Source: Streptomyces longwoodensis
Lineage (GTDB): Bacteria; Actinomycetota; Actinomycetes; Streptomycetales; Streptomycetaceae
Assembly: GCF_001514125.1 (NCBI RefSeq)
Contig: NZ_KQ948550.1
Location: 62,001-126,000 of the forward strand
Direction: 5' to 3'
Length of the DNA: 64,000 nucleotides
Within the stretch, counting starts at the first letter, position 1. Each line of letters starts with the position of its first letter. The notes beneath the pieces are model-generated. The model did no database searches. It worked only from the letters and a program-made list of their open reading frames with translations, and was not told the DNA's origin. Shown piece by piece: positions 1 to 64,000 of this stretch. Both the position numbers and the translations under genes were made by a program.

Positions 1-1236
1 GGCGTCGGCACACGCCTCGGCGACACCGGCGAGCTCCGCCGTGGTCCAGTGGCCCGGGCTGAGCACGACCAGCGCACCCGACTCGGTGTCGCGGTCCGGC
101 ACCAGCGGCCGGTCCACCCCGACCTCGACCACCCGCAGCCGCGGGTCGCCCCCCGCGGCGGCCACCAGCTGTCCGGCGGCCCGCAGGGCGCCGGCGTCGC
201 CCTCCGGGACGACGGCCAGCAGCCGCCGCGGCGCCGGCACCCGTTCCCGGAGGCGGGCGCACACCCGCCGGTAGCGGACCTGCCGGCTCGCCTCGTCGCC
301 GGACGGCGGCGGGGCGGGCACGTCCCACCGGACGTCCAGGCCCAGCAGCCGGCGCGCCCGGGCCCGCGCACCGCGCGCCTCGGGCCGGTGCGCCTCCCGC
401 TCCGCGGGCACGTCGACGGTGCCCAGCGAGGTCGAGCCCAGCGCCTCGGCGATCTCCGGCTCGGTGCGCGGCCGGCGGCTCATCCGCGCGGCGGTGAGGT
501 GCCCGATCAGCGCGACGAGGAAGAACAGCAGCGCCCCGCCGGCGACCAGCTGCCACCGGGTGGGCGGGGCCTCGCCGGTCGGGCGCGGCGCGGGCCCCAT
601 CACGACCAGGCCCGCCTTCGTGGCGGACGGGTCGGCCTCCTCCAGCTTGTTCATGGCCTCCTGGAGGGTGGTGCGCAGCTTCTCCAGGTCGGTGCGGGCC
701 TGCACGCTCTCCACGGTCTGCCCCGGGTCGGCCGCGTCGGCCAGCTCGGTGATCCGGCTGCTGGTCTGCGCCACCATCTGCCGCAGCGCCGTCAGTTGCG
801 CCGCCGCCTCCGGGTCGTCGTTGTCACCGACGACCTGCGCGGCGTAGCCGACGAACTGCCGCGCCACCTGGTCGGCGAGCTGCTGGGCGCGCTCCGGGGT
901 CTCGGCCGTGCCCGAGATCGTGACGATGTTGCCGTCCGCGGCCTGGGCGCTCACCCGGTCCCGCAGGTCCCGGCCGTCGACGCCCTCCCAGTGGAGGGTG
1001 GCGGCGGCCCGGTCGACCACCACCGAACTGGTCGCGATCTCCGTCTGCGTCAGCAGCGCACGCTCCTCCCACGCACCCGGCAGCAGCACCGACGCGGACG
1101 TCGTGTACCGGGGCGGGAACAGCAGCGAGACGCCGTAGCCGACGAGCGCGCCCACCAGGGTGAGCACGGCGAGGAGCCGCCAGCGCCGGCGGAGGATCCG
1201 CCCGATCGTGACCAGACGTATGGTGTCGTCGCTCAA
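1..1236 (-). CDS. Wzz-like polysaccharide chain-length / export regulator (3' end outside window)
   Basis: Inner-membrane polysaccharide co-polymerase-like protein. The first ~40 residues hold a basic stretch and a membrane helix (about residues 20-41), followed by a periplasmic helical region. A second helix lies near residues 223-248, with a cytoplasmic tail after it. The tail has a Rossmann-like start (LLAVVPEGDAG) but no recognisable Walker A, so I do not call an active BY-kinase. The start is the TTG at 1236-1234, preceded by GGAGG nine bases upstream. It overlaps the stop of the upstream glycosyltransferase gene (TTGA), which implies translational coupling. The frame is still open at base 1, so the C-terminus is missing. 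Last visible gene of the exopolysaccharide operon; expected to set chain length during export (inference). Confidence 0.75.
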   Translation of the reverse strand, partial: MSDDTIRLVTIGRILRRRWRLLAVLTLVGALVGYGVSLLFPPRYTTSASVLLPGAWEERALLTQTEIATSSVVVDRAAATLHWEGVDGRDLRDRVSAQAADGNIVTISGTAETPERAQQLADQVARQFVGYAAQVVGDNDDPEAAAQLTALRQMVAQTSSRITELADAADPGQTVESVQARTDLEKLRTTLQEAMNKLEEADPSATKAGLVVMGPAPRPTGEAPPTRWQLVAGGALLFFLVALIGHLTAARMSRRPRTEPEIAEALGSTSLGTVDVPAEREAHRPEARGARARARRLLGLDVRWDVPAPPPSGDEASRQVRYRRVCARLRERVPAPRRLLAVVPEGDAGALRAAGQLVAAAGGDPRLRVVEVGVDRPLVPDRDTESGALVVLSPGHWTTAELAGVAEACADA

Positions 1237-2510
1237 CGGCGCGACCTCCTTGCAGCCTTGCTGTTCTCGTCGTTCTTCTCGCAGGCCGCGGCGTAGGCCG
1301 CGAGCAGCGCCGCCTGCGAGTTGCGCCAGGACAGCGGGCCGCCGACCCGCTCCCGGCCGATCTCCCCCCGCCGGGCCCGCTGTTCCGGGTCGTCCAGCAG
1401 CACCGCCACCAGCTTGGCGAACTCCGCCTCGTCGTTGGCGGGCGCGTACAGGGCCGCCTCGCCCGCGGAGACCCGCGCCTCCTTCAGCTCGAACGACACC
1501 ATCGGCCGGCCCATGACCATGTACTCCAGGACCTTGTTCATGGTCGACACGTCGTTGAGCGGGTTGTGCGGGTCGGGGGAGAGGCAGACGTCCGCCGTGG
1601 ACAGGTAGCGCACCAGGTCCTCGTCGGGGATGCGCCCGGTGAACTCGACCTGGTCCGCGAGGCCGAGCCGCCCCGACAGCTCCACCATCTCGTCGAAGGT
1701 GTCACCGGCGCCGACGAACACCGCGTGCCAGTCGGTCCGCACCGCGCGCAGCTCCGCCAGCGCCCGCAGCGCGTAGTCGACGCCGTCCTGCGGGCCCATC
1801 ACGCCCAGGTAGCACAGCAGATGGGGCTTGCCGCGCTTGAGCTCCGGCTCGGGCGGCACGGGACGGAACCGGTCGGTGTCGGGTGCGCTGCGCACCACGA
1901 ACACGTCCTCGGGCGCCTTGCCGCCCCGGCGCACGGCGACGTCGCGGTAGCTCTCGTTGGTCGCGATCACCACGTCGGCCGCCCGGTAGGTGCGCCGTTC
2001 CAGCGCGCACACCGCGCGGTAGAGCAGGTCCTCGCCGCGCCGGAACCGGGACAGGTACAGCTCCGGCACCAGGTCGTGCTGGTCGAAGACGAAGCGCGCG
2101 CCGCGTCGCTTCAGCCACAGCGCGGGCAGGAACAGCAGGTCGGGCGGGTTGCAGGCGTGCACCACGTCGACCGGGCCGACCTTGCGGGCCAGCCGCAGCG
2201 TGTGCCACAGCGCCGCCCCGTACTCCCGCACGTAGCCGGCCGGTCCGCCGGTGGCCGCGCGCAGCGGGTAGCGGTGGATGCGCACCCCGTCGACGACCGC
2301 CTCCGCCTCCGTGTCCCGCTTGGTCCCGCGGGGGCAGATGACGTCCACCGTCCAGCCGGCGTCGCGCAGCGTCGTGCACTCCTGCCACACCCGCCGGTCG
2401 AAGGGCACCGACAGGTTCTCCACCAGGACCAGCGCGCGCCGGCCCGGCCGTGCACCGTCACCCGACGGTCCGTCACCCCACGCGTCGCCGAGCGACCGGT
2501 CACCAAGCAA
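1233..2510 (-). CDS. GT4-family glycosyltransferase
   Basis: Retaining GT-B glycosyltransferase of 425 residues, probably adding a sugar from a nucleotide donor to a lipid-linked repeat unit on the cytoplasmic face. Visible motifs are the N-terminal fold start ALVLVENLSVPFDRRVW, the acceptor-side motif HACNPPD, FDQHDLVPELY, and a C-terminal donor-binding domain with GAGDTFDEM and an EYMVMGRPMVSFE segment typical of GT4. The start is uncertain: the TTG at 2510 overlaps the end of the dehydrogenase gene by 11 bases and has no clear ribosome binding site. The first ~25 residues are poorly conserved-looking, so translation may begin later. Lies in an operon between the dehydrogenase and the Wzz-like gene. 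Confidence 0.85.
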   Translation of the reverse strand: MLGDRSLGDAWGDGPSGDGARPGRRALVLVENLSVPFDRRVWQECTTLRDAGWTVDVICPRGTKRDTEAEAVVDGVRIHRYPLRAATGGPAGYVREYGAALWHTLRLARKVGPVDVVHACNPPDLLFLPALWLKRRGARFVFDQHDLVPELYLSRFRRGEDLLYRAVCALERRTYRAADVVIATNESYRDVAVRRGGKAPEDVFVVRSAPDTDRFRPVPPEPELKRGKPHLLCYLGVMGPQDGVDYALRALAELRAVRTDWHAVFVGAGDTFDEMVELSGRLGLADQVEFTGRIPDEDLVRYLSTADVCLSPDPHNPLNDVSTMNKVLEYMVMGRPMVSFELKEARVSAGEAALYAPANDEAEFAKLVAVLLDDPEQRARRGEIGRERVGGPLSWRNSQAALLAAYAAACEKNDENSKAARRSRR

Positions 2511-3831
2511 GGCCCATGTACCCCGGTTCGGCCCGGCGCGCGTCGGCGTCGGGGAGGCGGACGAGATCGACGATCACCGGGCCGTCGCCGTGGGGCAGCG
2601 CCGACACGACGGCCGGGTCCCGGGTGCCGACCAGGCACACCTCGGCGTGGTCGAGGACCTCCTCGACGGAGTCGGCGAGGAGCTGCGCCAGGTGCGGCAG
2701 CCGGGTCTCGATGTACTCGCGGTTGGCGCCGAGCAGCCGGGACAGGCTCACGTTGGCGTCGTAGATCTTCAGGTCGTAGCCCTTGCCGAAGAGGCGCTCC
2801 GCCAGTTCCACGAGCGGGCTCTCGCGCAGATCGTCGGTGCCGGGCTTGAAGGACAGCCCGAACAGGCCCGCCCGGCGCTTGCCGGTGCGTTCGACCATCT
2901 CCACCGCCCGTTGCAGGTGGTCGGAGTTGGAGGGCAGCACGTGGGACAGGATCGGCACCGACACGTCGGCCCGCTGCGCCGCGTGGACCAGGCTGCGCAG
3001 GTCCTTGGGCAGGCAGGAGCCGCCGAAGGCGAACCCGGGCCGCAGGTAGGCGGGGCTGATGTTGAGCTTGCGGTCGGCGAGGAACACGTCCATCACCTGG
3101 TGCGAGTCCACGCCGAGCGCCTGGCACACCGCGCCGAACTCGTTCGCGAAGCCGATCTTCAGGCCGTGGAACGCGTTGTCCGCGTACTTGATCGCCTCGG
3201 CCGTCGGGACCGGCACCCGGAACACCTCGCCGGGCAGGCCCTCGTAGAGCGCCAGCACCACGTCGCCGCTGGCCGCGTCGAGTTCGCCGACGACCGTCTT
3301 CGGCGGGTCGAAGAAGTCCCGCACGCTCGTGCCCTCGCGCAGGAACTCCGGGTTGACCGCGACCCCGACGTCCACGCCCGCGGTGCCGCCGACGTTCTTC
3401 TCCAGGATCGGCACCAGCAGGTTCAGGCAGGTGCCCGGGAGCATGGTGCTGCGGAAGACGACGGTGTGGCGCGGCCCCCTCTTCTCCTCGCCCCCCTCCG
3501 CCAGGGCCGCGCCGATCTCCTCGGTGACCCGTTCCAAGTAGGTGGTGCACAGGCTGCCGTTGGCCTCCGAGGGCGTGCCCACGCAGACCAGCGACACGTC
3601 GCTGTTCAGGACGGCCTCGCGGACGTCGCGGGTGGCGCGCAGCGCGCCGCTGCGCACCACGTCGGCGATCAGCTCGCCGATCCGCTCCTCGACCACCGGC
3701 GCCTTGCCGTCGTTGACCAGGTCGACCTTCACCTGGTTGACGTCGACGCCGATGACCTCGTGGCCCATGCCGGCCAGGCACGCGGCCGACACGCAGCCCA
3801 CGTAGCCGAGCCCGAAAACGCTGACTCTCAT
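2500..3831 (-). CDS. UDP-glucose / GDP-mannose 6-dehydrogenase family protein
   Basis: NAD-dependent nucleotide-sugar dehydrogenase, 443 residues, usual family length. It oxidises the C6 hydroxyl of UDP-glucose or GDP-mannose to a uronic acid. The N-terminal Rossmann motif is FGLGYVG (residues 6-12). NPEFLREG (160-167) and the catalytic cysteine in GGSCLPKD (Cys273) are intact, and the UDP-binding C-terminal domain follows. ATG start at 3831. It lies 73 bases downstream of the glycosylphosphotransferase gene and overlaps the glycosyltransferase gene, so it should supply an acidic sugar to the same exopolysaccharide. The sequence alone does not decide between UDP-glucose and GDP-mannose. Confidence 0.92.
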   Translation of the reverse strand: MRVSVFGLGYVGCVSAACLAGMGHEVIGVDVNQVKVDLVNDGKAPVVEERIGELIADVVRSGALRATRDVREAVLNSDVSLVCVGTPSEANGSLCTTYLERVTEEIGAALAEGGEEKRGPRHTVVFRSTMLPGTCLNLLVPILEKNVGGTAGVDVGVAVNPEFLREGTSVRDFFDPPKTVVGELDAASGDVVLALYEGLPGEVFRVPVPTAEAIKYADNAFHGLKIGFANEFGAVCQALGVDSHQVMDVFLADRKLNISPAYLRPGFAFGGSCLPKDLRSLVHAAQRADVSVPILSHVLPSNSDHLQRAVEMVERTGKRRAGLFGLSFKPGTDDLRESPLVELAERLFGKGYDLKIYDANVSLSRLLGANREYIETRLPHLAQLLADSVEEVLDHAEVCLVGTRDPAVVSALPHGDGPVIVDLVRLPDADARRAEPGYMGLAW

Positions 3832-3904
3832 GACCCGTTCCTCCCCCCAGGCAGGCCCCGTGGCCTGCGGTTCGCGCGTCCCGCCGTACGGCGGCCCCCA
3901 CGCA

Positions 3905-5425
3905 TCAGTACGCGCCCTGCCCGTAGAGCACCGCGCGCAGCGTCTTCCACAAGATCACCGTGTCCAGGGCGAGCGACCAGTCCTCGACGTACCGCAGGTC
4001 CAGCCGGACGGCCTCCTCCCACGACAGGTCGCTGCGGCCGCTGATCTGCCACAGCCCGGTCAGCCCCGGCTTGACCAGCAGCCGCCGCCGGATGTCCGGG
4101 TCGTACGCCGCGCACTCCTCCGGCAGCGGCGGCCGCGGCCCGACGAGCGACATCGACCCGGTGAGCACGTTGAACAGCTGCGGCAGCTCGTCCAGTGAGT
4201 ACCGGCGCAGCACGCTCCCGACCCGGGTGACCCGCGGGTCGCGGCGCATCTTGAACAGCGGCCCCGCACCCTCGTTGAGGGCGGCCAGCCGGGCCCGGGC
4301 CTGGTCGGCGCCGACGACCATGGTGCGGAACTTCAGCATGGTGAACTCGTGGCCGTCCTTGCCGACCCGGCGCTGCCGGTAGAACGCCCCGCCCCGGCTG
4401 TCCACCAGCACCAGCAGCGCGACGAGCAGCATCAGCGGCCCGAACGCCAGCAGCAGCACGGCCGCGCCCAGCCGGTCGACGACGCCCTTCACGGCCCGGC
4501 GCCCCCCGGTGAAGGTGGGCATGCTCACCCGCAGCAGCGGGATGCCCAGCACCGCGTCGACGTGCAGCCGCGGTCCGGCCACCTCCATCAGCACCGGCGC
4601 CACGACCATCTCGGCGTCGCTGCCCTCGAGGTTCCAGGCCAGTCGCTGCAGCCGGTCCGGCGACCAGTGCGGGTCCGGGGTGACCGCGACGACGCGGTAG
4701 CCGTCGCGGTGGACGTGCTGGGCCACGTCCGTGAGCCGCCCGACCACGGGTACGCCGTCCAGCAGGTCGCCGTCGAGCGTGATCCCGTCGGTCGTGCAGA
4801 CCGCGTCCACCCGCCAGCCGAGGTGCGGGAACTTGCGGGTCCGGGTGATCAGGTCCCGCACGGTGGCCGCGCTCCCGGCGGCGAGCACCGGACGCAGGCA
4901 CCTGCCTTCCTTGCGCTGCTTGTGCAGCCACAGCCGCAGCACGTACCGCGCGGTCATGGTGACGAGCGCGATCGCCGGTATGGCGACGAAGATCCAGAGT
5001 TTGATGTTGCGTGAGGTCAGCGCGATCCCGCCGAGCGCGAGCACGACGGTCGCGGTGAACAGCGAGCGCCCCAACCGGCGGAATTCCTCCGCCCCTTGAC
5101 CGAGTACGGCCGGTGCCCAGGCCCGGCTGACCGCGAGCGACGCCAGCACCAGTAATTCGGTGCCGAAGGCGAGGATCCCCCATTTCTCGTGCCAGTTGGC
5201 CGCGTCGCGGGCCCCGAAGAAGTTTCCGATCCCGGCCACCACGCACGCGGTGGCCACCGTGTCACTGGTGATCACGGTACGTCTGTACCGCTGCTCCCAG
5301 TCGATCGCGGGCCGGCCGATCGTTCCGTCCGCCAAGCGCCCGCGCGCTGACGGAACCGGGCTGACAAGTCCCCCTTGCCGCACAGAACCCCCCAGGTTCC
5401 CAGTGATTCGACGTGTTCGCCCCAC
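3905..5425 (-). CDS. Exopolysaccharide polyprenyl glycosylphosphotransferase (WbaP/PssY type)
   Basis: Initiating enzyme of exopolysaccharide assembly: transfers a sugar-1-phosphate onto undecaprenyl phosphate in the inner membrane. The N-terminal half has several membrane helices and a degenerate nucleotide-binding region. The C-terminal half is the bacterial sugar transferase domain with FRQ-like YRQRRVG, LKFRTM, the catalytic DELPQ motif and SLVGPRP. I chose the GTG at 5425-5423 because GGGAG lies about seven bases upstream; an in-frame GTG further upstream gives 67 more low-complexity residues. The protein is then 506 residues. Codon 91 is TTA (5155-5153), the rarest Streptomyces codon, which implies dependence on the bldA tRNA. 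First gene of the operon. Confidence 0.88.
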   Translation of the reverse strand: MGRTRRITGNLGGSVRQGGLVSPVPSARGRLADGTIGRPAIDWEQRYRRTVITSDTVATACVVAGIGNFFGARDAANWHEKWGILAFGTELLVLASLAVSRAWAPAVLGQGAEEFRRLGRSLFTATVVLALGGIALTSRNIKLWIFVAIPAIALVTMTARYVLRLWLHKQRKEGRCLRPVLAAGSAATVRDLITRTRKFPHLGWRVDAVCTTDGITLDGDLLDGVPVVGRLTDVAQHVHRDGYRVVAVTPDPHWSPDRLQRLAWNLEGSDAEMVVAPVLMEVAGPRLHVDAVLGIPLLRVSMPTFTGGRRAVKGVVDRLGAAVLLLAFGPLMLLVALLVLVDSRGGAFYRQRRVGKDGHEFTMLKFRTMVVGADQARARLAALNEGAGPLFKMRRDPRVTRVGSVLRRYSLDELPQLFNVLTGSMSLVGPRPPLPEECAAYDPDIRRRLLVKPGLTGLWQISGRSDLSWEEAVRLDLRYVEDWSLALDTVILWKTLRAVLYGQGAY

Positions 5426-6274
5426 ACTGTTGGCTCCCCATCGGGAGGCCCCCGCCTCCCGCGCCGCGCTGTTCCTCCCCCCGGGAGGCCCCCGCCCCCC
5501 GTACGTGACATGCCGGCTACTGCAGAGCTGTGTGATCAACCCACTCTGGCGACAACGGACTTCCCAGGGTCCCGCCAGACGTACGAGATGCACCGGAACC
5601 CGTCGAACCCCCGGTGCTCCCCGCACCCAGGGCCCCCCTCGGGCTCCTGAAACCGATCACCCCCACGCCCGGCACGGGTAGCGACTGCTTCTCCGCAGCG
5701 CCGGGCCTAAAGATCATTACAGGTCGCCTCGGGCTCGAACGCCCGAAGCACGGTCAATCTAGACCATCGGGACCGGTATGAAGAGAGGATGTGTGAGATT
5801 TGTGTTCAAGCTTTGGGGTTCCGCTTGTGGGGCCACCGGGACCCGACGAGGTCCCGCGGCCCTCGTGACGGGAGGGGCGGGCGGTCCGGCGGGATGGGCA
5901 TGAGGCGTCCGCCGACCTCCCACAGGTGTTCGAGATGTCACCCGCGCCCGCGTCGGGACGCGCGCGCCGGAGGCGGCGCGGGCGCACAACTGAACCGCCT
6001 CCGCTTCTGAGTTGGCCGGATCGCGCACGGTGCGCGCGGCCTCCGCGTCGTGTTTGTCGTCGCCCCTGACGGTCACGCGATACGGGGGGCGCCTCCCTGG
6101 AGCGCCGAGGTGCCTCCTCCGCCAAGAGGGGGGCACGGGCCGCCGGGTACGCGGTGTGTGGTCCCGGTGCCCCCGGCCCGGTCGCGCACCGTGTCGCTGT
6201 TGGGCCGTACGGGTGACGTGGCGTAAGAATTGGCTGGTGCAGGCAACGAACGCGAGTCAGGTCAGGGGGATCCG
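5426..6274. other. 849-base intergenic region between divergent exopolysaccharide operon and sflB
   Basis: I see no convincing gene here. Open frames on both strands are arginine/proline-rich and lack ribosome binding sites. The segment 5735-5830 is clearly lower in GC than its surroundings and is the likely promoter area for the minus-strand exopolysaccharide operon. On the plus strand, TTGGGC (6200-6205), an 18-base spacer and TAAGAA (6224-6229) form a weak promoter candidate for sflB. The long distance (about 370 bases) from the AT-rich area to the start of the exopolysaccharide gene implies a long leader or an unrecognised start. Confidence 0.5.
5795..5822 (-). promoter_or_regulatory. Possible ECF-sigma-type promoter for the exopolysaccharide operon
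   Basis: On the minus strand GGAACC (5822-5817) is followed after 16 bases by AATCTC, in the AT-rich part of the intergenic region. The GGAAC -35 element is the hallmark of SigE-like extracytoplasmic-function promoters in Streptomyces; the -10 match is weak. The call rests on position and motif only. Confidence 0.25.
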
Positions 6275-6655
6275 GTGAACCGGTACGACGTCACCGACGA
6301 ACAGTGGGAGGGGCTCGCCCAGGTCGTGCCGCTGCGGGGCCGGGACGCCTGGCCGTCCGCCGTGGACCACCGCTCCCTGCCCGACGCCGAGACCGAGACC
6401 CGGCGCCGCTTCGTCGTGCTGCGCGTCAACGTGTTCGCCGACGCCCGCGAGGTGGCCGAGACCCTGATGTCCGGCATCCCGGTGCTGCTCGACCTCACCG
6501 GGGCGGAGGGGGACGTCGCCAAGCGCGTCCTGGACTTCTCCACGGGTGTCGTCTTCGGCCTGTCCAGCGGCATGCACCGGGTCGACCGCAACGTGTTCCT
6601 GCTGACCCCGCCGGGGACCGAGGTGAGCGGGCTGATGGAGGGCGCGGGGGTCTGA
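6275..6655 (+). CDS. sflB: SepF-like cell division protein SflB
   Basis: Short cytosolic SepF-family protein of 126 residues. The SepF core spans about residues 45-115, with a basic beta-strand RRFVVLRVNVFADAREV, the LLDLTG segment, and the glycine-rich dimer region FSTGVVFGLSSG ending in NVFLLTPPG. It lacks the long N-terminal amphipathic/linker part of canonical SepF. From memory, this short form next to these genes is SflB, one of two SepF-like proteins acting with SepF in sporulation septation and hyphal branching control. The GTG at 6275 is preceded by AGGGGGA with a 4-base gap; an upstream ATG in frame lacks a site. Confidence 0.85.
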   Translation: MNRYDVTDEQWEGLAQVVPLRGRDAWPSAVDHRSLPDAETETRRRFVVLRVNVFADAREVAETLMSGIPVLLDLTGAEGDVAKRVLDFSTGVVFGLSSGMHRVDRNVFLLTPPGTEVSGLMEGAGV

Positions 6656-6791
6656 GGGGGCGCGTGGAGGGCGCGCTGCGGACCGTCCCGCGCCGCCCCT
6701 GCTCCTCCGGCCGTTCCGCGCGCCGCCCGATCGTGGGAACGGCCTCCGGGCGGAACGGTTCCGCGTGGCCGCCCGGCCATAGCGTCCCGGC

Positions 6792-8087
6792 ATGACCGTT
6801 CCGCGCGGGTCCTCCGCCTCCCTGCCGGGTGCCCTCCCCGACGCGCCCGCCGGTGCCGCCGCGCACGGTGCCGGCGGTGCCACGGGTGCGACCCAGGACG
6901 ACACGGCCCGCGTCCCCGCGCAGGCCGGGCGCCCCGATCCGGCCCGGCAGCGGGGCGACGGGACGGGGGCGCACCCGGTGCGGCCCCGGATCACGGAGCT
7001 GCGGCTGTCCGCCTTCGCCGGGCACCGGCGCACCACGCTGCCGCTGGGCGCGGTCACCGTGCTGGCGGGCCGCAGCGGCAGCGGCAAGACCAGCGCCCTC
7101 CGGGCCTGCGCGGCCCTCGCCCGGCTCGCGGGCGGCGCGGTCCTCGCCGAGGTGTTCCCGGACGCCGCCGCCTGGGTGCCCGACCGGGCCCGCCCCGACG
7201 CGCAGCGCCGGCGCGGCTTCCGCATCGGCTGCACGGCCGACGGCCCCGAGGGCCCCGTACGGCTCGACCTCGCCGTCCAGGCCGAACCGGAGCTGCGCGT
7301 CGTCGGCGAGCGGCTGACCGCGGGGGACCGCGTCCTGCTGGAGACGGCCCTGCGCGACCCCGGCCGGCCCACCGTCCAGGCCGCCTGGCACACCGCGGGC
7401 TCCGCCCCCGTCACCCGCGCCCCGCTCCCCGGCGACCGCCTCGGCACGGCCCTGCTCCCGCTGCGCGTCGCCGGCAAGACCGACGGCCAGCGCCGGGTGC
7501 TCGCGGCCGCCGAGCAGATGGTCGTCGCCCTGCGCTCCGTGTACGCCTGCGAGCCGCGCCCCGACGCGATGCGCGCCCCCGTCCCGACCGGCACCGGTCA
7601 CCTGCTGACCGGGTGCGACAACCTCGCCGACGTCCTGTGGCGGACCCGCGTGGAGTGCGGACGCCGGCACGCGCTGCTCGTGGACGCCGTCCGGGCGGGG
7701 TGCGCCGGGCCCGTGACCGACCTGCGCGCCGAACCCCTCGGCGACGGCACCGTGCGCGCCGTCCTGGACCGCGGGGCGGGGCCGGCCACCGCACTCGCCC
7801 GCCTCGGCGACGGCGAACTGCGCTACCTCGCCCTCGCCCTGGTGCTGCTCACCGGCCCCGGCGTGCTGGACGTCGACACCCCCGGCGAGGTCCCGGACGC
7901 GATGCGCACCCTCACCGTCCTCGCCGACGGCTTCGACCGCGCCCTGGACCCCGCCCAGCGCTCCGCCCTGCTCGGTCTCGCCGGGCGGATGGGCGAGCGC
8001 GGGCACATCCGCTGCCTCGCCACCGTGAGCGACGGCTCCTGGGCGGCCGGGGTGCCCGGGGTGACGGTGGTAGACCTGGAGCCGTGA
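6792..8087 (+). CDS. AAA-family (RecF/ABC-like) ATPase
   Basis: 431-residue cytosolic P-loop ATPase of the RecF/SMC-like AAA_21 type. The first ~65 residues are a disordered Ala/Gly/Pro-rich extension. Then come ITELRLSAFAGHRR and TVLAGRSGSGKTS (Walker A about residues 93-100), typical of ATPases that open with a short beta-hairpin before the P-loop. LGDGELRYLALALVLL resembles a signature helix, and GVLDVDTP is a degenerate Walker B. Function unknown. The stop overlaps the GTG of the MazG-like gene (GTGA), so the two proteins are made together. An accessory NTPase in nucleotide or DNA metabolism is only inference. Confidence 0.75.
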   Translation: MTVPRGSSASLPGALPDAPAGAAAHGAGGATGATQDDTARVPAQAGRPDPARQRGDGTGAHPVRPRITELRLSAFAGHRRTTLPLGAVTVLAGRSGSGKTSALRACAALARLAGGAVLAEVFPDAAAWVPDRARPDAQRRRGFRIGCTADGPEGPVRLDLAVQAEPELRVVGERLTAGDRVLLETALRDPGRPTVQAAWHTAGSAPVTRAPLPGDRLGTALLPLRVAGKTDGQRRVLAAAEQMVVALRSVYACEPRPDAMRAPVPTGTGHLLTGCDNLADVLWRTRVECGRRHALLVDAVRAGCAGPVTDLRAEPLGDGTVRAVLDRGAGPATALARLGDGELRYLALALVLLTGPGVLDVDTPGEVPDAMRTLTVLADGFDRALDPAQRSALLGLAGRMGERGHIRCLATVSDGSWAAGVPGVTVVDLEP

Positions 8088-8431
8088 CCGAAGAGAACAG
8101 CCCGCCCGACCTGCCCGCGCTCCAGCGCCGGCTCGCCGAGTTCGCCGCCGCCCGCTCCTGGCAGCCGTACCACACGCCCAAGAACCTCGTCTCCGCGCTC
8201 AGCGTGGAGGCGGCCGAACTGGTCGAGGTCTTCCAGTGGTTGACCCCCGAGCAGTCCGAGCGGGTCATGGACGACCCGGACAGCGCGCACCGGGTCACCG
8301 ACGAGGTGGCCGACGTCCTCGCGTACCTGCTGCAACTGTGCGACGTGCTGGGCATCGACCCGCGCGCGGCGCTCGCCGCGAAGATCGAACGCAATGAACT
8401 CCGGTTCCCGGTAGGCGGGAACGGCGACTGA
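8084..8431 (+). CDS. MazG-like nucleotide pyrophosphohydrolase
   Basis: All-alpha NTP pyrophosphatase of 115 residues, close in size and motif to the RS21-C6/dCTPase subgroup. The metal-binding helices read SVEAAELVEVFQW (EAAELVE) and DEVADVLAYLLQLCD (DEVADVLAY), the two halves of the EExxE...ExxD site. Expected to hydrolyse non-canonical or surplus (d)NTPs to NMP and pyrophosphate in the cytosol (family knowledge). The GTG start at 8084 overlaps the stop of the ATPase gene by four bases. Confidence 0.88.
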   Translation: MTEENSPPDLPALQRRLAEFAAARSWQPYHTPKNLVSALSVEAAELVEVFQWLTPEQSERVMDDPDSAHRVTDEVADVLAYLLQLCDVLGIDPRAALAAKIERNELRFPVGGNGD

Positions 8432-8598
8432 TCGACACTACTCTCCGTAGCCGTCTGGCGCTTCGAGACCGATTTGTTGTCCAGTATTTTCCGTCTTTCT
8501 CTGGTATCAGGTCTCAATGAGTCTCACTCTGGGTAGTGGACACATGAGTTCGGTCGGACGCGCGAGGGGCGCGCGCCGGGGACGGACGGGGGCGGCGC

Positions 8599-9057
8599 AT
8601 GGAAGCAGTGCGGCTCATCCAGGCGAGCAGGCGCGCGCTCGCGGGCAGTGTCGGCGAGGCGGAGGTCCTGACGGAGGTGTGGCAGGCGCACACCCTGGCC
8701 CAGGCGATCGGCAGCCGCCTGGCCGTCTCCGGCCCGCCCGAACTACGCGGTGAAGCACTGGGGTTGACCGAGCTGGCCGGCCGGGGCTGCGGGGTGCTGG
8801 ACACCCCCGACCTCGACGAGGGCGACTTACGGGCGGCCCGCCTGACCGAGCTGGAGGACGCCCGGGAGACGCTGCTCTGCCTCGGCGGACTGCTCGGCGA
8901 GATCGGCATCGTCCTCGTCTGCCTGGCCGGCGGGGTCGACGAGGGCACGTACTGGCAGTGCATCGAGTCCATCGACGCCGCCGACGAGTCCCGCGACCGG
9001 GTCCTGGAGATGCTCCGCAAACTGGCGGCCCGCGAGGAGGCCCTGCCGGACCGCTGA
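8599..9057 (+). CDS. Conserved Streptomyces protein of unknown function (DUF6099-like), TTA codon
   Basis: 152-residue, mostly helical, soluble protein. I do not recognise a catalytic motif; it looks like the actinomycete family I know as DUF6099, but this is recollection. Predicted helices cover nearly the whole length (VRLIQASRRAL, ELEDARETLLCLGGLLGEI, SRDRVLEMLRKLAAREE). Codon 77 is TTA (8827-8829, in GDLRAA), so expression should depend on bldA tRNA and hence on developmental stage. The upstream 167 bases (8432-8598) are AT-richer around 8470-8520 and probably hold the promoter, with no clear consensus. Confidence 0.75.
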   Translation: MEAVRLIQASRRALAGSVGEAEVLTEVWQAHTLAQAIGSRLAVSGPPELRGEALGLTELAGRGCGVLDTPDLDEGDLRAARLTELEDARETLLCLGGLLGEIGIVLVCLAGGVDEGTYWQCIESIDAADESRDRVLEMLRKLAAREEALPDR

Positions 9058-9124
9058 GCCGCAGGTCGCCGGGGATCTGCGACACGGGGGACCGGTGGGG
9101 CCCGGCGCCGCCCCGGGAGGCAGG

Positions 9125-10054
9125 ATGGGGAGCATGGATCTTCGCATCTTCACCGAGCCCCAGCAGGGCGCCACCTACGACACCCTGCTCACCGTGGCGA
9201 AGGCCACCGAGGACCTCGGCTTCGACGCCTTCTTCCGCTCCGACCACTACCTGAAGATGGGCGAGGTGGACGGCCTGCCCGGCCCCACCGACGCCTGGAT
9301 CACCCTCGCCGGACTGGCCCGCGAGACCCGGCGCATCCGGCTCGGCACCCTGATGACCGCCGCCACCTTCCGCCTGCCCGGTGTGCTCGCCATCCAGGTC
9401 GCCCAGGTCGACCAGATGTCCGGCGGCCGCGTCGAACTCGGCCTCGGCGCGGGCTGGTTCGAGGAGGAGCACACGGCGTACGGCATCCCCTTCCCGAAGG
9501 AGAAGTTCGGCCGCCTGGAGGAGCAGCTGGAGATCGTCACCGGTCTGTGGGGCACCCCGCCCGGCGAGACCTACGACTTCCACGGCACGCACTACGACCT
9601 CACCGGCTCGCCCGCGCTGCCCAAGCCCGCCCAGGAGAAGATCCCGGTGCTGATCGGCGGCCACGGCGCGCAGCGCACCCCGCGGCTCGCCGCCCGCTAC
9701 GCCGACGAGTTCAACATGCCGTTCTCCTCCGTCGAGGACAGCGAGCGGCAGTTCGGCCGGGTCCGGGAGGCCGCGCGTGCGGCCGGCCGCGACGCCGACG
9801 AGCTGGTGCTGTCCAATGCGCTGGTGGTCTGCGTCGGCAGGGACGACCAGGAGGTCGCCCGCCGCGCCGCCGCCATCGGCCGCGAGGTCGACGAGCTGAG
9901 GACCAACGGACTGGCCGGCTCCCCGGCCGAGGTCGTCGACAAGATCGGCCGCTACGCCGAGGTCGGCTCCCGCCGGTTCTACCTCCAGGTCCTGGACCTC
10001 GCCGACCTGGACCACCTGGAGCTGATCGCGTCCCAGGTGCAGTCGCAGCTGTGA
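9125..10054 (+). CDS. LLM-class F420-dependent oxidoreductase
   Basis: Luciferase-like (beta/alpha)8-barrel flavin/F420 oxidoreductase, 309 residues, normal for the family. Typical features are the start MDLRIF, FRSDHYL, the conserved GLGAGWFEEEHTAYGI segment that binds the cofactor, PVLIGGHG, and a C-terminal SPAEVVDKIGRY helix. It probably uses reduced F420 to transfer hydride to an unknown substrate. I chose the ATG at 9125 because GGGAGG ends four bases before it; the ATG at 9134 (MDLRIF) is the alternative. It stands alone, between the TTA-containing gene and a lipoprotein. Confidence 0.85.
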   Translation: MGSMDLRIFTEPQQGATYDTLLTVAKATEDLGFDAFFRSDHYLKMGEVDGLPGPTDAWITLAGLARETRRIRLGTLMTAATFRLPGVLAIQVAQVDQMSGGRVELGLGAGWFEEEHTAYGIPFPKEKFGRLEEQLEIVTGLWGTPPGETYDFHGTHYDLTGSPALPKPAQEKIPVLIGGHGAQRTPRLAARYADEFNMPFSSVEDSERQFGRVREAARAAGRDADELVLSNALVVCVGRDDQEVARRAAAIGREVDELRTNGLAGSPAEVVDKIGRYAEVGSRRFYLQVLDLADLDHLELIASQVQSQL

Positions 10055-10121
10055 CAGTGCTGTGACCGGAACTGTGGCGTCCGTCACCCCGTCGGGGCCG
10101 GTGCCCTGATGGGGTGACGGG

Positions 10122-11087
10122 ATGCCCCGCCCCGCGCCCCTCCTGCTCCCGGCCCTCTCCGCAGCGGCCCTCTCCGCCGTCCTGCTGCTGACGACGGCCT
10201 GCGGCACCGAACACGCCGGCCGGGGCGTCGACGCGGCGGCCGCCACCCCGGGCGCGCGCAGCGCGGTCACCGACCCGCCCGTGGACGGCGTCCGCGTCAC
10301 CTCCGTCACCCTCCCAGCGGACCCGGCCCCGTCCCCGACGCGCGGCGGCCCCGGCGTCCACGCCGACCCGCTGCCCGCCGGCACCCCGGGCGCCCCCGGC
10401 GCCACGCGCGTCTCGGCCGCCTACGAGGTGACCAACAGCGGGTCCGTGGCGATGACGTACACCATCGTCTTCACCTTCGCCGACGCCACCGGCGGGGCGA
10501 TGGACAACCGGACGCGGACCGTGCCGGGCGTCGGCCCCGGCCGCACCGTGCGCGGCACGGTGACGATGGAGGCGCTGCCACCGGGCGCGTCCTCCGTGAC
10601 CCGGGTGAAGGTGCTGCGCGTGACGAAGGTGCCCGCGAGCGAGGCGCCCGCCGCCCCCGGCGTCTGCCCGCCCTCCGGGATCCGGGTCACCGCGGACGAC
10701 GGCGACGCCGCGATGGGCCTGCGCGTGGTCGGCCTGCGCCTGGACAACTGCGGCACCCGCGCGGTCGCCCTCGACGGCTACCCGGACCTGACCGTCCTGG
10801 ACGCGGACCGCGAGCCGGTCGACGGCGTCCGTGTCCTGCACGGCAGCGGCGGCATCGCCACCGTCACCGGCTTCGACGACCCGCCCCGACCCTTCACGCT
10901 CGCACCGGGCCGGAGCGCGAGCGCGGGACTGATGTGGCGCAACACCACGGGCTCCGGCGCGGCCGTCGACGCCCCCTACGTCCGGGTGCGCGCCCTGCCC
11001 GGCGCCGACCCGGTGACCGTGACGCCCCACCTCGACCTCGGCACCACGGGCAGGCTGGGCGTCAGCGCCTGGAAGCCCGTCCCGTAG
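10122..11087 (+). CDS. Secreted lipoprotein with C-terminal DUF4232 domain
   Basis: 321-residue lipoprotein. A signal peptide with hydrophobic core is followed by the lipobox LTTAC, so Cys27 should be lipidated after cleavage. Residues ~40-175 are a variable Pro/Ala-rich and beta-rich part. The C-terminal half (about 178-321) starts CPPSGIRVTADDGD and has LRLDNCGTRAV and the final VSAWKP, which fit the beta-sandwich family DUF4232 common in actinomycete lipoproteins. The ATG lies within GGGATG with no strong ribosome binding site. Function unknown; probably outer face of the membrane. Confidence 0.78.
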   Translation: MPRPAPLLLPALSAAALSAVLLLTTACGTEHAGRGVDAAAATPGARSAVTDPPVDGVRVTSVTLPADPAPSPTRGGPGVHADPLPAGTPGAPGATRVSAAYEVTNSGSVAMTYTIVFTFADATGGAMDNRTRTVPGVGPGRTVRGTVTMEALPPGASSVTRVKVLRVTKVPASEAPAAPGVCPPSGIRVTADDGDAAMGLRVVGLRLDNCGTRAVALDGYPDLTVLDADREPVDGVRVLHGSGGIATVTGFDDPPRPFTLAPGRSASAGLMWRNTTGSGAAVDAPYVRVRALPGADPVTVTPHLDLGTTGRLGVSAWKPVP

Positions 11088-11221
11088 CGCGCGGCCGGGG
11101 CCCGCGGGCCGCCGCGAAATATTCAGCAGTGCGTGCGAAGACCCGACGGTACGTTGGGGGCACGCTCGACCCCGCTGCGGCGAACGCCGCAGCTCATCCC
11201 ATACGTTGAGGCCAGGCCACC

Positions 11222-12685
11222 GTGTTCCTGACGATCAGTACCACCGGTACCCCGGAACGCCCCGCCACCGACCTCGGGTTCCTGCTGCACAAGCACCCCG
11301 ACAGGGCGCAGGCGTTCTCCACCTCCTACGGCAGGGCGCACGTCCTGTACCCCGAGGCGGACCCGCAGCACTGCACGGCGGCGCTGCTGCTGGAGGTGGA
11401 TCCGGTGGCCCTGGTCCGGCGCGGCCGGGGCAAGAACCGCGGCGGGGCCCCCGACGCGGCGCTCGCCCAGTACGTCAACGACCGCCCCTACGCGGCCTCC
11501 TCGCTGCTCGCGGTCGCGCTGAGCGCCGTCTTCTCCAGCGCGATGCGCGGCGTGTGCGCCGCTCGCCCCGAGCGGGCCGCCGAGCCGCTGCCGCTGCGCA
11601 TCGAGGTGCCCGCCCTGCCCGCCCGCGGCGGACCCGCCCTCGTACGGCGCCTGTTCGAGCCGCTGGGCTGGACGGTGACCGCCGAACCGGTCCCGCTGGA
11701 CACCGAGTTCCCCGAGTGGGGCGACTCGCGCTACGTGCGCCTCGTGCTGGAGTCGGCGGAGCTGACCCTGTCGGCGGCCCTGCGGCACCTGTACGTGCTG
11801 CTGCCGGTCCTCGACGACGCCAAGCACTACTGGGTCGCGCCCGACGAGGTCGACAAGCTGCTGCGGGCAGGCGAGGGCTGGCTGCCCGGCCACCCGGAGC
11901 AGAAGCTGATCACCAGCCGCTACCTGTCCCGCCGCTGGTCGCTGACCCGGCAGGCGAACGAGCGGCTGGAGCTGGTGCGGCTGGCCGAGACCGACGACAG
12001 CGAGGTCGAGGAGATCGACAACGCGGTCGGCGAGGACACGGAGACGGAGGAGAAGCCGACCCCGCTGGCCGTGCTGCGCCGCGAGGCGATCCTCACCGCC
12101 CTCACGGAGTCCGGCGCCGCCCGGGTGCTCGACCTGGGCTGCGGCCAGGGCCAGTTGGTGCAGGAACTGCTCCGGGACGTCCGGTTCACCGAGGTCGTCG
12201 GCATGGACGTGTCCGTGCGGGCGCTCACCATCGCCGCGCGGCGCCTGAAGCTGGACCGCATGGGCGAGCGGCAGGCCGCCCGGGTCCGGCTGCTGCAGGG
12301 CTCGCTCGCCTACACCGACAACCGGCTCAAGGGCTACGACGCGGCCGTGCTCAGCGAGGTGGTCGAACACCTCGACCTGCCCCGGCTGCCCGCGCTGGAG
12401 TACGCCGTGTTCGGGCACGCCCGCCCGCGCACGGTGATCGTGACCACCCCGAACGTCGAGTACAACGTCCGCTGGGAGTCCCTCCCGGCCGGGCACGTCC
12501 GGCACGGCGACCACCGCTTCGAGTGGACCCGCGCCGAGTTCCGCGCCTGGGCCGGCGCGGTGGCCGAACGGCACGGCTACGACGTGGAGTTCCGGCCCGT
12601 CGGACCGGACGACCCCGAGGTGGGTCCGCCCACCCAGCTGGCCGTGTTCGGCGCCAGGACCGTGAAGGAGGCGAAGGCCGCATGA
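11222..12685 (+). CDS. hen1: Hen1: 3'-terminal RNA ribose 2'-O-methyltransferase
   Basis: Bacterial Hen1, 487 residues. It methylates the 2'-hydroxyl at the 3' end of cleaved RNA before ligation, so that the repaired site resists the same ribotoxin (known for the family). The N-terminal ~240 residues are the bacterial-specific Hen1 N domain. The methyltransferase domain begins at VLDLGCGQGQ (about residue 302), with the metal-binding SEVVEHLD (about 377) and a further His in GDHRFEW. GTG start at 11222. The stop overlaps the ATG of pnkp by four bases (ATGA), so the two subunits are made at matched levels. The 134-base upstream gap contains TACGTT (11150-11155) as a possible -10. Confidence 0.95.
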   Translation: MFLTISTTGTPERPATDLGFLLHKHPDRAQAFSTSYGRAHVLYPEADPQHCTAALLLEVDPVALVRRGRGKNRGGAPDAALAQYVNDRPYAASSLLAVALSAVFSSAMRGVCAARPERAAEPLPLRIEVPALPARGGPALVRRLFEPLGWTVTAEPVPLDTEFPEWGDSRYVRLVLESAELTLSAALRHLYVLLPVLDDAKHYWVAPDEVDKLLRAGEGWLPGHPEQKLITSRYLSRRWSLTRQANERLELVRLAETDDSEVEEIDNAVGEDTETEEKPTPLAVLRREAILTALTESGAARVLDLGCGQGQLVQELLRDVRFTEVVGMDVSVRALTIAARRLKLDRMGERQAARVRLLQGSLAYTDNRLKGYDAAVLSEVVEHLDLPRLPALEYAVFGHARPRTVIVTTPNVEYNVRWESLPAGHVRHGDHRFEWTRAEFRAWAGAVAERHGYDVEFRPVGPDDPEVGPPTQLAVFGARTVKEAKAA

Positions 12686-15225
12686 CCACCGGGACCCCGC
12701 AGGGACGGCTCCTGCCCGTCACCGACCTCTCCCTCGTCGTGCTCGTCGGCCCCTCCGGCTCCGGCAAGTCGACGTTCGCCCGCCGCCACTTCAAGCCGAC
12801 CGAGGTCATCTCCTCGGACTTCTGCCGCGGCCTGGTCAGCGACGACGAGAACGACCAGAGCGCCACCCGGGACGCCTTCGACGTCCTGCACTACATCGCG
12901 GGCAAGCGCCTCGCGGCCGGCCGGCGCACCGTCGTCGACGCCACCAGCGTGCAGAAGGAGGCCCGCCGGCAACTGATCGACCTGGCACGGCAGTACGACG
13001 TGCTGCCCATCGCGATCGTGCTGGACGTGCCCGAGGAGGTGTGCGCCGAGCGCAACGCGTCCCGCCCCGACCGCGCGGACCTGCCCCGCCGGGTCGTCCG
13101 CCGCCACACCCGCGAACTGCGCTCCTCCCTGCGCCACCTGGAGCGCGAGGGCTTCCGCAAGGTGCACGTGCTGCGCGGCGTGGAGGAGGTCGAGCACGCC
13201 ACCGTCGTCACCGAGAAGCGCTTCAACGACCTGACCCACCTGACCGGCCCGTTCGACATCATCGGTGACATCCACGGCTGCGCGTCCGAACTGGAGGCGC
13301 TGCTCGGCAAGCTGGGCTACGTCGACGGCGTGCACCCCGGCGGCCGCACCGCGGTCTTCGTCGGCGACCTCGTCGACCGCGGCCCCGACAGCCCGGGCGT
13401 GCTGCGCCGGGTGATGGCGATGGTGAAGTCGGGCAACGCCCTGTGCGTGCCCGGCAACCACGAGAACAAGTACGGCCGCCACCTCAAGGGCCGCAAGGTC
13501 CAGCACACCCACGGACTCGCCGAGACCGTCGCGCAGATGGCCGGCGAGAGCGAGGAGTTCGTCGCCGAGGTGCGGGAGTTCATCGACTCGCTGGTCAGCC
13601 ACTACGTCCTGGACGGCGGCCGGCTGGTGGTCTGCCACGCGGGCCTGCCCGAGAAGTACCACGGCCGCACCTCCGGCCGGGTCCGCTCGCACGCCCTGTA
13701 CGGCGAGACCACCGGGGAGACCGACGAGTTCGGCCTGCCGGTGCGCTACCCGTGGGCCGAGGACTACCGCGGCCGGGCCGCCGTGGTCTACGGCCACACC
13801 CCCGTCCCCGAGGCCACCTGGCTGAACAACACCATCTGCCTGGACACCGGCGCCGTCTTCGGCGGCAAGCTGACCGCGCTGCGCTGGCCGGAGCGCGAGC
13901 TGGTCGACGTACCGGCGGAGCGGGTCTGGTACGAGCCGGCGAAGCCGCTGCGCTCCGAGGCGCCCGGCGGCCAGGACGGCCGGCCGCTGGACCTGGCGGA
14001 CGTGCAGGGGCGGCGGGTCGTGGAGACGCGGTACCAGCCCCGGATCACGCTGCGCGAGGAGAACGCGGCGGCCGCCCTGGAGGTGATGAGCCGCTTCGCG
14101 GTCGACCCGCGGCTGCTGCCGTACCTCCCGCCGACCATGGCGCCGACGGCGACCTCGACGGTGGACGGCTACCTGGAGCACCCGCTGGAGGCGTTCGCGC
14201 AGTACGCCGCCGACGGGGTCGAGCGGGTCGTGTGCGAGGAGAAGCACATGGGCTCGCGGGCCGTGGCGCTGGTGTGCCGGGACGCGGAGGCGGCCCGCAG
14301 GAGGTTCGGCGTCGACGGTCCGACGGGCTCGCTGTACACCCGTACCGGCCGCCCCTTCTTCGACGACCCGGCGACCACGGAGGCGGTCCTGGACCGGCTG
14401 CGCGCCGCGGTCGGCGCGGCCGGCCTGTGGACGGAGCTGGACACGGACTGGCTGCTGCTGGACGCCGAGCTGATGCCCTGGTCGCTGAAGGCGTCCGGGC
14501 TGCTGCGCGCGCAGTACGCCGCGGTCGGCGCCGCGTCCGGCGCGGTGTTCCCGGACGCGCTGGCCGCGCTGCGGGGCGCGGCGGCGCGCGGGGTGGACGT
14601 CGGCGACCTGCTGTCCCGGCAGCGCGAACGGGCCGCCGACGCGGCCGCGTTCACCGCCGCCTACCGCCACTACTGCTGGACCACCGACGGCCTGGACGGC
14701 GTGCGGCTCGCGCCGTTCCAGGTCCTCGCGGTCCAGGGCCGCAGCCTCGCGGGCCTGCCCCACGACGAGCAACTGGCCGTGCTGGACCGGCTGGTGGAGC
14801 ACGACGGCAGCGGCCTGCTGCACACCACCCGGCGCCTGTACGTCGACACCGGCGACCCGGAGTCGGTGCGGGCGGGCGTCGACTGGTGGCTGGAGATGAC
14901 CGGCCGCGGCGGCGAGGGCATGGTCGTCAAGCCGCTCGGCGCGCTGGTCCGCGACGGCGAGGGCCGCCTGGTGCAGCCGGGCGTGAAGTGCCGGGGCCGG
15001 GAGTACCTGCGGATCATCTACGGCCCGGAGTACACCCGCCCCGACCACCTCGCCCGGCTGCGGGGCCGCTTCCTGCAGCACAAGCGGTCCCTGGCGCTGC
15101 GCGAGTACGCCCTGGGCCTGGAGGCCCTGGACCGGCTGGCCGGGGGCGAGCCGCTGTGGCGGGTGCACGAGGCGGTGTTCGGCGTGCTGGCCCTGGAGTC
15201 GGAGCCGGTCGACCCGCGGCTGTGA
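12682..15225 (+). CDS. pnkp: Pnkp: polynucleotide kinase-phosphatase-ligase
   Basis: RNA repair enzyme of 847 residues in three parts. The N-terminal kinase has P-loop GPSGSGKST (residues 23-31). The metallophosphatase carries GDIHGC (195-200), GDLVDRG and GNHE. The C-terminal adenylyltransferase has candidate nucleophile Lys521 in EEKHMGSR. It heals both ends of broken RNA, and with Hen1 the ligase seals them (known from Clostridium thermocellum Pnkp/Hen1). All three active sites look intact. The true start is the ATG at 12682, overlapping the hen1 stop; the same frame stays open far upstream inside hen1, but that part is a shadow. Confidence 0.95.
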   Translation: MTTGTPQGRLLPVTDLSLVVLVGPSGSGKSTFARRHFKPTEVISSDFCRGLVSDDENDQSATRDAFDVLHYIAGKRLAAGRRTVVDATSVQKEARRQLIDLARQYDVLPIAIVLDVPEEVCAERNASRPDRADLPRRVVRRHTRELRSSLRHLEREGFRKVHVLRGVEEVEHATVVTEKRFNDLTHLTGPFDIIGDIHGCASELEALLGKLGYVDGVHPGGRTAVFVGDLVDRGPDSPGVLRRVMAMVKSGNALCVPGNHENKYGRHLKGRKVQHTHGLAETVAQMAGESEEFVAEVREFIDSLVSHYVLDGGRLVVCHAGLPEKYHGRTSGRVRSHALYGETTGETDEFGLPVRYPWAEDYRGRAAVVYGHTPVPEATWLNNTICLDTGAVFGGKLTALRWPERELVDVPAERVWYEPAKPLRSEAPGGQDGRPLDLADVQGRRVVETRYQPRITLREENAAAALEVMSRFAVDPRLLPYLPPTMAPTATSTVDGYLEHPLEAFAQYAADGVERVVCEEKHMGSRAVALVCRDAEAARRRFGVDGPTGSLYTRTGRPFFDDPATTEAVLDRLRAAVGAAGLWTELDTDWLLLDAELMPWSLKASGLLRAQYAAVGAASGAVFPDALAALRGAAARGVDVGDLLSRQRERAADAAAFTAAYRHYCWTTDGLDGVRLAPFQVLAVQGRSLAGLPHDEQLAVLDRLVEHDGSGLLHTTRRLYVDTGDPESVRAGVDWWLEMTGRGGEGMVVKPLGALVRDGEGRLVQPGVKCRGREYLRIIYGPEYTRPDHLARLRGRFLQHKRSLALREYALGLEALDRLAGGEPLWRVHEAVFGVLALESEPVDPRL

Positions 15226-15235
15226 GACACCGCGC

Positions 15236-15278
15236 GCCCGCCGCCCGCGCCCCGGTCCGCCGGGCGCGGGCGGCGGGC
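15236..15278. terminator. Bidirectional terminator between pnkp and the NAD-kinase-like gene
   Basis: Perfect 17-bp inverted repeat: GCCCGCCGCCCGCGCCC (15236-15252) pairs with 15262-15278 across a 9-base loop. It fills the gap between two convergent genes, with the minus-strand stop codon directly beside it. Confidence 0.75.
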
Positions 15279-15279
15279 C

Positions 15280-16179
15280 TCAGTCCACCAGCCGCAGCCG
15301 CCGGGCGCACACGCCCACCTCGACGGTCTGGCCCCAGGTGAGGTCGAGGGCGTCGGTCTCCATGCCGTCGCCGAAGACGACCAGGCGCTCCGACTCGACC
15401 GTCAGGCGCAGCCGGGCGGCGGCCGTCAGCTCCCCGGCGACCAGCGCGGTGCCGGTCGCCGGGGAGGGCCACGCCTCGCGCACGAACCACAGCAGGCGGT
15501 CCTCGGTCGGCGCGGGCAGCCGCAGCGAGGCGTGCCGCTCCTGCCACACCGAGCGGATCCAGCCGGTCGCGCCGGTGCCGGTGCCGACCAGCACCCCCGA
15601 GGAGGCCTGGGCCTCGACGACACCCCCGTCGCCCTCGAGGCCCAGGCGGTAGCGGGCGGTCCGGTGACCGGCGGCGCCGAGGTACACCTCGTTCAGCGCC
15701 ACCAGGCGCTGGGTGTCGTCGGCGACCGCCTCGACCATGGTCAGCCCGGCCGTCGACGCGCGGCCCTCCAGCGCCCCCGGGATCAGCGCCGCCGCGTCGG
15801 CCGGGGCGTGCCGGACCAGCACGCCGGGGTTGCGCCCCGGGTCGGTGTCGATGCCGATCACCGGCTGGTCCGACAGGTACTTGGCGACGTTCGCCACCAG
15901 CCCGTCCTGCCCGACCACGACCACCACGTCCTCCGGCGCGAACAGGAACCGGTCCAGGTCGGCCCGCTCCACCCGGGACTGGCGCCAGCTCAGCGGGATG
16001 GCCGCCGTCACCTCGGCCAGCGCCCGGCGGGTGCGGTGGTGGCGCTCGGCGACCTCCTCGATGTCCCGGCCCCGCGAGGCGAGGAAGAAGGCCGCCTGGC
16101 CGTGCGTGCCGTGCCGGCCCACCAGCTCCTCGTACTCCGTGGTGCGGTGGACCAGCACGGCCCGCGGGGCCAGGCTCAC
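15280..16179 (-). CDS. NAD-kinase-fold protein (putative ATP-NAD kinase)
   Basis: 299-residue cytosolic protein with the NAD/diacylglycerol kinase fold. The second half contains VALNEVYLG (the LNE motif that binds NAD in NAD kinases) and VGTGTGATGW, equivalent to the STPTGSTAY region. The N-domain motif that is normally GGDGT reads VVVVGQDGL, so one phosphate-loop glycine is a glutamine, and activity or substrate may differ. The ATG overlaps the stop of the SPFH gene by four bases, so the pair is co-translated. It is not the essential housekeeping NAD kinase by sequence; its role with the SPFH protein is unknown. Confidence 0.72.
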   Translation of the reverse strand: MSLAPRAVLVHRTTEYEELVGRHGTHGQAAFFLASRGRDIEEVAERHHRTRRALAEVTAAIPLSWRQSRVERADLDRFLFAPEDVVVVVGQDGLVANVAKYLSDQPVIGIDTDPGRNPGVLVRHAPADAAALIPGALEGRASTAGLTMVEAVADDTQRLVALNEVYLGAAGHRTARYRLGLEGDGGVVEAQASSGVLVGTGTGATGWIRSVWQERHASLRLPAPTEDRLLWFVREAWPSPATGTALVAGELTAAARLRLTVESERLVVFGDGMETDALDLTWGQTVEVGVCARRLRLVD

Positions 16180-17363
16180 CCGCGGCCCCCGGGGGGTGTC
16201 CCGTCGACCGCGCCGGGCTCGCCCCGCCCGGTCGACGGGGCGCCGCCGAGCCGGCTGAGCAGCCCGGTGAGCACGTCGGGGGAGACGGTGACGCTGTCGA
16301 TGTGCGGCAGGTTCTCCGCCAGCCGGGTGCCGGTGAGCGCGTGCAGCACGGCTACGTCGACGTCGGCGTGCACCCGCAGCCAGGCCGCCTGCGCCTGGGC
16401 GCGGGCCTCGCCCACCTCGCGGGCCGCCTCGGCCTCCGCGCGGGCCAGGCGCACCGCGCGGTCGGCCTCCGCCGCGGCGAGCCGGGCCGTGCGGGTCGCC
16501 TCCGCCTCCGCCAGCCGTTCGGTGCGCCGCGCCTCGGCGTCGGCCAGCGCCACCTGCCGGGCCGCCTCGGCCTCGGCGAGCCGCACCGCGCGGGACGCCT
16601 CCGCCCCGGCCCGTACCTTGTCGGCGGCCGCGCCCTCCTCGGCCTCGCGCCGGGTGTTGGCGCCGCGCTGCTCGACCAGCCGCTCCTCGCGCTTGGCCAG
16701 TTCGATCTGGCTGGCCAGCTCGTTCTCCGCGATGGCGCGCTCGCGTTCGACCGCCACCGCGCGCCGCTCGTAGGTGGCCCGGTCGGCCTCCTGCTGGATC
16801 TGCTCGCGGGCCGGAGTGCGCAGGGCCCGCTCGACCTCGGGCTCGGGGCGCAGCGCGACGACCCGGACGGCGACGACCTCGATGCCGGTGGCCGGCAGCC
16901 GGGGCTCGGCGGCCAGGCCGGCCGCGATCCGGTCGCGGACCGCGCCGACCCCGTCGACCAGCGCCGACGCCAGCGGGGTCCGGGCGAGGACCGCGAGGGC
17001 GTGCTGCTGGGCCGTCTCGGTCAGCAGCGTGCCGAGCTGTTCCAGGGGTGCGCCGCGCCAGATGCCGGTGTCCGGGTCGATGGAGAAGTCCAGGCGCGCG
17101 GCGGCGAGGGCCGGGTCGCCGACCCGGTAGGTCACGGTGGCCTGCACCGCCACGTCCTGGAAGTCGGCCGTGCGGGCGTGGAAGGTCATCGCCAGCTCGC
17201 GGTCGTCGACCGGGACCTCGGACAGCGCGGCGGTCAGGGAGCGGTACCAGAAGCTCAGCCCCGGGCCGTCGTGCACCAGCCGGCCCGAGCGGTGGTACCG
17301 GACGTGCGCCGTCGGCGCGCCGCGCAGGTGGCGCCAGCCCAGGCGCCGGGTGATGTCGGCCAT
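16176..17363 (-). CDS. SPFH/Band 7 domain protein
   Basis: 395-residue SPFH-type protein. Residues ~20-190 form the Band 7 domain ([48 protein letters not shown]). Residues ~195-340 are a long charged coiled coil of Ala/Glu/Arg repeats such as [18 protein letters not shown]. The C-terminus is Gly/Pro-rich. No membrane helix is visible, unlike flotillins. Such proteins form large oligomeric rings or scaffolds. Start at the ATG at 17363 with GAGGGGGT upstream; the ATG further upstream would place the operator-like repeats inside the gene. Co-translated with the NAD-kinase-fold protein, suggesting one complex or process (inference). Confidence 0.8.
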
Positions 17364-17380
17364 GCGACCCCCTCGCTCAT

Positions 17381-17405
17381 TCTCGTCATCGAGACGATAA
17401 TCGTC
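17381..17405. promoter_or_regulatory. Operator-like overlapping inverted repeats between SPFH gene and arcA
   Basis: TCTCG-TCAT-CGAGA (17381-17394) overlaps GACGAT-A-ATCGTC (17393-17405). Both are perfect dyads in an AT-richer stretch of the 140-base divergent gap. The first matches, in sequence and 4-base spacing, dyads upstream of the HTH-murA gene and acnA. Likely binding site for a dimeric repressor of one or both divergent genes. Confidence 0.5.
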
Positions 17406-17503
17406 CCGTCCGCTTGTCGTCAAGGGGACGAAAAAAGGGGGGCGGGGCAATGAGTCGCGGCGGAACCGGGGTGAACCCCCGCCTCCGCGGTCAGGATGAA
17501 GGC

Positions 17504-18727
17504 ATGGGATTCCACGTCGACTCCGAAGCCGGGCGGCTGCGCCGCGTCATCCTGCACCGGCCGGATCTCGAGCTCAAAAGGCTCACCCCCAGCAACAAGG
17601 ACGCGCTGCTCTTCGACGACGTGCTCTGGGTGCGCCGGGCGCGCGCCGAGCACGACGGCTTCGCGGACGTCCTGCGCGACCGCGGCGTCGCCGTCCACCT
17701 CTTCGGCGACCTGCTCACCGAGGCCCTGCACGTCCCCGAGGCGAGGGAACTCGTCCTGGACCGCGTCTTCGACGAGAAGGAGTACGGCCCGCTCGCCACC
17801 GACCCGCTGCGCGCCGCCTTCGACGCGCTGCCCGCCGAGGAGCTGGCCGAGGCCCTCATCGGCGGGATGACGAAGCGGGAGTTCCTGGAGGGGCACGAGG
17901 AGCCGGTCTCGGTGCGCTTCCACGCCATGGAGCTGGACGACTTCCTGCTGCGGCCGCTGCCCAACCACCTCTTCACCCGCGACACCTCCGCCTGGATCTA
18001 CGACGGCGTCTCCATCAACGCCATGCGCTGGCCGGCCCGCCAGCGCGAGACCGTGCACTTCGAGGCGATCTACCGCCACCACCCGCTCTTCCGTGACGAG
18101 GACTTCCACCTCTGGTCCGAGGGGCAGGCCGACTACCCGTCGACCATCGAGGGCGGGGACGTGCTGGTGATCGGCAGCGGGGCGGTCCTCATCGGCATGA
18201 GCGAGCGCACCACCCCGCAGGCCGTCGAGATGCTGGCCCACAAGCTGTTCGCGGCCGGGTCCGCGCAGACCATCGTGGCCCTCGACCTGCCCAAGCGGCG
18301 CGCCCTGATGCACCTGGACACCGTGATGACGATGGTCGACGGCGACACCTTCACCCAGTACGCGGGCCTCGGCATGCTGCGGTCGTACACCATCGAGCCG
18401 GGCGTCGGCGAGAAGGAGCTGAAGGTCACCGACCACCCGCCGGAGCACATGCACCGCGCGATCGCCGCCGCCCTGGGCCTGAGCGAGATCCGGGTGCTCA
18501 CCGCCACCCAGGACGTGCACGCGGCCGAGCGCGAGCAGTGGGACGACGGCTGCAACGTGCTCTGCGTCGAGCCGGGCGTCGTGGTGGCCTACGAACGCAA
18601 CTCCACCACCAACACCCACCTGCGCAAGCAGGGCATCGAGGTCATAGAGATCCCGGGCAGCGAGCTGGGCCGGGGCCGCGGCGGACCGCGCTGCATGAGC
18701 TGCCCGGTGGAGCGGGACGCCGTGTGA
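17504..18727 (+). CDS. arcA: Arginine deiminase
   Basis: Hydrolyses L-arginine to citrulline and ammonia in the cytosol. 407 residues, standard length. Family landmarks are [12 protein letters not shown] near the N-terminus, [33 protein letters not shown], and the nucleophile loop GGPRCMSCP near the C-terminus (Cys397). I chose the ATG at 17504 (MGFHVDS), which begins the conserved part; an ATG at 17450 with a G-rich site upstream would add 18 residues. The ornithine carbamoyltransferase gene follows after 102 bases, completing two of the three steps of the deiminase pathway; no carbamate kinase gene is nearby. Confidence 0.94.
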
Positions 18728-18750
18728 GGACGGGGCGGGGCGGGAGTGGC

Positions 18751-18780
18751 CGTATATAAATTCTGTTCCTCGTATACACT
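18751..18780 (+). promoter_or_regulatory. Putative argF promoter with ARG-box-like repeats
   Basis: AT-rich island in GC-rich sequence between arcA and argF. CGTATA occurs at 18751 and 18771, exactly two helical turns apart. The AAATTC at 18758-18763 fits one half of an ArgR box. TATACA or TACACT (18773-18780) could be the -10 element. Site assignment is by resemblance only. Confidence 0.4.
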
Positions 18781-18829
18781 TCCACCGTCATCCTGCCCCG
18801 CCCGCCTTCGTCCCCCCTGGAGCGCCCCC

Positions 18830-19837
18830 ATGGCGACTGTCCCGACCGCCCTCGCCGGCCGCCCCTTCCTCAAGGAGCTGGACTTCACCGGGGAGGAGCT
18901 GCGCGCCCTGGTGGGGCTGGCCGCCGAGCTGAAGGCCGCCAAGAAGGCCGGGACCGAGACGCGCCGGCTCCAGGGGAAGAACATCGCCCTGATCTTCGAG
19001 AAGACCTCCACGCGCACCCGCTGCGCGTTCGAGGTGGCCGCCGCCGACCAGGGCGCCTCCACGACGTACCTCGACCCGGTCGGGTCGCAGATCGGGCACA
19101 AGGAGTCCGTGAAGGACACCGCCCGGGTGCTCGGCCGGATGTACGACGCCATCGAGTACCGCGGGGACAGCCAGGCCAAGGTGGAGGAGCTGGCCGCCTA
19201 CGCCGGCGTGCCCGTCTACAACGGCCTCACCGACGACTGGCACCCCACCCAGATGCTCGCCGACGTGCTCACCATGACCGAGCACACCGCCAAGCCGCTC
19301 ACCGAGGTCGCCTTCGCCTACCTCGGCGACGCCCGCTTCAACATGGGCAACTCCTACCTCGTCACCGGCGCCCTGCTCGGCATGGACGTCCGGATCGTCG
19401 CCCCCAAGACCTACTGGCCCGCCCAGGAGGTCGTCGAGCGTGCCCGGGAGCTGGCCGCGGCCAGCGGGGCCCGCGTCACCCTCACCGAGGCCGTCGAGGA
19501 GGGCGTCGCGGGCGCCGACTTCGTCGCCACCGACGTGTGGGTGTCGATGGGTGAGCCCAAGGCCGTCTGGGACGAGCGCATCGCCGCGCTCTCCCCGTAC
19601 GCGGTGACCATGGACGTGCTGCGGGCCACCGGCAACCCGGACGTGAAGTTCCTGCACTGCCTGCCGGCCTTCCACGACCTGGGGACCAAGGTCGGCCGCG
19701 AGATCCACGAGAGCCACGGCCTGGGCTCCCTGGAGGTCACCGACGAGGTGTTCGAGTCGGCCCACTCGGTCGTCTTCGACGAGGCGGAGAACCGGCTGCA
19801 CACCATCAAGGCGGTCCTGGTGGCCACCCTCGCCTGA
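18830..19837 (+). CDS. argF: Ornithine carbamoyltransferase
   Basis: Transfers the carbamoyl group from carbamoyl phosphate to ornithine, giving citrulline; the reverse reaction serves arginine breakdown. 335 residues. Carbamoyl-phosphate loop [32 protein letters not shown] and the ornithine/catalytic loop HCLPAFHD are all intact. ATG at 18830 with GGAG eleven bases upstream. Its position after arcA suggests a catabolic role (arcB-like), but in Streptomyces this gene is normally also the biosynthetic argF. Regulation by ArgR is likely from the upstream AT-rich site. Confidence 0.94.
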
Positions 19838-19854
19838 GCCGAAAACGGCGGCCC

Positions 19855-20340
19855 CTAAGGGGTGTGCGGCCGCCACTGCGGCGGGACCGTCGCCAGCCGG
19901 AACCACACCGCCTTGCCGTTGTCGGTCGGGCGGTGCCCGCAGGACGAGCTGAGGGCGCGGATCAGCAGCAGCCCCCGCCCGTGCTCCTGCCAGGGGTCCG
20001 GCTCCCGGCCGGACGGGCGGGTCAGGTCGCCCGGCGGCGCCGGGTCCGGATCGTGCACCTCGACCCGGCAGCCGGTCGGCAGCAGCTCCACCACCAGCTC
20101 TATCGGGCCGTCCCCGGCGGTGTGCTCCACGGCGTTGGCCACCAGCTCCGCGGTGAGCAGCTCGGCAGTGTCGCTGTCCGCCCCGTGGGCCGGCTCCGTC
20201 AGCGCCGTGCGCACCAGCGCACGGGCCACGGGCACGGCCGCGGCGGAGTGCGGCAGCGCGATCCGCCAGGAGGCGGGCGAGGCGGGGGGTTCGTGCACAG
20301 CGAGTCCGTTCATGGCGCAGGGTCCTGCGAGCGTCGTCAT
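19855..20340 (-). CDS. ATP-binding protein, anti-sigma-factor (SpoIIAB/RsbW-like) kinase family
   Basis: 161-residue GHKL ATPase without other domains, the size of the many Streptomyces RsbW-like regulators. The N-box reads ELVANAVEH and the G2 box GRGLLLIRAL; the intervening G1 region VEVHDPDP is recognisable. Such proteins bind and inhibit a sigma factor and phosphorylate an anti-anti-sigma partner, but no partner gene is adjacent. I chose the ATG at 20340, directly after a GTG, with AGGA nearby; MNGLAVHEPP (20316) is an alternative. Convergent with argF. Confidence 0.78.
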   Translation of the reverse strand: MTTLAGPCAMNGLAVHEPPASPASWRIALPHSAAAVPVARALVRTALTEPAHGADSDTAELLTAELVANAVEHTAGDGPIELVVELLPTGCRVEVHDPDPAPPGDLTRPSGREPDPWQEHGRGLLLIRALSSSCGHRPTDNGKAVWFRLATVPPQWRPHTP

Positions 20341-20585
20341 CACGCGGTCCTGCTTTCCGACCTCAGGAATGGTACGGCGGCCCCCGGCAGGGGCGCACGA
20401 CGGGCGCCGCACGGGACCGGCGGCCCCGCTACCGGGCGGCTTACCCGGGTGAACGCCCCGGCTCGTCCCGGCGATCCCGTTGTTACGGCCTTGTCGACGA
20501 GCGGTGACACCGCCGCCCACCCGTTCCGCGCCCACCTTGTGTCGCCCTCGTGACGACAGTCACGGACGGGTGATAGTTTCGACGG

Positions 20586-21413
20586 GTGAGTCCCTTCCTC
20601 GGATCCGCCGCCCGCACCGCCGACTGGGAGCACCTGCGCGTCGAGCACGACGACGGCGTGGCCACCGTGACCCTGGCCCGCCCCGACAAGCTCAACGCCC
20701 TCACCTTCGGCGCCTACGCCGACCTGCGCGACCTGCTCGCCGAGCTGGCCCGGGAGCGGTCCGTGCGGGCCCTCGTCCTGGCCGGCGAGGGCCGCGGCTT
20801 CTGCTCCGGGGGTGACGTCGAGGAGATCATCGGCGCCACCCTCGCCCTGGACACCGCCGAGCTCCTCGACTTCAACCGGATGACCGGCCAGGTCGTACGG
20901 GCGGTCCGCGAGTGCCCGTTCCCGGTGGTCGCGGCCGTGCACGGGGTGGCCGCGGGCGCGGGCGCCGTGCTGGCCCTCGCCGCCGACTTCCGGGTCGCCG
21001 ACCCCACGGCCCGCTTCGCCTTCCTGTTCACCCGGGTCGGCCTGTCCGGCGGCGACATGGGCGCGGCCTACCTTCTGCCCCGGGTGGTCGGCCTCGGCCA
21101 CGCCACCCGGCTGCTCATGCTGGGCGAGCCGGTGCGCGCCCCCGAGGCCGAGCGCATCGGCCTGATCAGCGAACTGGCCGAGGAGGGCCGGGCCGGCGAG
21201 GCCGCCGCCGCCCTGGCCCGCCGCCTCGCCGACGGCCCGGCCCTGGCCCACGCCCAGACCAAGGCCCTGCTGACGGCGGAGCTCGACATGCCGCTGGCGG
21301 CGGCGGTGGAACTGGACGCCGCCACGCAGGCCCTGCTGATGAACGGCGAGGACTACGCCGAGTTCCACGCCGCGTTCACGGAGAAGCGCACCCCGAAGTG
21401 GAGGGGGAGGTGA
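20586..21413 (+). CDS. Enoyl-CoA hydratase/isomerase family protein
   Basis: Crotonase-fold protein of 275 residues. It has RPDKLNALTFGAY, the oxyanion-hole segments GRGFCSGGDV and GVAAGAGAVLALAADF, and FLFTRVGLSGGDMGAAYLLPR. Glu positions used by classical hydratases are partly replaced (GGDMG), so hydration, isomerisation or ring hydrolysis are all possible. GTG start at 20586. It lies eight bases before the hydroxylase/reductase gene and belongs to the same aromatic CoA pathway, probably processing a ring-reduced CoA thioester (inference). Confidence 0.88.
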   Translation: MSPFLGSAARTADWEHLRVEHDDGVATVTLARPDKLNALTFGAYADLRDLLAELARERSVRALVLAGEGRGFCSGGDVEEIIGATLALDTAELLDFNRMTGQVVRAVRECPFPVVAAVHGVAAGAGAVLALAADFRVADPTARFAFLFTRVGLSGGDMGAAYLLPRVVGLGHATRLLMLGEPVRAPEAERIGLISELAEEGRAGEAAAALARRLADGPALAHAQTKALLTAELDMPLAAAVELDAATQALLMNGEDYAEFHAAFTEKRTPKWRGR

Positions 21414-21420
21414 GGTCGCG

Positions 21421-23688
21421 ATGCGTGTCGCGGTCATCGGCGGTGGTCCCGGCGGCCTGTACGCCGCGGCCCTGCTGAAACGTCTCGACCCGGCCCGCGA
21501 GGTGACCGTCTGGGAGCGCAACGCCCCCGACGACACCTTCGGCTTCGGCGTCGTCCTCTCCGACGAGACCCTGGGCGGCATCGAGCACGCCGACCCCGCC
21601 GTCCACGACGCCCTGCGGCGCCACTTCGTGCGCTGGGACGACATCGACGTCGTGCACCGGGGCCGGCGGCACACCTCCGGCGGCCACGGCTTCGCCGCCC
21701 TCGGCAGGCAACGGCTCCTGGACGTCCTGCACCAGCGCTGCCACGACCTCGGCGTCGACCTGCGCTTCCGCTCCCCGGCCCCGCACCCCGGCCGGCTGGC
21801 CGCCACGCACGACCTCGTCGTCGCCGCCGACGGGATCCACAGCACCACCCGGCAGACCTGGGCCGAGGCGTTCCGCCCCCGCGTCACCGCCCACCGCTGC
21901 CGCTACATCTGGCTCGCCACCGACTTCGCCTTCGACGCCTTCCGCTTCGAGATCGCCGAGACCGAGCACGGCGTGGTGCAACTGCACGCCTACCCCTACG
22001 CGCCCGACGCCTCCACCGTGATCGTCGAGATGCGCGAGGAGGTCTGGCGCGCGGCCGGCTTCGACGAGCTGGGCGAGGAGGAGTCCACCGACCGCTGCGC
22101 CAAGATCTTCGCGGAGGCGCTCCGCGGCCGGCCCCTGCGCTCCCACCGGTCGGCGTGGACGACGTTCCGCACGGTCACCACCGAGCACTGGTCGCACGGC
22201 AACGTCGTCCTCCTCGGTGACGCCGCCCACACCGCGCACTTCTCCATCGGCTCCGGCACCAAGCTCGCCGTCGAGGACGCCCTCGCCCTCGCCGCCTGCC
22301 TGCGCGAACACCCCGACCGCGACACGGCGTTGGCGGCGTACGAGGAGGAGCGCAAGCCGGTCGTGGCGTCCACCCAGCGGGCCGCCCGGGCGAGCCTGGA
22401 GTGGTTCGAGAACCTCGCCCTGTACCTCGACCAGCCGCCCCGCCGGTTCGCGTTCAATCTGCTCACCCGCAGCCGGCGCGTCACCCACGACAACCTCCGG
22501 CTGCGCGACGCGCGGTTCGTGGAGGCGGTGGAGCGCGAGTTCGGCTGCCCGCCCGGCACGCCCCCGATGTTCACGCCGTTCCGGCTGCGCGGACTGACCC
22601 TGCGCAACCGGGTCGTCGTCTCGCCCATGGACATGTACTCGGCGGCCGACGGTCTGCCCGGCGACTTCCACCTGGTGCACCTGGGCGCCCGGGCCCTCGG
22701 CGGTGCCGGGCTGGTGATGACCGAGATGGTGTGCGTGAGCGAGGAGGGCCGGATCACCCCCGGCTGCACCGGCCTGTACACGGGCCGGCAGGCCGAGGCG
22801 TGGCGGCGCGTCACCGAGTTCGTGCACACCCGGGCGCCGGGCACCGCGATCGGCGTCCAGCTCGGGCACTCCGGCCGCAAGGGCTCGACGCGGCTCATGT
22901 GGGAGGGCATGGACGAGCCGCTGCCCGACGGCAACTGGCCCCTGGTCGCGGCCTCCGCGCTGCCGTACCGGCCGGGCAGCCAGACACCGCGCGAGCTGTC
23001 CCGGGCCCACCTGACGGACCTGCGCGAGCAGTTCACGGCGGCGGGCCGCCGGGCCGCCCGGGCCGGGTTCGACCTGCTGGAACTGCACTGCGCGCACGGC
23101 TACCTGCTGTCCGGGTTCCTCTCCCCGCTCACCAACCGCCGCACCGACGCCTACGGCGGCAGCCTGGACCGGCGGCTGCGCTTCCCGCTGGAGGTGTTCG
23201 ACGCGGTCCGGGCCGTCTGGCCCGACGAACGGCCCATGACGGTGCGCATCTCCGCCACCGACTGGGCCGAGGGCGGCACGAGCGCCGACGACGCCGTGGA
23301 GATCGCCCGCGCCTTCGCCGCGCACGGCGCCGACGCCGTCGACGTGTCCACCGGCCAGGTCGTCGCCGAGGAACGCCCGGAGTTCGGGCGGTCGTACCAG
23401 ACGCCGTACGCCGACCGGATCCGGCACGAGGCGGGGGTGCCGGTGATCGCGGTCGGCGCGATCTCCTCCTGGGACGACGTCAACTCCCTGATCCTGGCCG
23501 GGCGCACGGACCTGTGCGCGCTCGCCCGGCCCCATCTGTACGACCCGCACTGGACGTTGCACGCCGCCGCCGAGCAGGGCTACTCCGGGCCGGGCGCCGT
23601 GTGGCCCGAGCCCTACCGGGCGGGCAGCCGGCGCCCCCGGACCGGACGCACGGACACCCCCAAACCCCGCCTCACACTGAACCCCTGA
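21421..23688 (+). CDS. Bifunctional salicylyl-CoA 5-hydroxylase / 2-aminobenzoyl-CoA monooxygenase-reductase-like fusion
   Basis: 755-residue two-domain flavoenzyme. Residues 1-~375 are a class A FAD monooxygenase: GGGPGGLYAA at the N-terminus, and GDAAHTAHFSIGSGTKLAVEDA with the FAD-binding GDAAH. Residues ~380-750 are an Old Yellow Enzyme-type FMN reductase: FTPFRLRGLTLRNRVVVSPM, GVQLGHSGRKG, ELHCAHGYLLSGFLSP and DLCALARPHL. This fusion is known for anthranilyl-CoA (hydroxylates, then reduces the ring) and for salicylyl-CoA 5-hydroxylase. The neighbours (CoA ligase, dehydrogenase, hydratase, PaaX, RidA) favour a CoA-dependent anthranilate or salicylate route. ATG at 21421. Confidence 0.9.
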   Translation: MRVAVIGGGPGGLYAAALLKRLDPAREVTVWERNAPDDTFGFGVVLSDETLGGIEHADPAVHDALRRHFVRWDDIDVVHRGRRHTSGGHGFAALGRQRLLDVLHQRCHDLGVDLRFRSPAPHPGRLAATHDLVVAADGIHSTTRQTWAEAFRPRVTAHRCRYIWLATDFAFDAFRFEIAETEHGVVQLHAYPYAPDASTVIVEMREEVWRAAGFDELGEEESTDRCAKIFAEALRGRPLRSHRSAWTTFRTVTTEHWSHGNVVLLGDAAHTAHFSIGSGTKLAVEDALALAACLREHPDRDTALAAYEEERKPVVASTQRAARASLEWFENLALYLDQPPRRFAFNLLTRSRRVTHDNLRLRDARFVEAVEREFGCPPGTPPMFTPFRLRGLTLRNRVVVSPMDMYSAADGLPGDFHLVHLGARALGGAGLVMTEMVCVSEEGRITPGCTGLYTGRQAEAWRRVTEFVHTRAPGTAIGVQLGHSGRKGSTRLMWEGMDEPLPDGNWPLVAASALPYRPGSQTPRELSRAHLTDLREQFTAAGRRAARAGFDLLELHCAHGYLLSGFLSPLTNRRTDAYGGSLDRRLRFPLEVFDAVRAVWPDERPMTVRISATDWAEGGTSADDAVEIARAFAAHGADAVDVSTGQVVAEERPEFGRSYQTPYADRIRHEAGVPVIAVGAISSWDDVNSLILAGRTDLCALARPHLYDPHWTLHAAAEQGYSGPGAVWPEPYRAGSRRPRTGRTDTPKPRLTLNP

Positions 23689-23712
23689 GAGCCCGTCAGC
23701 TGTTGGAGGCCG

Positions 23713-24540
23713 TCAGGCGTCCTGCCGGGGCACCCCCGCGAACTCCGCGCCCGCGTCCCGCAGCCGGCGGTGCAGGCCCCGGAACACCTCGGCCGAGCGC
23801 ACGCCCGGCCAGTCGGCGGGCAGCAGCCGGGCGGGCAGGCCCGGGTCGGTGTACGGCAGGTGGCGCCAGGAGTCCAGGGCGAGCAGGTAGTCGCGGTAGG
23901 CCTCGGCCGGCGGGGTGTCCGCGCGCCGCTCCCAGGCGCGCAGGACCTCCTCGTGCCGGTCGAGGAACGCCTCGTGCTCCTTGGCGATGGCCGCCAGGTC
24001 CCACCACCGGGCCACGGACTCCACGGTCGCGGCGAAGCCCAGGTGCTCCCCGCGGAAGAAGTCGACGTACGGGTCGAGCCGCAGCCGCCGCAGGCTGTGC
24101 CGGGTCTCCTCGTACAGCCGGGCCGGGGCGATCCACACGCCGGGGGCCGCCGTGCCGAAGCCGAGGCCGGCCAGCCGGGAGCGCAGCACGTGGCGCTTCT
24201 GCCGCTCCGACTCCGGCACCGAGAACACCGCGAGCACCCAGCCCTCGTCGTCGGGCGGCGCGGACGCGTAGACGCGCCGGTCGCCGTCCTCGAGCAACTG
24301 CCGTGCCTCGGGCGAGAGCCGGTAGCCCGCGGCGCCCTCGGCGGTGCGGGCGGGCAGCAGCAGCCCGCGCCGTTTCAGCCGGGACACCGAGGAGCGCACC
24401 GAGGGGGCGTCGACGCCCACCGCGGCGAGCAGCCGGATCAGCTCGGCGACGGGCACCGGGCCCGGCGCGAAGCGGCCGTAGGCGCCGTAGAGGGTGACGA
24501 TCAGGGACCGGGGAGCGTGCTGGTCGGACACGTTGATCAT
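23713..24540 (-). CDS. PaaX-family transcriptional repressor
   Basis: 275-residue cytosolic regulator. The N-terminal winged helix (about residues 10-80, with GVDAPSVRSSVSRLKRRGLLLP as recognition area) is followed by the PaaX central domain (WVLAVFSVPESERQKRHVLRSRL) and the C-terminal PaaX domain (GVWIAPARLYEE, FLDRHEEVL, DPGLPARLLPADWPG). PaaX proteins bind aryl-CoA thioesters, so this one probably senses the CoA intermediate made by the adjacent ligase (inference). It is 16 bases upstream of the ligase gene on the same strand, which fits autoregulated control of the cluster. Confidence 0.9.
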   Translation of the reverse strand: MINVSDQHAPRSLIVTLYGAYGRFAPGPVPVAELIRLLAAVGVDAPSVRSSVSRLKRRGLLLPARTAEGAAGYRLSPEARQLLEDGDRRVYASAPPDDEGWVLAVFSVPESERQKRHVLRSRLAGLGFGTAAPGVWIAPARLYEETRHSLRRLRLDPYVDFFRGEHLGFAATVESVARWWDLAAIAKEHEAFLDRHEEVLRAWERRADTPPAEAYRDYLLALDSWRHLPYTDPGLPARLLPADWPGVRSAEVFRGLHRRLRDAGAEFAGVPRQDA

Positions 24541-24555
24541 TTTAAGTCGTCGGCG

Positions 24556-26145
24556 TCACTGCCGGTCGCCCCCGGTGCGCAGGCGGAACCGCTGGAGCTT
24601 GCCGGTCGCGGTGCGCGGCAGCGCGTCCAGGAAGACGACCTCGCGCGGGCACTTGTAGGGCACCAGCTCCTGCCGGACGAAGCCGCGCAGCGCCTCCGCG
24701 TCCCGCCGGGCACCCCCGCGCAGCACCACGAAGGCGACCGCGACCTGCCCGCGGTCCTCGTCCGCGCGCCCGACGACCGCCGCCTCCACCACGTCCGGGT
24801 GGCGCAGCAGCGCCTCCTCGACCTCGGGTCCCGCGATGTTGTACCCGGCCGAGATGATCATGTCGTCGGCGCGCGCCACGTACCGGAACCAGCCGTCGCT
24901 CCCGCGCACGTAGGTGTCCCCGGTGACGTTCCAGCCGTCGCGCACGTAGTCGCGCTGGCGGGGGTCGGCGAGGTAGCGGCAGCCCACCGGGCCCTGGACG
25001 GCGAGCAGTCCGGGCTCGCCGTCGGGCACGGGCGCGCCGTGCGCGTCCTGCACCCGCGCCCGCCAGCCGGGCACCGGGAAGCCGGTGGTGCCGGGCCGGG
25101 CGTCCTCGTCGGCGGCCGACAGGAAGATGTGCAGCAGCTCGGTGGCGCCGATGCCGTTGATGATGCGCAGCCCGGTGCGCTCGTGCCAGGCGTGCCAGGT
25201 GGCCGCGGGCAGGTTCTCGCCGGCCGAGACGCAGCGGCGCAGGGACGACAGGTCGTGGGCCCCCGGCTCGCTCAGCATCGCCCGGTACGCGGTCGGCGCC
25301 GTGAACAGCACCGACACCCGGTGCCCGGCGATCGCGGGCAGCAGCTGCCGGGGGCCCGCCTGCTCCAGCAGCAGCGCGGAGGCGCCGGCCCGCAGCGGGA
25401 AGACCACCAGCCCGCCGAGGCCGAAGGTGAAGCCCAGCGGGGGACTGCCCGCGAACACGTCGTCCGCGCGCGGCTTCAGCACGTGCCGGGCGAAGGTGTC
25501 GGCGACCGCGAGGACGTCCCGGTGGAAGTGCATGCAGCCCTTGGGGCGGCCCGTGGTGCCCGAGGTGAACGCGATCAGCGCCACGTCGTCGCAGGCGGTG
25601 GCCACGGCCCGGTAGGCGCCCCCGGGTGCCGGGCGGCGCAGCAGGTCGTCGGGCGCGTCACCGCCGTACGTCGTGATCCGCAGGTCCGGCACCTCGGCCT
25701 TGGCGAGGTCGTCCACCGCCCTAACGTCGCACAGCGCGTGCCGCACCCGGGCGATCCCGCAGATCGTGCGCAGCTCCTGCGGGCGCTGCTGGGCGAGGAC
25801 CGTGACGCACACCCCGCCCGCCTTGAGCACCGCGAGCCAGCAGGCGGCGAGCCAGGGGGTGGTGGGGCCGCGCAGCAGCACCCGGTTGCCGGGGACCACG
25901 CCCAGCCCGCCGGTCAGCACGTGCGCGATCCGGTCGACGCGGGCCCGCAGCTCGCCGTAGGTCCAGGTGCCGTCCGGGGTGCGGAAGGCCGGGCGGTCGT
26001 CGGGCGGGCCCTGCAGCAGCTCGGCGGCGCAGTTCAGCCGGTCCGGGTAGCGCAGCTCCGGCAGGTCGAGGCGCAGTTCGGGCCACTGCTCGGGCGGGGG
26101 CAGGTGGTCGCGCGCGAAGGTGTCGACGTGGGCGGAGTCGTGCAT
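24556..26145 (-). CDS. Benzoate/2-aminobenzoate-CoA ligase-like AMP-dependent synthetase
   Basis: 529-residue ANL-superfamily ligase that activates a carboxylic acid as adenylate and transfers it to CoA. P-loop AFTSGTTGRPKGC, the adenine motif NGIGATELLHIF, YVARADDMIISAGYNI (A8) and the catalytic Lys in LPRTATGKLQRFRL (A10) are intact. The overall pattern, including DDVFAGSPPLGFTFGLGG, matches benzoate/2-aminobenzoate-CoA ligases. ATG at 26145 with GGGGG nine bases upstream; the frame remains open further upstream, antisense to the dehydrogenase gene, but that part is spurious. Divergent from the acyl-CoA dehydrogenase gene. Confidence 0.9.
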   Translation of the reverse strand: MHDSAHVDTFARDHLPPPEQWPELRLDLPELRYPDRLNCAAELLQGPPDDRPAFRTPDGTWTYGELRARVDRIAHVLTGGLGVVPGNRVLLRGPTTPWLAACWLAVLKAGGVCVTVLAQQRPQELRTICGIARVRHALCDVRAVDDLAKAEVPDLRITTYGGDAPDDLLRRPAPGGAYRAVATACDDVALIAFTSGTTGRPKGCMHFHRDVLAVADTFARHVLKPRADDVFAGSPPLGFTFGLGGLVVFPLRAGASALLLEQAGPRQLLPAIAGHRVSVLFTAPTAYRAMLSEPGAHDLSSLRRCVSAGENLPAATWHAWHERTGLRIINGIGATELLHIFLSAADEDARPGTTGFPVPGWRARVQDAHGAPVPDGEPGLLAVQGPVGCRYLADPRQRDYVRDGWNVTGDTYVRGSDGWFRYVARADDMIISAGYNIAGPEVEEALLRHPDVVEAAVVGRADEDRGQVAVAFVVLRGGARRDAEALRGFVRQELVPYKCPREVVFLDALPRTATGKLQRFRLRTGGDRQ

Positions 26146-26194
26146 GTCCGTGCGCCCCCTTGCCGGTCCGGCGTCGTGGTGGGCTCGCCCGTCG

Positions 26195-26238
26195 AGCGTA
26201 TCGTGTCGGTGACGGCAGTCAACGGGGCGCGATAAGGT
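26195..26238. promoter_or_regulatory. Overlapping divergent promoters of the aromatic-CoA cluster
   Basis: Minus strand: TTGACT (26222-26217), 16-base spacer, TACGCT (26200-26195), reading into the ligase gene. Plus strand: GTGACG (26209-26214), 18-base spacer, TAAGGT (26233-26238), reading into the dehydrogenase gene. The -35 elements face each other, so one bound repressor (PaaX candidate) could shut both. Confidence 0.45.
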
Positions 26239-26268
26239 CGGGGCAGTGCACGGGAGAGGGGACCGGCG

Positions 26269-27402
26269 ATGCCCGCATTCTCGCTCGGACCGGAACGGAC
26301 CGCCTGGTGTGCCGAGCTGCGCGCCCTGGCCGCCGACCGGCTGCGCCCGCTCGCCGGGAAGGGCGAGCCCGGCCGGGTCAACCGGCCTCTGGTGGCCGAA
26401 CTCGGCCGACTCGGCCTGCTCGCCCGCCTGTTCACCTCCGGCGCCCTCGACCTGTGCCTGATGCGCGAGTCCCTGGCCCGGGTCTGCACCGAGGCGGAGA
26501 CCGCCCTCGCCCTCCAGGGCCTCGGCGCGCACCCGGTGCACGCCCACGGCACCCCCGCCCAACGGCAGCGCTGGCTGCCCGCGGTGGGCGAGGGCCGCGC
26601 GGTCGCCGCCTTCGCGCTCAGCGAGCCCGGCGCCGGCTCGGACGCGGCGGCCCTGACCCTGACGGCCACGCCCGACGGGTCCGGCGGCTGGCGGCTGACC
26701 GGCGAGAAGACGTGGATCTCCAACGCCCCCGAGGCCGACTTCACCACCGTCTTCGCCCGGACCACACCCGGCGCGGGCGCCCGGGGCGTCACCGCCTTCC
26801 TCGTCCCCGCCGGCCGGCCCGGCCTCACCGGCACCCCCCTCGACATGCTCTCCCCGCACCCCATCGGCACCCTCCGCTTCGACGCCGTCCCGGTCACCCC
26901 GGACGACGTCCTCGGCGAGGTCGACGCCGGGTTCCGGGTCGCGATGGGCACGCTCAACCTGTTCCGGCCCAGCGTCGGCGCCTTCGCCGTCGGCATGGCC
27001 CAGGCGGCCCTGGACGCCACCGTGGAGTGGACCGCGCGCCGCGACGCCTTCGGCGGCAAGCTCAAGGACCTCCAGGGTGTCGCCCACCAGGTCGCCGAGA
27101 TGGCCTTGCGCACGGAGGCCGCCCGCCTGATGGTGTACGCGGCGGCCACGGCGTACGACAGCGGTGCCCCGGACGTCCCCGGGCGCGCCGCGATGGCCAA
27201 GCTGCTCGCCACCGAGACCGCGCAGTACGTCGTCGACACGGCCGTCCAGCTGCACGGCGCACGGGCCCTGCAGCGCGGCCACTTGCTGGAGCACCTCTAC
27301 CGGGAGGTGCGCGCGCCCCGCATCTACGAGGGGGCGAGCGAGGTCCAACGGGGCATCGTCGCCAAGGAGTTGTACCGGTCCCGCGAGGAGGGCGGCGCAT
27401 GA
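26269..27402 (+). CDS. Acyl-CoA dehydrogenase
   Basis: 377-residue FAD-dependent acyl-CoA dehydrogenase. ALSEPGAGSDAAAL, TGEKTWISNAPEADF, FGGKLKDLQGVAHQVAEM and the C-terminal IYEGASEVQRGIVAKELY are family signatures; the Glu in YEGAS is the usual position of the catalytic base. GAGGGGA six bases before the ATG. Probably oxidises a ring-derived or alicyclic CoA thioester in the same pathway (inference). Co-translated with the RidA gene through an ATGA overlap. Confidence 0.9.
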   Translation: MPAFSLGPERTAWCAELRALAADRLRPLAGKGEPGRVNRPLVAELGRLGLLARLFTSGALDLCLMRESLARVCTEAETALALQGLGAHPVHAHGTPAQRQRWLPAVGEGRAVAAFALSEPGAGSDAAALTLTATPDGSGGWRLTGEKTWISNAPEADFTTVFARTTPGAGARGVTAFLVPAGRPGLTGTPLDMLSPHPIGTLRFDAVPVTPDDVLGEVDAGFRVAMGTLNLFRPSVGAFAVGMAQAALDATVEWTARRDAFGGKLKDLQGVAHQVAEMALRTEAARLMVYAAATAYDSGAPDVPGRAAMAKLLATETAQYVVDTAVQLHGARALQRGHLLEHLYREVRAPRIYEGASEVQRGIVAKELYRSREEGGA

Positions 27403-27800
27403 GCGTGCAGCGGGTCAACCCGCCGGAGCTGTCCCCGCCGGCCGGCTTCTCCCACGCGGTGGTGGCCACCGGCTCCCGGGTGGTGTTCCTCGCCGGGCAG
27501 ACCGCCCTCGACGGTGACGGCCGGGTCGTCGGGGCCACGCTGCCCGAGCAGTTCGAGCGGGCGCTGGCCAACCTGCTGACCGCGCTCGCCGCCGCGGGCG
27601 GCACACCCGCCGACCTCGCCCGGGTCACGGTGTACGTCACCGACGTCGCCGCCTACCGCGCCCACGCCGCCGAACTGGGCCGCGCCTGGCGCGCGTCGGC
27701 CGGGCGCGACTACCCGGCGATGGCCGTGGTCGGGATCGTCCGGCTGTGGGACGAGCAGGCACTGGTGGAGCTGGACGGCTTCGCGGTGCTGCCCGACTGA
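27399..27800 (+). CDS. RidA/YjgF/UK114-family protein
   Basis: 133-residue trimeric RidA-fold protein. Landmarks are VVFLAGQTALDGDGRVVG, LPEQFERALANLLTAL, VTVYVTDVAAYRAH and the C-terminal DEQALVELDGFAVL, where the usual active-site Arg-containing motif IEIEA/xAV is modified. RidA proteins hydrolyse reactive enamines/imines. Coupling to the dehydrogenase by ATGA, in a cluster that could process 2-aminobenzoyl-CoA, suggests it removes the ring nitrogen as ammonia from an enamine intermediate. That role is inference, but it would explain why a RidA is here. Confidence 0.88.
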   Translation: MSVQRVNPPELSPPAGFSHAVVATGSRVVFLAGQTALDGDGRVVGATLPEQFERALANLLTALAAAGGTPADLARVTVYVTDVAAYRAHAAELGRAWRASAGRDYPAMAVVGIVRLWDEQALVELDGFAVLPD

Positions 27801-27822
27801 GCCGGGCGCGCCCCGCAGGTCG

Positions 27823-28035
27823 TCAGGCGGCGGTCGCGAGGGCGTCCGCCGGGAGCCGGTGCGGGGCGAGCACCCGGCCGTCCGGGAGCAGCGCACCCGA
27901 GTCGTCGAAGACGATCGTGCCGTCGCACAGCAGGTCCCAGCCCTGCTCGGGGTGCGCGGCGACGACGTGCGTGGCCCGGCTGTCGGCCGGCCGTCCGCTG
28001 GGCCGGGTCTGCGTCGGGGTCGGGTGGGAGCACAT
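27823..28035 (-). CDS. DUF5999-family small protein
   Basis: 70-residue soluble protein beginning MCSHPT. It contains the conserved block HPEQGWDLLCDGTIVFDDSGALLPDGRVL (HPEQGW and LLPDG motifs), which I recognise as the actinomycete family DUF5999. Function unknown. The N-terminal CxH could bind a metal but is incomplete. Convergent with the RidA gene, divergent from a secreted protein gene; single gene. Confidence 0.8.
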   Translation of the reverse strand: MCSHPTPTQTRPSGRPADSRATHVVAAHPEQGWDLLCDGTIVFDDSGALLPDGRVLAPHRLPADALATAA

Positions 28036-28240
28036 GGCGCACCTCCGCGTCGAGGGAGTGGGACCGGCCGTACGGGCCGTCCCGCCTGGACCGACGGTGC
28101 GCCCGCCGGGACCCGCCCCGCCAGGGGGTGCGGCGAAGCGTGACAGCACCCGGACGTCCCCGCGACCGTTCGCCCACGCACGTCGCGGACTCGCCACCGA
28201 AGGGGTGACGATCACGGCGGTCGGCACGGCCTCCCGGTAA

Positions 28241-28771
<531 letters not shown>

Positions 28772-28784
28772 GCGACGGCCGGCC

Positions 28785-28814
28785 GGGTCCGGACCCTCGA
28801 CGGGGCCCGGACCC
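28785..28814. terminator. Hairpin between convergent secreted-protein and solute-binding-protein genes
   Basis: GGGTCCGG (28785-28792) pairs with CCGGACCC (28807-28814) over a 14-base loop in the 69-base gap between two convergent genes; likely bidirectional terminator. Confidence 0.5.
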
Positions 28815-28840
28815 CGCGCGGGATCGCCCGGCCCTTCCGG

Positions 28841-30112
28841 TCACCCGGTGCTGCACACCGTCCTGGGGGCCGCCCCGCCGCCCGCGGTGTGCGCGGACCG
28901 CGCGTCCTGCACCCGCTGCACGTCCTGGAGGAGACCGGCGATCCCCGGGTCCTGGCCGGCGGCGACCCGGGCGAGGGTCAGCAGCACCGCCTCGTAGAAG
29001 GCGTCCCGGACGGCAGGTGCCATGACGTCCGAGGCGTCGAGGCAGCGGGGGCCCGCACCGAGCCGCCGCGCGATCTCGCGGGCGACCGGCCCGCCCTCGG
29101 CCGTGACCCGGCGGTTCGCCGAGAAGACCCCCGCCCCCGCCAGCTCGGCCCACTTGCGCTGCCCCTGGGCGGAGGCCAGCCGGCGGATCAGTGCCCGGGC
29201 CCGGGGACTGTCGCCGAACAGCGCCGCGAAGTCGCCGGTGACCTCGTGGGCCCGCACCGGGCCGCCCCCGGGCAGCAGCGGAGCGGAGTCCGTCATGCGC
29301 GCGCGACCCGCCTCGCCGCCGTAGAACGAGGGCGCGAAGGAACCCTGGTGCTCCAGGGTGCACCCGCCCCAGCCGTCGAACAGCAGCCCGTTGCCGTCCG
29401 GGTCGCCGCGGTGGTCGGTCAGCAGGGCGTGCGCGGCCGCGCCCCGGTCCTGCCGGAGCAGCCCGGCCCACACCTCCCACGCCTCGCGCACCGGCGCACT
29501 CCGCCACCAGCGCGTGCCGCCTGCGCCCCGGGCCCACTGCTCGTAGACGTGCGGACCCGCCCGCTGGAGCACGAGGTCCTCGATCCAGTCGGTGCCGGGC
29601 CAGCCCGACGCGCCGTCGTCGCCCATGCCGAGGCACCAGCTCCGCAGGGGCGCCGGTCCCCGGGCCGGCGCCTCGTCCTGCCGGTACCAGACGACGCTCT
29701 TCAGGTCCGCCTTGACCGGGACCCAGTACAGGTGGTCCGAGGGCGAGCCGGCCGACATCCAGGGCGCGCCGTACTCCTGCGGGTCGTAGAGGTCGTCCAG
29801 CGGCTCCAGCAGGTGCTGGTCGGCGTACTCGGCGAGCTCACCGATGCCCGGCATGATCACGATGTCCGGGGGCTCGCCCGCCTGCACCTTGGCGAGCAGC
29901 ACCTCCCGCTGGGCGGCGGTGCCCTGGTAGCGGAACGGGATGCCGAAGCCGCGCAGCAGGGTCTCGAACCGGTCCGCCTGCCCCGCCGTCCACGTCCCGA
30001 GGATCGTCACCGGCTCCTCCCGGTCGTGCCGCGCCCACAGCACCACCGTGGAACCGGCGGTGACCAGCAGCATCACCAGGGCGAGGACCAGTAGCTTGAA
30101 CCGCCGGGTCAC
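28841..30112 (-). CDS. Membrane-tethered extracellular solute-binding protein (family-1-like)
   Basis: 423-residue substrate-binding protein. The N-terminus RRFKLLVLALVMLL...STVVLWARH is a single helix with no lipobox cysteine and no clear cleavage site, so it probably stays membrane-anchored. The rest is a periplasmic-binding fold: VTILGTWT, QGTAAQREVLLAKVQAGEPPD, IVIMPGIGELAEY, YWVPVKADLKSVVWY. No permease or ATPase gene is nearby, so a sensor role is likelier than transport. The GTG at 30112 overlaps the stop of the membrane-protein gene (GTGA). In mycobacteria GlnH, a binding protein, sits in the pknG operon in the same way, although it belongs to another binding-protein family. Confidence 0.82.
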   Translation of the reverse strand: MTRRFKLLVLALVMLLVTAGSTVVLWARHDREEPVTILGTWTAGQADRFETLLRGFGIPFRYQGTAAQREVLLAKVQAGEPPDIVIMPGIGELAEYADQHLLEPLDDLYDPQEYGAPWMSAGSPSDHLYWVPVKADLKSVVWYRQDEAPARGPAPLRSWCLGMGDDGASGWPGTDWIEDLVLQRAGPHVYEQWARGAGGTRWWRSAPVREAWEVWAGLLRQDRGAAAHALLTDHRGDPDGNGLLFDGWGGCTLEHQGSFAPSFYGGEAGRARMTDSAPLLPGGGPVRAHEVTGDFAALFGDSPRARALIRRLASAQGQRKWAELAGAGVFSANRRVTAEGGPVAREIARRLGAGPRCLDASDVMAPAVRDAFYEAVLLTLARVAAGQDPGIAGLLQDVQRVQDARSAHTAGGGAAPRTVCSTG

Positions 30113-31227
30113 AGCCGCCTCCAGTAGTCCTTGTCGAGCCGCAGGCCCAGCCCCAGCGCGGGCAGTGCGACGGCCAGCAGGCTGCCGGTGAGGGTGGCCC
30201 GGTACACCCGGTCGGCCCAGGCGCCGTCGTCGGTGTCCTCCCGGACGTCCTCCGACCGCTTGGTGACGCGCTTCTGCGCATCGGCCGGTTCCGGGCCGAC
30301 GCGCCGGGACACCTCGGTGATCTGCCGCAACCCCCCGACGGCCCGGGTGAGTCCGTCCTCCGTCGCCGACACCGTCATCAGCGGCACCACCGCGAGCAGC
30401 ACGGTGAGGGCGAACGCCGCGAGCAGGTACGCGTTCCAGTCCCGGCCGCAGCGGTCGCGCAGCACGAACAGCGCCGAGAGCAGCGTCGACGCCAGTGCGG
30501 CCAGGGCGCATTCGGCGAGCCACCACACGCCGCGCTGCACCCCGCCCATGGCCGCCGTGGCCTCCGCGTGCCGCAACTGCACCCGTTGCAGGGCGTCCAG
30601 GCGGGGCACGAGCCCCACGCCCTCGCGGGTGAGCAGGGAGTGGGCCTCCTGGAGCTTCTGCTCGCGCATGAGGGGCTGGTCGCGGTAGAGGGAGGCGCCG
30701 AGGGTGAGCGAGTCGGTGTAGGTGGCGAGCAGGCCCTTGACGGTGCCGAGGTCCTGGTCCGTGCGGTCGGCGATCCGGGACAGGCCCTGGTCGGCGGCCG
30801 AGAGCTGGGACCGGTAGGTCTCGCCCGAGCCCGCGACCCCGATGAGGTTCCCGGCCACCAGCACGTGGACCTCCTGGTCGGCGCGCAGCGCCGCGAGCCG
30901 GGTGGCGGCCAGCCCCTGCACGGCCGGCGCCTCCCGGGCCGCGAGCGCGTCGGCGTTGCGCTGGACCTGCCGGCACGACAGGAACAGCGCGCTCGCCGCG
31001 ACGGTCGCGAGCAGCACCAGCACCAGCAGGTGCACCTCCAGCAGCCGCCGGGTCCGCCAGGGGCGCAGGAGGTCGCGCCAGAGGGCGGCGGGGGAGTACC
31101 GGCGTCGGAGCGCGGCGGGGGAGCGCCGCTTCGTGGAGGTGGCGCCCCCGAACGGCGTGCGACCCCCGCCCCGCCCGCGCCCGAAAGGTGTACGGCCCCC
31201 GCCCCGCCCGCGCCCGGTGGTCGTCAC
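30109..31227 (-). CDS. Multi-helix membrane protein with helical ectodomain (GlnX-like by context)
   Basis: 372 residues. The cytoplasmic N-terminus has two 12-residue repeats (GRGRGGGRTPFG). The first membrane helix is HLLVLVLLATVAASALF, followed by a ~170-residue helical ectodomain (QRNADALAAREAPAVQGLAA onward) like the ligand-binding part of chemoreceptors. Three more helices follow near WWLAECALAALAS, YLLAAFALTVLLAVVPL and SLLAVALPALGLGL. The GTG at 31227 overlaps the VWA gene stop and its own stop overlaps the binding-protein start, so expression is tightly coupled. Topology and place match GlnX of the mycobacterial PknG system; sequence homology is untested. Confidence 0.72.
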   Translation of the reverse strand: MTTTGRGRGGGRTPFGRGRGGGRTPFGGATSTKRRSPAALRRRYSPAALWRDLLRPWRTRRLLEVHLLVLVLLATVAASALFLSCRQVQRNADALAAREAPAVQGLAATRLAALRADQEVHVLVAGNLIGVAGSGETYRSQLSAADQGLSRIADRTDQDLGTVKGLLATYTDSLTLGASLYRDQPLMREQKLQEAHSLLTREGVGLVPRLDALQRVQLRHAEATAAMGGVQRGVWWLAECALAALASTLLSALFVLRDRCGRDWNAYLLAAFALTVLLAVVPLMTVSATEDGLTRAVGGLRQITEVSRRVGPEPADAQKRVTKRSEDVREDTDDGAWADRVYRATLTGSLLAVALPALGLGLRLDKDYWRRL

Positions 31228-32612
31228 CGCAGGGCCCTCCCGCACGCGATGCAGTAACGGGCCTCGCTCCCGGCCGGGTTGCCGCAGGCGCCGCAGTGCG
31301 GGCCCGGCCGGGACCCGGCGGTGTCGGGCAGCGGTGCGCCGGGACGGGACCCGGCGCGCAGGATCATCGGGCCGAGGGTGCCGGCGTCGACGGCGCGCGG
31401 CCGCACCCGTCCCGCGGACGCGTCCTCGATGTCGGCGACCGCCCGGATCTCGTCCAGCACCCAGTCCGTGCCGAACCGGGCCGCCAGCCGGGCGGCCTGC
31501 CCCAGGCAGTCCTCGGCGGTGGCCGGCCGGTCGTCGCGCAGGGCGGCGAGGCCGCGCCGCAGGGCATCGCGCATCCGGGCGGTGGCGTTGAGCTCGCGCA
31601 CGCTGTCGGCGCCCGCCGGGACGTGGGGCGGGGACTGCCCGGGCAGGTGCCAGCGGGCGGTGACCGCCGCGTGGAAGTCGCCGATGGAGACCAGGGCGAA
31701 CAGCAGCTCGGTCTCCAGCGGGTCGGCTCCGGAGTCGGCGACCAGGGTGAGCAGGTAGTCCCGCCGGCCCTGCTCCCACTGGTAGGTCGGGAAGCTCCAG
31801 CGGTGCGGCCGGCCGGGCTGGGGCAGACCGCCCAGGCGGTGCGGCCGGGGCGCCTTCTCACTGAGCGAGACCTGGCGCACGCACGGCCGCACGGTCACGT
31901 CGATCGGCAGCCGGGGCGTGTGCACCCGGCGCAGGCGCCCGATGGCGTCGGTGACCGCCCGGCCGAGTCCCTCGTCCACGAACTCGGCCGTCCCGTGCAG
32001 CCGTTCGGCGAGGGCCAGCAGCGGATCGGGGGACCAGTCCGTCCCCACGGCGAACACGTCACAGGTGAATTCACCGGCACACGCTTCCAGTTGCTCCTCC
32101 AGGCGGCTCTCGCCGGCCGCGCTGCTGCCGTCGGTGATCAGCACCAGGTGCCGTACGGACGCCGGCCGGCCGGCGAGCAGGGCGTGCGCCCTCGCCACCC
32201 AGGCGGCGTACCCGGCGGGGCGCGGCCCGTCCCGGTGCAGCGGCAGCGACCCCGTGACGAAGGCCGCCCGGCGCCGCTCGTCGTGGTCGGCGACGGCCCA
32301 CTCCTCACCCCCGCGCGGATAGCAGCGGACCGGCTCGGGGCCGCTGCCCAGCACGGCGAAGGAGATGCGGTCGGGCAGGGCGCGCAGCGCCGCGGGCAGG
32401 GCGTGCCGGACGGCCGCCCGGTTCTCCTCGGCGACGTCCACCGCGACGACCACGGCGAGCTGGACCGCGGGCAGGTCGGTGGGGGCGCCGTCGGCGGACA
32501 CGTCGACCCGCAGGTGCGCCTCGATCTTGGCGCTGCGGTGCGGGCGCAGGTCGCGGCCGAGGTCCACGTGGAGCCGGATGCCCGGCTGCGGCGGCCGGGT
32601 GAGGCTGCTCAT
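31224..32612 (-). CDS. VWA-domain protein with C-terminal zinc ribbon
   Basis: 462-residue cytosolic protein. A von Willebrand A domain covers about residues 40-220. The first metal-site strand reads VVVAVDVAEEN instead of DxSxS, so the MIDAS site is degenerate, while LVLITDGSS is kept. A beta-rich middle follows, then a helical segment (ATARMRDALRRGLAALRDD). The end is a zinc ribbon CGACGNPAG...YCIACG. I favour the ATG at 32612; a GTG at 32624 sits two bases after AAGGAG. It lies between the PknG-like kinase and the membrane protein and could act as a protein-protein adaptor or kinase substrate (inference). Confidence 0.8.
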   Translation of the reverse strand: MSSLTRPPQPGIRLHVDLGRDLRPHRSAKIEAHLRVDVSADGAPTDLPAVQLAVVVAVDVAEENRAAVRHALPAALRALPDRISFAVLGSGPEPVRCYPRGGEEWAVADHDERRRAAFVTGSLPLHRDGPRPAGYAAWVARAHALLAGRPASVRHLVLITDGSSAAGESRLEEQLEACAGEFTCDVFAVGTDWSPDPLLALAERLHGTAEFVDEGLGRAVTDAIGRLRRVHTPRLPIDVTVRPCVRQVSLSEKAPRPHRLGGLPQPGRPHRWSFPTYQWEQGRRDYLLTLVADSGADPLETELLFALVSIGDFHAAVTARWHLPGQSPPHVPAGADSVRELNATARMRDALRRGLAALRDDRPATAEDCLGQAARLAARFGTDWVLDEIRAVADIEDASAGRVRPRAVDAGTLGPMILRAGSRPGAPLPDTAGSRPGPHCGACGNPAGSEARYCIACGRALR

Positions 32613-32712
32613 GTCGTACGTCACCGCTCCTTCGCGCCGCCGTCCGGTCGGTCGTCGTCCGTTCCCCGCCGCCACGCCCCGAAGGGCCCGCGGCAGTCGC
32701 CGCGCCGTACGG

Positions 32713-35028
32713 TCAGAACACCGTCTGGGGCCGTACGGCGTGCAGGAGGTCCACCAAGTGCTCGTGCGCGGCGGGCTCCTCCTGGTGGTGGGCCGCCAAC
32801 CGTGCGTACAGGGACTCCAGTTGTTCGCGCAAGACCCTCTCGGGCGCGCTGAGGCGGCGCAGGGCGCGGGCGTCGAGCCGGCCGCGCCCGCCGCCCGGGC
32901 CCGCGGGGCCGGGACGGTCGCCGAGGTGGTGCACCGCGTCCAGCTTCCACTCGTGGAACTCGGTGCGCAGGCGCAGCGCCTCGTCCTCGGACAGGCTCGG
33001 CTCCACGGCGCCCGGTCTGCGCCCCACCAGGCCGGCCAGCTCGGCCAGCGCCGCGTCGACCTCGGCGGGTACGGGCAGCGGGTCGCCGTCGCCGGGCAGC
33101 CGGGCCGCGCGGATGCGCAGGGCGGCGATCCGCGCGACGGTGTGGTCCAGCGTGCCCGGCCGGACCCGGCCGAGCACGTCCACGGCCGCCCGCCGGTCAC
33201 GTGCGCGGAGCGCGAGCCTGGCCAGGCCCAGGGCGGCGCCGCCGTGCGCCGGATTGCGTGCGAACACCGCCTCGTACAGCTCCCGGGCGGTGGGCCCGGC
33301 CGCGTCGTCGCCGAGCCGCTCCGCGCAGTAGGCCAGCGCCAGCTTGGGGGCGTACTCGCCGGGGAGTTCGAGGTGGACCCGCGTGAAGTGGGCCTTGGCG
33401 TCGGCGACCGGGCGGGGGTCGCCGTCGAGTCCGGCGGCGCGCAGCGCGAGGAGGGCGCGGTGCCACTCCAGCCGCCACCGGCGCACGGCGGACGGGCCGG
33501 GGACGGAGTCCGCCGTGTCGAGTTCCTCCTGGGCCCGGTCCAGGTCCTGCCGGGTGTCGCGCCCCAGCAGGACGCGCACGTTGTGCAGACAGATCTCCAC
33601 CGACCGCGGTTTCTCGCCCTCCTGCCGCAGGAGCCGGCCCGGGTCGTAGCCGCTGCTCACCTCGAACCGCGCGGCCTGCGGGTCGCCCGGGTAGGGCCTG
33701 GGCACCGGCAGACAGGCGGCGATCTCGGTGGGGGTGGGGGCGCCGGGGTCGAGCGCCGGCGCCACGGGCGGCTCGTACCGGTCGCGGCGGGGCCGCCCCA
33801 GCCAGTGCTCGATGCCGGGCACCGTGCCGAGCCGGGCGCCCAGCAACCGGGTGGACGGCCGGAAGTAGTCGGAGGGCTCGGGCGGGTCGCTCTTGCCACG
33901 CAGCGCCCGTATCTCCCGCAGGGCGCCGCGCAGTTGGCCGAGCATCTCGCGGGCGTCGGTGAAGCGGCGGCCGGGGTCGGTCCGTACGGCGCGGTCGACG
34001 ACCCGCTCGAAGGACGCGGCGCCCAGTCCCGGGACCTCGGTGACGGCCCAGCGGGCGAGTTCGCGCAGGGTGACGCCGACGGTGTGCAGGTCGTGGGCGA
34101 CGGTGGGCACGGCCGTCGTCCCCGTCTCCGGCGCCATGTAGTCGGGCGTCACGTGCGCGGGCGGCTGGGTCTGGCCCTGCTCGCGCATGCCGCCGAGGTC
34201 GATGACCTTGACGCCGTCCCGGTGGTGCACGACGTTGGACGGCTTCATGTCCCCGTAGACGAAGACGCGTTCGCCGTCGGCGTGCAGGTGGACGAACGCT
34301 TCGAGGATCTGGCAGCCGTACGTCGCGACGTGCTCGATGTCGAGGACGGCCTCACCGCGGCGGACCTCCTCCACGACCGCCGCGAGGGTGCCGTCGCCGA
34401 CGTCGTCCATGACGATGTACCCGCCGGTGACCGTACCGCTGCCGTCGCCTCGGGCGACGAAGTCGCGGATCTGGACGATGCGGGGGTGACGGATGGCGAC
34501 GAGGTTGCGGCGCTCCACGTCGGCGAGCCGCACACCGTCGTGCTCGTACCGGTTGAGCAGCCCCTTGACGGCGACGACGTCCCCGAGGTGGGTGTCCTCG
34601 GCGAGGTAGACCCAGCCCTGGCCGCCGTGCGCGATGGGCCCCATGATCCGGTACTGGTCGCGCAGCAGGTCCCCCTCGGCGAGCTCGGGCCGGTACGAGT
34701 AGCGCTCGCCGCAGGCCGGGCAGAAACCCCGGCTCGGCACCGGGCCCTCGGTGTAGGGCGGGGCGAAGGTGATGCCGCAGTCGGCGGACGAGCAGCTCAT
34801 GCGGACGCGCAGCGGCGCCTCGGGACGCACGAGGCGTTCCGCGGCGGGACGCGGCTCCCGCTCGGGCAGCGCCAGCAGAGCGCGCGGGCCGTGCTCCCGC
34901 GGGTCGTCCGGCAGGGCGGGCAGCCCGGGCCCGTCCTGCGCGCGGCCGCACACGGCACAGTGGCCGCCGGCCAACAGGGTCCCGCCGCAGGGTGCTCCGC
35001 TGAAGCGGCGGTGCGGACAGGTCGTCAT
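32713..35028 (-). CDS. PknG-type serine/threonine protein kinase (rubredoxin-like, kinase, TPR)
   Basis: 771-residue cytosolic kinase with the full PknG plan. An N-terminal Cys-rich start (CPHRRFSG...CAVCG) is followed by a rubredoxin-like zinc module CSSADCG...FCPACGERYSY. The kinase domain has IAHGGQGWVYLAED, VAVKGLL (Lys), VYGDMKPSNV and VIDLGG, the PknG-style loop without the HRD arginine. A TPR region (ARELYEAVF, LELPGEYAPKLALAYCAE) ends in LLHAVRPQTVF, close to the extreme tail of mycobacterial PknG as I recall it. PknG controls glutamate/2-oxoglutarate metabolism by phosphorylating GarA/OdhI. ATG at 35028 with GGAGGGG nine bases upstream; an upstream in-frame ATG (35079) is weaker. Confidence 0.88.
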   Translation of the reverse strand: MTTCPHRRFSGAPCGGTLLAGGHCAVCGRAQDGPGLPALPDDPREHGPRALLALPEREPRPAAERLVRPEAPLRVRMSCSSADCGITFAPPYTEGPVPSRGFCPACGERYSYRPELAEGDLLRDQYRIMGPIAHGGQGWVYLAEDTHLGDVVAVKGLLNRYEHDGVRLADVERRNLVAIRHPRIVQIRDFVARGDGSGTVTGGYIVMDDVGDGTLAAVVEEVRRGEAVLDIEHVATYGCQILEAFVHLHADGERVFVYGDMKPSNVVHHRDGVKVIDLGGMREQGQTQPPAHVTPDYMAPETGTTAVPTVAHDLHTVGVTLRELARWAVTEVPGLGAASFERVVDRAVRTDPGRRFTDAREMLGQLRGALREIRALRGKSDPPEPSDYFRPSTRLLGARLGTVPGIEHWLGRPRRDRYEPPVAPALDPGAPTPTEIAACLPVPRPYPGDPQAARFEVSSGYDPGRLLRQEGEKPRSVEICLHNVRVLLGRDTRQDLDRAQEELDTADSVPGPSAVRRWRLEWHRALLALRAAGLDGDPRPVADAKAHFTRVHLELPGEYAPKLALAYCAERLGDDAAGPTARELYEAVFARNPAHGGAALGLARLALRARDRRAAVDVLGRVRPGTLDHTVARIAALRIRAARLPGDGDPLPVPAEVDAALAELAGLVGRRPGAVEPSLSEDEALRLRTEFHEWKLDAVHHLGDRPGPAGPGGGRGRLDARALRRLSAPERVLREQLESLYARLAAHHQEEPAAHEHLVDLLHAVRPQTVF

Positions 35029-35155
35029 CCTGGCGTGCCCCTCCCGGTCATCGGCCCCCTCCGGTTCCGTGTCCCGCACGGTCGTCCTCCTCCCCGGCCG
35101 GGCGGTGCGGGGGCGCCGGCGCCGTGGCGGGAGGTGGAGCGCAGGCCCGTCGGCA

Positions 35156-36634
35156 TCAACGCCCCCCGTGGCGGTCGAGGTCGGCGCGCAGCGTCCTGAT
35201 CAGGGCGCGCAGCCGGGCGAGTTGCCGGTGCGGGTCCCGCTCCTCGTCGATGCGGCGGCGGGTGACCCGGTGCCGCTCGGCGGTCTCGGCCACCGGGCCC
35301 AACGAGGCGCTGTCGACCACGTCCAGGCGGATCGACCGGCTCAGCTCCACGCGCTGGAGACGGTCGAGCAGCGCGTCCGCCCGGTGCAGGAGCGCGGGCC
35401 GCAGGAGCCGGTCGCAGGCCTCGTCCCAGCCCGGCCCGCCCTCGCGACGGAAGACGAGCAGCAGCCGGAAACCGACGGACCGCAGCCGTTGCAGGACGTC
35501 GATCAGGGCGCCCGGCTGCGGCTCCTCGTCGAGGCCGTCGACGAGGAGGGTGACGGGCCGGGCGGGTGGGTCACCGGCTGCCGGGACGGCCCGACCGGGT
35601 GCGGGGGCGTGACCGGCCGCCCGATCGGCCCGGCCGGGTGCGGGTGTACGACCGGCCGCCGGAGCGGCTCGGCCGGCTGTGTCCGTGCGACCGGTCGCCG
35701 GAGCGACCTGGCCGGCTGTGTCCGTGCGACCGGTCGCCGGAGCGGGCCGGGGCCCGGCGCCGCGGAGCCAGTCGTAGTACGCCAGGTACGCGCCGGCCGG
35801 GAAGGCGATCCGGCCCAGGGCGTGGTCGATGAGGTCCGGCACGCGGGCGCCGCCGCGGTGGACGACGTCGGCCCGGTGGGTGAGGTGGCGCAGCGAGCGT
35901 TCCTTGCCGCCGCCCGGGGGCACCACGGTGATCTTCACCGGGTCCTCGTCCGGGTGGTCGAACCACCGGGTCACCCGTGCCTCGAAGCCCCGGTCCCAGG
36001 CGTCGGGCCGGCTCAACTCCGCGACGTACGGCGACAGTCGGGCGATGCGGTCGACGGGGATCAGGTACGAGAAGGCGAGCCGGTTGTCCTCGGGGAGGAA
36101 GGCGCCGAGGTCGCCGCGCCAGCTGACGACGAGCCCGACGACGCGGACCGGCCGGTCCTCCCGCGGCCGGGTGCACACGGCCGCGCCGCTGAAGCCCTCG
36201 CGCACCACGTCCGCCTTGGTGACGGCGTCGAGCTGGACCAGCTCACCGCTGGCCCCGCCGATGCGCCCCCACAGGCTCATCCCCTCGTCGAAGCCGTCGG
36301 CATAGCCGGTCGCGTACACCTCCATGCCGCCCCACACCCCGGGGTCCAGCGGGGCGGGGCGCGCCTGGGGCCGCGGGCTGTCCAGGCGCAGTACGGCGAC
36401 GTCCTCGCCGTCCGCCCGTTCCGGCAGCCAGCCGCCGGGCAGGACGCGGGCGCGGACCGGGGCGAGCGCGCTGTTCTCGGCGAACTCGGCCCACAGCACG
36501 GCGTCCGGGCGGCCCACCACGTGCGCACAGGTCAGCGCCGTCCACTGGTCGACGAGCACACCGGCACCGCAGACCGGACCGTGCGCGTCGTCGCGCCGCA
36601 GCCGCAGTCTCCAGTCCGCACGTAACTCCCCCAT
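35156..36634 (-). CDS. Trypsin-like serine protease with long C-terminal extension, TTA codon 4
   Basis: 492 residues, no signal peptide, so cytosolic. Residues 1-~200 form a trypsin-like (S1B/Do-type) domain: GAGVLVDQWTALTCAHVVG (His), GEDVAVLRL (Asp) and VREGFSGAAVC (Ser in GFSGAAV), a complete triad. A spacer of 13-residue repeats (about 290-355) leads to a C-terminal helical/NTPase-like part with TLLVDGLDEEPQPGALIDVLQRL, reminiscent of STAND-type Walker B but without a P-loop. Codon 4 is TTA (36625-36623), so translation should need bldA tRNA. First gene of the kinase operon; it may cleave a partner when the pathway is triggered (inference). Confidence 0.82.
   Translation of the reverse strand: MGELRADWRLRLRRDDAHGPVCGAGVLVDQWTALTCAHVVGRPDAVLWAEFAENSALAPVRARVLPGGWLPERADGEDVAVLRLDSPRPQARPAPLDPGVWGGMEVYATGYADGFDEGMSLWGRIGGASGELVQLDAVTKADVVREGFSGAAVCTRPREDRPVRVVGLVVSWRGDLGAFLPEDNRLAFSYLIPVDRIARLSPYVAELSRPDAWDRGFEARVTRWFDHPDEDPVKITVVPPGGGKERSLRHLTHRADVVHRGGARVPDLIDHALGRIAFPAGAYLAYYDWLRGAGPRPAPATGRTDTAGQVAPATGRTDTAGRAAPAAGRTPAPGRADRAAGHAPAPGRAVPAAGDPPARPVTLLVDGLDEEPQPGALIDVLQRLRSVGFRLLLVFRREGGPGWDEACDRLLRPALLHRADALLDRLQRVELSRSIRLDVVDSASLGPVAETAERHRVTRRRIDEERDPHRQLARLRALIRTLRADLDRHGGR
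35570..35757 (-). repeat. 39-base tandem repeats coding for a 13-residue linker motif
   Basis: About five degenerate 39-base units inside the protease gene. Two neighbouring units share a 35-base block exactly (35671-35705 and 35710-35744). They encode versions of APATGRTDTAGRA, decaying into APAAGRTPAPGRA. Probably a flexible, length-variable linker. Confidence 0.8.
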
Positions 36635-36815
36635 GTCATCTCACACTACGGCCACAGCGGGGTGCGTCCCTAGACTCGGGAGCAGGCTGCTCGACACGCA
36701 TGTGGCCAGGAGTTGACCGACTCGGTGCTCAACTTCGGCCAGGACTGGGCTGTTTGAGTCATCTGAAGATCAATAACCTGGCTCCCGAGTCCCGTAGTCG
36801 ACCTCGAGGAGTCCC

Positions 36816-38042
36816 GTGTCCGTCGCACCGCAGCTCCCTGACATCCTTTCGCCCGAGTTCGCCGCGGACCCCTACCCGGCGTACGCGGTGATGCGGGAGA
36901 GGGAGCCCCTGATCTGGCATGAGGCCACCCGCAGCTACATCGTCTCCCGCTACGAGGACGTCGAGCGGATCTTCAAGGACAAGAAGTCCGAGTTCACGAC
37001 CGACAACTACGACTGGCAGCTGGAGCCGGTGCACGGCAGGACGATCCTGCAGATGAGCGGACGGGAGCACGCGGTGCGCCGGGCCCTGGTGGCGCCCGCC
37101 TTCCGCGGCAGCGACCTGAGGGAGAAGTTCCTGCCGGTCATCGAGCGCAACTCCCGCGAGCTCGTCGACACCTTCCGCGCCGCCGGGTCCGCGGACATCG
37201 TCAGCGACTACGCGACCCGCTTCCCGGTCAACGTCATCGCCGACATGCTGGGGCTGGACAAGGCCGACCACGCCCGCTTCCACGGCTGGTACACGGCCGT
37301 CATCGCCTTCCTGGGCAACCTCGCGGGTGACCCGGACGTGACGGCGGCCGGCGAGCGCACCCGGGTCGAGTTCGCCGACTACATGATCCCGGTCATCAAG
37401 GAGCGGCGGGAGAAGCCGGGCGACGACCTGCTGTCGACGCTGTGCGCCGCCGAGGTGGACGGTGTGCGGATGAGCGACGAGGACATCAAGGCGTTCTGCA
37501 GCCTGCTGCTCGCCGCCGGCGGGGAGACCACGGACAAGGCGATCGCCGGCATCCTGGCCAACCTGCTGACGCACCCCGAGCAGCTGGCGGCCGTGCGCGC
37601 GGACCGGAGCCTGATACCGGCGGCCTTCGCGGAGACCCTGCGCTACACCCCGCCGGTCCACATGATCATGCGGCAGTCCGCGGTGGACGTGGAGGTCAGC
37701 GGCGGAACCATCCCGGCCGGGGCGACGGTCACCTGCCTGATCGGCGCCGCCAACCGCGACGAGCGGCGCTTCAGCCATCCGGACCGCTTCGACATCTTCC
37801 GCGACGACCTCAGTACGACGTCGGCGTTCTCCGCCGCCGCCGACCACCTCGCCTTCGCGCTCGGCAGGCACTTCTGCGTCGGCGCGCTGCTGGCCAAGGC
37901 CGAGGTGGAGACCGGGGTGAACCACCTGCTGGACGCCATGCCCGACCTGCGTCTGGCCGACGGCTTCGACCCGGTCGAGCAGGGCGTGTTCACCCGCGGC
38001 CCGCAGTCGCTGCCGGTGCGCTTCACCCCGGTCACCGCCTGA
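36816..38042 (+). CDS. Cytochrome P450
   Basis: 408-residue soluble bacterial P450. I-helix LLLAAGGETTDK (AGGET), K-helix ETLR (intact ExxR), and heme ligand loop FALGRHFCVGALLA with the proximal cysteine. Start ILSPEFAADPYPAYAVM is typical. GTG at 36816, GAGGAG four bases upstream. It is convergent with the conservon P450 and separated from it by a hairpin and tandem repeats, so it is not in that operon; substrate unknown. Electron partners are not encoded nearby. Confidence 0.93.
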   Translation: MSVAPQLPDILSPEFAADPYPAYAVMREREPLIWHEATRSYIVSRYEDVERIFKDKKSEFTTDNYDWQLEPVHGRTILQMSGREHAVRRALVAPAFRGSDLREKFLPVIERNSRELVDTFRAAGSADIVSDYATRFPVNVIADMLGLDKADHARFHGWYTAVIAFLGNLAGDPDVTAAGERTRVEFADYMIPVIKERREKPGDDLLSTLCAAEVDGVRMSDEDIKAFCSLLLAAGGETTDKAIAGILANLLTHPEQLAAVRADRSLIPAAFAETLRYTPPVHMIMRQSAVDVEVSGGTIPAGATVTCLIGAANRDERRFSHPDRFDIFRDDLSTTSAFSAAADHLAFALGRHFCVGALLAKAEVETGVNHLLDAMPDLRLADGFDPVEQGVFTRGPQSLPVRFTPVTA

Positions 38043-38054
38043 AGGGCGCGGACT

Positions 38055-38076
38055 CCCGGCCCCCGAGGGGGCCGGG
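38055..38076 (+). terminator. Terminator after the P450 gene
   Basis: CCCGGCCCCC (38055-38064) pairs perfectly with GGGGGCCGGG (38067-38076), 12 bases after the stop codon. No U-tract, as usual in Streptomyces. Confidence 0.65.
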
Positions 38077-38081
38077 TCCCG

Positions 38082-38189
38082 GTCCCCGGCCCGTCGACGG
38101 TGCCCGGCCCGCCTGGGGTCCCCGGCCCGTCGGCAGTCCCCGGCCCGTGGGCGGTCCCCGGCCCGTCGGCAGTCCCCGGCCCGCGTCGG
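38082..38189. repeat. Six tandem copies of an 18-bp repeat between convergent P450 genes
   Basis: Six head-to-tail 18-bp units of consensus GTCCCCGGCCCGTCGGCA fill the gap exactly up to the stop codon of the conservon P450. Units 3 and 5 are identical; the others differ by a few bases. No spacers, so not a CRISPR. It may be a variable-number repeat that also acts as a transcription barrier. Confidence 0.9.
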
Positions 38190-38190
38190 T

Positions 38191-39459
38191 TCAGCGCACC
38201 GCCGGGGTGAACTCCACCGGCAGGGACGTCAGTCCACGCATCCAGATCGACGGACGCCAGGTCAGCTCCTCCGGCTCGACGCCCAGCACGAGGTCGGGAA
38301 GGTGCTCCATCAGCGTCTCCACCGCGGTGCGTGCCATGACGTCCGCCAGCAACGGCGCCGGGTACGGGCAGCGGTGCTCGCCGTTGCTGAACGACAGGTG
38401 GGCGGAGTTCTCGGCGCCGACGTGCGACTCGGGCCAGATCTGCGGGTCGGTGTTGGCCGCCGCCAGACCCAGCACCACGCAGTCGCCCTCACGGATGAGC
38501 CGCCCGCCCAGCTGGGTGTCACGCACCGCCCAGCGGCCGATGAAGTTCTGGGTCGGCGTGTCCAGCCACAGCACCTCGTTGAGCGCGTCGCCGACGCTGA
38601 CCCGGCCGCCGGAGACGTTGACCGCGAACCGCTCGTCGGTCAGCAGCAGGCGCAAGGTGTTGCCGATCCAGTTGCCGGTGGGCTGCTGGGCCGCCGCGAT
38701 GACCGAGATCAGGTCCTGGACGACCTCCTCGTCGGTGAGGCCGGCCGGGTCCAGCAGCATCCGCGAGGTGACGTCGGGGCCGGGCCTGTCCCGCTTGTCC
38801 TTCACGAGCTGCATGATGCGCTCGCCGACCCGCCCGTAGGCGGCCACCGGGTCGTCGCCCTCACCGGCGTCCAGGGAGATCCGCAGGTCGTCGACGAGTC
38901 GCTCGGTGTCCGCGCCGCCCTGCTCCATGCCGCACATCCACAGCACCGCACGAGCCGGCAGGGCGTGGGCGTACCCGCTCATCAACTCGGCCTGCCCGCT
39001 GCCCGCGAAGCGGCCGATGAGCTGCTCGGCGATCAGCTGGCACTCACGGGCCAGCTCGAACTGGTCGACGCCCTCCAGCGCGTGCGTGATCACTCCCGCC
39101 CGGCGCTGGTGCTCGGCGCCCTCGGTGAACAGCACCGACGGCTGGTGGCCCACGAAGGGGAGCAGCGGCCAGTCCGGCGGGATGTGCGGCCACTGGTTCC
39201 AGCGCCGCGAGTCCCGCGCGAACAGCTCGTCGTGACTGGTGACGAACGACACCTCGGGGTAGCCCAGCACCAGCCAGGCCGGGATGTCGTTGTCCAGCAG
39301 CACGGGTGCGACCGCGCCGTGTTCGCGGCGCAGCGTCCGGTAGAGCTGGGAGGGCGTCTGCTGGTACTCCAGGCCGCCCAGGGGCACGGCCCGGGAGTGT
39401 GCGGGGCAGCCGGGCGGGGGAGTGGCGGCCCCCGACGGGGAGGCGGCGGTGTCGCTCAT
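38191..39459 (-). CDS. Conservon-associated cytochrome P450, CYP157-like (no ExxR arginine)
   Basis: 422-residue P450 at the end of the conservon. The heme loop LSFSNGEHRCPYPAP has the proximal cysteine. The K-helix reads NEVLWLDTP, so the arginine of the otherwise near-universal ExxR motif is tryptophan. The I-helix reads VIAAAQQPTGNW rather than (A/G)GxxT. Loss of ExxR is the known hallmark of the CYP157 family, which occurs next to conservons. The ATG at 39459 overlaps the stop of the GTPase gene (ATGA). Probably a structural or atypical heme protein working with the Cvn proteins (inference). Confidence 0.9.
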   Translation of the reverse strand: MSDTAASPSGAATPPPGCPAHSRAVPLGGLEYQQTPSQLYRTLRREHGAVAPVLLDNDIPAWLVLGYPEVSFVTSHDELFARDSRRWNQWPHIPPDWPLLPFVGHQPSVLFTEGAEHQRRAGVITHALEGVDQFELARECQLIAEQLIGRFAGSGQAELMSGYAHALPARAVLWMCGMEQGGADTERLVDDLRISLDAGEGDDPVAAYGRVGERIMQLVKDKRDRPGPDVTSRMLLDPAGLTDEEVVQDLISVIAAAQQPTGNWIGNTLRLLLTDERFAVNVSGGRVSVGDALNEVLWLDTPTQNFIGRWAVRDTQLGGRLIREGDCVVLGLAAANTDPQIWPESHVGAENSAHLSFSNGEHRCPYPAPLLADVMARTAVETLMEHLPDLVLGVEPEELTWRPSIWMRGLTSLPVEFTPAVR

Positions 39460-40073
39460 GGGGTGCCCTCCTGGGACAGTGCCAGTGCGTACAGGTGGTC
39501 CACCAGGCAGATGAGGACCTCCTTGCAGGACGACCTCAGCCGCGCGTCGCAGTCGATCATCGGCACGTGCTCGCCCAGGGCGAGCGACTGGCGGATCTCC
39601 TCCAGGGAGAAGCGGCGGTCGTCGCCGTCGAAGCGGTTGACCGCGACCACGAACGGCGTGCGGTGGTGCTCCAGCCGGTCGATCGCGTACCAGGAGTCCT
39701 CCATGCGGCGGGTGTCCACGAGGACCACGGCGCCGAGCGTGCCCGAGAACAGGCGGTCCCACAGGAACCAGAACCGCTCCTGCCCCGGTGCGCCGAACAG
39801 GTAGAGCACCATGTGCTGGTTGAGGCTGATGCGCCCGAAGTCGAAGGCGACGGTGGTGGTGGTCTTCTGCTCGACGCCCGTCGTCTCGTCGACGCCCCGT
39901 CCCGCCTGCGTCATCACCTCCTCGGTGTTCAGCGGCCGTATCTCGCTGACCGAGCGCACCAGGGTGGTCTTGCCGACGCCGAAGCCGCCCACGACGACGA
40001 TCTTCAGGCCGGTCTCGGCGGCATCGGCCAGCGGTGTGCGCTGCAGCGGCAGCTCAGAGGTTACGGAGCCCAT
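39456..40073 (-). CDS. cvnD: Conservon GTPase CvnD
   Basis: 205-residue small Ras/MglA-like GTPase. P-loop VVGGFGVGKTTLV, switch region TTTTVAFDFGRI, FGAPGQERFWFLW (the DxxG equivalent APGQ) and VNRFDGDD (NKxD equivalent). It is the output switch of the four-protein conservon, working with the roadblock protein CvnB at the membrane-associated complex (known from S. coelicolor). Its start overlaps the end of cvnC by 20 bases. Confidence 0.93.
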   Translation of the reverse strand: MGSVTSELPLQRTPLADAAETGLKIVVVGGFGVGKTTLVRSVSEIRPLNTEEVMTQAGRGVDETTGVEQKTTTTVAFDFGRISLNQHMVLYLFGAPGQERFWFLWDRLFSGTLGAVVLVDTRRMEDSWYAIDRLEHHRTPFVVAVNRFDGDDRRFSLEEIRQSLALGEHVPMIDCDARLRSSCKEVLICLVDHLYALALSQEGTP

Positions 40074-40410
40074 GGAGGACCTCCTGGAGCAGTGCGGTTT
40101 CGGGGAGGCCCGCGACGGATGCGGCGGCGCGGGGATGACGGGCGCTTACCTTGCCCATGTCGTGCAGGTCGCCGAGCAGGATCCGTACCACGGTGACGGG
40201 CAGCGCCAGTTCCGCCGAGATCTCGACGACCGCGGTGGGGTGCCGGCACAGCTCCAGGATGCGGACGTGCTCCGACTGCATGCCCTGGGTGGGCTCGCTC
40301 TCGCTGACGACCAGGGTCACCAGGTCGAACGAGTCGTCGGCCTCGCTGCGCCCACCCGTGACCATGTACAGCCGGTCGGGATCACCGACGTCCACGGGTT
40401 TGCGGATCAC
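40054..40410 (-). CDS. cvnC: Conservon DUF742 protein CvnC
   Basis: 118-residue DUF742 protein: DRLYMVTGGRSE, FDLVTLV, QSEHVRILELCRHPTAVVEI and LPVTVVRILLGDLHDMGKV, a winged-helix-like core. Required with the other Cvn proteins, biochemical role unclear. Overlaps cvnB by four bases (ATGA) and cvnD by 20. Confidence 0.92.
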   Translation of the reverse strand: MIRKPVDVGDPDRLYMVTGGRSEADDSFDLVTLVVSESEPTQGMQSEHVRILELCRHPTAVVEISAELALPVTVVRILLGDLHDMGKVSARHPRAAASVAGLPETALLQEVLHGLRNL

Positions 40411-40826
40411 GCGGTGGCACCCCTGCCGGCGGGGGTGCGCGGCTCGGCCCGCAGGTGGTCGCCGATCTGCTCGACCAGCTCGGTCATCTGGTGGCCCACC
40501 ACCCCCGGGTCGGCGCTCTCCTCGGCCACGACGGCGAGGTGCGCGCCCTCGCCGGCCTCCACGATGAACAGCAGGCCGCCGTGGAACTCGGTCATCGAGT
40601 GCCGCACCCCGCCGGTGCCGTCACCGAACTCCACCGAGGCGCCCTGCGACAGGGCCTGGATGCCGGAGCAGATGGCCGCCAGCTGGTCGGCCTGGTCGAG
40701 CGTCAGGTGCGGCGTCCAGCACAGCTTCAGTCCGTCCCGCGACAGGACCAGGGCGTGGCGGGTGCCCGGCGTGCGCTCCAAGAGGTTCGTCAGCAGCCAA
40801 GTCAGGCTGGTGTCAGTGGTCTCCAT
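40407..40826 (-). CDS. cvnB: Conservon roadblock/LC7 protein CvnB
   Basis: 139-residue roadblock/LC7 protein: TSLTWLLTNLLERTPGTRHALVLSRDGLKLC and MTEFHGGLLFIVEAGEGAHLAVVAEE. Roadblock proteins regulate MglA-like GTPases, here CvnD. I chose the ATG at 40826, where family similarity starts, although no clear ribosome binding site precedes it; a TTG at 40880 would add 18 residues. The 130-base gap to cvnA suggests an internal promoter or processing. Confidence 0.9.
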   Translation of the reverse strand: METTDTSLTWLLTNLLERTPGTRHALVLSRDGLKLCWTPHLTLDQADQLAAICSGIQALSQGASVEFGDGTGGVRHSMTEFHGGLLFIVEAGEGAHLAVVAEESADPGVVGHQMTELVEQIGDHLRAEPRTPAGRGATA

Positions 40827-40955
40827 GGTGGGTGGGGCCGGGCGCGGACCGGTCAGGGCCCACCCGGCCCGTACCTCCAATCAGGCGAGGTGGGGCAACA
40901 GGTGCAGGAGTGGTGGCCGGACGGGAGCGCCCGCGAAGGCCGGGTCGGGGAGGGG

Positions 40956-42701
40956 CTACTCGTCGTGCGGGGCCGGCCGCGGGTCCTCGGTGCCGGACGC
41001 CGCGCCGTGCCGGCCGCGGTGGAAGGCGCCGAACCGGCTGCCGGCGTCACGCGCCGGACCCGGCGCCGGCTGCGTGCCGGACGGGGCGGCGTCCGGCCGC
41101 TGCCGTTCGCGCTCCGCCTCGGCCATGGTGCGGCCCGGGGCGCGCACGGGCAGACCCCCCGGGGTGGCCGCCCGTCCGCCGGCCGCGCCGACGGGGCGGG
41201 CGGGAGCGGTGTCCGCGTCGGGTGTGCGGGTGCGCACCGGCAGGGGCTCGGCGGCCGCGGCCACCGGTTCCGGCACGGCCACCGGTTCCGGCACGGCCAC
41301 CGGCGCCGGCCCCGAGTCCTGGTCGCGCCGGGACCGCTCGGCCACGACCGGCTCGCGCTGCTGGGCCACGAGCTGCGGCGGCAGGAGCACCACGACGCCG
41401 GTGCCGCCGCGCGAGGAAGGACGGTAGTTGACGCTGATGCCGTACTTGACGGCGAGCCGTCCCACCACCGCCAGGCCCAGCCGGGTGCCCTGCAGCGAGG
41501 CCAGGTCGGTGACCTTGCCGGACACGGCCTCCTCCGCACGGCGCATGGCCGCGTCGGACATCTTCAGTCCGCTGTCCTCGATGGTGACGACGAGGCCGGC
41601 GCTGCGCTCCTCCACATAGACGTGGACCTCGTCGATGGGCGGCGAGAAGTTGGCGGCGTTGTCCATGAGTTCGGCCAGCAGGTGCATCACCCCTTCGGCG
41701 GCGAAGCCGGAGAGGGCGGCCTTGCTGGAGTTGTGCAGGCGCACCCGCCGGTAGGCGGCGATCCGGCCCACGGCACCGCGCAGGATGCTCTCCACCACGA
41801 TCGGCTTGTTCCACACCCGGCTGGAGCGCCCGCCCATCAGCAGGGCGAGCCGGTCGGTCATCAGCCCCAGCTGCGAGGTGCTGTGGTCCAGGCGCAGCAG
41901 GTCACCGAAGACTTCCCCGCCGTGCCGGTCCTGCATGTCCCGCAGGTCGGCGAGCATGCTCACGGTCTTGGCCTGCACGCGGCTGAGGGCCTTGGCGGAC
42001 GCGGCCTGCGCGGCAGCGGAACGCCGTTCGCTGTAGGCGAGTTCCCGCACGAACCACTCGGCCGGATCACGCAGCAGCCCGCTGCGCGGCCACTCGAACC
42101 GGGTCAGCACGGTGTCGGCGGAGCTGCCCTCCCGCAGCAGCGCCACCGCCGCCGGGAGGGTCTGCGTGGTCAGGCGCTCCAACTCGGCACTGCCCTGTGC
42201 CAGTTCCTCGCGCAGCGCCCGCAGTTCACCCTCGGCCCCGGTGGCGCGCCGGTGCGCCGCGGCCACCTCGGTGACGAACACCTCCGCCAGCTGGCGCAGA
42301 TGAGGGTCGGACGGCGCGCTCGCGTGCGCCAGTGCGTCGGCGGGCCGCGCGCCGCCCTTGATCTGCCGCACCAGGCCGGGCAGCGTGGCGTTGACCAACT
42401 GGGACAGCTCCGCGCCCCGTTGCATCCAGTGGTTACGGGCCGTCTCCAGCTCTCCGCCGCGCGAGGCGGCCTCCCGGCGTGCCCGGCGCAGCGACCGGGC
42501 CGTCACGGCGACCACGACCGCCAGGCACCCCCACGCGACGGCCGCGGTCCCTGCCACCCAGCCCCGCGCCCCCGCCGGGGCGACGACGACGGCCACCGCA
42601 CCCCCCACGGCGGTCACGAGCAGAGCGGCGGGGAACGCGACCGGCAAGGAGCGCGCCCCCTTCACGCTCCGGCGCTGGCGGGGGCGAGCAGGCACTGGCA
42701 T
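40956..42701 (-). CDS. cvnA: Conservon sensor histidine-kinase-like protein CvnA
   Basis: 581-residue nitrate-sensor-like kinase. Two membrane helices lie at about residues 20-65 (LPVAFPAALLVTAVGGAVAV and VAGTAAVAWGCLAVVVAVTA). A cytoplasmic coiled coil follows, then an H-box-like LRLDHSTSQLGLMTDRL and a GHKL ATPase domain (ELMDNAANFSPP, EDSGLKM, GLAVVGRLA). The C-terminal ~110 residues are a disordered Pro/Arg tail with VAVPEP repeats (three 18-base copies at 41259-41310). First gene of the conservon; activates the CvnB-CvnD switch on an unknown signal. ATG at 42701. Confidence 0.92.
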   Translation of the reverse strand: MPVPARPRQRRSVKGARSLPVAFPAALLVTAVGGAVAVVVAPAGARGWVAGTAAVAWGCLAVVVAVTARSLRRARREAASRGGELETARNHWMQRGAELSQLVNATLPGLVRQIKGGARPADALAHASAPSDPHLRQLAEVFVTEVAAAHRRATGAEGELRALREELAQGSAELERLTTQTLPAAVALLREGSSADTVLTRFEWPRSGLLRDPAEWFVRELAYSERRSAAAQAASAKALSRVQAKTVSMLADLRDMQDRHGGEVFGDLLRLDHSTSQLGLMTDRLALLMGGRSSRVWNKPIVVESILRGAVGRIAAYRRVRLHNSSKAALSGFAAEGVMHLLAELMDNAANFSPPIDEVHVYVEERSAGLVVTIEDSGLKMSDAAMRRAEEAVSGKVTDLASLQGTRLGLAVVGRLAVKYGISVNYRPSSRGGTGVVVLLPPQLVAQQREPVVAERSRRDQDSGPAPVAVPEPVAVPEPVAAAAEPLPVRTRTPDADTAPARPVGAAGGRAATPGGLPVRAPGRTMAEAERERQRPDAAPSGTQPAPGPARDAGSRFGAFHRGRHGAASGTEDPRPAPHDE

Positions 42702-43221
42702 TCCGCGGTCCCTCGGTCCTCGAGAACAGGAGTCGTGGTGACGACCGGACGTCGTCGGCGACCCGGAGGGCACCGGGCGACACCCGTCACCCCTCCGGAT
42801 CAAGCACGCCGCTCATGCTAGCCACGCGTCCCCGTCCGCATCCCGGCCGAAGGGCCCGGCCCCGTCACGGGTTCACTTCGTCGCGAAACGATCTCACTGA
42901 CACCGGCATGTGACAGGCGCGCGTGCCCGACCATGACCGTCGTGAAGCCGCAAAGAAGCCCATACCGCCCGAAGCGGGGGATCCACGAGGGGCGGTGACC
43001 GACCGAACGGGGCCCGTCTGACGCGCATTTCCGGTCAACCGGCCGCCCTCACCCGCCCGGAACCGGACCGGGGAATCCGCACACTCCCGGCGAAGCGCCC
43101 CCCGGCACACCCGCCGCCGTGTCCGAGCCGGACCGGGAAACCGGGGTGCCCGACCGGTGATGCGCGGAACACCTCCGCAACACCGGCTCAATGCTCACCA
43201 GTTGCTCACAACCCTGGGCGG
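42702..43221. other. 520-base region upstream of cvnA without a recognisable gene
   Basis: Frames here are arginine/proline-rich with no ribosome binding site, so I call no gene. The cvnA promoter must lie in it. TGTCACATGCCGGTGTCA (42915-42898 on the minus strand) contains two TGTCA half-sites and lies in a slightly AT-richer patch, the best regulatory candidate. Confidence 0.4.
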
Positions 43222-43273
43222 GATGCCGTCGCATCCCGTCCGAGTCGATGCCCGGACGGGATGCGACGGCATC
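43222..43273 (-). terminator. Strong terminator after the HTH-murA gene
   Basis: Perfect 21-bp stem: GATGCCGTCGCATCCCGTCCG (43222-43242, first arm) and 43253-43273, with a 10-base loop, six bases beyond the stop codon. Confidence 0.8.
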
Positions 43274-43279
43274 AGCGCG

Positions 43280-44809
43280 TCAGATGTCCCGAAAGATCTC
43301 GATCTGCGCCCCGATCGAGTTCAGGCGCTCGGCGAGGTCCTCGTACCCCCGGTTGATGACGTAGACGTTGCGCAGCACCGACGTGCCCTCCGCCGCCATC
43401 ATCGCGAGCAGCACGACCACCGCCGGGCGCAGGGCCGGCGGGCACATCATCTCGGCGGCGCGCCAGCGGGTCGGGCCCTCGACCAGCACCCGGTGCGGGT
43501 CGAGGAGCTGGAGCCGGCCGCCGAGGCGGTTGAGGTCGGTCAGGTAGATCGCGCGGTTGTCGTAGACCCAGTCGTGGATGAGGGTCTGGCCCTGCGCGGT
43601 GGCCGCGATGGCCGCGAAGAACGGGACGTTGTCGATGTTCAGGCCGGGGAACGGCATCGGGTGGATCTTGTCGATCGGCGCCTCCAGCTTGGAGGGGCGG
43701 ACCGTCAGGTCGACCAGGCGGGTACGGCCGTTGTCGGCGACGTACTCGGGCGTGCGGTCGTGGTCGAGGCCCATCTCCTCCAGCACCGCGAGCTCGATCT
43801 CCAGGAACTCGATCGGCACCCGGCGCACCGTCAGCTCCGACTCGGTCACCACCGCGGCGGCCACCAGGCTCATCGCCTCGACCGGGTCCTCGGAGGGGGA
43901 GTAGTCCACGTCCACGTCGATCCGCGGCACGCCGTGCACGGTGAGCGTGGTCGTGCCGATGCCCTCGACCTCGACGCCCAGCGCCTCCAGGAAGAAGCAC
44001 AGGTCCTGGACCATGTAGTTGGAGGAGGCGTTGCGGATGACGGTCACGCCGTCGTGGCGGGCCGCGGCGAGCAGCGCGTTCTCGGTGACGGTGTCCCCGC
44101 GCTCGGTCAGCACGATGGGACGGTCCGGGCGGACGGAGCGGTCGACGACGGCGTGGTACTGGCCCTCGGTCGCCGCCACCTCCAGGCCGAACCGGCGCAG
44201 CGCGATCATGTGCGGCTCGATGGTCCGCGTGCCCAGGTCGCAGCCGCCGGCGTAGGGGAGCATGAAGCGGTCCATGCGGTGCAGCAGCGGGCCGAGGAAC
44301 ATGATGATGGACCGGGTGCGCACGGCGGCCTCGGCGTCGATGGCCGCCAGGTTCAGGTCGGCCGGCGGCACGATCTCCAGGTCCACGCCGTCGCTGATCC
44401 AACGGGTGCGCACGCCGATGGAGTTGAGGACCTCCAGCAGGCGGTAGACCTCCTCGATGCGCGCCACCCGGCGCAGCACCGTGCGCCCGGTGTTCAGCAG
44501 GGAGGCGCACAGCAGGGCCACGCAGGCGTTCTTGCTGGTCTTGACGTCGATGGCGCCGGACAGCCGGCGCCCACCGACCACGCGCAGGTGCATCGGACCG
44601 GCGTAGCCCAGTGAGACGATCTCGCTGTCGAGGGCCTCACCGATTCGGGCGATCATCTCAAGGCTGATGTTCTGGTTGCCGCGCTCGATGCGGTTGACGG
44701 CGCTCTGGCTGGTGCCGAGCGCCTCGGCGAGCTGCGTCTGCGTCCAGCCCCGGTGCTGACGGGCGTCACGGATGAGCTTGCCGATGCGTACGAGGTAATC
44801 GTCTGACAT
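43280..44809 (-). CDS. murA2: HTH-fused UDP-N-acetylglucosamine 1-carboxyvinyltransferase (MurA2-like)
   Basis: 509 residues. Residues 1-~70 are an XRE-type helix-turn-helix (WTQTQLAEALGTSQSAVNRIERG). Residues ~75-509 are a full EPT/MurA domain that adds enolpyruvate to UDP-GlcNAc, the first step of peptidoglycan synthesis. The substrate Lys-Asn pair is in VKTSKNAC, and the active-site loop YAGGCDLGTR keeps the fosfomycin-target cysteine. The DNA-binding fusion suggests autoregulation. A perfect dyad lies 13 bases upstream of the ATG, no Shine-Dalgarno is seen, and TAACCT at -13 fits a leaderless transcript. From memory, this is MurA2 (SCO5998). Confidence 0.92.
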   Translation of the reverse strand: MSDDYLVRIGKLIRDARQHRGWTQTQLAEALGTSQSAVNRIERGNQNISLEMIARIGEALDSEIVSLGYAGPMHLRVVGGRRLSGAIDVKTSKNACVALLCASLLNTGRTVLRRVARIEEVYRLLEVLNSIGVRTRWISDGVDLEIVPPADLNLAAIDAEAAVRTRSIIMFLGPLLHRMDRFMLPYAGGCDLGTRTIEPHMIALRRFGLEVAATEGQYHAVVDRSVRPDRPIVLTERGDTVTENALLAAARHDGVTVIRNASSNYMVQDLCFFLEALGVEVEGIGTTTLTVHGVPRIDVDVDYSPSEDPVEAMSLVAAAVVTESELTVRRVPIEFLEIELAVLEEMGLDHDRTPEYVADNGRTRLVDLTVRPSKLEAPIDKIHPMPFPGLNIDNVPFFAAIAATAQGQTLIHDWVYDNRAIYLTDLNRLGGRLQLLDPHRVLVEGPTRWRAAEMMCPPALRPAVVVLLAMMAAEGTSVLRNVYVINRGYEDLAERLNSIGAQIEIFRDI

Positions 44810-44821
44810 GAGGTTGAGGTT

Positions 44822-44837
44822 ATCTCAGATATGAGAT
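44822..44837. promoter_or_regulatory. Operator dyad overlapping the HTH-murA promoter
   Basis: ATCTCA-GATA-TGAGAT, perfect 6-bp arms with 4-base centre, immediately upstream of the -10-like TAACCT of the murA2 gene. Same geometry and half-site (ATCTC) as the dyad upstream of acnA. Probable binding site of the fused HTH or a related regulator. Confidence 0.55.
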
Positions 44838-44873
44838 GGCGCCTCTTGGGGGGTCCGTTCGGGTGACGGGATG

Positions 44874-45071
44874 TCAGTGCCCGCCGCCCTTGCGGGTCTT
44901 CCGCCACCCGAAAGGTCCGGGCAAATCCATCGATGTCGTACGACGTCCGGTGCTGCTGTGGGTGTGCCGGGGCCCGTTCTTGCCGCCGGTGGTGATGGAC
45001 CACGAGCGCTTGTTGATGTTCAGGCGTACCCCGGGAAGGATCTGGAAGCTCTTGCGGAAGGTGAGGGGCAT
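44874..45071 (-). CDS. DUF4236-family small protein
   Basis: 65-residue basic protein starting PLTFRKSFQILPGVRLNINK, then SWSITTGGKNG and a basic C-terminus ending TRKGGGH. The RxxxxxPGxRxNxxxxxxS pattern is that of DUF4236 domains, found alone in actinomycetes. Function unknown. The ATG at 45071 has GGAGG four bases upstream. It lies between the murA2 operator and a set of secreted proteins, in a locus with unusual gene content. Confidence 0.82.
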   Translation of the reverse strand: MPLTFRKSFQILPGVRLNINKRSWSITTGGKNGPRHTHSSTGRRTTSMDLPGPFGWRKTRKGGGH

Positions 45072-45284
45072 CGGGCCTCCTTGCGGTCCGGTTCGGTTCG
45101 TTGGACTGCGGTTACCCCGGCTTCCCGAAATGAGACGCCCCGCGTCCCGTGCGCGAACTGGCGAGTCCCCGTGCACGCGTTGGTGCCTCCGGCCTGCGGC
45201 CCGGACCTACGGTGACGGACGACCTTCCCCGCCGCCGCGGAGCGTCCCGGCGGCGGTACGTCACGACCTCAGGGGGAACCACTC

Positions 45285-45659
45285 ATGCGCCGTCGCAGTC
45301 TCGGCGTCCTCGCCGCAGCGGGTGCACTCGCCGCGTCCGTCGGGGTCTCCGCCCCGGCCTCGGCCGACGTCTCGCACCCCACCTGCCCCAGGGGGGCCTT
45401 CTGCGCCTACTCCGCGACCTTCGAGGGCGGCCGTCTGCTCCTCGCGACCCAGGCCAACTGGTCCGGCACCCTCACCAACGTCCAGTCCACCTTCAACAAC
45501 GGCTACCCCGACCCCGGCGCCGACCACGTCCAGCTGGGCTACACGGCGGGCGGCGTCAGCTACTCCACCTGCATCCACTACGCCCCCGGCAGCGGCCAGT
45601 ACGCGCACCAGTGGAACAACATCACCATCAAGTCGGTGAGGTGGCGCGGCGAGTGCTGA
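45285..45659 (+). CDS. Secreted peptidase-inhibitor family I36-like protein
   Basis: 124 residues with a clear signal peptide (RRRSLGVLAAAGALAAS, cleavage after ASA). The mature ~97-residue domain starts CPRGAFCAYSATFEGG and has QSTFNNGYPDPG and WNNITIKSVRWRGEC, with four cysteines, a beta-gamma-crystallin-like pattern of the I36 (SMI) metalloprotease inhibitors. A role in guarding secreted proteins from proteases is family-based inference. GGGGG upstream of the ATG at about eight bases. Confidence 0.82.
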   Translation: MRRRSLGVLAAAGALAASVGVSAPASADVSHPTCPRGAFCAYSATFEGGRLLLATQANWSGTLTNVQSTFNNGYPDPGADHVQLGYTAGGVSYSTCIHYAPGSGQYAHQWNNITIKSVRWRGEC

Positions 45660-45715
45660 CCCGGCTCGCCGTCACCGGCCCCCACCGTCCACCCGACACC
45701 GCTCGAGGAGCCCGG

Positions 45716-45907
45716 ATGCGCCTGCGCGAGCGCGCGGCAGCGGCCGTCATCGTGAGCAGCGCGATCGTCGCCGCGCTCGCTCCCCAGGCCATGGCCGCCC
45801 CGATGCCGTGGGAGACCAGCAGGACACCCACGACCCTCACCCATCACCGAACGCCCGCCGGCAGCGGCACGGTCACCGTGCTGTGCGCGCCCCCCTGCTA
45901 CCAGTAG
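45716..45907 (+). CDS. Small secreted peptide, unknown function
   Basis: 63-residue precursor with a signal peptide (RLRERAAAAVIVSSAIVAAL, cleavage AMA-AP). The mature part is only ~35 residues, Thr/Pro-rich, ending in VTVLCAPPCYQ with two cysteines that could form a small loop. GAGGAG five bases before the ATG supports it as a gene. No family recognised. It sits between the I36-like protein and another small secreted protein. Confidence 0.6.
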   Translation: MRLRERAAAAVIVSSAIVAALAPQAMAAPMPWETSRTPTTLTHHRTPAGSGTVTVLCAPPCYQ

Positions 45908-45942
45908 GGGCCGGGCGCCCGTCCACTCACAGGGGGATTCAC

Positions 45943-46176
45943 ATGCGCATGCACAGGGCTGCCACCGGTGCGGCCGCGGTACTCGTACTGGCCGGAGGGG
46001 GCATCCTCATGGGTGCCGCCGGGGCCCAGGCCGCGCCGACGGCCTGCCACACGGTGATCAGGGTCGTTCCGGTCACCGTTGTCGTACCCCAGCAGGTGTA
46101 CGAGAACGGGCACTGGGTGACCAGGTACGTCCCCGTGACCCGCTACGACACCATCTCGACGATCGTGTGCGACTAG
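45943..46176 (+). CDS. Small secreted protein, unknown function
   Basis: 77-residue precursor: hydrophobic signal (GAAAVLVLAGGGILMGAAG, cleavage after AQA). The mature ~48 residues are beta-prone and tyrosine/valine-rich (VVPVTVVVPQQVYENGHWV, RYVPVTRYDT) with cysteines at both ends (TACH and IVCD), suggesting a disulfide-closed hairpin. AGGGGG upstream of the ATG. No family recognised. Confidence 0.65.
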   Translation: MRMHRAATGAAAVLVLAGGGILMGAAGAQAAPTACHTVIRVVPVTVVVPQQVYENGHWVTRYVPVTRYDTISTIVCD

Positions 46177-46206
46177 CACTCGTCCCGGACAACACCCACG
46201 GCCACG

Positions 46207-46234
46207 CCCCGCAGCAGCCGGGACCGCTGCGGGG
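46207..46234 (+). terminator. Terminator after the small secreted protein genes
   Basis: CCCCGCAGC (46207-46215) pairs perfectly with GCTGCGGGG (46226-46234), 30 bases after the stop. Confidence 0.65.
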
Positions 46235-46434
46235 CGCGGCCGCGATGCCACCCGTCACCGCCCAGCCGCGCCCGGCCGCCGCCGTGCGACCCGGCAGCCG
46301 GACGACACCTCCGCCCGCGACCAAGCGGCACATCTCTGCCTACGACCGGACGGCACCACCGCCACCCGCCGGACGGCCCGCCGCACCCCCCACCCCCGCC
46401 CGGGCATGACCTTCCCGCCCTCATGTACTAGAGT

Positions 46435-46452
46435 TATCTCGACATCGAGATA
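46435..46452. promoter_or_regulatory. Perfect dyad upstream of acnA
   Basis: TATCTCGA-CA-TCGAGATA, 8-bp arms, about 140 bases upstream of the acnA start. Core TCTCGACATCGAGA differs by one base from the dyad upstream of the SPFH gene and shares the ATCTC half-sites of the murA2 dyad. Likely operator for a dimeric regulator. Confidence 0.55.
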
Positions 46453-46501
46453 TCTGCCGAGGCGCACCGCAGCCGCACGCACATCGGTCTGGCAGTAAGG
46501 G

Positions 46502-46524
46502 TTACCTAACTTAGCCTAACCTCA
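46502..46524. promoter_or_regulatory. Iron-box-like site (DmdR1/IdeR/DtxR type) upstream of acnA
   Basis: On the minus strand, TGAGGTTAGGCTAAGTTAGG matches the actinobacterial iron box TTAGGTTAGGCTAACCTAA in most positions, including the invariant GGTTAGGCTAA core. It lies 70 bases before the aconitase start, in the likely promoter region. Confidence 0.6.
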
Positions 46525-46592
46525 GCGCACGGGTCGAGCCGGCGTGGCGGCAGGATCGTGGTGGTACGCGCACATCAATGAAGGAGACTGTC

Positions 46593-49427
<2,835 letters not shown>

Positions 49428-49447
49428 GCACCGCCCGTACGGCAGTC

Positions 49448-49483
49448 GGGGGCCGCGTTCCGGGTGACCGGGGCGCGGCCCCC
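49448..49483 (+). terminator. acnA terminator
   Basis: GGGGGCCGCG (49448-49457) pairs perfectly with CGCGGCCCCC (49474-49483), 20 bases after the acnA stop. Confidence 0.75.
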
Positions 49484-49517
49484 CGCCGTTCACGGAGACG
49501 TGTCGGTGCGCGAAGCG

Positions 49518-49572
49518 TTTACAGCGACGTCGATCGGCGCTACCTTCCGCCCGGGAGGTGGGAGCGCTCCCA
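49518..49572 (+). promoter_or_regulatory. Orphan promoter with perfect CebR-type box
   Basis: TTTACA (49518-49523), 17-base spacer, TACCTT (49541-49546), then TGGGAGCGCTCCCA (49559-49572), a perfect 14-bp palindrome equal to the known CebR (cellobiose/cellotriose repressor) operator. It points to the right but no plus-strand gene follows before the GH92 gene on the other strand. Confidence 0.65.
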
Positions 49573-49621
49573 TAGGCGGACCGGAACCCGCCGGGTCCGC
49601 TCCCGCCTCCGTCACCCGCAA

Positions 49622-49661
49622 CGGACCCGGTGGCCGATGAGCCGATCGGCCACCGGGTCCG
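49622..49661 (+). terminator. Strong hairpin downstream of the CebR-box promoter
   Basis: Perfect 17-bp stem CGGACCCGGTGGCCGAT (49622-49638) with 49645-49661, six-base loop. Transcripts starting near 49553 would end here after about 110 bases. Confidence 0.65.
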
Positions 49662-49763
49662 CGAGTCGGCCGACCGGACGGGGGAGTGGGTCGGCCGAGG
49701 GGATCCCCCGGAGCCGGGCGGTGCCACGGCCGGGGGAGGGGTGCGGGGACGACGTCGTCGTCC

Positions 49764-49775
49764 GACAACGTTGTC
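49764..49775. promoter_or_regulatory. LacI-type palindrome downstream of the GH92 gene
   Basis: GACAACGTTGTC, perfect 12-bp palindrome with central CG typical of LacI-family operators. The surrounding GTCCGACAACGTTGTC is identical over 16 bases to the site upstream of the GH92 gene, 4 kb away. Its role at this end is unknown. Confidence 0.55.
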
Positions 49776-49863
49776 CGCTGGTGGTCGTAACCGACTGTAT
49801 CACCCAACGATCACTCAACGGCCATGCCTGGCGCGTGAGTTGGCTCGCACCGGGCGCCGCGCA

Positions 49864-49899
49864 CCCGTGCCCGCCCTGCGTCGGCAGGGCGGGCACGGG
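49864..49899 (-). terminator. Terminator after the GH92 gene
   Basis: CCCGTGCCCGCCCTGC (49864-49879) pairs perfectly with 49884-49899 across a four-base loop, 25 bases beyond the GH92 stop codon. Confidence 0.75.
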
Positions 49900-49923
49900 A
49901 GGTCGGCGCCGTTCGCGGCGCGC

Positions 49924-52900
49924 CTACGACAGCAGCTCGACCTCCGTCAGGCGGGCCTCCCCGGCGAACACCAGCCGGTAGTGCCGGTACGCGCCCGGGT
50001 GGGCGACCGAGAAGGCCCGGGTCTGGCGGTTCCACGCGAAGGTCTCACCGGTGCGCCGGTCGAGGTCCGTCCAGGCCGTGCCGTCGGCGGAGCCCTGGAG
50101 GGTCCAGCCGGCCGGGGCGCGGGCCGCCTCGTCGGACGTCAGGGTGTAGCGCACCGCCCGCGTGTCCCGGGCGACCGGCAGGTCGACCGTGCCCGACACG
50201 TCCTGGCCGGTCGCCGAGGTGTCGTCGAACAGGGCGCCGTCGCCCGCCAGGGCGTCCTGCCGCGGCGTCGGCACCTTGTCGTCCCGGGTGATCGACACCG
50301 GTGCCGCGTCCTTCCCGCTGCCCCAGGCCGAGGGGCGCGGTCCCATGGTGAACTCCAGCACCGCTCCCTTCGCCAGCAGGTCGTGCGGCAGCGCCGTGGA
50401 CGTCCAGGCGCGGCCGTCGACCTTCAGCCCCTGCACGTAGACGTTGCGCGTGCTGTTGCCCGGTGCCTCCACCACGAGGTCCTTGCCGTTCTCCAGGTGC
50501 ACGGTCGCCTTGGTGAACAGCGGTGAGCCGACGGCGTACTCGCCGCTGCCCATGACCAGCGGGTAGAAGCCGAGCGCCGAGAACAGGTACCAGGCCGACT
50601 GCTCGCCGTTGTCCTCGTCGCCGTGGTAGCCCTGGCCGATCGAGCTGCCGGTGTACAGCCGGGACAGCACCTCGCGCACCTTGGCCTGGGTCTCCCAGGG
50701 CCTGCCCGCCGCGTCGTACATGTAGGTCACGTGGTGCGCGACCTGGTTGGAGTGGCCGTACATGCCCATCCGCACGTCCCGCGCCTCCGTCATCTCGTGG
50801 ATGACGCCGCCGTACGACCCGGCGAACTCGGGGGAGGCGGTCTCGGGCGTGGCGAAGTAGGTGTCCAGCTTCTGCGCCAGCTTGTCGCGCCCGCCGTACA
50901 GGTTGGCCAGGCCCCGGGTGTCCTGCGGGGCGGTGAAGGCGTAGCCCCAGCCGTTGGTCTCGGTGTAGTCGTAGCCCCACACGCGCGGGTCGTACCGGTC
51001 CGACGGCACCCGCCAGGCGCCCTTCTCGTCGCGGCCCTGGAAGAACCCGGCCCGGGAGTCGAAGAGGTGGACGTAGCCGAGGGCGCGGTCCATGAAGTAC
51101 GCCGACTCCTCGGCGTAGCGCTTCTCGCCCGTGGTCCGGTACAGCTGCTGTCCCATCCGGGCGATGCCGTAGTCGTTGAGGTAGCCCTCCAGCGCCCAGG
51201 ACAGCCCCTCGTGGGTGGCGGTGCCGGTGTAGCCGAGGAACGGCGAGGTCGCCATGCCCTTGCGGCCCACGCCCGACGACGGCGGCACCACCGTGGCGTT
51301 CTTCAGCGCCGCCTCGTACGCGGCCCGCGCGTCGAAGGGGACGCCCTTGACGTAGGCGTCGGCGAAGGCGACGTCCGAGGAGGTGCCGGTCATCAGGTCG
51401 GCGTACCCGGGGGAGGACCAGCGTGAGATCCACCCGCCGTCCCGGTACTGCTGCACGAACCCGTCGGTCAGCTCGCCCGCCTGAGTGGGCGTCAGCAGCG
51501 CGTACGCCGGCCAGGCGGTGCGGTAGGTGTCCCAGAAGCCGTTGTTGACGTACACCTTGCCGTCGACGATCTTCGCCCCGGTGTGCGTCGGCGTGTCCGT
51601 GCCCGGCATCGGCGAGAACGGCGAGGCGTACCGGTACGTGGAACCGACCTTCTCGAAGCCCGAGTTGGGGTACAGGTAGAGCCGGTAGAGGCTGGAGTAC
51701 AGGGTCGTCAGCTGGTCCCGCGTGGCGCCCTCGACCTCCACCTTGCCCAGCAGCCGGTCCCACTGGTCGCGCGCCCGGTCCCGCACGGTGGTGAAGTCCG
51801 TGCCGGCGGGGATCTCCTGGCGCAGGTTGTCGCGCGCCTGGTCCACGCTGATCAGCGAGGTGGCCAGCCGCAGGGAGACCGTGCGGTCGGCGCCCGCGTC
51901 GAAGCGCAGGTAGCCGCTCGCACCGCTGGACGCCCCGTCCTTCACCGGCGCGTCGAACTCGCCGTACACGAACAGCCGGGTGGCCCCCGTCGACAGCCCC
52001 GACTTCACGTCCGAGTAGCCGCTGACCACACCGGCCGCCCGGTCCAGCGTCAGCCCCGCCTGGTCGGTCACGTTGTCGAAGACCACGCTCGCGTCGTCAC
52101 CGGGGTAGGTGAAGCGCAGCATCGCCGCGTGGTCGGTCGGCGCCATCTCGGCCCGCAGTCCGTTCTCGAACCGCACCCCGTACAGGTACGGCCGGGCCGT
52201 CTCGTTCTCGTGCCGGAACGCCAGGGCCCGCGCCGCCCGGCCGGTGGGCGGGACGCCCGGCGCGGCGGACGGCATCAGCTGGAAGGTCTGCCGGTCGCCC
52301 ATCCACGGACTCGGTTCGTGGCTCGCGCTGAACGCCTGGATCTCCGGCAGGTTGTCGGCGTTGTTGGCCCGCGCGTAGTCGTACAGCCAGCTCAGCGACG
52401 AGGCGTTGGTCACCGGTGTCCAGAACGTGAAGCCGTGCGGCACGGCCGTCGCCGGGAAGGTGTTGCCGCGGGAGAAGGAGCCGCTGGAGTTCGTCCCCCG
52501 GGTGGTGAGCGCGTAGTCGGACAGGTGCGCCGCGGGGCGGTCGGGCGCGGCCGTCCGCAGGCTCACGTCGTCCAGCCAGCCCCGGAAGCGCGCCGGCCCG
52601 GCGGGGGAGTCGTAGCCCAGCAGGATCCGGTCGACGGTCTTGCCCGCGGCGACCGAACCGATCCGCGCGACCACGTCGTTCCACTGGTTGACGTACAGCA
52701 CCTTGGCCGTGCCCTGCCCGCGCGGCGACAACGGGAAGCCGTGCTGGTCCGCCGCCCCGAGGTCGCTGAGGTAGGTGCCGTCGGTGAACGCCAGGTCCAC
52801 GGCCACGTTCGTGGCGTCGTAGTCGCGGTCGCCGTCCGCCATCGCCGGGAAGATGCGGTACGCCAGTTCGGTGCGGCCGGTCACCCGCACGTTCACGTCG

Positions 52901-53730
52901 AAGACCTTGTCGTAGGCGTACGCCCGCCCCGCCGTCGTGTGGCGGCCCGCGTAGCGCAGCGCCCGGCGGCCGGTGAACCCGGCGCCCGCCTTGGCCGTGG
53001 GGGAGCCGCTCGGGCCCCGGTCCACGACCGCCAGCATGTCCGGCGGGACCGGTCCGCTCGGGCCGCCCGTGCCCAGCCGCACGTCGGCGAGCTGGAGGAT
53101 GCCCGCGCCGTGGTTCGCGGTGATCTCCAGCCGCAGGTGCCGGTACGCCACGTCGGAGGGGGTGACGGCGAAGGTCCTGGTCTGGAACCGCTCACCGAAG
53201 TCCTCCCCCGAGCGGCTGTCCAGGTCGGTCCAGTGCGTTCCGTCCTCGGAGCCCTTCAACGTCCAGGCGGCCGGGTCGCGTTCGGCGGCGTCGTTGGCCG
53301 ACGTCAGCGCGTAGGAGGCCAGGCGGACCGGCTGGTCCAGGTCGAACTCGACCCAGCCGGTGGCCGTGAACGTCAGCCACTTGGTGCTCGCCTCGCCGTC
53401 GAGGAGGTTCTCCTTCACCTCGCCGCCGCCGGTGTTCTCGTCGTTCGCCCGTACCGCGGTGACCCGGTCGGTGACGTCACCGGGCAGGCCGCCGCCGTAG
53501 CCGCCGTCCACGCCCGAGGCGCGCTTGCCGCCGCCGGGGGCCGTCTCGGGCGTGCTGACCCAGTCGGGCGCGGGCTGTCCCGCCTCGAAGGACGAGGCGA
53601 ACTGCTGGGCGGGCAGGGCCGGCGGTGCCGGCAGGGCGGCCGCCGCACCGGGGGCCCCCACGGACATCACGAGGGCGGCCGTGATCACGGCCGCCCGGGA
53701 ACCACGGAACCGTCTTCCGTGTCGCTGCAT
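49924..53730 (-). CDS. Secreted GH92-family alpha-mannosidase with discoidin-like domains
   Basis: 1268 residues, exported (signal peptide AAVITAALVMSVGAPGAAAA). An N-terminal F5/8 type C-like domain (about 100-230, WVEFDLDQPVRLASYALTSAND) is followed by a beta-sandwich and the GH92 core (about 420-1080). The core holds YTETNGWGY (acid Glu region) and GDEDNGEQSAWYLFSALGFYP (catalytic base Asp region, Ca-dependent exo-mannosidases). A second discoidin-like domain ends the protein (WTLQGSADGTAWTDL). It trims alpha-mannose from glycans such as fungal mannan or glycoproteins. ATG at 53730 with GGAGGG seven bases upstream. A LacI-type palindrome lies just upstream. Confidence 0.93.
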   Translation of the reverse strand: MQRHGRRFRGSRAAVITAALVMSVGAPGAAAALPAPPALPAQQFASSFEAGQPAPDWVSTPETAPGGGKRASGVDGGYGGGLPGDVTDRVTAVRANDENTGGGEVKENLLDGEASTKWLTFTATGWVEFDLDQPVRLASYALTSANDAAERDPAAWTLKGSEDGTHWTDLDSRSGEDFGERFQTRTFAVTPSDVAYRHLRLEITANHGAGILQLADVRLGTGGPSGPVPPDMLAVVDRGPSGSPTAKAGAGFTGRRALRYAGRHTTAGRAYAYDKVFDVNVRVTGRTELAYRIFPAMADGDRDYDATNVAVDLAFTDGTYLSDLGAADQHGFPLSPRGQGTAKVLYVNQWNDVVARIGSVAAGKTVDRILLGYDSPAGPARFRGWLDDVSLRTAAPDRPAAHLSDYALTTRGTNSSGSFSRGNTFPATAVPHGFTFWTPVTNASSLSWLYDYARANNADNLPEIQAFSASHEPSPWMGDRQTFQLMPSAAPGVPPTGRAARALAFRHENETARPYLYGVRFENGLRAEMAPTDHAAMLRFTYPGDDASVVFDNVTDQAGLTLDRAAGVVSGYSDVKSGLSTGATRLFVYGEFDAPVKDGASSGASGYLRFDAGADRTVSLRLATSLISVDQARDNLRQEIPAGTDFTTVRDRARDQWDRLLGKVEVEGATRDQLTTLYSSLYRLYLYPNSGFEKVGSTYRYASPFSPMPGTDTPTHTGAKIVDGKVYVNNGFWDTYRTAWPAYALLTPTQAGELTDGFVQQYRDGGWISRWSSPGYADLMTGTSSDVAFADAYVKGVPFDARAAYEAALKNATVVPPSSGVGRKGMATSPFLGYTGTATHEGLSWALEGYLNDYGIARMGQQLYRTTGEKRYAEESAYFMDRALGYVHLFDSRAGFFQGRDEKGAWRVPSDRYDPRVWGYDYTETNGWGYAFTAPQDTRGLANLYGGRDKLAQKLDTYFATPETASPEFAGSYGGVIHEMTEARDVRMGMYGHSNQVAHHVTYMYDAAGRPWETQAKVREVLSRLYTGSSIGQGYHGDEDNGEQSAWYLFSALGFYPLVMGSGEYAVGSPLFTKATVHLENGKDLVVEAPGNSTRNVYVQGLKVDGRAWTSTALPHDLLAKGAVLEFTMGPRPSAWGSGKDAAPVSITRDDKVPTPRQDALAGDGALFDDTSATGQDVSGTVDLPVARDTRAVRYTLTSDEAARAPAGWTLQGSADGTAWTDLDRRTGETFAWNRQTRAFSVAHPGAYRHYRLVFAGEARLTEVELLS

Positions 53731-53756
53731 GCGCGAGCACCCTCCTGCGCGGGTCC

Positions 53757-53768
53757 GACAACGTTGTC
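53757..53768. promoter_or_regulatory. LacI-type operator upstream of the GH92 gene
   Basis: GACAACGTTGTC, within a 16-base block repeated at the other end of the gene. It lies 27 bases upstream of the GH92 start, where a repressor would block transcription or elongation. Confidence 0.6.
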
Positions 53769-53941
53769 TCACTCCGTTCGCAGGACTCAGTAGGGGGTCA
53801 AGTGGCGAGTGATGTCAAGGACGTTGGCGGGGGAAAGCACTGCCCATGTCGCGAATTCTCCCGGCCCGGCCGCCGCGGGCCGGACATATTTCCACGAGGT
53901 CTCACTTCGGAAAAGACCACTGACCAACCTTGCATTCGATC

Positions 53942-53974
53942 TTGCTCCGCTGGCGGGAAGTGGACTATACCTGT
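53942..53974 (+). promoter_or_regulatory. ngcE promoter with DasR-type (dre) site
   Basis: TTGCTC (53942-53947), 18-base spacer, TATACC (53966-53971). The overlapping AGTGGACTATACCTGT (53959-53974) matches 12 of 16 positions of the dre consensus AGTGGTCTAGACCACT bound by the GlcNAc regulator DasR. A lone half-site AGACCACT lies at 53923-53930. Confidence 0.6.
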
Positions 53975-54066
53975 CGGCGTTTCCTGCACGACCCAGCTTG
54001 GCCCGACCGCGGTGCCGGGAGGATCCGGTTCACCGCCTGAGTCCTGGAGAAGGCGAGGACTTGAGC

Positions 54067-55521
54067 ATGGGATCCACGTCCGCAGAGAACCACGGCCGTC
54101 CCGGCACCGGCCGCCGCGATCTGATCAAACGGTCCGCCGCACTCGGTCTGATCTCCGCCCCCGCCATGGGTTTCCTCTCCGCCTGCGCCAGCAGTGGCGG
54201 CGGCGGTGACGAGGACAAGGCGAAAGCGGGCAAGAAGACCGCGAAGAACCCCCTCGCGGTGAACGACACCGCGCAGATGGAGTTCGTCCTGTTCGACGGC
54301 GGTTTCGGCAAGGAGTACGCCGAGGACGCGGTCAAGATCTACGAGAAGAACTTCCCCGGGACGAAGGTGAAGTTCGCCGCCACCCAGAAGATCCAGTCCA
54401 CCCTCCAGCCCCGCTTCAACCAGGGCACCCCGCCGGACCTCATCGACAACTCCGGCGCCGAGCAGATGGACATGGGCGTCCTGGTCGGCAAGAACCAGCT
54501 CGCCGACCTCACCCCGCTGCTGGACGCCCCGTCCTACGACGACCCGGACAAGAAGGTCCGCGACACCCTGCGGCCCGGGATCGTCGAGATGGGCCAGTTC
54601 GACGGCAACCCGGTGTGGATCCTGTACTACGCCTACACCGTGTACGGCGTCTGGTACTCGCAGAAGGCGCTGGACTCGCTCGACGAGCAGTACCCGGAGA
54701 CCTGGGACCAGATGCTCGCGGTGTGCGCCAAGGCCAAGAAGAAGGGCATGGCGGGCTGGACGTACGCGGGCAAGTACCCGTACTACATCCCGTTCTCGCT
54801 CTACCCGATGATCGGCAAGGTCGGCGGGCGCGAAGTCCTCGACGCCATCGACAACCTGGAGCCGAACGCCTGGAAGCACCCCGCGGTCAAGGCGTGTTTC
54901 GAGGCCTACTACGAGCTCTACAAGAAGGGCTACGTCCTCAAGGGCACCCCCGGTCTGGACCACATCCAGTCGCAGACCGCGTGGGCCAAGGGGCAGGCGC
55001 TGTTCATCCCCAACGGCTCCTGGGTGGAGAACGAGTCGGCGAACGTCATCCCCGCCGACTTCGACCTCGCCGTCTCCGCGCCCACCGGCCTCGACAGCTC
55101 CGACAAGATGCCGTTCGGCACCATCTGGGCCTCCGGCGGTGAGCCGTTCATCGTCCCCGCCAAGGCCAAGAACGCCCCGGGCGGCATGGAGCAGCTGCGC
55201 ATCATGCTCAGCGAGGCGTCGTCCAAGAACTTCACGGCCAAGGTCAAGTCGCTCACCGCGTACAACGGCGGCACCCAGGGCATCACCCTGACACCGGGTC
55301 TGAAGTCGGGCGTGGCCGCGCTGGAGAAGGCCGGCGACAACGTGGTGAACCCCCGCATCCAGGACTGGTACGTCCAGTTGCAGAAGGAGCAGATCGGAGT
55401 AGCGGGACTCGGCGAGATGATGGCCGGACGCCTCACCCCCGCCGAGGCCATCAGCAAGATCCAGGGATTCGCCGACGCGGCGGCCAAGGACTCCTCCATC
55501 AAGCACTACAAGCACCAGTAG
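54067..55521 (+). CDS. ngcE: NgcE: GlcNAc/chitooligosaccharide-binding lipoprotein
   Basis: 484-residue solute-binding lipoprotein of the carbohydrate uptake family. The signal has a twin-arginine-like start GRRDLIKRSAALGL and lipobox LSAC. The mature protein has FVLFDGGFGKEYAED, FNQGTPPDLIDNSG, VWYSQKALD and QTAWAKGQALFIPNGSW. Followed by two permease genes in order E-F-G, matching NgcEFG, the importer of GlcNAc and N,N'-diacetylchitobiose. The importer lacks its own ATPase; in Streptomyces the shared ATPase MsiK serves it. ATG at 54067, seven bases after GAGGA; a TTG two codons earlier is too close to the site. Confidence 0.9.
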   Translation: MGSTSAENHGRPGTGRRDLIKRSAALGLISAPAMGFLSACASSGGGGDEDKAKAGKKTAKNPLAVNDTAQMEFVLFDGGFGKEYAEDAVKIYEKNFPGTKVKFAATQKIQSTLQPRFNQGTPPDLIDNSGAEQMDMGVLVGKNQLADLTPLLDAPSYDDPDKKVRDTLRPGIVEMGQFDGNPVWILYYAYTVYGVWYSQKALDSLDEQYPETWDQMLAVCAKAKKKGMAGWTYAGKYPYYIPFSLYPMIGKVGGREVLDAIDNLEPNAWKHPAVKACFEAYYELYKKGYVLKGTPGLDHIQSQTAWAKGQALFIPNGSWVENESANVIPADFDLAVSAPTGLDSSDKMPFGTIWASGGEPFIVPAKAKNAPGGMEQLRIMLSEASSKNFTAKVKSLTAYNGGTQGITLTPGLKSGVAALEKAGDNVVNPRIQDWYVQLQKEQIGVAGLGEMMAGRLTPAEAISKIQGFADAAAKDSSIKHYKHQ

Positions 55522-55563
55522 CGCACCGGGAAAACTCGATTCCACAACGGCACCGGAGTGGCG

Positions 55564-56490
55564 ATGCAGCACGGCAAGTACCGGTTCATCGTGGGGTTCC
55601 TGGCGCTCCCCCTGGGACTGTACGCGCTCTTCGTGGTCTGGCCCTTCATCCAGTCCATCTACTACTCGTTCACGGACTGGACGGGCCTGAGCCCCGAATT
55701 CAAGATGGTCGGCCTGGACAATTACCGCAGGATGCTCGACGACGACATCTTCTGGAAGTCCTTGCAGCACAGCTTGATGTTCGCGGTCGTGCTGCCGGTG
55801 GTGACGATCAGCCTGGCGCTGTTCTTCGCCTTCATGATCAATGCGGGCGGGCGCGGAAGGAGGGGCGGGCCGGTCATCTCCGGGGTGCGCGGCTCCTCCT
55901 TCTACAAGATCGTCTATTTCTTCCCGCAGGTGCTGTCGATCGCCATCGTCGCGCTGCTGTTCGCCTTCGCGTACAACCCGGACAGCGGCGCGATCAACTC
56001 GGTCCTGCGGGGCGTCGGCCTGGACGGCGTCCAGCCCCTGTGGCTGGGCGACCCCGACCTCGCCCTGTGGTGCGTGATGGCGGTGCTCGTGTGGTCGACG
56101 GTCGGCTTCTTCGTCGTGCTGTTCTCGGCGGGCATGGCGTCCATCCCGTCGGACCTGTACGAGGCCGCGCTGCTGGACGGGGCCGGCCGGGCGGCCACGT
56201 TCTTCCGCATCACCCTGCCGCTGCTGTGGGACACCGTGCAGTCGGGCTGGGTCTACATGGGCATCCTCGCGCTCGGCGCCGAGTCCTTCGCGGTCGTCCA
56301 GATCATGACGACCGGACCGGGCGGGCCCGACTACTCGACCACCGTCATGGTCCTGTACGTGTACCAGAAGGCGTTCCGGGACGGTCAGGCCGCCTACGCC
56401 ACCACCATCGGCGTCGCCCTGCTCGTCGTCACGCTGGCCTTCGCCGCCGTCGTGATGCGGCTGGGCCGTCGCGAGCGGCTGGAGTACTGA
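55564..56490 (+). CDS. ngcF: NgcF: sugar ABC transporter permease
   Basis: 308-residue membrane protein of the MalF type with six predicted helices (FIVGFLALPLGLYALFVVW at the start). The cytoplasmic EAA loop reads YEAALLDGAGRAATFFRITLP, which contacts the ATPase. Forms the channel with NgcG. I chose the ATG at 55564 because GGAG lies five bases upstream; the GTG at 55558 is too close to it. Confidence 0.92.
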   Translation: MQHGKYRFIVGFLALPLGLYALFVVWPFIQSIYYSFTDWTGLSPEFKMVGLDNYRRMLDDDIFWKSLQHSLMFAVVLPVVTISLALFFAFMINAGGRGRRGGPVISGVRGSSFYKIVYFFPQVLSIAIVALLFAFAYNPDSGAINSVLRGVGLDGVQPLWLGDPDLALWCVMAVLVWSTVGFFVVLFSAGMASIPSDLYEAALLDGAGRAATFFRITLPLLWDTVQSGWVYMGILALGAESFAVVQIMTTGPGGPDYSTTVMVLYVYQKAFRDGQAAYATTIGVALLVVTLAFAAVVMRLGRRERLEY

Positions 56491-56492
56491 GC

Positions 56493-57416
56493 ATGAAGAC
56501 GACCGAGAGCCCCGCCCCGCTGCCGGCGCAGTCCGGTGCGCCGGTGACGAAGGCGGACGCGCCCGTGGACCGGCCGCCGCGGGCGCGCCGCGAGGGCCGC
56601 GTGCTGAACGTCTTCTCGCACGGCGTGCTGGTCCTGTGGGCGGTGATGGTGGTGCTGCCGCTGGTGTGGGCCGTGATGACGTCGTTCAAGGACGACGCCT
56701 CCATCTTCGGCTCGCCCTGGGCGCTGCCCGACCGGCTGCACTTCGACAACTGGGCGCGGGCCTGGACCGACGCCAACATGAGCGACTACTTCGTCAACAC
56801 CGTCCTGGTGGTGGGGGGTTCGCTCATCGGCACGCTGGTGCTCGGCTCGATGGCCGCCTACGTGCTGGCCCGCTTCGACTTCCCCGGGAACCGGTTCATC
56901 TACTACCTGTTCGTCGGCGGCATGAGCTTCCCGATCATGCTCGCGCTGGTCCCGCTGTTCTACGTCGTCAACAACATGGGCCTGCTGAACACCATCCACG
57001 GGCTGATCCTGGTCTACATCGCCTACTCGCTGCCGTTCACCGTCTTCTTCCTGACGGCGTTCTTCCGCACCCTGCCGACGTCGGTCGCGGAGGCGGCGTT
57101 CGTGGACGGCGCGTCCCACACCCGCACCTTCTTCCAGATCATGCTGCCGATGGCCAAGCCGGGCCTGATCAGCGTCGGGATCTTCAACTTCCTCGGGCAG
57201 TGGAACCAGTACATGCTGCCGACGGTGCTGAACACCGACCCCGACAAGAAGGTCCTGACCCAGGGCCTGGTCCAGCTGGCGGTCAGCCAGGGGTACAAGG
57301 GAGACTGGTCGGGGCTGTTCGCGGGCCTGGTGATGGCGATGCTGCCGGTCCTCGGCGCCTACATCGTCTTCCAGCGGCAGGTGGTGCAGGGTCTGACCGC
57401 CGGGGCGCTCAAGTAA
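56493..57416 (+). CDS. ngcG: NgcG: sugar ABC transporter permease
   Basis: 307-residue MalG-type permease. A cytoplasmic Pro/Ala-rich N-terminus (~35 residues) is followed by six helices, with EAA loop VAEAAFVDGASHTRTFFQIML. Ends VQGLTAGALK, typical of MalG proteins. It starts two bases after the ngcF stop, with GGAG inside the end of ngcF. Partner of NgcF. Confidence 0.92.
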   Translation: MKTTESPAPLPAQSGAPVTKADAPVDRPPRARREGRVLNVFSHGVLVLWAVMVVLPLVWAVMTSFKDDASIFGSPWALPDRLHFDNWARAWTDANMSDYFVNTVLVVGGSLIGTLVLGSMAAYVLARFDFPGNRFIYYLFVGGMSFPIMLALVPLFYVVNNMGLLNTIHGLILVYIAYSLPFTVFFLTAFFRTLPTSVAEAAFVDGASHTRTFFQIMLPMAKPGLISVGIFNFLGQWNQYMLPTVLNTDPDKKVLTQGLVQLAVSQGYKGDWSGLFAGLVMAMLPVLGAYIVFQRQVVQGLTAGALK

Positions 57417-57639
57417 CGCCCGCCACTCCGCTTGCGCCCGAGGCCGTTCCGCACGGGACGGGCCCCTTGTCTTCAACCTCCGTCGTCCGCGCCCCCGCAC
57501 CCCCGTCAAACCCACCCACACCCCCGCACACCGCCCCCGTCGACCGTCTCCGGAAGGGTCGGTTCCGCCACACCGTGAAACCGCTCCCACACGCACCGCG
57601 ACCCTCGCGGGCGCGGGCGTTCGCGTGCGCGGAAACTGT

Positions 57640-57652
57640 TCAACCTCTTGAC
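57640..57652 (+). promoter_or_regulatory. Possible Rok7B7 site upstream of rok7B7
   Basis: TCAACCTCTTGAC matches 10 of 13 positions of TTKAMKHSTTSAV, the Rok7B7 motif as I recall it, about 90 bases before the rok7B7 start. It shares CTTGAC with the better site upstream of xylF. TAGAGT (57679-57684) may be the -10 element. Suggests autoregulation. The rest of the 325-base gap after ngcG (57417-57741) shows nothing else. Confidence 0.4.
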
Positions 57653-57741
57653 GGGAGGTGCCCCGGACGGCTCAGCTTAGAGTTCACTAGTTGGACATAG
57701 ACGGGGTCTCATCGAAGCGGCCCCGCGCGCAGGAGGTCGTC

Positions 57742-58941
57742 GTGGAGACTCCGGGGTCGCAGTCGTCGCTGCACCGAGCCAACCTGGAGCGGGTCGTACG
57801 AGCCGTCCGGCTGGCGGGATCCCTCACCCAGGCGGAGATCGCGAGGACCACCGGCCTGTCCGCGGCGACCGTCTCCAACATCGTCCGTGAACTCAAGGAC
57901 GGCGGAACGGTCGAGGTCACACCGACCTCGGCGGGTGGCAGGCGGGCGCGCAGCGTCTCGCTCAGCGGAGACGCCGGCATCGTCATCGGCATCGATTTCG
58001 GCCACACCCACCTACGGGTCGCCGTCGGCAACCTCGCCCACCAGGTGCTCGCCGAGGAGTCCGAGCCGCTCGACGTGGACGCGTCCTCCGCGCAGGGCTT
58101 CGACCGGGCCGAACGGCTGGTCAGCCGGCTGATCGAGGCCACGGGCGTGGACCGGGGCAAGATCGCCGGCGTGGGGCTCGGCGTGCCCGGCCCGATCGAC
58201 GTGGAGTCCGGCACGCTGGGCTCCTCCGCGATCCTGCCCGGATGGATCGGCACCCGGCCCGCCGAGGAGCTGCGCGAGCGGCTCGGCGTGACCGTGCACG
58301 TGGACAACGACGCCAACCTCGGCGCCCTGGGCGAGATGGTCTGGGGCAGCGGCAAGGGCGTGCGCGACCTCGCCTACATCAAGGTCGCCAGCGGTGTCGG
58401 CGCCGGCCTGGTCATCGACGGGAAGATCTACCGCGGGCCAGGCGGTACTGCGGGAGAAATAGGACATATTACACTCGATGAATCCGGCCCCGTCTGCCGC
58501 TGCGGTAACCGGGGCTGCCTGGAGACCTTCGCGGCCGCGCGCTACGTGCTGCCGCTGCTCCAGTCCAGCCACGGCACCGATCTCACCATGGAGGGCGTCG
58601 TGCGGCTGGCCAGGGACGGAGACCCGGGCTGCCGTCGGGTGATCGCCGACGTCGGCCGCCACATCGGCAGTGGAGTCGCCAATCTCTGCAACCTGCTGAA
58701 CCCGAGCCGGGTGGTCCTCGGCGGTGATCTCGCGGAGGCCGGTGAGCTGGTGCTCGGGCCGATCAGGGAGTCCGTCGGCCGCTACGCGATCCCCAGTGCG
58801 GCGCGGCAACTGTCCGTTCTCCCAGGTGCACTTGGGGGCCGTGCGGAGGTGCTCGGAGCGCTCGCCCTCGCGCTCAGCGAGATGGGCGATTCGACGCTTT
58901 TGGACGGCTCTCTCCCGGCGGCCGCACCCGCCTTCACTTAG
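57742..58941 (+). CDS. rok7B7: ROK-family regulator Rok7B7
   Basis: 399-residue ROK repressor. An N-terminal winged helix (LTQAEIARTTGLSAATVSNIVREL, about residues 24-47) is followed by the kinase-like fold with IGIDFGHTHLRVAVGN, and the ROK zinc motif GHITLDESGPVCRCGNRGCLET (three Cys plus His). From memory this is Rok7B7 (SCO6008), which controls xylose transport, carbon catabolite repression and antibiotic production. GTG at 57742, five bases after AGGAGG; an upstream TTG frame is unlikely. A 45-base patch at 58448-58492 is unusually AT-rich for this gene. Confidence 0.92.
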   Translation: METPGSQSSLHRANLERVVRAVRLAGSLTQAEIARTTGLSAATVSNIVRELKDGGTVEVTPTSAGGRRARSVSLSGDAGIVIGIDFGHTHLRVAVGNLAHQVLAEESEPLDVDASSAQGFDRAERLVSRLIEATGVDRGKIAGVGLGVPGPIDVESGTLGSSAILPGWIGTRPAEELRERLGVTVHVDNDANLGALGEMVWGSGKGVRDLAYIKVASGVGAGLVIDGKIYRGPGGTAGEIGHITLDESGPVCRCGNRGCLETFAAARYVLPLLQSSHGTDLTMEGVVRLARDGDPGCRRVIADVGRHIGSGVANLCNLLNPSRVVLGGDLAEAGELVLGPIRESVGRYAIPSAARQLSVLPGALGGRAEVLGALALALSEMGDSTLLDGSLPAAAPAFT

Positions 58942-58970
58942 AGAACGAATGACGCCGTTGCCATCTCGTT

Positions 58971-58989
58971 AAGTATTTACTTCTTGACG
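58971..58989 (+). promoter_or_regulatory. xylF promoter with Rok7B7-type site
   Basis: AAGTA-TT-TACTT dyad (58971-58982) overlaps TTTACTTCTTGAC (58976-58988), a full match to the recalled Rok7B7 motif TTKAMKHSTTSAV, and the -35 TTGACG (58984-58989). TTGACT (59007-59012) is the -10-like element after 17 bases. A 7-bp leader hairpin (59025-59042) precedes the ribosome binding site. Confidence 0.55.
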
Positions 58990-59063
58990 TCGCACCTGTG
59001 GCCGAGTTGACTTCCAGCCACCTCGGCCGCAGCGTTGCGGCCCTGTCAGGGAGGCACAACCCA

Positions 59064-60167
59064 ATGAACGCAACGATGCGTAGAGTCGTGATCGGCGCGA
59101 CCGCCGTCTCCATGGCCCTGTCGATTGCCGCGTGCGGCAAGGCGGGCGACGACAACGACGACTCCGGCAGCAGCAGCTCCGGCGGTGGCAGCAAGTCCAT
59201 CGGCCTGCTGCTCCCCGACAGCGTCACCGCCCGGTACGAGAAGTTCGACAAGCCGTACTTCGAGGCCAAGGTCAAGGAGCTCTGCTCCGACTGCAACGTC
59301 GAGTACGCCAACGCCGCGGCCGACGCCAACAAGCAGGCGCAGCAGGTCAGCACCATGGTGACCAAGGGCGTGAAGGTCATCGTGATCTCCGCCCAGGACT
59401 CCGCCGCGATCAAGTCCTCGATCAAGGCCGCGGTCGACAAGGGCGTCAAGGTCGTCGCGTACGACCGTCTGGCCCAGGGCCCGGTCTCCGCGTACGTCTC
59501 CTTCGACAACGTCAAGGTCGGCGAGCTGCAGGGCCAGGCGCTGCTGCAGGCGATGGGCGCCAAGGCCAGCCCGTCGGCGAACGTCGTCATGATCAACGGT
59601 GACGACGCCGACCCGAACGCCGCCCAGTTCAAGGAAGGCGCCCACAAGGCGCTCGACGGCAAGGTCAAGATCGCCTACGAGCAGTCCGGCCTCTGGAAGG
59701 ACACCGTCGCCGCCGAGAAGATGTCGGCCGCGATCACCCAGCTCGGCGCCAAGAAGATCGCCGGCGTCTACTCCGCCAACGACGGCATGGCCGGTGGCAT
59801 CGCCAACACCCTGAAGGGCGCGGGCATCAGCACCATCCCGCTGACCGGCCAGGACGCCGAGCTCGCCGCCATCCAGCGGATCGTCGCCGGCACCCAGTCC
59901 TCCACGGTCTACAAGGCCTACAAGCCGGAGGCCGACACCGCCGCCGAGCTCGCGGTCAGCCTCCTGCAGGGCAAGGACATCAAGGGAACCGCCTCCACCG
60001 AGGTCACCAGCGGCTCCGGCGACAAGGTGCCCGCCAAGCTGCTGACCCCGGTGTCGGTCACCAAGGCCAACATCAAGGACACGGTCGTCAAGGACGGTCT
60101 CTACACCGTCGCGCAGATCTGCACCGCCCAGTACGCCGCCGCCTGCAAGGCCGCCGGCCTCCAGTAA
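59064..60167 (+). CDS. xylF: XylF: xylose-binding lipoprotein of sugar ABC transporter
   Basis: 367-residue family-2 (ribose/xylose type) sugar-binding lipoprotein. Signal and lipobox SIAAC, then GLLLPDSVTARYEKFDKPYF, VIVISAQDSAA, VVAYDRLAQGPVSAYVSFDN, PLTGQDAELAAIQRI: hallmarks of XylF. Delivers xylose to XylGH. Strong AGGGAGG nine bases before the ATG. Lies directly downstream of rok7B7, its presumed regulator. Two stem-loops follow the gene, which probably raise binding-protein levels over the membrane parts. Confidence 0.93.
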   Translation: MNATMRRVVIGATAVSMALSIAACGKAGDDNDDSGSSSSGGGSKSIGLLLPDSVTARYEKFDKPYFEAKVKELCSDCNVEYANAAADANKQAQQVSTMVTKGVKVIVISAQDSAAIKSSIKAAVDKGVKVVAYDRLAQGPVSAYVSFDNVKVGELQGQALLQAMGAKASPSANVVMINGDDADPNAAQFKEGAHKALDGKVKIAYEQSGLWKDTVAAEKMSAAITQLGAKKIAGVYSANDGMAGGIANTLKGAGISTIPLTGQDAELAAIQRIVAGTQSSTVYKAYKPEADTAAELAVSLLQGKDIKGTASTEVTSGSGDKVPAKLLTPVSVTKANIKDTVVKDGLYTVAQICTAQYAAACKAAGLQ

Positions 60168-60182
60168 GGGCACCCCACGCCG

Positions 60183-60270
60183 GCCGGCGGTCCCCGTGAC
60201 CGCCGGCGGCCCCGCGAGACCCCTCCGACGCCCGCCCCACCTTCAACCCCGCTGCGGGGCGGGCGTCGGA
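60183..60270 (+). terminator. Two stem-loops between xylF and xylG (partial terminator / mRNA stabiliser)
   Basis: GCCGGCGGTC (60183-60192) with 60198-60207, and TCCGACGCCCGCCCC (60224-60238) with 60256-60270, both perfect. No promoter consensus follows before xylG, so partial read-through giving excess XylF is likely. Confidence 0.7.
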
Positions 60271-60429
60271 AGGAACCCGTTGCCAAGTGCGACGGAATCG
60301 CGCATGTTCATCCTGTAAACCTCGTGCGTCACGGCCGCCCGCCCCGCGGGCGGCGCGTCGCGCACATCCCTCCGCGCATGTCCCACGCGCGGCATCCCCG
60401 CCGGTCAGGCGGCGAAGGAGATGGTTCAC

Positions 60430-61212
60430 GTGTCCGCTACGCCCGTGCTGGCGTTGCGCGGAGTCTCCAAGCGATTCGGTGCAGTGCAGGCACTCACCGA
60501 CGTCGATCTGGAGGTTCACGCCGGAGAAGTCGTCGCCCTGGTCGGCGACAACGGCGCAGGAAAGTCGACCCTGGTCAAGACGATCGCGGGTGTGCACCCC
60601 ATCGACGACGGCGTCATCGAGTGGGAGGGCAGCGCGGTCAGCATCAACCGGCCGCACGACGCCCAGGGACTCGGCGTCGCCACCGTCTACCAGGACCTCG
60701 CGCTCTGCGACAACCTCGACGTCGTCGGCAACCTCTACCTCGGTCGTGAGCTGCTCCACCGCGGCGTCATCGACGAGGTGACGATGGAGAAGAACGCCCG
60801 CGAGCTGCTGTCCACGCTCTCCATCCGCATCCCGAGCGTGCGCATCCCGATCGCGAGCCTGTCCGGTGGCCAGCGCCAGGTCGTCGCCATCGCGCGCGCC
60901 CTGATCGGCGAGCCGAAGCTGGTCATCCTCGACGAGCCCACCGCCGCCCTCGGCGTCGAGCAGACCGCGCAGGTCCTCGACCTGGTGGAGCGGCTGCGCG
61001 AGCGCAACCTCGCCGTCATCCTCATCAGCCACAACATGGCGGACGTCAAGGCGGTCGCGGACACCGTCGCCGTCCTGCGCCTGGGCAAGAACAACGGCTC
61101 CTTCCCCGTGAAGGACACCAGCCACGAAGAGATCATCGCCGCGATCACGGGTGCCACGGACAACGCCGTGACCCGTCGTGCGGGGCGTCGCACCACGGAG
61201 GCGGCAAAGTGA
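60430..61212 (+). CDS. xylG: XylG: sugar ABC transporter ATPase (single-domain)
   Basis: 260-residue ATPase: VGDNGAGKSTLVK (Walker A), YQDLALCDNLDV, SLSGGQRQVVAIARAL (signature), LVILDEPTAALG (Walker B), LISHNMADV (H-loop). One nucleotide-binding domain only, as in FrcA-type transporters, not the double ATPase of E. coli XylG. I chose the GTG at 60430, nine bases after AAGGAG; the ATG at 60421 overlaps the site. Stop overlaps the xylH GTG (GTGA). Confidence 0.92.
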   Translation: MSATPVLALRGVSKRFGAVQALTDVDLEVHAGEVVALVGDNGAGKSTLVKTIAGVHPIDDGVIEWEGSAVSINRPHDAQGLGVATVYQDLALCDNLDVVGNLYLGRELLHRGVIDEVTMEKNARELLSTLSIRIPSVRIPIASLSGGQRQVVAIARALIGEPKLVILDEPTAALGVEQTAQVLDLVERLRERNLAVILISHNMADVKAVADTVAVLRLGKNNGSFPVKDTSHEEIIAAITGATDNAVTRRAGRRTTEAAK

Positions 61213-62552
61213 GCGACACGTCCAGGACCGTGAAGAGCGACTCCGGCCCCGACAAGGGCGTCGGCGTCGACAAGACCGCGGCCACCACCGCTCCCGCCGA
61301 CGACCCCACCGCCGCCGGCGTGGCCGTCGTCGACCCGCGCCTGCTGGTCCGCGAAGAGGGCCTCAAGGGCTACGTCACGGAGTTCAAGCGCAAGATCAAG
61401 GGCGGCGAGCTCGGCTCGCTGCCGGTCGTCATCGGCCTCATCATCATCTGGGCCATCTTCCAGGCGAAGAACGACCGCTTCCTGAGCGCCGACAACCTCT
61501 CCGACATCAGCTTCTTCATGTCGGCCACCGGCATGCTGGCCATCGGCCTGGTGTTCGTGCTGCTGCTCGGCGAGATCGACCTGTCGGTCGGCTCGGTCAG
61601 CGGCCTGGCGTCCACCGTGTTCGCCGTGTGGGTGGTCGAACACGGCATGAACGCCTGGCTGGCGCTGGTCCTCGCGATCGCCACCGGCATCGCCATCGGC
61701 GCGCTGCAGGGCTGGTTCTTCGCCAAGATCGGCGTCCCGGCGTTCGTCGTCACCCTGGCCGGCTTCCTCGGCTGGAACGGCCTGATGCTGTGGCTGCTCG
61801 GCTCCAGCGGCACCATCAACATCCCGTCCGACGACGGCCCCGTGAAGCTGTTCGGCCAGAGCTCCTTCTTCATGGACCAGGCCATCATCGGCGCCTACCT
61901 GCTGGCCGCCCTCGGTGTCGTGCTGTCCCTGGTCGGCAACTTCGGCGAGCAGCGCCGGCGCCGAGCCGCCGGTGTGCCCTTCCGCCCCACCGGTGAGATC
62001 CTCTTCCGCGTCGGTCTGCTGGCGATCGCGTCCTTCATCGCGGCCGCCGTGCTGAACAACGCCCAAGGCGTCTCCAACGCGCTGGTGATCTTCCTCGCCG
62101 CGCTGGTCATCGTCGACTTCGTGCTGCGTCGTACGACGTACGGCCGCAAGGTGTTCGCCGTCGGCGGCGGCATCGAGGCCGCCCGCCGTGCCGGTATCAG
62201 CGTGCCCATGGTCCGCATCAGCGTGTTCGCCATCTCCGGCGGCTTCGCCGCGGTGGGCGGCATGTTCTTCGCCGGCCAGACCGCGTCGGCGACGCTGAGC
62301 GCCGGTGGCGGCAACACCCTGATGCTGGCGATCGCCGCCGCGGTCATCGGCGGTACCAGCCTCTTCGGCGGCCGCGGTTCCGTGTGGTCAGCGCTGCTCG
62401 GCATGCTGGTGATCCAGTCGATCACCACCGGCCTGAACCTGCTGAACATGAACACCTCGATCCAGTACATGATCACCGGTGGCGTGCTGCTCGGCGCCGT
62501 GGTCATCGACTCGGTCTCCCGCCGCAGCCAGAAGGCCGCCGGCCGCGCGTAG
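61209..62552 (+). CDS. xylH: XylH: sugar ABC transporter permease
   Basis: 447-residue RbsC/XylH-type permease with about ten helices (LPVVIGLIIIWAIF, GMLAIGLVFVLLLGEIDLSVGS). GEIDLSVGSVSGLAS is the family signature, and GGTSLFGGRGSVWSALLGMLV lies near the C-terminus. The first ~75 residues are a cytoplasmic charged tail. GTG start coupled to xylG. Its TAG stop codon lies at the very edge of a palindromic repeat element. Confidence 0.93.
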   Translation: MSDTSRTVKSDSGPDKGVGVDKTAATTAPADDPTAAGVAVVDPRLLVREEGLKGYVTEFKRKIKGGELGSLPVVIGLIIIWAIFQAKNDRFLSADNLSDISFFMSATGMLAIGLVFVLLLGEIDLSVGSVSGLASTVFAVWVVEHGMNAWLALVLAIATGIAIGALQGWFFAKIGVPAFVVTLAGFLGWNGLMLWLLGSSGTINIPSDDGPVKLFGQSSFFMDQAIIGAYLLAALGVVLSLVGNFGEQRRRRAAGVPFRPTGEILFRVGLLAIASFIAAAVLNNAQGVSNALVIFLAALVIVDFVLRRTTYGRKVFAVGGGIEAARRAGISVPMVRISVFAISGGFAAVGGMFFAGQTASATLSAGGGNTLMLAIAAAVIGGTSLFGGRGSVWSALLGMLVIQSITTGLNLLNMNTSIQYMITGGVLLGAVVIDSVSRRSQKAAGRA

Positions 62553-62727
62553 GCCGTGTCCGCAAAGTCCCGCCTGCCCCGCGACGCCCGGCACGCACTC
62601 TCGCCGCACCGGGCGAACACCCGAGTACGGCCAGTACGCGGGTGTCCGCCCGGCACGCCGAGAGCACGCACCGGACGCCGCAGGGCCCGCCCTCCGGGCG
62701 GACGACAGGACTTTGCGGACACGACCT
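62551..62727. repeat. MITE/REP-like palindromic element abutting the xylH stop codon
   Basis: ~177 bases with terminal inverted repeats GTGTCCGCAAAGTCC (62556-62570) and GGACTTTGCGGACAC (62708-62722), extended outward by AGG..CCT. The inside is a long imperfect palindrome (CTCTCGCCGCACCGGGCG...CGCCCGGCACGCCGAGAG; centre near 62635). No transposase. I recall similar palindromes in other Streptomyces genomes. Confidence 0.8.
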
Positions 62728-62760
62728 AGCGGCCCACGCCCCGCTCGTCGGTCCCACCCC

Positions 62761-62796
62761 AGCCGTGCCCGGTGCTTCCACGCGCCGGGCACGGCT
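62761..62796 (+). terminator. Terminator between xylH and dxs
   Basis: AGCCGTGCCCGG (62761-62772) pairs perfectly with CCGGGCACGGCT (62785-62796). Together with the palindromic element it separates the xyl operon from dxs. A weak -10 for dxs, TAGACT, is at 62882-62887. Confidence 0.7.
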
Positions 62797-62935
62797 GTGT
62801 TGCGGGTGGCCCCATCCTGGGTACGGCCGATCGCGTGACCTATGACCCATGGGCCGGGGGCCGACCAGCGGGACGGAACATTAGACTCGACAAGCCCGGC
62901 AACAGCTCGATCAGCTCTACTGCAAGGAGGCACGG

Positions 62936-64000
62936 GTGCCGCTGCTGACCCGCATCACGGGACCGCGCGATCTGGACCGGCTCAGCCTGGAGGAGCTGGA
63001 CCAGCTGGCAGGCGAGATCCGGACCTTCCTCGTCGACGCCGTCTCCAAGACCGGCGGCCACCTCGGCCCCAACCTCGGCGTGGTGGAGCTGACCATCGCC
63101 CTGCACCGCGTGTTCGAGTCGCCGAAGGACAAGGTGCTCTGGGACACCGGCCACCAGTCCTACGTGCACAAGCTGCTCACCGGCCGGCAGGACTTCTCCC
63201 GCCTGAAGATGAAGGGCGGCCTGTCCGGCTACCCCTCGCAGGCCGAGTCCGAGCACGACGTCATCGAGAACAGCCACGCCTCCACCGTGCTCGGCTGGGC
63301 CGACGGCATCGCCAAGGCCAACCAGCTGCTCAAGCGCGACAGCCACGTCGTCGCCGTCATCGGCGACGGCGCGCTCACCGGCGGCATGGCCTGGGAGGCG
63401 CTCAACAACATCGCCGAGGCCAAGGACCGCCCGCTCGTCATCGTCGTCAACGACAACGAGCGCTCCTACGCGCCCACCATCGGCGGCCTCGCCAACCACC
63501 TCGCCACGCTGCGCACCACCGACGGCTACGAGCGCTTCCTCGCCCGCACCAAGGACATCCTCGACCGCACCCCGGTCGTCGGGAAGCCGCTGTTCGACAC
63601 CCTGCACGGCGCCAAGAAGGGCCTGAAGGACTTCATCGCCCCGCAGGGCATGTTCGAGGACCTGGGCCTGAAGTACGTCGGCCCCATCGACGGCCACGAC
63701 ATCGAGGCCCTGGAGTCCGCGCTGGCCCGCGCCAAGCGCTTCGGCGGCCCGGTGATCGTGCACTGCCTCACCGAGAAGGGCCGCGGCTACCAGCCCGCCC
63801 TCCAGGACGAGGCCGACCGCTTCCACGCCGTCGGCAAGATCCACCCCGACACCGGCCTGCCGATCGCCACCTCCGGCGCCGACTGGACCTCCGTCTTCGG
63901 CGAGGAGATGGTCCGGCTCGGCGAGGAGCGCGAGGACGTCGTCGCCATCACCGCCGCCATGCTCCAGCCGGTCGGCCTCGACAAGTTTGCCAAGCGCTTC
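62936..64000 (+). CDS. dxs: 1-deoxy-D-xylulose-5-phosphate synthase (3' end outside window)
   Basis: First 355 codons of Dxs, which condenses pyruvate and glyceraldehyde 3-phosphate in a TPP-dependent step, the first of the MEP isoprenoid pathway. Seen: [38 protein letters not shown], the TPP-binding [16 protein letters not shown] and [17 protein letters not shown] at 62936 with AAGGAGG five bases upstream. The pyrimidine-binding and C-terminal domains lie beyond the window. Streptomyces often has two dxs copies; I recall this locus as SCO6013 in S. coelicolor. Confidence 0.95.

Follow-up and report, generated by a model that had tools for sequence, protein, structure and literature searches.

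The five genes on the minus strand at positions 28841 to 36634 of the window (the whole 64,000-nucleotide stretch of Streptomyces longwoodensis DNA that was analyzed) probably form a second, paralogous PknG-type transmembrane system, in which a solute-binding protein (SBP) would signal through a GlnX-like membrane protein to a kinase, with a protease as the most likely second output. We put the probability of this reading at roughly 0.7. It draws on homology, gene order, conservation, gene fusions and intact kinase and protease active-site residues, all of which are directly observed. The open-reading frames (ORF) lie where a first-pass annotation of this DNA had placed them, gene starts being chosen by script throughout and fused frames being read from stop to stop. 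As that annotation had noted, three of the genes are linked by four-base overlaps, one between the VWA and membrane-protein genes and one between the membrane-protein and SBP genes, and a start codon for the membrane gene at −4 to the VWA stop is available in all 16 loci checked when the start nearest to −4 is picked. A scan of the operon returned no terminators and, using a sigma-70 consensus only, no promoters.

The kinase (32713..35028, minus strand; 771 aa, or 788 aa from an alternative GTG start at 35079) matches the Pfam models PknG_TPR (PF16918; residues 431-639, positions 33112..33738; E 1.8e-28, 99.8 bits against a cut-off of 27) and Pkinase (E 4.7e-20, 72.5 bits), and among solved structures PknG 2pzi is the nearest to it in sequence (E 5.6e-62). 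The N-terminal segment is Cys-rich, and although the PknG_rubred model reaches 21.3 bits, below its cut-off of 28.5, the four cysteines of the rubredoxin-like motif are present (Cys79, 84, 103 and 106; 34711..34794) and are conserved in 74-75 of 82 aligned kinases, the remainder being gapped. This alignment omits canonical and other PknG kinases as well as divergent loci found later, and counts identical rows once. Within it, the catalytic K/E/D/N/D residues are kept in 79-80 rows, with two gapped. The HRD arginine is missing from the window protein, which reads VYGDMKPSN, and the residue before the catalytic Asp is G, C or S in 80 rows, the other two being gapped. The C-terminal tail, VRPQTVF, belongs to a VRPxT-type ending in which R is found in 71 rows, P in 75 and T in 62 (S in five), with 6, 6 and 15 rows gapped, respectively. 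These features agree with the earlier assignment of the gene product as a PknG-type kinase.

In two trees, the kinases of all sampled relatives, those from Pseudonocardiaceae included, form a single clade apart from canonical PknG (SH-aLRT 99 and 98), whereas the branch of canonical PknG itself is weakly supported (66 and 13); both trees were built with a quick method, carry SH-aLRT values only and contain several long branches that were flagged. Because it falls in this separate clade, we file the window kinase as a PknG-type paralogue and not as PknG. The age and separateness of the clade also led us to reject the idea that the cluster was recently copied from the canonical operon, even though the two neighbor each other in three genomes.

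The membrane protein (30109..31227, minus strand; 372 aa) matches the NCBIfam GlnX model NF058618 with E 1.2e-4 and 21.4 bits, far under the cut-off of 250, but 13 of 14 aligned membrane-protein rows, that of the window included, match the model, the best with E 1.9e-21. Profile-profile comparison with canonical GlnX using hhalign yields 96.4% (E 1.4e-9) across 192 columns covering ectodomain 1 and TM2/TM3, against 7.9% in a control comparing the membrane and SBP profiles. To judge from these matches, the protein is a true but remote GlnX homologue, as the first-pass annotation had proposed. A hydropathy scan delineates four transmembrane segments, with ectodomains of about 150 aa and about 58 aa; the same scan puts the second ectodomain of the genome's own canonical GlnX at about 163 aa, and the GlnX ectodomain sizes given in PMC9769921 are 156 and 153 aa. 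The first ectodomain is predicted to be helical solely through its match to GlnX.

The SBP (28841..30112, minus strand; 423 aa; SBP_bac_1 E 4e-10) belongs to the SBP_bac_1/8 families and the canonical GlnH of the same genome to SBP_bac_3, in line with the earlier remark that the binding protein comes from another family. It has an N-terminal hydrophobic segment and no lipobox Cys, and is predicted to be anchored by this transmembrane segment. Relatives are tethered in three forms (37 by a transmembrane segment, 18 by a lipobox and three by fusion, with two weak cases), an incomplete census because the regular expression for the N-terminus failed on 31 of 91 rows; locus L138, entered as transmembrane in this count, is actually fused. 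The AF2 model is of moderate quality (pLDDT 68.9) and its best Foldseek matches are glucose-, galactose- and oligosaccharide-binding proteins, with about 12-18% identity to sugar binders, so that the ligand is most likely a sugar or oligosaccharide. The binding protein had been described as lacking transporter partners. In line with this, the 96 downstream genes scanned, taken from 32 loci, matched 71 Pfam families, of which the 25 commonest include no ABC transporter and any unlisted one could match at most one of the 96 genes. These genes were called with a simple script that left out genes above 2.4 kb, and the scan covered the downstream side only. The genes downstream of the cluster vary among loci.

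The protease (35156..36634, minus strand; 492 aa; Trypsin_2 E 1.9e-10) combines a trypsin domain with a second, alpha/beta domain and, beyond a low-complexity linker, a helical C-terminus. Its Pfam stretch spans residues 23-155 and carries the triad His38/Asp78/Ser149, and a Foldseek search with the whole AF2 model (pLDDT 80.9) returned trypsin folds in all 50 matches listed, which align with the trypsin portion of the protein. Among 78 protease rows (L102 and L103 dropped, identical rows counted once, divergent loci found later left out), the triad His, Asp and Ser are kept in 70, 70 and 69, respectively, with six gapped at each site. Three rows (L108, L146 and L175) have lost triad residues, so a non-catalytic role of the protease is possible. 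The protease gene takes the place that the canonical operon gives to its helical protein, HEL, and the protease C-terminus matches HEL in 32 of 87 rows, those of the window protein (E 9.3) and of its near clade falling short of significance. The first-pass annotation had treated the protease as an addition to the system, an account made incomplete by its position in the HEL slot and the HEL-like C-termini. Class-wide, the protease profile has 19 matches at E 1e-25, which come from 16 of the 345 genomes; 15 of these matches do not extend past model position 262 and thus correspond mostly to the trypsin domain.

The VWA protein (31224..32624, minus strand; 466 aa; VWA_3 E 5.3e-36) ends in a zinc-ribbon-like CxxC...CxxC segment with a weak match to Zn_Ribbon_1 (0.015). 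It has lost the metal-site motif DxSxS, reading DVA instead, and this motif is kept in 64, lost in 37 and gapped in three of 104 VWA rows, a set in which the canonical VWA is included, the window's own appears twice, and L035, L036 and L137 are represented by the canonical neighbor, which outscored the VWA of the cluster. This protein, too, had been regarded as an added part, a claim that we discard because the canonical operon of the same genome contains a VWA gene between PP2C and FHA, the product of which the window VWA matches with 74 bits. Loci of other families also carry a VWA gene.

That canonical operon (L003) has the order glnX-glnH-HEL-pknG-PP2C-VWA-FHA, and its products score high against the family models (PknG_TPR 291 bits and PknG_rubred 105 bits for PknG; NF058618 506 bits for GlnX). 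It shares with the window operon a homologous kinase, VWA and membrane protein, as well as the HEL-like C-terminus of some proteases, whereas the window operon lacks PP2C and FHA genes, contains a protease and an SBP of another family, and follows a different gene order, with the SBP gene last and not second. As portrayed in PMC6069109, PMC9769921 and PMC8546545, the mycobacterial and corynebacterial PknG-GlnX-GlnH system, for which an amino-acid-sensing model has been put forward, likewise combines a PknG-type kinase bearing rubredoxin-like cysteines and TPR, a four-TM protein homologous to the GlnX-like one and a membrane-tethered SBP in a co-directional cluster, although PMC8546545 describes corynebacterial PknG as devoid of the rubredoxin domain. 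On sequence grounds, this resemblance is one of homology. The window operon departs from that system in its sugar-type SBP_bac_1/8 protein in place of the amino-acid-type SBP_bac_3, the short second ectodomain, the protease upstream of the kinase, the Ser/Thr-poor kinase N-terminus and the separate kinase clade. Among examples beyond PknG, PMC6069109 gives single-chain kinase-SBP proteins and SBP-linked kinases (MSMEG_1200, SGR_4432 and SCO1468), in which a Ser/Thr kinase is linked to an SBP as in the window. No description of the present operon came up in searches of one open-access library, and within that reach the earlier statement that it is undescribed stands.

Of 150 Streptomyces genomes, 63 contain a match to the SBP profile, relative to which a first survey with the kinase (18 of 150 at E 1e-110) was an undercount. 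At all of the 56 loci where the contig offers 5.8 kb or more of upstream sequence, the SBP gene is accompanied by the kinase and membrane genes, at 49 by the protease gene and at 43 by all four partners; since the protease is missing beside seven of these clusters and the VWA gene beside 13, neither is indispensable. A set of 78 loci was also retained from the best 80 of at least 476 confirmed relatives. Of the loci from those best 80, 61 were located through the SBP alone and have 7.4 kb or more of upstream sequence; in 55 of them the other four genes are all present, with order and strand conserved. One of the loci counted as complete, L115, has split protease and kinase frames, and L140, an SBP locus for which 9.9 kb of upstream sequence is available, has none of the partners. 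The five-gene association exceeds chance. The first-pass annotation would have abandoned its reading had the gene order been limited to this strain; the survey finds it conserved far beyond. Protease and kinase share a single open frame in six of the 63 genomes, and the Pfam domains were confirmed in both of the two fusions checked; membrane protein and SBP share one in five loci (L032, L138, L166, L181 and L245) among 143 scanned, which were drawn from overlapping sets, one of them from the best 80 of at least 476 relatives. The samples behind the 55/61, 56/56 and fusion counts overlap (G142:C5 and L106, for example) and are not independent. At a threshold of E 1e-70, a class-wide kinase survey picked out 10 genomes among 246, nine of them of the same genus, and these matches included the cluster only in its own genome and in G366, the others being of canonical type.

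From these data we infer the direction of signaling, ligand class, contacts, VWA role, substrates and proteolytic output of a working model. The SBP, tethered on the outer face of the membrane, would bind a solute, with a sugar or oligosaccharide as the most likely candidate, and dock on the ectodomain of the GlnX-like four-helix membrane protein. The signal would then cross the membrane, reach the PknG-type kinase in the cytoplasm at its TPR domain and alter kinase activity, with the VWA protein serving as a putative scaffold. The protease would work as a member of this complex (in one Streptomyces lineage it shares a polypeptide with the kinase), most likely as a second output in which phosphorylation or kinase binding may gate the cleavage of a cytoplasmic target. 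That solute binding outside the cell controls a kinase gating a dedicated cytoplasmic protease in the same complex, making proteolysis an output of a Ser/Thr kinase, is a tentative proposal, to which we give clearly less than even odds.

The second kinase could instead share the output of canonical PknG, phosphorylating a GarA/OdhI-type FHA protein and thereby coupling sugar input to the TCA cycle, with the protease as a structural replacement for HEL. The kinase belongs to the same family with an intact active site, and an operon without FHA and PP2C of its own could borrow those of the canonical operon; the cluster directly adjoins canonical pknG-PP2C-VWA-FHA genes in two genomes and sits beside PP2C (cut), VWA and FHA in S. 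aculeolatus; the three proteases with missing triad residues fit this scheme as well, but the triad is kept in most rows. By composition, moreover, Ser and Thr make up only 4 of 76 N-terminal residues of the window kinase against 32 of 144 in the canonical PknG encoded by the same genome; over the first 75 residues of the kinase alignment, no column past residue 2 reaches 80% Ser/Thr. All known PknG autophosphorylation sites are placed in the N-terminal region by PMC8546545, and GarA-type docking may not apply here because the window kinase lacks the Ser/Thr-rich segment of the canonical one. We regard a shared GarA-type output as unlikely, at about one chance in four.

Still less probable is that the operon serves conflict or defence in the manner of trypsin/VWA/STAND systems, in which case the SBP-GlnX pair would sense damage to the envelope or a molecule of foreign origin, and the protease would execute a defensive or self-directed response. 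Trypsin-like proteases, VWA proteins and inactive STAND domains recur in conflict systems of multicellular bacteria, VWA and trypsin are shared with VMAP/iSTAND and GAP1-N2 systems, and GAP1-N2 also has kinase, PP2C and VWA, according to PMC7159879. The second protease domain, alpha/beta in the AF2 model, shows degenerate P-loop-like motifs by eye, and the distribution is patchy (63/150) with variable downstream genes. However, the NACHT-like match (NPHP3_N) in the protease is weak (E 0.15, in 2 of 15 rows), PADLOC matches the kinase alone, through kinase-type models only, and the five genes have a GlnX-SBP sensor pair and lack MoxR and the GAP1 GTPase; no AAA+/MoxR model was matched by any of the five proteins (Pfam, E 1), on which basis membership in the MoxR/VWA conflict systems was rejected. 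The deeply conserved five-gene order with its sensor module resembles a signaling operon more. Least likely, and to our minds scarcely credible, is that the SBP is an ordinary sugar-uptake receptor for a shared MsiK-type ABC importer encoded elsewhere, with the kinase merely regulating uptake. The SBP_bac_1 family and sugar-binder fold suit such a role, and actinobacteria have SBPs without a linked importer, but the SBP is fused to the GlnX-like protein in five loci and accompanied by the kinase and GlnX-like genes at every testable locus, and no permease appears among the frequent neighboring families. For lack of a linked permease or ATPase among the frequent downstream families, the SBP was likewise rejected as part of an ABC importer.

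The preferred reading, an SBP-GlnX-kinase path with a protease, bears on the activation of bacterial Ser/Thr kinases, an outstanding question according to PMC6069109; PknG-GlnX-GlnH is a case for which a ligand path has been proposed. In a sizeable fraction of Streptomyces (63/150 by SBP profile), the operon represents an old paralogue of this path, and because its SBP family differs, the ligand-path model becomes testable through input swapping. The fusions of SBP and membrane protein independently support the contact proposed between SBP and GlnX, and those of protease and kinase point to a proteolytic branch, of which we found no description in the open-access literature searched. The operon is an older and diverged second system that many soil Streptomyces possess beside the amino-acid-sensing PknG operon, and since its sensor is sugar-binder-like and its kinase travels, or is sometimes fused, with an intracellular protease, it probably senses along a pathway distinct from the known one, with an output of its own.

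All five open reading frames proposed by the first-pass annotation were confirmed on the minus strand: a trypsin-like protease (36634-35156), a PknG-type kinase (35028-32713, with a possible upstream GTG start at 35079), a VWA protein (32624-31224), a GlnX-like membrane protein (31227-30109) and a solute-binding protein (SBP; 30112-28841). The claimed four-base overlaps of three genes lie at the VWA/membrane and membrane/SBP junctions. The surrounding genome is high-GC and spans 8.36 Mb. A P450 gene (36816-38042, plus strand) is the divergent upstream neighbour of the protease gene, and a DUF6299 protein (E 4.2e-49) is encoded convergently to the SBP gene (28244-28771, plus strand). ORF 38191-39762, P450-like by eye only, has no Pfam match at E 1e-5. 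Consecutive minus-strand genes at 39456-42803 encode ATP_bind_1/Ras-like GTPase, DUF742, Roadblock/LC7 and HATPase_c proteins, which we take to be a conservon-like set; an EPSP-synthase-family enzyme with an N-terminal helix-turn-helix domain, a pairing that seemed unusual, lies at 43280-44809 (minus strand).

The gene order is conserved beyond this strain, a point on which the earlier proposal could have failed. The kinase query matched 18 of 150 Streptomyces genomes at E 1e-110, its own genome included; 16 of these loci carry all five genes in the same order and strand, and the other two are truncated by a contig end inside the kinase and have the protease ahead of it. Among named genomes, the SBP profile yielded 78 loci, kept from the best 80 of 476 confirmed relatives, and 75 of them are from Streptomyces. 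All four partners of the SBP are present at 55 of the 61 loci with at least 7.4 kb upstream; three others have the kinase and membrane genes only, one lacks the protease, one is frameshifted with no VWA seen, and at one (L140) none of the four was seen. With less than 7.4 kb upstream, 4 of 17 loci are complete. Outside Streptomyces, the clusters of Solihabitans (L175) and Saccharothrix (L177) are complete, as is that of a genome from another family (L100), and an Amycolatopsis locus (L182) has the kinase and membrane genes. The SBP profile matched 63 of the 150 Streptomyces genomes at E 1e-60, and the loci of all 63, seven of them cut by contig ends, were scanned with iterated profiles. At the 56 loci with at least 5.8 kb upstream, all four partners occur in 43, protease and kinase share one frame and VWA is absent in 6, and only the kinase and membrane genes are present in 7; in two genomes flagged for gene order (G047, G105), the canonical operon's own VWA sits upstream. 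Two cluster copies have broken frames, L115 in its protease and kinase genes and L160 in those for protease and SBP, reflecting either decay or sequencing error.

Family searches found two PknG_TPR loci in the S. longwoodensis genome. The other one, the canonical operon (L003), reads glnX, glnH, HEL, pknG, PP2C, VWA and FHA in transcription order. Its GlnX scores 506 bits against a cut-off of 250, GlnH belongs to SBP_bac_3, the TPR and rubredoxin models of PknG are both above cut-off, the phosphatase is PP2C_2, the VWA and FHA proteins match those families, and HEL (459 aa, helical) matched no family. The VWA protein, initially regarded as an addition, is thus part of the canonical set, and pknG is also accompanied by VWA at loci of other families (L186, L187, L188). 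Compared with the canonical operon, the window operon has a different gene order and SBP family, lacks PP2C and FHA, and has the protease gene immediately before the kinase gene, where HEL lies in the canonical operon. Searching with a HEL profile gave C-terminal matches above the HMMER inclusion threshold in 32 of 87 protease rows (best E 3e-21), and no significant match in the window protease (E 9.3). At two loci (L035, L036) canonical pknG-PP2C-VWA-FHA genes lie immediately upstream of the five-gene cluster, as do canonical PP2C (cut), VWA and FHA at a third (L137). In another family (f18), two GlnX-GlnH-like pairs flank one PknG-type kinase at L184 and L188, possibly two sensor pairs serving one kinase, and a single pair lies next to a kinase at L183 and L185.

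Assignment of the kinase to the PknG type is borne out by its Pfam matches (PknG_TPR, 99.8 bits; Pkinase, 72.5 bits) and by its nearest solved structure, PknG 2pzi (E 5.6e-62); its rubredoxin match is under the Pfam cut-off. The catalytic Lys/Glu/Asp/Asn/Asp residues are kept in 80 of 82 rows, the remaining two being gapped, the DxK-motif Lys in 79, and the rubredoxin Cys in 74-75, the others being gapped. By composition, Ser/Thr account for 4 of 76 residues in the N-terminal segment of the window kinase versus 32 of 144 in the genome's canonical PknG. Since this segment is described as carrying all known autophosphorylation sites of PknG (PMC8546545), it appears doubtful that the window kinase docks FHA substrates in this way.

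The membrane protein has no Pfam family above cut-off and scores 21 bits against NCBIfam GlnX (E 1.2e-4; cut-off 250). The suggested likeness to GlnX is nonetheless upheld, with 13 of 14 aligned rows matching GlnX, the window's included (best 1.9e-21), and a profile comparison with canonical GlnX giving 96.4% (E 1.4e-9, 192 columns) against 7.9% for a control comparison with the SBP profile. Hydropathy scanning delineates four TM segments and ectodomains of ~150 and ~58 aa, the second being ~163 aa in the genome's canonical GlnX. The SBP, as anticipated, belongs to a family other than that of GlnH (SBP_bac_1/8 versus SBP_bac_3), its most similar counterpart among the named loci listed being that of S. 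galbus (92% identity). Foldseek ranks proteins that bind glucose, galactose, xylo-oligosaccharides and chito-oligosaccharides (~12-18% identity) as the top matches of its structure model (pLDDT 68.9). At 5 of 143 loci scanned in overlapping sets (L032, 781 aa counted from the overlapping start; L138, L166, L181, L245), a single open frame, read stop to stop, covers both membrane protein and SBP, and most classifiable unfused SBPs have a TM anchor or lipobox; tethering by such different means suggests that it matters.

The VWA protein matches VWA_3 and has a weak zinc-ribbon match at its C-terminus. Of 104 VWA rows, 64 retain the DxSxS metal-site motif, 37 have lost it, including that of the window, and 3 are gapped there; the 104 include the canonical VWA, a second copy of the window's and the canonical neighbour for L035, L036 and L137. 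The protease matches Trypsin_2 (E 1.9e-10), and its model (pLDDT 80.9) combines a trypsin fold with a second domain of alpha/beta type and ends in helices. Of 78 protease rows, 70 keep the triad His, 70 the Asp and 69 the Ser; each site is gapped in 6 rows, and triad residues are lost at L108, L146 and L175. A low-complexity linker repeat of ~54 residues (35570-35731, minus strand; pLDDT <50) is missing from all 17 other aligned rows. Protease and kinase occupy one open frame in 6 of the 63 genomes, and in the two fusions checked (L228, L259) Pfam finds Trypsin_2, Pkinase and PknG_TPR. At L221 (G107:C1:2470000-2489900), the protease profile hits a second protein (106 bits); the other four profiles have no match in this stretch.

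In two quick IQ-TREE kinase trees (68 and 61 rows), with long branches flagged in both, the 52 and 50 rows sampled from the system group as a single clade (SH-aLRT 99 and 98) beside the canonical kinases, whose own branch is weakly supported (66 and 13). In the second tree, the protease-kinase fusion has a single origin (support 100); several changes are needed to account for the loss of protease and VWA (4 and 3). From these results, the five-gene form is likely ancestral, and the paralogy of the window kinase and canonical PknG is old.

PMC6069109 presents the pknG operon as conserved in Actinobacteria, with Streptomyces named in the abstract, and names further SBP-linked kinases; an S. coelicolor kinase-SBP protein is listed in PMC1262709. 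The passages of PMC7159879 describing VWA/trypsin/iSTAND and kinase/PP2C/VWA conflict systems do not mention PknG. In passages and listings from PubMed Central literature, we found no operon described that combines a PknG-type kinase with a sugar-type SBP and a protease, in agreement with the initial impression of novelty.

By analogy with GlnH-GlnX-PknG as outlined in PMC6069109 and PMC9769921, the SBP would sense a solute outside the cell, the membrane protein would pass the signal on, and the TPR of the kinase would receive it; judging from family and predicted fold, the ligand would most likely be a sugar. The protease is placed in the same complex because of the conserved gene order and the protease-kinase fusions, and we infer that it would act as the output, rather than as a regulator or scaffold. 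Taken as a whole, the operon would encode a kinase-gated protease, a reading to which we give a probability of about one in three.
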